A stretch of DNA of 20,573 nucleotides, from NCBI GenBank assembly GCA_030446525.1, contig JAUJNC010000145.1:1-20573 (forward strand), written 5' to 3'. Made by a program: the position numbers and the translations under genes. Source of the stretch: Armatimonadaceae bacterium. GTDB lineage: Bacteria > Armatimonadota > Armatimonadia > Armatimonadales > Armatimonadaceae. Of this stretch, positions 1 through 20,573 are shown piece after piece (the first letter of the stretch is position 1; each line of letters begins with the position of its first letter). Below the pieces are notes generated by a model. The model saw only the letters and a list, made by a program, of their open reading frames with translations, searched no databases and was not told the DNA's origin.

Positions 1-1866
1 GACGCCGCAGTCCTGGCGGCCGTCGCCACGCTCCCCCTGCTGCCGTTCGTGACGGGACCAACCCGGCCACTTGCCGCGGCCGGGATCCTTTGCCTGCTCG
101 CCCTTGCCTGGGCGGCCGCGGCGGGAGGGCGGAACGCCCCCACGCTCCTGTACCCCGGGGCCGCGGCCGCGCTCCTCGCGCTCCGGCTCGCGGCCGGGCC
201 GCTGAACGCGTGGGGCGTCCGCGCCCACGGCTGGGAACCGAACGAGACACGCTGGCTGCTCCTCCTCGTGCCCGCATCGCTCCTCCTCGGCTACGCCCTG
301 CGCTCGCGTTTCGCCCGGCCTGACCTGGCGCGCCCCGTGTACCACGCGGCCCTCGCCGCCACGCTCTGGGCCGGTATCGGGCAGGTGGGTCTGATCCTGG
401 GAGGCGGCGCGCGCATCGCCGCCTCCCCGGCGCTGACGCTGTGGCTGCTTGCCGCCGGTCTTGGAATCTACGGCGCGGTCGCGCAGCGCCTCCCCTTCGT
501 CACCACATCGCTTGTCCCCGCTGCTCTGGGTTACCTGGCCTTTACGTTGCTGTCCGTCCGCCCGGCGCCCGGCGCTTTGTCTCCATGGATCGCCGCGGCG
601 GCCCTGGCCGTGTTCGGTGTGTGCTACCTCTGGGTCGCGTGGGAGCACGGCCGGGCGCCCTACGCCTATGCGGGCGGTCTTAGCCTGTTCGCGGCCTACG
701 CACATGCTTTGGTCCAGATCCTGCCGGATACCGTCCCTTTCGCCTGGGCGCTCTGCCTCGTTCCGTGCTTCGCCCTTTTCTTCGCCCTCGGGCAGCTGGC
801 CGCCCGCGACAGCGGCGGCCACCTCGCCCTGCGGCGCCCGCTGCACGGTCTCGCCCTGGGCCTGTCGGTCGTCGGCCTCGCTCTGTTCCTCGCCGACCTG
901 TCCGGCGGCGCAAATCCTTCCCTCGCGGCGGCTCGCGCGTGGCTCCTGGCGACCCTGCTGGTCTACGCCGCACTCTACGCCGGGGCCGCTTTTGTGCGGG
1001 ACAGCGCCGTCTGCCTGCACTTCGGGGTCGCCGCCGCGACACTGGGCGCTGTTTTGTCTGGGGGTGGCTACCCGCGCTGGGAGACCCCTCTGGCCGTCTG
1101 CGGCTTCTGGCTGGCCCTGGCCGCCTGCCTCTGGCTGGGCTTCGCCGCCCTGCTCGCCCTGGCCCGCCGCTTCCCGTTCGCGGAGGCATTCACGCAGGCC
1201 ACCCTGGTTGTGGCCACGCTGGGCGTCGCGACCGCGCTTCTGGGCGTCACCGAACCCGGACAGGGACGCTGGACGGTTTTTGCCCTGCTGGTGGCGGGGA
1301 CGGTCTACGGGGCCGTGGGCGTGCTGCGGCAGAGCGCCGCCGGGGCGCACGCGGCGTTCGCAGCGTATTTCGGGGCGTTCGCCCTCTTCCTGTACGACTA
1401 CGCGGGCTTGTCCCTCGGCACGGCGGACTTTTACCTGATCCCGGCGGGGCTGTACCTGATCGCGGTGGGGTGGCTGGTGGCGCGGGCCCGGCCCGACGCC
1501 GGGGGGCGGGAGGCCGCGCACCGCCTGTACGCCTCCGGCCTCTTTATCGCCCTCGCCCCCACCTTCCTGGCGGCATGGCTCGACACCGCCTGGTGGCACA
1601 GCTTCCTGCTCGTCGGGGAGTGCGTCGCCGCCGTCTACTTCGGCATCGCGCGCCGCATCCGCGTGTTCCTCGGCGTCGGGACGGCGTTCCTGCTGGCCCT
1701 GCTCGGCGTCAAGCTCTACGCGCCTCTGCGGCAGGTCAACTTCGGCATCTACCTGACGCTGCTGGGCGCGGCCATCCTCGCCTCCGCCGTCTTCTTCGAC
1801 AAGCGCAAGGGCGACGTCCTGCGCTGGGCGCGCGCCGCCCGCACCGCTCTCGAGAACTGGCAATGA
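1..1866 (+). CDS. Large multi-pass integral membrane protein (5' partial)
   Basis: The reading frame is open from the first base, so the gene probably begins upstream of the window; a GTG at 49 is only an internal candidate start. The product (over 600 residues here) is almost entirely hydrophobic helices, roughly 15-20 membrane segments rich in Ala, Leu and Gly, separated by short Arg-rich loops. It ends in a basic tail (FFDKRKGDVLRWARAARTA). The layout resembles large uncharacterised bacterial membrane proteins of the DUF2157/SCO7613 C-terminal kind; that is inference from composition and the C-terminal helices, not from a catalytic motif. There are no frameshifts across 1.8 kb, in contrast with the next 6 kb. 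The stop overlaps the next start as ATGA, so the two are probably translationally coupled. Function unknown. Confidence 0.75.
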   Translation, partial: DAAVLAAVATLPLLPFVTGPTRPLAAAGILCLLALAWAAAAGGRNAPTLLYPGAAAALLALRLAAGPLNAWGVRAHGWEPNETRWLLLLVPASLLLGYALRSRFARPDLARPVYHAALAATLWAGIGQVGLILGGGARIAASPALTLWLLAAGLGIYGAVAQRLPFVTTSLVPAALGYLAFTLLSVRPAPGALSPWIAAAALAVFGVCYLWVAWEHGRAPYAYAGGLSLFAAYAHALVQILPDTVPFAWALCLVPCFALFFALGQLAARDSGGHLALRRPLHGLALGLSVVGLALFLADLSGGANPSLAAARAWLLATLLVYAALYAGAAFVRDSAVCLHFGVAAATLGAVLSGGGYPRWETPLAVCGFWLALAACLWLGFAALLALARRFPFAEAFTQATLVVATLGVATALLGVTEPGQGRWTVFALLVAGTVYGAVGVLRQSAAGAHAAFAAYFGAFALFLYDYAGLSLGTADFYLIPAGLYLIAVGWLVARARPDAGGREAAHRLYASGLFIALAPTFLAAWLDTAWWHSFLLVGECVAAVYFGIARRIRVFLGVGTAFLLALLGVKLYAPLRQVNFGIYLTLLGAAILASAVFFDKRKGDVLRWARAARTALENWQ

Positions 1867-2012
1867 CGTTGAAAAAGAACGCTCAGCCGGGTAGTCAGGT
1901 CGCCGAGCGCTGGCTGCGACGGCTCGACGCCGCGGAGCAGCGGGCGTTACGTGCCGAGTTGGAACGTCTCGGAATCTTCGAGGACGTGTTCGCCGCTCGG
2001 GCCGCACGCTGA
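1863..2012 (+). CDS. Small hypothetical protein (49 aa), coupled to upstream membrane protein
   Basis: An ATG at 1863 overlaps the stop of the membrane-protein gene (ATGA), the usual signature of translational coupling. The 49-residue product is highly charged, begins MTLKKNAQPGSQVAERWLRR and is mostly predicted helix (RLDAAEQRALRAELERLG), ending FEDVFAARAAR. It has no membrane segment and no family I recognise. A strong ribosome-binding site for the next gene follows 20 nt after its stop, so it appears to sit in the middle of an operon. It could be a small regulatory or scaffolding partner of the membrane protein, but nothing in the sequence shows that. Confidence 0.55.
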   Translation: MTLKKNAQPGSQVAERWLRRLDAAEQRALRAELERLGIFEDVFAARAAR

Positions 2013-2032
2013 CAGGAAAAAGGAGAGGCACG

Positions 2033-2445
2033 GTGAAGAAATTGGAAAAGACCGACCTTTTGAAGCGGGCGAAGCGGGTTACGGTCTGTACCGCATCCCG
2101 GGCATCGTCGTGACGAAGAAGGGGACCGTGCTCGCCTACTGCGAAGCGCGGCGCAAGGGCGGAGACCGGGACACGATCGACATCCTGTTGCGGCGCTCCG
2201 TGGACGGCGGCCGGACGTGGGGGGCGCCCCGGCACATCGCCCACCGGGGCGAGCGGATGCCGCGCAGCCCGGTCGCGCTCGAAAAGGGCCTGGGCAGCGA
2301 GAACGACCAGACCGTCAACAACCCCGTCGCCATCGCAGACCGCAACAGCGGCGCGGTGCACTTCCTCTACTGCGTGGAATACGCCCGCGTCTTCTACCTG
2401 CGCAGCGACGATGACGGCCTGACGTGGTCCCAGCGCCGAACTTGA
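2033..2445 (+). pseudogene. Exo-alpha-sialidase (GH33/BNR family), N-terminal fragment, frameshifted
   Basis: A GTG at 2033 follows a good ribosome-binding site (AGGAGAG at 2021-2027). It reads VKKLEKTDL and then shifts frame in a T run at 2058-2061; one extra T would restore FEAGEAGYGLYRIPGIVVTK. The restored protein shows the sialidase YRIP motif carrying the first catalytic arginine, an Asp-rich segment (GGDRDTIDILLRRS) and two Asp-boxes, SVDGGRTW and SDDDGLTW, typical of the six-bladed sialidase propeller. Sialidases hydrolyse terminal sialic acids and usually run 350-400 residues; this one stops after about 137, just past the second Asp-box, where unrelated DNA begins. It is therefore a 3'-truncated gene, or a chimeric junction. 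No signal peptide is visible. Confidence 0.75.
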
Positions 2446-2577
2446 TGGCCATAGCGGGCGGGCGGCCTGACCTGCCCGCGTTCCGCCTTCCCCTCTATCA
2501 CACCGTCATACACACCGTCCTATAGATATAAATGCGGGGGAATTGTCCCGCGGCCATACTCCTCAAACCCGCAGTGC
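2446..2577. other. Intergenic junction sequence, locally AT-richer
   Basis: No coding potential is recognised. The stretch starts where the sialidase similarity ends. It contains a tandem 9-nt motif (ACACCGTCA/ACACCGTCC near 2500-2520), an AT-rich patch (TATAGATATAAA) and a small hairpin (GCGGG/CCCGC, 2534-2538 with 2547-2551) without a T tract. It then runs into the PadR promoter. It probably marks a recombination or assembly boundary. Confidence 0.4.
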
Positions 2578-2606
2578 TTGACATACCTAGCACTGCCATG
2601 TATAAT
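2578..2606 (+). promoter_or_regulatory. Consensus sigma70-type promoter for the PadR cassette
   Basis: The -35 is a perfect TTGACA (2578-2583), the spacer is 17 bp, and the -10 is a perfect TATAAT (2601-2606). The predicted start of transcription is near 2613, about 46 nt upstream of the PadR ATG. Around the -10 lie repeated ATGTA elements (2598-2602 and 2613-2617) and a TGTACA palindrome (2614-2619). These could be operator half-sites for autorepression, which is common for PadR proteins, but that is inference. Confidence 0.8.
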
Positions 2607-2658
2607 GCTGCTATGTACACTCGGGTGAGTTCATTAGCCCCGCGCGACGCGTGAGATC

Positions 2659-3035
2659 ATGGAGATTAACAAGGACCTGATAGCCGCTTCCTCGACCCCG
2701 TCGTCCTGGCGATCCTGGCCGAAGAGGACAGCTACGGCTACGCGATCCTCCAGGTTCGGGAGTTGTCCGGAGGGCGCATGGAGTGGACGGACGGGATGCT
2801 CTACCCCCGTTCTGCATCGGCTCGAGCGGCTCGGCCACGTCGAGGCGCGGTGGGGCGTGCCGGAGGCGGTCGCCGTCGCAAGTACTACCGGATCACGTCC
2901 AGGGCCGGGCTCGACCTGTCGAACCTGGGCAATGGCAAGCGGTGGACGCGACGCTGCGGGGCATCGGCGGGCGCTCTCCTCTTCCGTTCCGGCCAGCCAC
3001 CCGGCGTCAGCCGCGCCACTGCCACAGGGGCCTGA
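2659..3035 (+). pseudogene. PadR family transcriptional regulator (frameshifted)
   Basis: The ATG at 2659 opens MEINKDLIAA. The rest of a PadR protein is readable only by changing frame several times: FLDPVVLAILAEEDSYGYAI, LQVRELSGGRMEWTDGMLYP, LHRLERLGHVEARWG, RRRKYYRITSRAGLDL and WQAVDATLRG. This is the winged-helix PadR fold: the N-terminal hydrophobic helix with SYGY, the recognition-helix region ending in LYP.LHRLE.LG, and the KYYRIT wing strand, about 105-115 residues in total. PadR proteins are dimeric DNA-binding repressors, often of efflux or membrane-stress genes. It lies directly before a permease-prefix gene, a pairing often seen, so it probably controls that gene from the promoter at 2578. 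At least four indels interrupt it; whether they are real or sequence errors is unresolved. Confidence 0.75.
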
Positions 3036-3037
3036 CG

Positions 3038-4392
3038 ATGCTGACTCCAGGTCACGCCATCGCTGGAGCAGATCGACCAATGGCGTACACCGCCGCCGGC
3101 GGGTCATCCTCGTCGATGCGCTGAAGCCGGAAGACCATCTGCGCGAGCAGGTAGCGGTCCTGGTCGACGCGGGCTCCGCCACCGATGAAGCGTTCCTGGT
3201 GGCGGTGAAGCGCATGGGCGACCTCGACGCCTCTACCGGGAGTTCGCGCGCGAGCACTCGGACCGCCTCTGGAAGCAGGCTCGTGGTGTCCCCTCCGACA
3301 CCGGGGAGCCGCAGGCCGCGGCATGAACGGACGCCATCGTCGCATTCTGTGTGGCGGCGGCGGCGGCCGTGGACATCAAGGTGCCGGCACTCTTCGGCAT
3401 TCCGTTGGACCAAGACGCCGGGTTCTACGCCCGGAATCTGAGTCTCTTCGTTCTGCCCCTGCTGACCGGCTATTTCGTCTGGAAACGGCGGCTCGAGCCC
3501 GGCACCATCCGCTGGCTGGCGGTGGCGTTCATCGCGGCGGCAGTATTCGCCAACGCCTATGCGTTCGCGCGGGGCGGCAACACCGAGGCGCTCACGGCGC
3601 TGCACCTGCCGATCGCGCTCTGGCTGGTGGTGGGCATCGCGTACGCCGGCGTGCGGTGGGGCCAGGTGGGCGGCCACGCCGGACTTCATTCGATTCTCCG
3701 GGCGAGCTGTTCATCTACTACGTGCTGATCGCCCTCGGCGGCGGCGTGCTCACGGCGTTCATGGCGATGATCTTCCAGTCCATCGGGATCGACGTCGAGC
3801 CCTTCTTCGAGTCGTGGCTGCTGCCGTGCCCGGAGCGGCCTACAAGGGCCGTCGTGATCGCCTCCGCAACGAACTGGAGGCCAAGCAAGCGTGATCGAGA
3901 ACATGGCGCCCGTGTTGACGCGCACTTCACGCCCCTGTTCGCCGCCGTGCTGGTCACGTTCCGCAAGGGCCCTGCTGTGGACCGGACGCGGAGTCGACAT
4001 CGAGCAGGACGTGCTCATCGCCTTCGACCTGCTCCTGGTGGTGGTCCTGGGCCTGCTGCTCTATTCCGTCTCCGCCCGGGACCCCCGGTCGCCCCGGCCT
4101 CCTTCGATGTGGTGCAGGTCGTGTTGGTGGTCAGTGCGCTATTGGCCGACGCGGTAGCGCTGTGGGCCATCGCCGCGCGCATCACCGAGTTCGGATTCAC
4201 CCCGAACCGCGTGGCGCCCTGGGTGAGAACGTGATCCTCCTGGTCAATCTGGCTGGTCCGCCGTGCTCTACATCCGCTGGAGAGGGCGCGGATCGTTCGC
4301 GGGCCTCGAACGGTGGCAGACGGATTACCTGCCGGTCTACGCCGTGTGGGCGGCGATTGATCGTCTTTCCGCTGGTGTTCGGGTACATCTGA
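3038..4392 (+). pseudogene. Permease-prefix-domain membrane protein of a PadR cassette (multiply frameshifted)
   Basis: The ATG at 3038 (MLTPGHAIAG) is 2 nt after the presumed PadR stop. Alternating frames give one coherent protein. It has an N-terminal permease-prefix segment (DHLREQVAVLVDAGSATDEA, FLVAVKRMGDLDA, then YREFAREHSDRLW after a shift). About ten membrane helices follow, for example NLSLFVLPLLTGYFVWKRRL, IRWLAVAFIAAAVFANAYAF, ALHLPIALWLVVGIAYAG, FIYYVLIALGGGVLTAFMAM, VLIAFDLLLVVVLGLLLYSV and ADAVALWAIAARI. It ends IVFPLVFGYI at 4392. In related genomes this prefix precedes MacB-like ABC permeases or stands in DUF-type membrane proteins beside PadR; here it is the latter, about 440 residues, with no ATPase. 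Roughly eight indels break it. Function unknown; a membrane component repressed by the neighbouring PadR is the likeliest reading. Confidence 0.65.
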
Positions 4393-4467
4393 CCGGGTGC
4401 CGCCAGAGCCGGCCCGTTCGCAGCATGGGCTTCCACAGCCACCTCTAATTGCGCTTTGAAAAGACAA

Positions 4468-4496
4468 ACTCGGGAACTCGTTTTCCCGAGTGAGGA
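4468..4496 (+). promoter_or_regulatory. Stem-loop abutting a Shine-Dalgarno sequence
   Basis: A perfect 9-bp inverted repeat (ACTCGGGAA at 4468-4476, TTCCCGAGT at 4483-4491, 6-nt loop) ends exactly where the ribosome-binding site GAGGA (4492-4496) begins, 5 nt before the ATG at 4502. It could act as an mRNA stabiliser or a translational control element, or be the terminator stem of the preceding gene (no T tract follows). The strong RBS supports the 4502 start. Confidence 0.6.
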
Positions 4497-4501
4497 AATA
4501 A

Positions 4502-6159
4502 ATGAAAAACGCCCTCGTATCGTTCGTGGTCACCGCCGTGCTTCTCGGCACGCCCGCGTACGCGCAGGACAAGACCAGTGAGATCGACAAGATCTTCAGG
4601 ATTTGGGTCACGCCGGTCACGCCCGGGGGCGTGGTCGCCGTCTCGCAGCACGGAAAGCTGGTCGTGAACCCGCGCCTACGGCTCGGCCGACCTCCCGAGC
4701 GCGACGTTCCGATCAGCCCAAGCACGGTCTTCGATGTCGGATCGCTGAGGAAGCAGTTCGTCGCCGCGGCGGTCCTCCTGCTCGTCGAAGAGGGGCGCCT
4801 TTCTCTCTCTGACGACATCCATAAGCACTTCCCGGAACTCCCCGATTACGGCCATAAGATCACGCTGGACCATCTGCTCACCCATACCTCCGGTATCCGC
4901 GACTGGACCGGGCTCCGGCCACTGGCGGGGAAATGCCGATGTAGTGCCCCTGATCCTGCGTCGAAGCGCGGCCTCAACTTCGCGCCCGGCGAGGAATGGT
5001 CCTATTCCGTCGGCTACGTGCTGCTGACGGATCTCGTCGCGCGCACGAGCAGGATGTCGTTTCCCGATTTCACGCGCAAGCGCCTGTTCGAGCCGCTCGG
5101 GATGAAGACGACCACGTCCCCCGAGATCTGCGGGACGTCATCAAGAACCGCACTCGGTTACGAGAAGGAGGGCAAGCAGCTGGCGGGTGAAATGTATGTC
5201 GGCAACGAGCGCGGCAGCGTCGGCGGCGCCATCCTCAGCACAGCAGCCAACCTGCGTGATCTGGAACGACGCGCTGACGAGCGGACGGCTGGGGCGTTCG
5301 TCACCAGCTTCAGGAACCGGCAAGGCTGAACAACGGCAGGAAGCTCAGGTACGCCCGCGGCCTGATGGTGGATACCCGCGGCGTCAGGTGGTATCGCATT
5401 CCGCAGCGGCGCGGCCAGGTACGAAGAGGTCATGGCTGGGTCGCCTTCTGGAGCGGCCTTCCATCGCCATCCTGTGCAATGCGGACGTAACGTCCGCGTC
5501 GGCGCGCTCGCGCGCGCGTCGCCGACCAGTTCCTGCCCGCCGAGACGGCTGCGCCCGGGGCGCCAGCCGCAGCCGCCAGGGCGCCGCCGTGACGGGACTC
5601 GACATGACCAGCGGGGCCGGACTCTTCTTCAAGCGAGCGCACCGGCGAGCCGCTGCGCTGATCGTCAACGACGGGCTGGGCATCGACGGCGGAGGCCCGC
5701 TCGTGCCGGTGACCACGGACCGGTTCCATCAAGCGGCGAATCTCCAGACCTTCAGGTCACAGGACCCGAGTTCGAACTGCGCGCGCTTCCTGTCCCAGGA
5801 CCAGTTCGGCAGGAAATCCATGGAAGACAAAACGACACGGTATCGCCGCGCCCGAAGCCTTACTCGCCCACCGCGGCCGACCTGCAGGCCTTTGCGGGCC
5901 GATACGAAAGCGGTGAGATCAGGTCCGTCTTCCAGATGGTGCCCGGAAAGGACGGCCTGGTGATGCGCTTCGAGCTTTCGCCGGACAAGGCTCTGGAATT
6001 CAGGCCGGTCGATCGCGACGCCTTTCAAGCCAGGCAGGATGATGGTGCGCTTCCATCGGGACAAGGCCGGAAAGGTCGTGGCCTTCGACTGCAACAATCC
6101 GGTGGTCCGCAACGCATCAAGTTCACTGGCTGGGCGGCCGCACCGAATATCGCCGTTAG
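4502..6159 (+). pseudogene. Secreted beta-lactamase-fold serine hydrolase (class C/PBP-like), frameshifted
   Basis: The start is ATG 4502, with RBS GAGGA. Residues 1-21 form a signal peptide with an AYA cleavage site. The active-site SxxK is present as S81-L-R-K84 in FDVGSLRKQFVAAAVLLLVE, followed by LTHTSGIRDW. The second motif Y-x-N is damaged: WSYSVGYVLL has Tyr168 but no Asn. The frame is first lost around 4650-4690, again after about 4910, and repeatedly from 5270. Downstream, other frames still read LNNGRKLRYARGLMV, AAVTGLDMTSGAGLFF, LQAFAGRYESGEIRSVFQMV, PGKDGLVMRFE and finally GRKVVAFD-like text to a TAG at 6157. The C-terminal part resembles the beta-sandwich appended to many bacterial serine hydrolases. 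The substrate cannot be told (beta-lactam, D-Ala peptide or ester). Expected length is about 550 residues. Its 3' end is repeated at 6931-7117. Confidence 0.75.
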
Positions 6160-6250
6160 CGCCAGAGGAAGGTTGAGCAGCGGGCGCGACCAAACGGGAT
6201 CAGGGCAGGAGAGGCCTAGAAGACCAGCGCGGTGCCGCACTAGCACCCAA
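6067..6250 (+). repeat. Direct repeat copy A: 3' end of serine hydrolase plus flank
   Basis: About 184 bp that recur at 6931-7117 with scattered substitutions and small indels. The shared part starts at CCGGAAAGGTCGTGGCCTTC, covers the last ~28 codons of the hydrolase and its TAG (6157-6159), and continues about 90 bp past the stop (including GGAGAGGCCTAGAAGACCAG) to CACCCAA. Copy A carries indels that break the reading frame. Confidence 0.85.
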
Positions 6251-6386
6251 GGATGTAGGAGCGGACGGACGGGTGGAGAGCTGAAGGTACTGCGCCGCGA
6301 TTCGGCGAAACGCTCGGAAGCCTGGCGCTTCAAATGCGAACCAATACACGGGCCGAAGGGGCCGGGAAGTAGATTCATGCCGACTG

Positions 6387-6746
6387 ATGCCAGAAACCCG
6401 CGACGAAGCGGCAGGCGAGCGCCGCGATACTCGCCGCCGTGATCCTGCTGACCACCATGGGAAGCGTAGCTCTATCTGCTCGGGAGGCCGCTTCCCAGGA
6501 GGCCCTTCGTTATTGCTGGCATGACCTTCCCCGCCGCTTGCATGGGGGGACCGTGTCGAAAGACGGATGGATGCGTTCATCGATAGAGTCAGGCCGAAAT
6601 GGGCGGACCGTGTCGAAACATGGCTGGAGCCGTTCCTCGATGAATCGGCTGGAAATAACGCAGGTGCTGCGGGCGCAGGTGCTGCGGGAACAGCCACGGC
6701 AGGCCGTGGGCAGGGAAGGCCGGTGCTGAAGCAAAGCCACCGATGA
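6387..6746 (+). pseudogene. Possible small exported protein with repeated W..DRVE motif (frameshifted)
   Basis: A tentative gene lying between the two copies of the hydrolase 3' end. One frame gives a basic-then-hydrophobic stretch like a signal peptide (KPATKRQASAAILAAVILLT then TMGSVALSA). After a shift near 6520-6545 another frame gives WGDRVERRMDAFIDRVRPKW directly followed by ADRVETWLEPFLDE, an internal duplication of a DRVE..(M/L)..F(I/L)D unit. A Gly/Ala-rich tail (NNAGAAGAGAAGTATAGRG) leads to a TGA at 6744. Total length would be about 115-120 residues. I do not recognise a family. The candidate ATG at 6387 is in a different frame from the signal-like segment, so an indel must be assumed. 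Confidence 0.3.
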
Positions 6747-6930
6747 AAGCCCCGATTGCCGATCAGGGCACCGAGGAATGACCGCGCCGGAGTGCCGGCC
6801 TTTCGCTGAGGAGTTCGTTCCTGAATGCGGATCGAGGTCTAGGAGGGGGAGTGAGACCTGGGTTAGCAGTGAAGCACTATTTCTGGCCTACACAGATTGC
6901 GACGGTGTTGCCGCGCATTTTCGGCGGCTT

Positions 6931-7117
6931 CCGGAAAGGTCGTGGCCTTCGACTACAGCAATCCGGTGGTCCGCAACATCAAGTTCACGCGGCTGAGCGA
7001 CCGCACCAGTCGCCGTTAGCGCCAGAGGGAAGGAAGGTTGAGCAGCGGCGCGACCGGCGGGGATCCAGGGCAGGAGAGGCCTAGAAGACCAGCGCGGTGC
7101 AGCACACTGGCACCCAA
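6931..7117 (+). repeat. Direct repeat copy B: orphan 3' end of a serine hydrolase
   Basis: Second copy of the 6067-6250 repeat. Here the frame is intact for 28 codons (GKVVAFDYSNPVVRNIKFTR, then LSDRTSRR and TAG at 7017-7019), so copy B shows what the damaged C-terminus of the 4502-6159 gene should read. No other hydrolase sequence precedes it; the preceding 180 bp show nothing recognisable. It is either the scar of a lost paralogue or a duplication created by recombination. Confidence 0.85.
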
Positions 7118-7144
7118 CTGGGTTATCGTTTCCGCGGCGTTGAC

Positions 7145-7430
7145 TTAGAGCGATGTTCGAACTTCTGGCAGGTGGTTCCGGTAGAACCAGTCTACAAACA
7201 TGCCTGAGCAGGATGAGCATGCAGGCGAGCAGTACGAACCCTTCGTAGTTGTCGGCGTACCAGTCATCGCGGGTGCGGACGCGGCGGAAGTTCTGGGGCC
7301 AAGCGAAGAACCGCTCCACCTTGCGCACGCCGCTTGTAGCGGCGTAGCTCGCACCCGTCCTGGGTGCTCGTTGGGACGTTCAGCCTCGCGCCGGTGTATC
7401 AGGCTCAAAGCATCGGCATAGGCCACCTGC
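7145..7430 (-). mobile_element. IS5-family transposase remnant (C-terminal part)
   Basis: On the minus strand, three frames together give the C-terminal end of an IS5-family DDE transposase: HRREARLNVPTSTQDG-like text, CELRRYKRR, then KVERFFAWPQNFRRV, RTRDDWYADNYEGF and VLLACMLILLRHV. The YKRR...KVER block corresponds to the Y-(2)-R-(3)-E signature holding the catalytic glutamate, and FFAWxQNFRR is the characteristic following block. The N-terminal and central DD region is missing: the sequence changes directly into symporter coding DNA at about 7436. Terminal inverted repeats could not be identified. Immobile remnant. Confidence 0.7.
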
Positions 7431-7435
7431 CCTCG

Positions 7436-8330
7436 AGTACGCCGCCTTCGACAATCGGCGGAAGATATCGGCCGCTACGGCGATCGTGCTCTACCTGCCG
7501 GCGCTCGCGCTCGCCACGGTGAGCAACTTCTCCATGCGCACCAGCATCCTGATCATGGGCGTGATCTGCATCGCGATGGCCTCCGCCGGCGGCATCGAGG
7601 CGGTGGTCTGGACGGACGTGGCCCAGACGGTGATCCTGCTGGCCGGCGCGCTCGTCACCCTGCTCGTCATCGTCGGCGGGATCCCCGGCGGCGCCGCCGA
7701 CGCCTGGCCCAGATCGCGGCCGCGGACGACAAAGGCTTCGGCCCGCTGCGCTGGGACGCCGGCCTGAGCGTGGCACCGGCTGGGTGATCCTCCTCGGCAA
7801 CGCCTTTCCCAACCTGATCCCCTACACCGCCGGCCAGGACGTCGTGCAGCGCTACGTGCCCACCCGGGACGAGCGCCAGGCCGCGCGCGCTCGATCTGGG
7901 CCAACGCGCTCCTGGTCCTGGCGATCTTCGCGCTTTTCAGGGTCAACGAGATGCCCGCCGGGCTGGGCGGCCTGGTGGTCGCCGGCCTCTTCGCGGCCGC
8001 GCAGCCTACGAGCAGCCTCAACAGCATCGCCACCGCCTGGGTGACCGATTTTCACGCGCGGCTTCGCCCGGGCCTGAGCGACGCCGCGCGGCTGGTAGCG
8101 CGCGCCGGGCGACGCTCCTCTCCGGCGTGATCGGCGCGGCGGTCGCGCTGGCGATGACGTATCTGGACATCGAGTCCACCTGGGACGCCTTTCTGGCGAT
8201 GCTGGGGCTGACCGGCGGCGCGCTGGCCGGCCTGTTCGCGCTGGGCCTGTTCACGCGCCGCGCGCACGGCACCGGCGCGGTGATCGGCGCGCTTGCCAGC
8301 ACGGTTTTCACGGCGCGGAAGCGGCATTAG
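7436..8330 (+). pseudogene. Sodium:solute symporter (SSS family) fragment, truncated at both ends
   Basis: The plus strand encodes hydrophobic SSS-family segments in several frames: [132 protein letters not shown] and LGLTGGALAGLFALGLFTRR. The [11 protein letters not shown] and AAxxTSSLNS blocks are diagnostic of the family that couples Na+ entry to uptake of sugars, sialic acid or organic acids. The N-terminal 40% is absent. About 35 residues between LVLAIFALF and RVNEMPAGL seem to be missing (near 7937). The C-terminus stops abruptly at ARKRH (stop 8328-8330), short of the last helices. Likely non-functional. Substrate unknown; a sialic-acid role is suggested only by the sialidase fragment at 2033. 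Confidence 0.75.
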
Positions 8331-8383
8331 GCCGGACGTGTGGTAGAAGCGTTGGCACGATGGCTGGTGTCAGATAAGCCTGA

Positions 8384-8536
8384 AGCGGGGGAGAAAAGAG
8401 CGGCTCAGGCAAGCGCTTAAACGAGCTACGCGCCCAAGACGAGCGGCGGCACGTGCGCATTGCCGCGTGGAACGTATTTGTCGAGGCGGCTGTGTTACAA
8501 GAACAACAAGAAAAACCTGAACAAGATCGAATGTGA
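8384..8536 (+). other. Open stub, possible C-terminal remnant of an unknown gene
   Basis: From 8384 one frame is open for 50 codons with a protein-like, charged composition (KRLNELRAQDERRHVRIAAW then NVFVEAAVLQEQQEKPEQDR) to a TGA at 8534-8536. There is no start codon or RBS; a stop precedes at 8381. Its end overlaps the terminator stem at 8514-8548, which weakens the coding case. The rest of 8331-8513 shows nothing recognisable. Confidence 0.25.
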
Positions 8537-8557
8537 TCTGTTCAGGTTCATGTTTTT
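8514..8557. terminator. Bidirectional intrinsic terminator closing the rpsO-pnp operon
   Basis: An AT-rich inverted repeat: AACCTGAACAAGATC (8514-8528) pairs with GATCTGTTCAGGTT (8535-8548), with one bulged base and a 6-nt loop. On the plus strand TTTTT follows at 8553-8557. On the minus strand the stem is followed by TTTTTCTTGTTGTTC. It lies about 70 nt past the inferred pnp stop and faces the symporter remnant from the other side. Confidence 0.75.
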
Positions 8558-8574
8558 CTATGCTACTCAGCAGG

Positions 8575-8604
8575 GGGCCGGAAGCAGGGAGATCTTTCCG
8601 GCCC
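8575..8604 (-). other. GC-rich hairpin between pnp stop and terminator
   Basis: Perfect 9-bp arms GGGCCGGAA (8575-8583) and TTCCGGCCC (8596-8604) with a 12-nt loop, 15 nt beyond the inferred pnp stop on the minus strand. No T tract follows on that strand. It may protect the 3' end of the pnp transcript or act together with the terminator at 8514. Confidence 0.5.
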
Positions 8605-8618
8605 TCCTCTTGTTTTTG

Positions 8619-10805
8619 TTACTGACTTTTGTTACCGCTTGGGGAGGGCGGAATCGGGCGCGCGGGAGGTCGTCGCCCTCGTCCTCGGGCTCGGGGGCGG
8701 CCGTGGTGGCGGCCACGGCGCTCACCGGAGCACCGGTCGCGGTTTCCGCCGCCCGGGCGCTCCGCGGTCGCGGTTTCCGCCGCCCGGGCCGCGGGCCGCG
8801 GGTGCGCTCGCGCGGGCGGCCCGGTTCAGGGTTGGCGGTCGAACGGCGGTCGCCGCGCGCGGTCGTTGACGCGGTCGCCGCCGGTGACGCGGACCCGCCG
8901 CCGCGTTCTCGTCGGGACGAGACGGCGCCAGGTCCCCCCCGGTCTCCGAACCGACCACCTTGCCTCGTACTCCTCGCCGGCCTGGACCACGACGGTCATC
9001 GATTCGATGCGGCGCTTCGCCCCCTTCGCCGTCGACCGACGCGCGGTCCTGCTCGATGTCGATCTTGGCGCCCGTGTCGGCGGTGATCTTTTGATGGTCT
9101 TGCCGCCCGGGCCGATGACCGTGCCGATCTGTTCGGGGTCGATGTGGATCGTGATGATGCGCGGCGCGTTCGCGCGCGGGGCAGGAATGGCTTCGTTGAT
9201 CTTGTCGAGGATGAACAGCCGGGCCTCGCGCGCCTGCTCGAACGCCTGGACGAAGACGGGTCTGGGGATGCCCTGGATCTTGGTGTCGAGCTGCAGGGCG
9301 GTGATGCCCTCGGCCGTGCCGGCCACCTTGAAGTCCATGTCGCCGGAGAAGTCTTCCATGCCCTGGATGTCGGTGAGCACGGCGTACTGATCACCCTCGG
9401 CGATCAGGCCCATGGCGATGCCGGCGACCGGGGCCTTGATGGGCACGCCGGCGTCGAGCAGCGCCAGCGTCGAGCCGCAGGTGGCGCCCATCGAGGTCGA
9501 CCCGTTGGACTCGAGCACCTCGCTCTGCAGCAGCATCGTGTAGGGGAAGGTGTCGGGCTGGGGCACCACGCTGCCGAGCGCCCGCTCGGCCCGGCGCCGT
9601 GGCCGATCTCGCGCCGCCCCGCGCCGCTGCAGCCGCGCGCCTCGCCGACCGAATAGGGCGGGAAGTTGTAGAAGTGCATGTAGCGCTTCTCGCCGTCCTC
9701 CTCGAGCGTGTCCACGGTCTGCGCGTCGTCGCCGGAGCCGAGGGTGAGCGTCGTCAGGACCTGGGTCTGGCCGCGCGTGAACAGGCCGGAGCCGTGGACG
9801 CGCGGGAGAAGGCCCCGACCTCGCAGGAGATCGGGCGGATGTCCCTGGCGCCCCGGCCGTCGGGGCGCTTGCCCTCGGCCAGGATCAGGTCGCGGGAGGC
9901 ATCGCTGACCACCTTGTCGGCGGCCTCTTTTATGTCGGCCTCGTTTTCCGGGTACGCCGGCAGGAGCTTGGCGGCCACGTCGTTGATGAGCAGGTCGAGC
10001 CCCGCCTCGCGGGCCGCCTTGTCCGGGTCCTGGAGGCCGCGGCGCAGGTCGGCGGCGAAGTCGGTGCGGATCTTTTGCAGGATCTCGGCGTTGTAGTCGT
10101 GCAGCGGCACCTCGCGCTTGGGCTTGCCGGCGACCCGGGCGAGGCTCCTGCTGGGACGCGCACTGCTGCTTGATGACCTCGTGCGCCCGGTCGAAGGCCT
10201 CGAGCATCTGCGCCTCGGAGACCTCGCGCGCGCCCGCCTCGACCATCAGGATCGCCTTTTTCGGTCCCGGCGACCACGAGGTCGAGCGCCGACTCGGCGA
10301 CCTGGGCCTGGGTGGGGTTGATCACGTACGCGCCGTCGATCAGGCCCACCCGGACCGCCCCGATGGGGCCGGCGAAGGGGATGTCGGAGACGGTGAGCGC
10401 CGCCGAGGCGCCGAGCACGGCGTACACGTCGGGCAGGTTGTCCATCTCGGCCGACAGCGGCATGGCGATCACCTGGACTTCGTTGCGCATCCCCTTGGGG
10501 AACAGCGGGCGCAGCGGCCGGTCGATCAGGCGGGACGTCAGGATCGCCTTTTCGCCGGGGCGGCCGCCGCGCTTGACGAAGCCGCCGGGGATCTTGCCGA
10601 CGGCGTACTTGCGCTCTTCGTAGTCGCAGGTGAGGGGGAAGAAGTCCAGCCCGGAGCGTACCTCGGCGTTCATGGTGGCCGTGGCCAGGATGATGGTGTC
10701 GCCGCTGCGGACCAGGACCGACCCGTTGGCCTGCTTGGCGAGGCGGCCGGTCTCGAGGGAAACGACCCGCCCGTCGGGCAGCGTCATCTCAACGGTATGT
10801 GGCAT
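8619..10805 (-). CDS. pnp: Polyribonucleotide nucleotidyltransferase (PNPase), multiply frameshifted
   Basis: PNPase degrades RNA 3' to 5' by phosphorolysis as a trimer and is a degradosome component. The start is ATG at 10805 ([20 protein letters not shown]); upstream GAGA is only a weak RBS. First RNase PH domain: [50 protein letters not shown]. Linker helices: [20 protein letters not shown] and [14 protein letters not shown]. Second RNase PH domain: [87 protein letters not shown] domain: [13 protein letters not shown] then [12 protein letters not shown]. An Arg/Gly-rich tail ([23 protein letters not shown]) ends SPSGNKSQ at a TAA (8619-8621). At least six frame changes occur. The S1 domain is not recognisable beyond its first strand. 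Since pnp is conserved in nearly all such genomes, sequence error is more likely than loss. Follows rpsO, as in most bacteria. Confidence 0.9.
8734..8789 (-). repeat. Tandem repeat in the PNPase Arg/Gly-rich tail
   Basis: A 25-bp unit (CGGTCGCGGTTTCCGCCGCC then CGGGC on the plus strand) occurs at 8734-8758 and exactly again at 8765-8789, a period of 31 bp. On the coding strand each unit spells PGGGNRDR, but in different frames. A 30-bp period would keep them in one frame, so one base is probably surplus between them. RG-rich tails are common on PNPases and bind RNA. Confidence 0.75.
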
Positions 10806-10837
10806 ATTTTGTTTTTCTCTTCGTTCTGCGCACGCAA

Positions 10838-10911
10838 GCCGCCTCCGGTTTTGCAGGCGGCTGTCCGGCCCCGATGCAGCAAGGGCGCGCCGCTGTCGTC
10901 GCGTCGCGCCC
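10838..10911 (-). other. Hairpins in the rpsO-pnp intergenic region
   Basis: Two stem-loops lie in the 124-nt gap: GCCGCCT/AGGCGGC (10838-10844 with 10855-10861, 10-nt loop) and GGGCGCG/CGCGCCC (10883-10889 with 10905-10911, 15-nt loop). Neither is followed by a T tract on the minus strand, so rpsO-pnp read-through is expected. In enterobacteria the equivalent gap holds an RNase III processing site and a terminator; a comparable processing role is inference. Confidence 0.5.
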
Positions 10912-10929
10912 CCGGGGGCCGCTTTTTGG

Positions 10930-11205
10930 TTAAATTTTGGAGCGTATACCCAGCCGCCCCACCAGGGTGCGGTACCGCTCGATGTCTACCTGACTGAGGT
11001 AGTTCAGAAGCCGGCGTCTTTTGCCGATCAGCATCATCATCCCGCGGGTCGAGTGGTGGTCCTTCTTGTGCGTCCGCAGGTGCTCCGTGAGCTGGTTGAT
11101 GCGCGCCGAGAGCAGGGCGATCTGGACCTCGGGCGAACCGGTGTCGCCCTCGTGGTTCTTGTACTCGCCGATGAGCCCGGTCTTCTTTTCCTGTTGCAAG
11201 GGCAT
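10930..11205 (-). CDS. rpsO: 30S ribosomal protein S15
   Basis: S15 binds the central domain of 16S rRNA early in assembly of the 30S platform. The 91-residue product ([20 protein letters not shown]) matches the family length of about 88-90 and carries the hallmark segments [40 protein letters not shown] and [10 protein letters not shown]. It ends [14 protein letters not shown]. The ATG at 11205 is chosen because it gives the normal N-terminus and lies 12 nt downstream of AGGAGG (11223-11218), slightly long spacing but the only good RBS. No frameshift. Transcribed from the promoter at 11459-11431 through a leader of about 220 nt, and followed by pnp. S15 often represses its own mRNA through leader structure; that could apply here. 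Confidence 0.95.
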
Positions 11206-11430
11206 GAGGTTAGGGTTCCTCCTGATTCGATGATGGCCTGCGCCTCCCTTGCCCGGGGGTGGGCGCACGCCCGCGCTTGGCGTGGTTTTGCCGTGCCTGC
11301 CGGCGCCGAAACACAAAGCGCGCCGTCGTCCCCGGCTGGGCTCGGCCTTTCCCGCATCCGCGGGCGCCCCGCCGCCATGGGTACCCAGGCGCGCTCTCCG
11401 GTCCGCTTGTTAGGCGGCAGCGACGACAAC
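11206..11430 (-). promoter_or_regulatory. Long rpsO 5' leader (candidate S15 autoregulatory RNA)
   Basis: From the predicted start near 11424 the mRNA has a GC-rich leader of about 220 nt before the rpsO ATG, with no convincing ORF. The AGGAGG ribosome-binding site is at 11223-11218. In several bacterial lineages rpsO leaders fold to mimic the 16S site of S15; I did not establish such a fold here. Confidence 0.4.
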
Positions 11431-11459
11431 ATACTACCACGGCCGGCGCAAGCTGTCAA
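11431..11459 (-). promoter_or_regulatory. rpsO promoter
   Basis: On the minus strand, TTGACA (11459-11454), a 17-bp spacer and TAGTAT (11436-11431). The perfect -35 and canonical spacing, upstream of rpsO and reading toward it, make this a strong sigma70-type promoter call. Confidence 0.75.
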
Positions 11460-11510
11460 GGCGCCCGAAGGGGGGACAGGCGCTACCGCCTGTCCCGCCG
11501 TCAAGGCGCC
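11455..11510. repeat. Palindrome between 11-bp direct repeats, upstream of rpsO
   Basis: A perfect 10-bp stem with a 4-nt loop (GGGACAGGCG at 11473-11482, CGCCTGTCCC at 11487-11496) sits between two exact copies of GTCAAGGCGCC (11455-11465 and 11500-11510). The first direct repeat overlaps the rpsO -35 box. There is no T tract on either strand. It may act as a rho-independent-like 3' end of the small zinc-ribbon gene, or be a dispersed palindromic element. Confidence 0.6.
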
Positions 11511-11526
11511 GGCCAAAAGCGAACCG

Positions 11527-11679
11527 TTACTTGGCCTCTTTATACTCGCCGATCTTGAACATCTTGGTGCCGCAGGTCGCGCAGGTGCCGCTGACGGCCG
11601 GCTTGCCGTTTTTCATGCGCGTCTCCGTCGCGTTCTTCATCTCCCGCTTCGCTTTGCAGCGCACGCAATATGCCTCCAC
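11527..11679 (-). CDS. Small zinc-ribbon protein, DUF5679-like (50 aa)
   Basis: The GTG at 11679 follows a strong RBS (AGGAGA, 11692-11687, 7-nt spacing). The 50-residue product starts VEAYCVRCKAKREMKNATET, continues RMKNGKPAVSGTCATCGTKM and ends FKIGEYKEAK. Two CxxC knuckles (CVRC and CATC) separated by about 25 residues form a likely structural zinc site, and the EAYCV.CK.KREM / G.C..CGTKMF.IG pattern matches the DUF5679 family as I know it. Its function is not established; small zinc ribbons of this kind are usually nucleic-acid or ribosome associated. It lies upstream of rpsO on the same strand, but rpsO has its own promoter. It is too short to be found by length-based gene calling. Confidence 0.8.
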   Translation of the reverse strand: MEAYCVRCKAKREMKNATETRMKNGKPAVSGTCATCGTKMFKIGEYKEAK

Positions 11680-11914
11680 CCTTCTGTCTCCTCTCGATGA
11701 TTACCAGGAAGGCGGCTCGCTACGCCGCCCCGCCAGGTAGTTTACGCAGGTGGGGTGGGTTCTCCTGCCGGAACTTCCGTATCATTACAGGGAAAAAAAG
11801 TGGGGAAAGGGGAACCTTTGGCGCAGTGCGCTCGTCTTTAAGGAGTAAATTGATAGATGTAATATAGAGAAAAGGATAGCACACAAGTTTCTCTGCCACG
11901 CAACCACTGCTCAG

Positions 11915-11942
11915 GGCCGGGGTGTCCCCCGGCCTTTTTTTT
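11915..11942 (+). terminator. Strong intrinsic terminator (plus strand)
   Basis: GGCCGGGG (11915-11922), a TGTC loop, CCCCGGCC (11927-11934), then eight T (11935-11942). It ends just before the stop of the minus-strand macro-domain gene at 11946. There is no plus-strand CDS within 3 kb upstream, so the RNA it terminates is unexplained. On the minus strand the stem lacks a T tract. The preceding 11680-11914 contains no recognised gene. Confidence 0.8.
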
Positions 11943-11945
11943 GGT

Positions 11946-12764
11946 TCAGCGGGGGGTGGGGATGGCGGCGGTGACGACGCGCTCGATGGCCTCGCGGATC
12001 GGCGGCGCGCTGCGCGCCTCGAGGACCACGAAGGTGATCTCCGAAAACGCGCGCCGCTGCTTGAGCATGGCCTCCGCGGCGGCGGCGGCGACTTTGGCCG
12101 CGGGCAGGCCGCGCAGGGCGCCGAGGGGCAGGGCGACGGATTCCGCTCCGGCCTTGCGCGCCTGCTGGGCGGCGCTCTCCAGGCCGCGGCGCAGGGTGAC
12201 CTCCTCCACGGGACGGAGCGGTTCATGGACGGCGACGTGGAAGACCCGGTCCACCCCGAGGCGCCCGCCGGTCGTCGACACCACCTTGCCGATGCCGGCC
12301 GGGGCGGAGGCCAGCGCCTCCTTCTCGATCCCCGCGCCGCCCGCGGCCCGGATCGCGGCGGGCACGCCGCCCAGCATCCGCAGGGTGGTCATCGCCGGCA
12401 GCAGCAGGGCGTCGGCCTGGATGCGGCTGGCGGGGGCGTAGCGGACCACGATCCGGGTGTCGCCGATCTCGAAGGTGGCAAGGTCCGCTACCTTCTGGGC
12501 GCGGTACGCGAACGTGACGCACAGGGCGGCGCACGCGGCCATCAAGCCGGGCGCGAAAAGCACCAGGGCGAGCGGCGCGCGCTGCCGCACGGGGGCGGGG
12601 ATGTTCAGGAACGACGCGGCGACGGCGAGGGCGCCGACGAGCACGCCGACGCCGATGATGGCGCGCCCCGAAACGAGGCCGCGCCGGACGACGGCGCCGT
12701 AGGCCAGAAACAGCGCGATAATGAACAGCGCGTAGGGCAGCTGGGACAGCAGTGGTGAGGGCAT
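11946..12764 (-). CDS. Membrane-anchored macro-domain protein
   Basis: 272 residues from ATG 12764 (MPSPLLSQLPYALFIIALFL), without frameshifts. Three hydrophobic segments occupy about residues 8-26, 35-53 and 63-86. A soluble domain from about 98 follows, beginning FEIGDTRIVVRYAPASRIQA, then DALLLPAMTTLRMLGGVPAA, IRAAGGAGIEKEA, and IGKVVSTTGGRLGVDRVFHV. The order (DAL.., .LGGV..AI..AAG, G..V.T.G..L....HVAV) matches the macro-domain fold, which binds ADP-ribose or related nucleotides. The usual NAAN asparagines before the glycine loop are replaced by LPAM, so de-ADP-ribosylating activity may be reduced or absent. Attachment of a macro domain to three membrane helices is unusual. A TATAAT lies only about 10 nt before the ATG. 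Divergent from cydAB. Confidence 0.75.
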   Translation of the reverse strand: MPSPLLSQLPYALFIIALFLAYGAVVRRGLVSGRAIIGVGVLVGALAVAASFLNIPAPVRQRAPLALVLFAPGLMAACAALCVTFAYRAQKVADLATFEIGDTRIVVRYAPASRIQADALLLPAMTTLRMLGGVPAAIRAAGGAGIEKEALASAPAGIGKVVSTTGGRLGVDRVFHVAVHEPLRPVEEVTLRRGLESAAQQARKAGAESVALPLGALRGLPAAKVAAAAAEAMLKQRRAFSEITFVVLEARSAPPIREAIERVVTAAIPTPR

Positions 12765-12773
12765 GGCACCTTC

Positions 12774-12779
12774 ATTATA
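12774..12779 (-). promoter_or_regulatory. -10 element for the macro-domain gene
   Basis: Minus-strand TATAAT (12779-12774) stands 9 nt before the ATG at 12764. A start of transcription about 7 nt downstream would leave a leader of only a few bases, giving a nearly leaderless mRNA. No good -35 was found at 17 bp. The AAGG between the two could instead be a Shine-Dalgarno sequence served by a promoter farther upstream. Confidence 0.4.
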
Positions 12780-12815
12780 GCACGCGCGCCCCTGCCGATC
12801 CATTTGTGAAAAAAG

Positions 12816-12844
12816 TTGCAATCTCCCCCGCCGGGAGGTACAAT
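12816..12844 (+). promoter_or_regulatory. cydAB promoter
   Basis: TTGCAA (12816-12821), a 17-bp spacer and TACAAT (12839-12844); five of six -10 bases match consensus. Predicted start near 12851, about 77 nt before the inferred cydA start codon. It lies back-to-back with the macro-domain gene. Confidence 0.65.
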
Positions 12845-12856
12845 AGGTGGCAAGCG

Positions 12857-12919
12857 ATGGCGCTGCACCGGTTTTCGCGCCGCGGCGGCATCGTGTCGCC
12901 GCGGCTTTTTCGTGTCTGA
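12857..12919 (+). other. Possible 20-codon leader ORF upstream of cydA
   Basis: ATG 12857, just after the predicted transcription start, opens MALHRFSRRGGIVSPRLFRV and a TGA at 12917. The ORF runs through the terminator-like hairpin at 12879-12910, so its translation would disrupt that hairpin. The call rests only on this arrangement; no RBS fits within the predicted transcript. Confidence 0.25.
12879..12910 (+). terminator. Terminator-like hairpin in the cydAB leader (candidate attenuator)
   Basis: GCCGCGGCG (12879-12887) pairs perfectly with CGCCGCGGC (12897-12905) around a 9-nt loop, and TTTTT follows at 12906-12910. It sits between the promoter at 12816 and the cydA start at 12928, where a functional terminator would cut transcription before cydAB unless prevented. 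Confidence 0.65.
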
Positions 12920-12927
12920 CGGGTCGG

Positions 12928-14328
12928 TTGGCTACGACCGATCGGGGTGCCGCGCGGTCCCAGATGGCGATGTCCCTGGGAGTCCATATCATCTTCGCCG
13001 CCATCAGCGTCGCGCTGCCGCTGCTGATGGTCATCGCCGAGGCGCTCTGGCTTCGCACGCGGGACGGGGTGTATCTGGACCTGGCCAAGCGCTGGGCCAA
13101 GGGCTCGGCGATCCTGTTCGCCGTCGGGGCGGTGTCGGGCACGGTGCTCTCGTTCGAGCTGGGGCTGCTCTGGCCCAAATTCATGGAGTTCGCCGGGCCG
13201 ATCATCGGGCTGCCGTTCTCGCTCGAGGGCTACGCCTTTTTCGTCGAGGCGATCTTCCTGGGCATCTACCTGTACGGGTGGCAGCGCGTCCCGCCCGCCG
13301 CGCACCTCTTCGCCGGCGTCATGGTCGCCCTGTCGGGCGCGGTCTCGGCCGTCATGGTGGTCGCGGTCAACGGCTGGATGAACACGCCCACGGGGTTCCG
13401 GCTGCAGAACGGCCTGCCCGTCGACATCGACCCGGTCGCGGCCCTGTTCAACCCCGCCTGGGGCTGGGAGGCGGTCCACCTGATGATCGCCTGCTACGCC
13501 TCGACCGCGTTCGCCGTGGCCGGCGTCCACGCGTTCCTGCTCCTGCGGGATCGGGGCAACCCCTTCCACCGGCGGGCGGTCGCCATCGCCCTGGTCGTGG
13601 GCGGCGTCTTCGCGATACTGCAGCCGATCAGCGGGGACTTCAACGCGCGGTTTCTTGCCGAAACGCAGCCGCGCAAGCTGGCGGCGATGGAGGGGCAGTT
13701 CCGGACCGAGCGGGGCGCGCCGCTGCGCATCGGCGGCATCCCGGACGAGCGGACCGGGGAGACGCGCTACGCCCTCGAGATCCCCTACGGCCTGAGCCTG
13801 CTGGCCGAGCACGACCCGAACGCCGTGGTCAAAGGCCTGGAGGAGTGGCCGCGTGAGGACTGGCCCCTCGTGCCGGTCGTACACATCGCGTTCCAGGTGA
13901 TGGTCGCCTGCGGCATGGCCATGGCCTTTGTCGCCCTGTGGGGCGCCTGGCTGGCGTGGCGCGGGCGGCGCGCGCGGGGCCGCTGGTCGCTGCCGGACAA
14001 CCCCTGGTTCCTGCGCGCCCTGGTCGGCGCGGCCCCGCTGGGTTTCGTCGCCATCGAGACCGGATGGATCGTGACCGAGGTCGGGCGGCAGCCGTGGATC
14101 ATCGACGGCGTGATGCGCACCGCCGAGGCGGTCACGCCCGTCCCCAACCTGCAGGTGCCGCTGTACACGTTCACGCTGCTGTACCTGTTCCTGGCGGCGG
14201 TCGTCGTCTTCCTGCTCCGGCGGCAGATCGGGGAAAGCCCGCGCACCCCGGCCGCCGGCGCCGCCATCGCGGGCGCGAAGGCCGGGGTGCGCCGCGCCGG
14301 GGCGGGGGAGGCCCGCGATGATCAATGA
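12928..14328 (+). CDS. cydA: Cytochrome bd ubiquinol oxidase subunit I
   Basis: Subunit I carries hemes b558, b595 and d of the quinol-oxidising bd oxidase, a high-affinity, non-proton-pumping terminal oxidase in the inner membrane. I choose the TTG at 12928 (reading LATTDRGAARSQMAMSLGVH), because it places the N-terminal heme ligand at His20, comparable with E. coli His19; the frame is open to at least 12847, and ATG 12964 would be too short. Other family features are the b558 histidine at residue 184 (WGWEAVHLMIACY), the methionine at 325 (HIAFQVMVACG) and the signature GWIVTEVGRQPWII. The Met lies about 68 residues earlier than in E. coli, indicating the short Q-loop type. 466 residues, no frameshift. 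It overlaps cydB by 11 bp. Confidence 0.92.
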   Translation: MATTDRGAARSQMAMSLGVHIIFAAISVALPLLMVIAEALWLRTRDGVYLDLAKRWAKGSAILFAVGAVSGTVLSFELGLLWPKFMEFAGPIIGLPFSLEGYAFFVEAIFLGIYLYGWQRVPPAAHLFAGVMVALSGAVSAVMVVAVNGWMNTPTGFRLQNGLPVDIDPVAALFNPAWGWEAVHLMIACYASTAFAVAGVHAFLLLRDRGNPFHRRAVAIALVVGGVFAILQPISGDFNARFLAETQPRKLAAMEGQFRTERGAPLRIGGIPDERTGETRYALEIPYGLSLLAEHDPNAVVKGLEEWPREDWPLVPVVHIAFQVMVACGMAMAFVALWGAWLAWRGRRARGRWSLPDNPWFLRALVGAAPLGFVAIETGWIVTEVGRQPWIIDGVMRTAEAVTPVPNLQVPLYTFTLLYLFLAAVVVFLLRRQIGESPRTPAAGAAIAGAKAGVRRAGAGEARDDQ

Positions 14329-15357
14329 AACCCCGAGCCTCTACTTCTCGCCGGCGACCGTGACCGCGGGCCTGCTGCTCGCCGCCCTCGTCCTCTACGC
14401 CCTGCTGGGCGGCGCGGACTACGGCGCGGGCGTGTGGGACCTGCTGGCGTCGGGGCCGCGCGCCAGGGAGCAGCGCGCCCTGATCGAGTCGGCCATCGGC
14501 CCGATCTGGGAGGCGAACCACGTCTGGCTGATCTACGTGGTCGTCGTCCTTTTCACCGCCTTCCCGCTCGCGTTCGCGGCCCTCTCGACCGCCCTGCACG
14601 TCCCGATCACCCTCCTGCTGATCGGGATCGTGCTGCGCGGGACGGCGTTCACCTTCCGCCACTACGACCGCCAGGACGACGACGTGCAGCGCCGCTGGGG
14701 CCGCGTCTTCTCCGTCGCGAGCGTCGTAGCGCCGGTCCTGCTGGGCGTCTGCGTCGGCGCGATCGTGACCGGGGGCATCCGGGTCGAGAACCGGGTCGTC
14801 ACCAGCGGTTTCGTGCGGCCGTGGCTCGGTCTGTTCCCGTTCGCCGTGGGCCTGTTCACCCTCGCCCTGTTCGCGTATCTGGCCGCCGTGTACCTGACCG
14901 TCGAGGCCCGGGACCCGGCGCTGCGCGAGGATTTCCGGCGCCGCGCGCTGGGCGCCGCCGTCGTCGTCGGGGCGCTCGCCCTCGGCGTCTTCCTGCTGTC
15001 CGGCGACGCCGCGCCGCTCGTGCGGCGGGGACTGACGGCGCGCCCGTGGTCCTGGCCCCTGCAGGTCGCGACGGGCCTTTGCGCTCTGGCCACCCTGGGC
15101 GCGCTGTGGACGCGCCGGTTCGCGCCCCGCGCGGATCCTCGCCGCCCTCCAGGTAACCCTGATCCTTGCCGGGTGGGGGCTGGCGCAGTTCCGTACCTGA
15201 TCCCGCCGGACATCCGCATCGAGCAGGCCGCGGCGCCCCCGTGACGCTGCGCCTTCTGCTCATCGTCACCGCCGCCGGCGCGCCGGTCCTGCTCCCGTCG
15301 CTGTACTACCTGTTCCGCATCTTCAAGGGCGAGAACGCTTTCCGCGACGCGGGCTAA
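14318..15357 (+). CDS. cydB: Cytochrome bd ubiquinol oxidase subunit II (3' end frameshifted)
   Basis: Subunit II is the partner of CydA in the bd oxidase and contributes no heme of its own in most types. ATG 14318 overlaps the cydA stop, so the pair is coupled. Family motifs: YALLGGADYGAGVWDL in the first helix, IESAIGPIWEANHVWLIYVV, RGTAFTFRHYDRQDDDVQRR and GGIRVENRVVTSGF. An uninterrupted frame ends at 15244, but the true C-terminus appears in other frames: ARILAALQVTLILAGWGLAQ, PYLIPPDIRIEQAAAPP and VTLRLLLIVTAAGAPVLLPS, ending GENAFRDAG at 15357. The shifts lie near 15125, at 15191-15192 (TTCCG, one C short) and in the C run 15236-15240 (one C short). This looks like homopolymer error rather than mutation; corrected length is about 347 residues. 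Confidence 0.92.
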
Positions 15358-15394
15358 AGGCCACCCGAACCGCGCCAGCGCGAATAAAGAAAGA

Positions 15395-15425
15395 GCGGCC
15401 GCTCCGGAGAGCGGCCGCCCTTTTT
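15395..15425 (+). terminator. Intrinsic terminator after cydAB
   Basis: GCGGCCGCT (15395-15403) and AGCGGCCGC (15410-15418) form a perfect 9-bp stem with a 6-nt loop, followed by CC and TTTTT (15421-15425). The T tract touches the 3' CCA end of the convergent tRNA gene. Confidence 0.85.
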
Positions 15426-15509
15426 GGTGCCGAGGAGGGGACTTGAACCTAAGCCCTTGCGGGCACTAGCTCCTGAAACTAGCGTGTTTGCCAATTTCAC
15501 CACCTCGGC
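15425..15509 (-). tRNA. tRNA-Leu (anticodon CAG)
   Basis: Minus strand, 85 nt including an encoded CCA. The acceptor arms GCCGAGG (15509-15503) and CCTCGGC (15435-15429) pair fully, with discriminator A. D-arm region TGGTGAAATTGGCAAACACG, anticodon arm CTAG-TTTCAGGA-GCTAG with CAG in the loop, a long class II variable arm (TGCCCGCAAGGGCT) and the T-arm with GGTTCAAGTCCC. Size and variable arm are typical of leucine tRNA; CAG reads CUG, a favoured codon in this GC-rich DNA. Confidence 0.93.
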
Positions 15510-15522
15510 CCGGCATGCCCTT

Positions 15523-15551
15523 ATTGTACGTCAGAAAAATCTCGCTGTCAA
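15523..15551 (-). promoter_or_regulatory. tRNA-Leu promoter embedded in the 3' end of the upstream gene
   Basis: Minus-strand TTGACA (15551-15546), 17-bp spacer and TACAAT (15528-15523). The predicted start is near 15516, about 7 nt before the mature tRNA 5' end at 15509. The whole -35 and spacer lie inside the last codons of the glycosidase-like gene that precedes it on the same strand. Confidence 0.8.
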
Positions 15552-16578
15552 GGGATCTGCGAAGCGCGCGCCGGCCATCTCGGCCACCCGGCGGAAGAAG
15601 GCGCGCTTGCGGTCGGTGTTGATGCCCCAGTTGACGGGCGGACATCAGTAGCCGTCCCGGTAGTCGCTCGCGCCGGGGTCGAAGTAGCCCCACGACGCGT
15701 ATTCGGAGACGGCGGCGGCGAAGTTGTTCTCGTCCTTGTCGAAGTCGAAGTGGTCGTCCTCGTTGAACAGGATCGGCATCGGGCGGTAGCCGGGGATGCC
15801 TCGTTTGCCGGACCATCTCGGCGATGCGGCGCGGGTCGGAGACGCCGTTGCCGTGGACCAGCAGGAAGTCCGAGGCGCGGACCACGTTCTCCCGGGGCAC
15901 CGTGTTCCCGCCGTAGGAGGTGCCCACGAGCAGACGCCGCCCGCCGTTGGGGTTTTTCTTCACCCGCGCGATCCGCTCGTGGACGCGCTCCGGCTGCAGG
16001 ATCGGGTGCTCGTACTTTTTGACGTTGCACTCGTTGTTGATCTCGACGAGGACGTTGGTGTAGTCGCGGTCCTGCAGCCAGTGGACGGCGTTGTCGACCG
16101 CGCGCACGATCGCGGCCTCGTCCCGCACGCGCTCGTCCTGGCCGAAGTAGAAGATGCCGACGACGGCTGCCATGCCCAGCTCGTCGGCCCGGTCCAGAAT
16201 GCGCGCGAGGCGACCAGGGGGCGCTCAGGGAGCCGTCCGCCTCGATGGCCGAGCCGGCCAGGGCTGCCGCTCTTCGAGTAGCCTTGCGGCGATCCGCCCT
16301 GCAGGTTGATGGTGAACGCCAGCAGCCCGTGCCGCCGCCACTGGGCATGGCCTGGACGAACTCACTTGCAAGCTGCGCTCGGGGTCCCACCGGCCCGTGT
16401 CCGGGTACGCCCAGCGGCCCACGGTGTCCGGGTTGCGGTCGTCGAAGACGCCCTGCACCAGACGCGCGTTGAGCAGCAGCCCTTCGACCTTGTGCCCGCG
16501 CCACCTACGCCCCTGGTACGTCGGCATGCCGTTGATATGGAACGCGTCGCCCACGATGGCGACGGTCGTCTTGCCCAC
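15531..16578 (-). CDS. Putative TIM-barrel glycoside hydrolase-like protein (frameshifted)
   Basis: The likely start is GTG 16578 (VGKTTVAIVGDAFHINGMPT). Successive frames give YQGRRWRGHKVEGLLLNARL, VQGVFDDRNPDTVGRWAYPD, FVQAMP, then MAAVVGIFYFGQDERVRDEA, NVLVEINNECNVKKYEHPIL, GRRLLVGTSYGGNTVPRENV, ASDFLLVHGNGVSDPRRIAE, MPILFNEDDHFDF, and near the end FFRRVAEMAGARFAD before a TGA at 15531. The INNECN segment resembles the strand-4 acid/base motif of clan GH-A glycosidases, and FNEDD could supply the second glutamate; this is inference. I know similar proteins as uncharacterised or 'cellulase-like' in Planctomycetota-type genomes. Expected length is about 350 residues. At least four indels occur (including near 16370, 16200 and 15650-15800). 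Strand and position relative to the kinase suggest independent expression. Confidence 0.7.
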
Positions 16579-16757
16579 ACCGCACCCCTTTCCGCCGCGC
16601 TTCGCCGGCGCTCGGTGATGTCCCTGTTCCACACGGGCGCGCGTGCTTCCTGCCTGGCCCCGCGCCCTGCCGTCAGGGCGCCGTTGTTTCCAAAGCCGGC
16701 GCCCTGGGTATCTTCCGGAAGGGTCTCGTTGCACCCCCGGTCACACAGCAAAAAGGG
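16579..16757. other. Divergent intergenic region between glycosidase-like and kinase genes
   Basis: Separates two divergent genes. It contains a 7-bp inverted repeat (GGGCGCC 16676-16682, GGCGCCC 16698-16704). Weak promoter-like sequences are present but I could not assign a convincing -35/-10 pair. The kinase ATG at 16758 is preceded by AAAAAGGG, a poorly spaced RBS. Confidence 0.4.
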
Positions 16758-18627
16758 ATGCTCGCACAAAACAAGCTGGGAAACTACGTTCTCGTGCGCG
16801 AGGCGGGGCGGCGGCATGTCCACGGTCTACGAGGCGGTGGACACGCGGATTGGGCGCACCGTCGCTTTGAAGGTGCTGTCGGTGCCGCCGCACCTGCCCC
16901 CGGCCGAGCGCGAGGCGATGGCGGCGCGCATGCGGCGCGAAGCGCGGGCGCTCGGCAGCCTGTCGCACCCGAACGTCGTCACGATCTTCGACGTGGCCTG
17001 CAGTACCTGGTGATGGAGTTCCTCGACGGCGCAGACACTGCGCGCGCGGCTCGATACCGGCGCGCTCGCCGGTCGAGACCGCCGACGTCCTGGACCAGGT
17101 GGCGAGCGGGCTCGACGCCGTCCACGCCCGGGGCGCAGTGCACCGCGATATCAAGCCGTCCAACGTGATGCTGCTGCCGGGCGGGCGCGTGAAGCTGATG
17201 GATTTCGGCGTGGCGCGCGCAGCCGGCGACCCCACGATGACGCAGACCGGCGCCATGGTCGGCTCGCCCGCCTACATGGCGCCCGAACTGATCAACGGCC
17301 AGAAGGCCACCCCCGCCGCGGACATCTGGGCGCTGGGCGTGCTGCTCTACGAGATGCTTGCCGCCCGCCCGCCCTTCGCCGCCGAAGCCATCGCCGCCGT
17401 GCTGTACCAGATCACGCACGGCCAGCCGGCCCCGCTGCCCGGTGTCCCCAGCTGGTCGCCGCCCTGCTGCAGCGGGCGTGCGCGACCCGTCCAAACGCTT
17501 CGCCTCCGCCCGCGCCTTGGCCGACGCCTATCACGCGGCCCTGGCGTCCGCGACCGCCCCGAAGAAAGCCGCGGCGTACGCAGCGAGCGGGCGTGCCGCG
17601 GCAGCCGCTTGCCGCACGGGAAAAGCAGATGCCGGCCTGCCCCCGGCGGGCGGGTGCTGGCCCGCCGCGGCGCGGCGCGCTCCGGATCGTGGCGGCGACG
17701 GCGGCCGCCGCGTCTCTGATCGGCGGCCTGTTCGCGGCGTCCCGCCTGTTGCCAGTCGGGGCGGCGGACGACGTCGCCGCCTCCACGCCCGCCGTCGGAC
17801 CGCCGCAAGCAGAAGCGCCGCCGGCGGACGTAAAGCCCCCCGCGCCGGGCCCCACGGCTGCGCCCCCGCCCGGCCCCGGAACGCGGGCCGGGCGCGGCGC
17901 GCCTTCGCGCGGGACAGACCAGGCGCAGGCGGGGCGAACAGGCGCGACGGCCCGGAGGAAACCGGCGACGGAATCGCCTGCAGCCGTCCCGATCGTGACA
18001 GCAGGGGAGCGCGCGAGCAACGGCAGCGACGCCCTTCCCGCCCCGCGGCAAGCACCGCAACGCGCACCTGACAGGCCGGCAAGCGGTGGCGGCTCCTCCA
18101 CGCAGCGGCAGGCGGCGCGGAAAGAGACGCCGCCCGCCCAAAGCGAACCCCCTGCGGACGGTCCTGGTCCCGGCAAGCGCCCCGGCCGCAGCGGCGAAAC
18201 GCCCAAAAAGGTCGCTTCCGCTTCCACAACAGACGGCGCAGCGAACCGGGCCGAAGGAACAAGCGCGGAGCTGGAGCTCCGCGCCCTGCTCGACGCGTGG
18301 ATCGCCGCCACCAACGAGCGCGACATCGAGGGGCAGATGCGTTTTTACCCGGCAAGGGTGTCTAACCTTTACGAAGAGCACGGCGTTTCGCGTGCCCGGG
18401 TGCGTGCGGTAAAGGAGTGGCGCTTTGAAAGGACAGCCCTGGTGAATATGCGCGTACGTGCTCTGGATATCAAGCTGAGCGCCGATGACCGCGCAGCGAC
18501 AATGCGGTTCCGTAAGTCGTACACCATCCTGGGTGGCCGCCGGCCCGGCCGCGGCGAAGTTCGCCAGGAGCTGATCTGGCGACGCACGGACGACGGGTGG
18601 AAGATCTTCAGCGAGCGGGACGTGTAG
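16758..18627 (+). CDS. Transmembrane Ser/Thr protein kinase with C-terminal NTF2-like domain (frameshifted)
   Basis: The ATG at 16758 starts MLAQNKLGNYVLVREAG; a 2-base loss then breaks the glycine loop (RGGMSTVYEAVD in the next frame). Hanks-type kinase motifs follow: TVALKVL with the ATP-binding Lys, SHPNVVTIFDVA, LVMEFLDG, HRDIKPSNVML (from 17141), DFGVARA (from 17201), GSPAYMAPEL and DIWALGVLLYEMLAARPPF. The kinase domain ends in DPSKRFASARALADAYHAAL. After another shift come a single membrane helix (RIVAATAAAASLIGGLFAAS), about 150 residues of Pro/Ala/Gly-rich linker, and an NTF2/SnoaL-like domain (LELRALLDAWIAATNERDIE ... RQELIWRRTDDGWKIFSERD) that should lie outside the cytoplasm. The kinase probably phosphorylates cytoplasmic targets in response to something sensed by that domain. 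A short deletion also removes residues before LQYLVMEF (near 16998). The last third, with the NTF2 domain, is intact. Confidence 0.8.
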
Positions 18628-18650
18628 GAGATCCGCAGGAGCCGAGCCAG

Positions 18651-19706
18651 ATGAGCAGACCGGACGGGCAGGAGCGCCAGCGGCTAGTGGAGCGCCTCTT
18701 TCCCCAGGGCGTGCCGGCCCTCTGGTGCCCGTTGTTGACCCATTACGGCGCTTCCGGGGCGATCGACCGGGACCGGATGACGGCCCATCTCCGGCATCTG
18801 GCGCCCTGGGTGAAGGCCTACCTGATCCCCGGCTCCACCGGCGACGGGTGGGAGATGAGCGACGAGGAGGCGCGGCAGGTCCTGGACTGGGCCCTCGATC
18901 AGGCGGCCTGGCAGGGCGTGCAGATCCTCGTCGGCGTGCTCAAGACCGACGCCGGCGAGGCCCGGCGCAGCGTGCGGGACACGATGGCGTGGCTACAAAC
19001 CCGCACCGGCGCCCCCGATGTCGAGGCCAGCCTGCGCGCCGCGCGGGTTTGCGGTTTCGCGGTGTGTCCCCCGCAGGGCGAGCATCGGTCGCAGGAAGAG
19101 ATCAGCCGGTCGCTCGCGTCGATCCTGGAGCTGGGCGCGCCGACAGCCCTGTACCAGCTGCCACAGATCACCCGCAACGAGATGGGCCCCGAGCTGGTGT
19201 CGGATCTGGCGGCGCGTTTCCCCAACTTCTTCCTGTTTAAAGACTCCAGCGGCACGGACCGCGTGGCGGCGGCGGGCCGGGCGCCCGAAGGCGTGTTCCG
19301 GGTCCGCGGGGCGGAAGGGGATTACGCCCGCTGGCTGGCTCCTGCCGGCGCGTACTACGGCCTTTTGCTGAGCACGGCCAACTGCTTCGCGCGACAGTTC
19401 CATGCCCTGGTCCAGGATCTGGCCGGCGGGCGGCTCGCCGAAGCCCAGGCCCTGTCCGCGCGTCTTTCCGGCGTCGTCGGCGCGGTGTTCGATCTGGTGG
19501 CCGGCCTCCCCGACGGCAACCCGTTCGCCAACGCCAACAAGGCCATGGACCATTTCTTCGCCCATGGCCCCGGCGCCGAAAACATTCCGCCGCCGCGGCT
19601 ACGTTCGGGTCGCTCGCTGCCCGTCGAGGTTCTGCGGGCCGCGGGCGAGGCGCTCGTCCGCCACGGCCTGATGCCGGCGCGCGGGTACCTGGACTGGCAG
19701 GGTTAA
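18651..19706 (+). CDS. Dihydrodipicolinate synthase/N-acetylneuraminate lyase family protein
   Basis: ATG 18651 follows an AGGAG RBS (9-nt spacing) 23 nt after the kinase stop, so the two are probably co-transcribed. The 351-residue class I aldolase-type TIM barrel has the family's pyruvate-binding GST (61-63, in IPGSTGDGWEMSDEE), the catalytic tyrosine at 168 (ALYQLPQ) and the Schiff-base lysine at 197 (LFKDSSG). These residues support a pyruvate-dependent aldolase or lyase reaction; the substrate is not shown. Candidates include N-acetylneuraminate, 2-keto-3-deoxy sugar acids or dihydrodipicolinate. It is about 50 residues longer than the common 290-300, with an extra N-terminal segment and an insertion around 118-130. 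No frameshifts. The last 54 bp recur at 20417-20470. Confidence 0.85.
   Translation: MSRPDGQERQRLVERLFPQGVPALWCPLLTHYGASGAIDRDRMTAHLRHLAPWVKAYLIPGSTGDGWEMSDEEARQVLDWALDQAAWQGVQILVGVLKTDAGEARRSVRDTMAWLQTRTGAPDVEASLRAARVCGFAVCPPQGEHRSQEEISRSLASILELGAPTALYQLPQITRNEMGPELVSDLAARFPNFFLFKDSSGTDRVAAAGRAPEGVFRVRGAEGDYARWLAPAGAYYGLLLSTANCFARQFHALVQDLAGGRLAEAQALSARLSGVVGAVFDLVAGLPDGNPFANANKAMDHFFAHGPGAENIPPPRLRSGRSLPVEVLRAAGEALVRHGLMPARGYLDWQG
19644..19697 (+). repeat. 54-bp direct repeat, copy 1 (3' end of lyase-family gene)
   Basis: Coding for GEALVRHGLMPARGYLDW. It recurs at 20417-20470 with three substitutions. The two copies enclose the coiled-coil gene pair. Confidence 0.9.
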
Positions 19707-19791
19707 GGCGCGAGCGGACGGAGGTCTGCGCCTGAGGCACAGGAGCGCGTCCGTCCGGTCGAGCTAGAGCCGGAGGAGGGGTGCTACGAGC

Positions 19792-19820
19792 TTGGTGGCT
19801 CACTTTGTTCGTGGTAAAAT
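19792..19820 (+). promoter_or_regulatory. Promoter for the coiled-coil gene pair
   Basis: TTGGTG (19792-19797), a 17-bp spacer and TAAAAT (19815-19820), about 20 nt before the GTG start at 19841. The -35 is weak (three of six), the -10 good. Confidence 0.5.
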
Positions 19821-19840
19821 CCAGGTGGAGGGAGCCGATC

Positions 19841-20068
19841 GTGGATACTGCTTTGACAACCGACATGCCCGCCCACGGCGACGCGGCGGAAATGGAATCT
19901 GCCATCGCGCGCGTCATCGAGCAAATAAAGGAGATTCGCGAACAGATGAAGGCTGACGACGTCGCGATCGCGCGGTTCAAGGCGGAGAACGCCGTATTGA
20001 AGGCTGAAACGCAAACACTTCGTGACGAAACACGCGCCATCCTCGCCAGCCTGCGGAACGCCGCGTAG
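19841..20068 (+). CDS. Small coiled-coil protein (75 aa)
   Basis: The GTG at 19841 is preferred over upstream starts because GGAGGGAG stands 6 nt before it. The product begins VDTALTTDMPAHGDAAEMES and continues with heptad-like AIARVIEQIKEIREQMKADD, VAIARFKAENAVLKAETQTL and RDETRAILASLRNAA. It is an almost continuous amphipathic helix without signal peptide or membrane segment, likely oligomerising. No family is recognised. Base composition is less GC-rich than the neighbouring enzyme gene. It lies 6 nt upstream of a second coiled-coil gene and shares its promoter. Confidence 0.6.
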   Translation: MDTALTTDMPAHGDAAEMESAIARVIEQIKEIREQMKADDVAIARFKAENAVLKAETQTLRDETRAILASLRNAA

Positions 20069-20074
20069 CTACCC

Positions 20075-20383
20075 ATGCTCAAGCAGATCATCGAGCTGAC
20101 GACGCAGTTCCTCTCGCTCGCGAAGGACGTTCAGTAGAACAAGGCCGATACCAAGGACGTGGAGCAGGAGGTCAAAGACCTGCGGCGCGATTTCAACGAC
20201 CTCAGGCGCGAGGTGCGCGATCTGGCGACGGCAGTGCAACGCTTAGCCTATGAGATTCACCGCGTGAGTGAAAACGAAACAAGCGAGCGCAAACTCCTAG
20301 CACTCCAGTTGGAGAACACGCTTCTGAAGTTTGAGCGTCGCCTACCTTCGGGCAGGCCAAATTTGGAAGACGAGAAAGATTGA
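20075..20383 (+). CDS. Small coiled-coil protein interrupted by an in-frame amber codon
   Basis: ATG 20075 reads MLKQIIELTTQFLSLAKDVQ, then TAG (20135-20137), then in the same frame NKADTKDVEQEVKDLRRDFN, DLRREVRDLATAVQRLAYEI, HRVSENETSERKLLALQLEN, TLLKFERRLPSGRPNLEDEK and a stop at 20381-20383 (102 codons plus the amber). The N-terminal helix, the heptads and the ERKLLALQLENTLLKFERRLP tail resemble a family of small uncharacterised coiled-coil proteins that I recall with the N-terminal part attached, so the TAG interrupts one protein. The TAG is one substitution from CAG (Gln). An internal start at GTG 20159 lacks a good RBS. Confidence 0.6.
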
Positions 20384-20416
20384 GCCGGACCTTCCGGCCC
20401 CACCCGGCGCTGCACA

Positions 20417-20470
20417 GGCGAGGCGCTCGCCCGCCACGGCCTGATGCCGGCGCGCGGGTACCTGGGCTGA
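20417..20470 (+). repeat. 54-bp direct repeat, copy 2 (orphan tail of lyase-family gene)
   Basis: Encodes GEALARHGLMPARGYLG followed by TGA. It matches 19644-19697 at 51 of 54 positions. Preceding bases (20384-20416) do not extend the similarity. Confidence 0.9.
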
Positions 20471-20478
20471 CGCGGTTC

Positions 20479-20508
20479 TTGACGCCCTTCCGACCCCCAT
20501 GCTATAAT
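20479..20508 (+). promoter_or_regulatory. Promoter for a gene beyond the window
   Basis: TTGACG (20479-20484), an 18-bp spacer and TATAAT (20503-20508), a near-consensus pair. The predicted transcript starts near 20515. An ATG at 20571-20573 ends the window, but no coding sequence can be assessed. Confidence 0.7.
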
Positions 20509-20573
20509 ACCGGCGGGCGACAACGATCGTCCCGTTTGCGTCGATAGGCGGCGCGATCCGTACACGGCCCATG

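Follow-up and report, generated by a model that had tools for sequence, protein, structure and literature searches.

Integrons hold arrays of small cassettes, toxin-antitoxin pairs among them, which are separated by related sequences, the attC sites. Phages and islands that insert into the 3′ ends of protein-coding genes bring a replacement end, and the old end is found beyond the element. The minimal mobile elements of Neisseria rely for their homology on a pair of conserved genes that neighbour each other. The closest known kind to the arrangement that we describe here is the long target duplications of restriction-modification systems. According to the available parts of PMC3031569 and PMC3874152, which describe the work of Nobusato 2000 and Furuta 2010 on the insertion of restriction-modification systems, these insert with long, variable target duplications of the order of 100 bp. 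The available part of a review on toxin-antitoxin systems (PMC2654758) cites this insertion work and states that addiction and apparent mobility are features common to restriction-modification and toxin-antitoxin systems.

The arrangement described here, in the following called a gene-tail bracket, consists of a small cassette that is enclosed by two copies of the 3′ end of a gene. Like the restriction-modification units, as far as the available parts of these papers describe them, gene-tail brackets are small selfish units for which no mobility gene of their own is noted and whose flanking direct repeats are long and variable, of the order of 100 bp. They differ from the units described there in that the repeat is the 3′ end of a gene, that the two copies often differ synonymously, that arrays form, and that the cargo consists of toxin-antitoxin pairs and a coiled-coil pair. 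The arrays resemble those of integrons in their small cassettes, including toxin-antitoxin pairs, and in their related separators; however, the separator in the array at the methionine synthase gene (metH) is the end of a protein-coding housekeeping gene and not attC, and no integron integrase was seen nearby by reading. As for phages and islands in gene 3′ ends, there would be an incoming replacement end with the old end beyond the cassette, whereas the unit here measures about 0.5–1.2 kb, has no integrase and uses many targets with no fixed core by reading. The exchange of cassettes by homologous recombination of flanking sequence would be shared with the Neisseria elements, but here the tail of one gene lies on both sides. 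Judged by titles and the starts of abstracts, we found no description in the literature of toxin-antitoxin pairs wrapped in gene tails.

The window, i.e. the whole stretch of DNA that was analysed, comprises 20,573 nucleotides from an Armatimonadaceae bacterium (contig JAUJNC010000145.1). The original prediction held that the last 54 bp of a lyase-family gene recur beyond a pair of coiled-coil genes (Table 1). This repeat is confirmed: positions 19644–19697 and 20417–20470 are identical at 51/54 sites, and when the 1.2 kb preceding the pair were aligned locally with the sequence that follows it, the score was 51, compared to a mean of 13.9 and a maximum of 25 in 500 shuffles in blocks of three. 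Given the residues that precede the two stop codons, both copies look like possible gene ends; among the 120 lyase relatives listed, which include the window protein, the C-terminus is GYLE in 61 and GYLD in seven. The lyase gene has no close relative in the 291 Armatimonadota genomes searched, of which two contain a relative at 49% identity, and a search of E. coli genomes gave no match. The lower GC content that had been claimed for the coiled-coil genes was recovered as well, with 59.9% between the tails (19707–20416) vs 68.5% in the window and 71.0% in the lyase gene.

Table 1. Positions of the target gene, the two tail copies and the enclosed reading frames in the window
Feature	Position	Strand	Details
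Target gene, dihydrodipicolinate synthase family	18651..19706	+	PF00701, E 5.1e-12; frame closes at 19706
Upstream tail copy	19644..19704	+	the gene's own 3′ end, ...GYLDWQG then stop; 92% identity over 61 bp (ungapped extension)
First coiled-coil ORF	19841..20068	+	GTG start chosen; earlier in-frame GTG at 19781
Second coiled-coil ORF	20075..20383	+	in-frame TAG at 20135-20137; 63 relatives at E up to 1e-3
Downstream tail copy	20417..20477	+	direct repeat; ...GYLG then stop; 33 bp after the second ORF
Sigma-70-like promoter match	20479-20508	+	TTGACG-18-TATAAT; 11/12 positions; shuffles mean 0.2

Other parts of the prediction fared less well. Both ORFs of the supposed gene pair are present, but the second is broken by an in-frame stop codon where its relatives read on, and the window copy is thus interrupted. 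A promoter of their own had been assigned to the coiled-coil genes; none was flagged before the first ORF, and the sole sigma-70-like match lies directly after the second tail and may be the promoter of either the native downstream gene or another cassette. A second duplication in the window, at 6067/6931, had been regarded as a parallel, with the tail of a hydrolase gene enclosing a small gene. The direct repeat itself is real (6067–6250 vs 6931–7117, 85% identity), but it extends about 100 bp beyond the stop codon of the hydrolase gene, and by reading, remnants that resemble transposases seem to be present in the stretch. We therefore ruled it out as an instance of the same architecture. Elsewhere in the window, a polynucleotide-phosphorylase-like gene (8826–10805, minus strand) seems, by reading of the ORF list, to be split over three overlapping frames, which points to errors in the assembly or to decay of this contig.

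We next consider the coiled-coil pair itself. A contig scan for the second ORF gave 17 loci from Armatimonadota, Acidobacteriota, Verrucomicrobiota and one record labelled Acetofilamentum. Matches were present in 14/14 source genomes, in 13/291 genomes of the Armatimonadota search, in 6/396 genomes of the Acidobacteriota search and in 18/119 genomes within one Acidobacteriota family; the copy numbers from the large genome-group searches, in which part of the first-look candidates was scored, are lower bounds. The spread of the second protein is patchy and it occurs in multiple copies. A small ORF precedes it in 70/73 loci by a loose rule on size and position, and 15/73 match a stricter motif pattern. 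No curated family in Pfam, PADLOC or NCBIfam fits the protein, and 36 of its relatives gave only weak coiled-coil matches in these collections, none of them to an established family of toxins or antitoxins. Plasmid and phage collections, queried with one family member, gave no match; a viral collection contained one weak relative (31% identity). By its packaging alone, the coiled-coil pair would be an addiction-type module.

The prediction had further suggested that other coiled-coil pairs might be flanked by gene-end repeats, and this is what we observed. Three of the first 17 loci had clear flanking repeats at once (L001, L005 and L016), each from a different gene. Whole-genome searches gave 75 loci (L018–L092), of which 72 were examined after L039, L040 and L066 had been dropped as second pieces of neighbouring hits. 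Since split hits of one cassette were kept (e.g. L050/L065 and L049/L057) and several whole-genome hits without a locus stayed outside, 72 is not a count of independent cassettes. In 16/72 loci, the best repeat beat the best of eight shuffles by at least 11. After reading, 12 of these 16 were accepted as gene-tail brackets; together with L054, whose repeat comprises 25 bp including the stop, this results in 13/72 accepted brackets, which involve 12 or more different target genes by reading. The weakest among them are L034, L092 and L054. Three strong repeats were rejected, as they represent a paralogue of the first ORF (L058), paralogous flanking genes (L068) or a repeat family (L059), and L053 was set aside. 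An acceptable second tail was missing in 59/72 loci; these hits may have decayed or may have arrived by another route.

The accepted brackets show the layout that was proposed for the window, with a cassette at the 3′ end of a gene whose end is restored. A full second gene beyond the cassette, which would have indicated a decayed tandem duplicate, occurs in none of them; homology ends at the tail. The duplicated stretch ranges from 25 to about 240 bp, and the brackets were recovered from assemblies that are independent of each other, in part on contigs longer than 300 kb. L020 and L086 have the gene on the opposite strand and its intact copy downstream; thus, the orientation is not fixed. Across ten brackets of all kinds, Pfam identified the targets as a class II aminoacyl-tRNA synthetase (L115), a beta-CASP RNase (L077), a nucleoside phosphorylase (L016), the glycine dehydrogenase gcvPA (L023), a class V aminotransferase (L219), a succinyl-CoA ligase type protein (L217), an amidohydrolase (L206), an isocitrate/isopropylmalate dehydrogenase (L118), DnaB (L252) and methionine synthase (L113); uvrB (L020) and fabF (L124) were named by reading. 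The downstream tail often starts close to the cassette: the gap after the last cassette stop is 0 bp in L206, L203 and at the L113 protease, 5 bp in L224, 10 bp in L219 and L124, 18 bp in the second L016 bracket and 33 bp in the window. Unlike these tight starts, the gap at the L016 phosphorylase is about 170 bp. At L032 (1910–2164, the same place as L115), an extra small ORF separates the coiled-coil pair from the second aminoacyl-tRNA synthetase tail, which suggests that composite cassettes may exist.

Gene-tail brackets are not restricted to the coiled-coil pair. A direct-repeat scan of 926 kb, which includes overlapping neighbour stretches, and a scan with a tail rule detected brackets around other cargo. 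By Pfam, this cargo includes HicA (L217 and L219) and a HicB-like antitoxin (L219), ParD with ParE (L203), ParE (L113), MazE-like with PIN (L206), RHH with PemK/MazF (L124), UPF0175 (L002), FRG (L118), a C39 peptidase (L224) and an aspartic-protease match (L016, with a sub-threshold one in L113). Among the partners, the second ORF of L217 and L002 and the first ORF of L113 and L224 had no Pfam match, and no clear cargo was recognised in the brackets L204 and L207. On the L113 contig, five partial metH 3′ ends are found with different cassettes between successive copies: two small ORFs on the minus strand, a ParE pair, an aspartic protease together with a small ORF, and the coiled-coil pair. 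The two minus-strand ORFs lie between the first two tail copies (L113 76–1484). Furthermore, L029 contains three copies of one tail.

To compare the brackets with controls, we used two measures. A raw repeat score of at least 28 was reached by 9/70 coiled-coil hits, 5/28 ParE loci and 3/29 HicA loci, and at random by 23/600 positions in carrier genomes, 8/200 in the control and 1/200 in E. coli. This score was too unspecific and was thus replaced by the tail rule, which was then checked with gene-end-matched positions. The strict form of this rule accepts 8/70 coiled-coil hits, 5/28 ParE loci and 3/29 HicA loci, where the ParE and HicA acceptances L241, L249, L273, L277 and L260 (metH array) rest on short ORFs of doubtful reality. 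At random positions it accepts 10/1200 in carriers, some of which are the same toxin-antitoxin brackets, and 0/400 each in the control genome G696 and in E. coli K-12; at gene-end-matched positions it accepts 9/620, 2/235 and 0/135, respectively. The rate at coiled-coil hits exceeds that at random carrier positions (8/70 vs 10/1200, p 1.6e-6). Tail-rule brackets of at least 60 bits and 85% identity number five in G309, four in G013 and two in the Armatimonadota set, and none were found in G010, G696 or E. coli K-12; when weak ones are counted, the numbers are six, six, eight, three, four and one, respectively.

Relatives with a single tail, which the prediction had proposed to look for, were found at two other targets. 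The gcvPA target is present in 107/118 genomes, and the best 29 relatives lack a second tail (scores up to 15). The L077 target was matched in 90/119 genomes; 29 relatives end at the matching C-terminus, and their second-copy scores are at most borderline (25 in L141, 24 in L143, lower in the rest). Some targets recur, as a coiled-coil hit directly follows the phosphorylase in eight genomes and gcvPA in three. Only G013 has the second tail (1/8 and 1/3 genomes), so vertical inheritance probably explains part of this recurrence. At the phosphorylase, a single tail and a single cassette are present in G741, whereas G013 has a tail, a cassette, a second tail and a second coiled-coil hit; the two genomes are identical at 591/659 nt of the gene body and at 845/998 nt of the downstream DNA.

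The differences between the two tails of a bracket give information on their descent. In the frame of the gene, 27 copy pairs differ by 108 synonymous and 115 non-synonymous codon changes (48% synonymous), in a count where L226 repeats L074, where the metH rows are not independent, and which omits L034, L124, one L118 bracket, one L016 bracket and the first metH pair. Simulated drift gives 19% synonymous changes, so that the observed excess is significant (p 1.6e-22), also without the metH rows (78 vs 107, p 1.2e-12); the other frames of the copy pairs give 72 synonymous vs 380 non-synonymous changes. Frames were set wrongly by rule for L086 and probably for L020, L092 and L054, which lowered the synonymous count; in its own frame, L086 has six synonymous to four non-synonymous changes. 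As a drifting target duplication would ignore codons, the synonymous excess suggests that many tail pairs descend from two functional genes. For instance, metH copies differ by synonymous to non-synonymous changes of 15 to 4, 8 to 1 and 7 to 3, and in the gcvPA tails a 13-codon stretch, GHDNDFLVCVTET, differs at nine codons, all synonymously. In G013, the upstream gcvPA tail is nearest to L301 and L295, whereas the downstream one is nearest to L296 and L304. The window pair has no synonymous and four non-synonymous differences, mostly at the edge, which are too few to discriminate; young brackets do not discriminate between one and two source genes either.

Taken together, we lean towards the view that the coiled-coil pair belongs to the cargo of a class of small cassettes, which often are type II toxin-antitoxin pairs and which would move from one bacterium to another along with the 3′ tail of a housekeeping gene; this view comes from sequence comparison. 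The incoming DNA would consist of a tail and a cassette, either as a circle or as a linear piece with tail arms on both sides. Homologous recombination of the host would join the incoming tail with the recipient's own version, and the product would be the recipient gene body with the incoming tail end, followed by the cassette and the remaining tail, so that the gene stays intact. As all the homology needed would lie in the tail of one gene, the cassette could also enter genomes in which other genes follow downstream, and an addictive cargo would protect it from loss via recombination between its repeats. The recurrence of this wrapping around some toxin-antitoxin pairs of environmental bacteria suggests a way in which small selfish genes could travel without an enzyme of their own. 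Several observations speak against carriage with a tail: 59/72 hits have no acceptable second tail; the identity of the L023 tails is only 66%, less than expected for homologous recombination of the ordinary kind; the near-identical core of L077 measures 96 bp and is bordered by ends that differ, which is unlike one crossover between diverged tails; at the phosphorylase and gcvPA sites, the second tail is confined to G013; and the window pair has no synonymous excess. ComEC is present in 7/8 carriers and also in the control genome; uptake is thus possible but not specific to carriers.

The main competitor is a long, variable target duplication, in which some step copies 25–250 bp while inserting, insertions near a gene end survive as the gene is rebuilt, and the copies then drift. 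We consider this unlikely. Its length range and cargo type resemble the restriction-modification systems as described in the available parts of PMC3031569 and PMC3874152, young brackets such as L074 have nearly identical tails (2/55 differ), and the near-identical core of L077 looks like a duplicated target. However, a drifting copy would lose its protein reading, which does not agree with the synonymous excess, strongest in metH and gcvPA, nor with the gcvPA tails of one locus being nearest to different relatives. The prediction had instead compared the locus to the usual site-specific integration of islands, with a cassette possibly moved in trans. It was right that the window contains no integrase (by reading), but the usual form of such integration is not supported, since targets differ between cassettes, the repeat can measure anything between 25 and about 240 bp and synonymous differences are found between the tails; this points to homology carried by the cassette and not to one att core. 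A recombinase acting in trans that uses gene tails as attachment sites, where the element brings the replacement gene end, is improbable in our estimation. It would agree with the replaced 3′ ends and with the tandem arrays at one tail (metH). Isocitrate/isopropylmalate dehydrogenase genes, to which the L118 target belongs, are a target class known for phages. Furthermore, tyrosine integrases are present in 8/8 carrier genomes searched, but in these eight genomes no bracket has one on its contig at a distance of less than 10 kb, several contigs being short, and the nearest is a fragment about 10.5 kb from the bracket (G027). In addition, one cassette uses many unrelated targets that share no common core by reading.

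Two further explanations carry even less weight. A resident unit of tail and cassette could have been amplified in tandem by unequal crossing-over with subsequent loss of one cassette. The G013 phosphorylase locus, in which the second tail precedes a second coiled-coil hit, has the shape of a tandem duplication, and L058 has a duplicated first ORF with no gene tail; yet the metH array holds different cassettes between its tails, and the tails differ by synonymous changes, which makes this scenario very unlikely. That the repeats arose by chance, as paralogue remnants or as assembly artefacts is hardly credible for the brackets, even though 8/200 random control positions reach the raw score of 28, 3/16 strong repeats turned out to be paralogues or repeat families, and the window has signs of broken frames. 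Against this stand the score of the window repeat, which is twice the shuffle maximum, the recurrence in independent assemblies, in part on long contigs, and the codon-level structure of the tail differences.

Returning to cassettes that travel with a gene tail, we tentatively propose a form of integrase-free mobility in which the 3′ tail of a housekeeping gene would serve as the attachment site. Addiction modules, including a so far unrecognised coiled-coil pair, would bring along a gene tail as homology that moves with them, form arrays like those of integrons at preferred tails and, in doing so, exchange core-gene ends between species. This bears on the spread of toxin-antitoxin pairs and their establishment in chromosomes where no mobility genes are apparent, and mosaic 3′ ends of core genes could be accounted for in this way. 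Brackets with tails of different descent would contain a readable history of the insertion, including donor lineage, crossover point and relative age. Furthermore, brackets offer a route to new addiction modules by packaging alone.

Lastly, we describe two loci in which the bracket takes another form. In L217, a 261-bp gene tail is repeated at 97% identity (4267–4527 and 5998–6258) around a 567-codon ORF and not around a small pair; this ORF ends in the tail itself and appears as a larger relative of the bracket pattern. In L118 (16706–17029), the end of a cassette ORF runs in frame into the downstream dehydrogenase-like tail, which may lend this ORF a new C-terminus.
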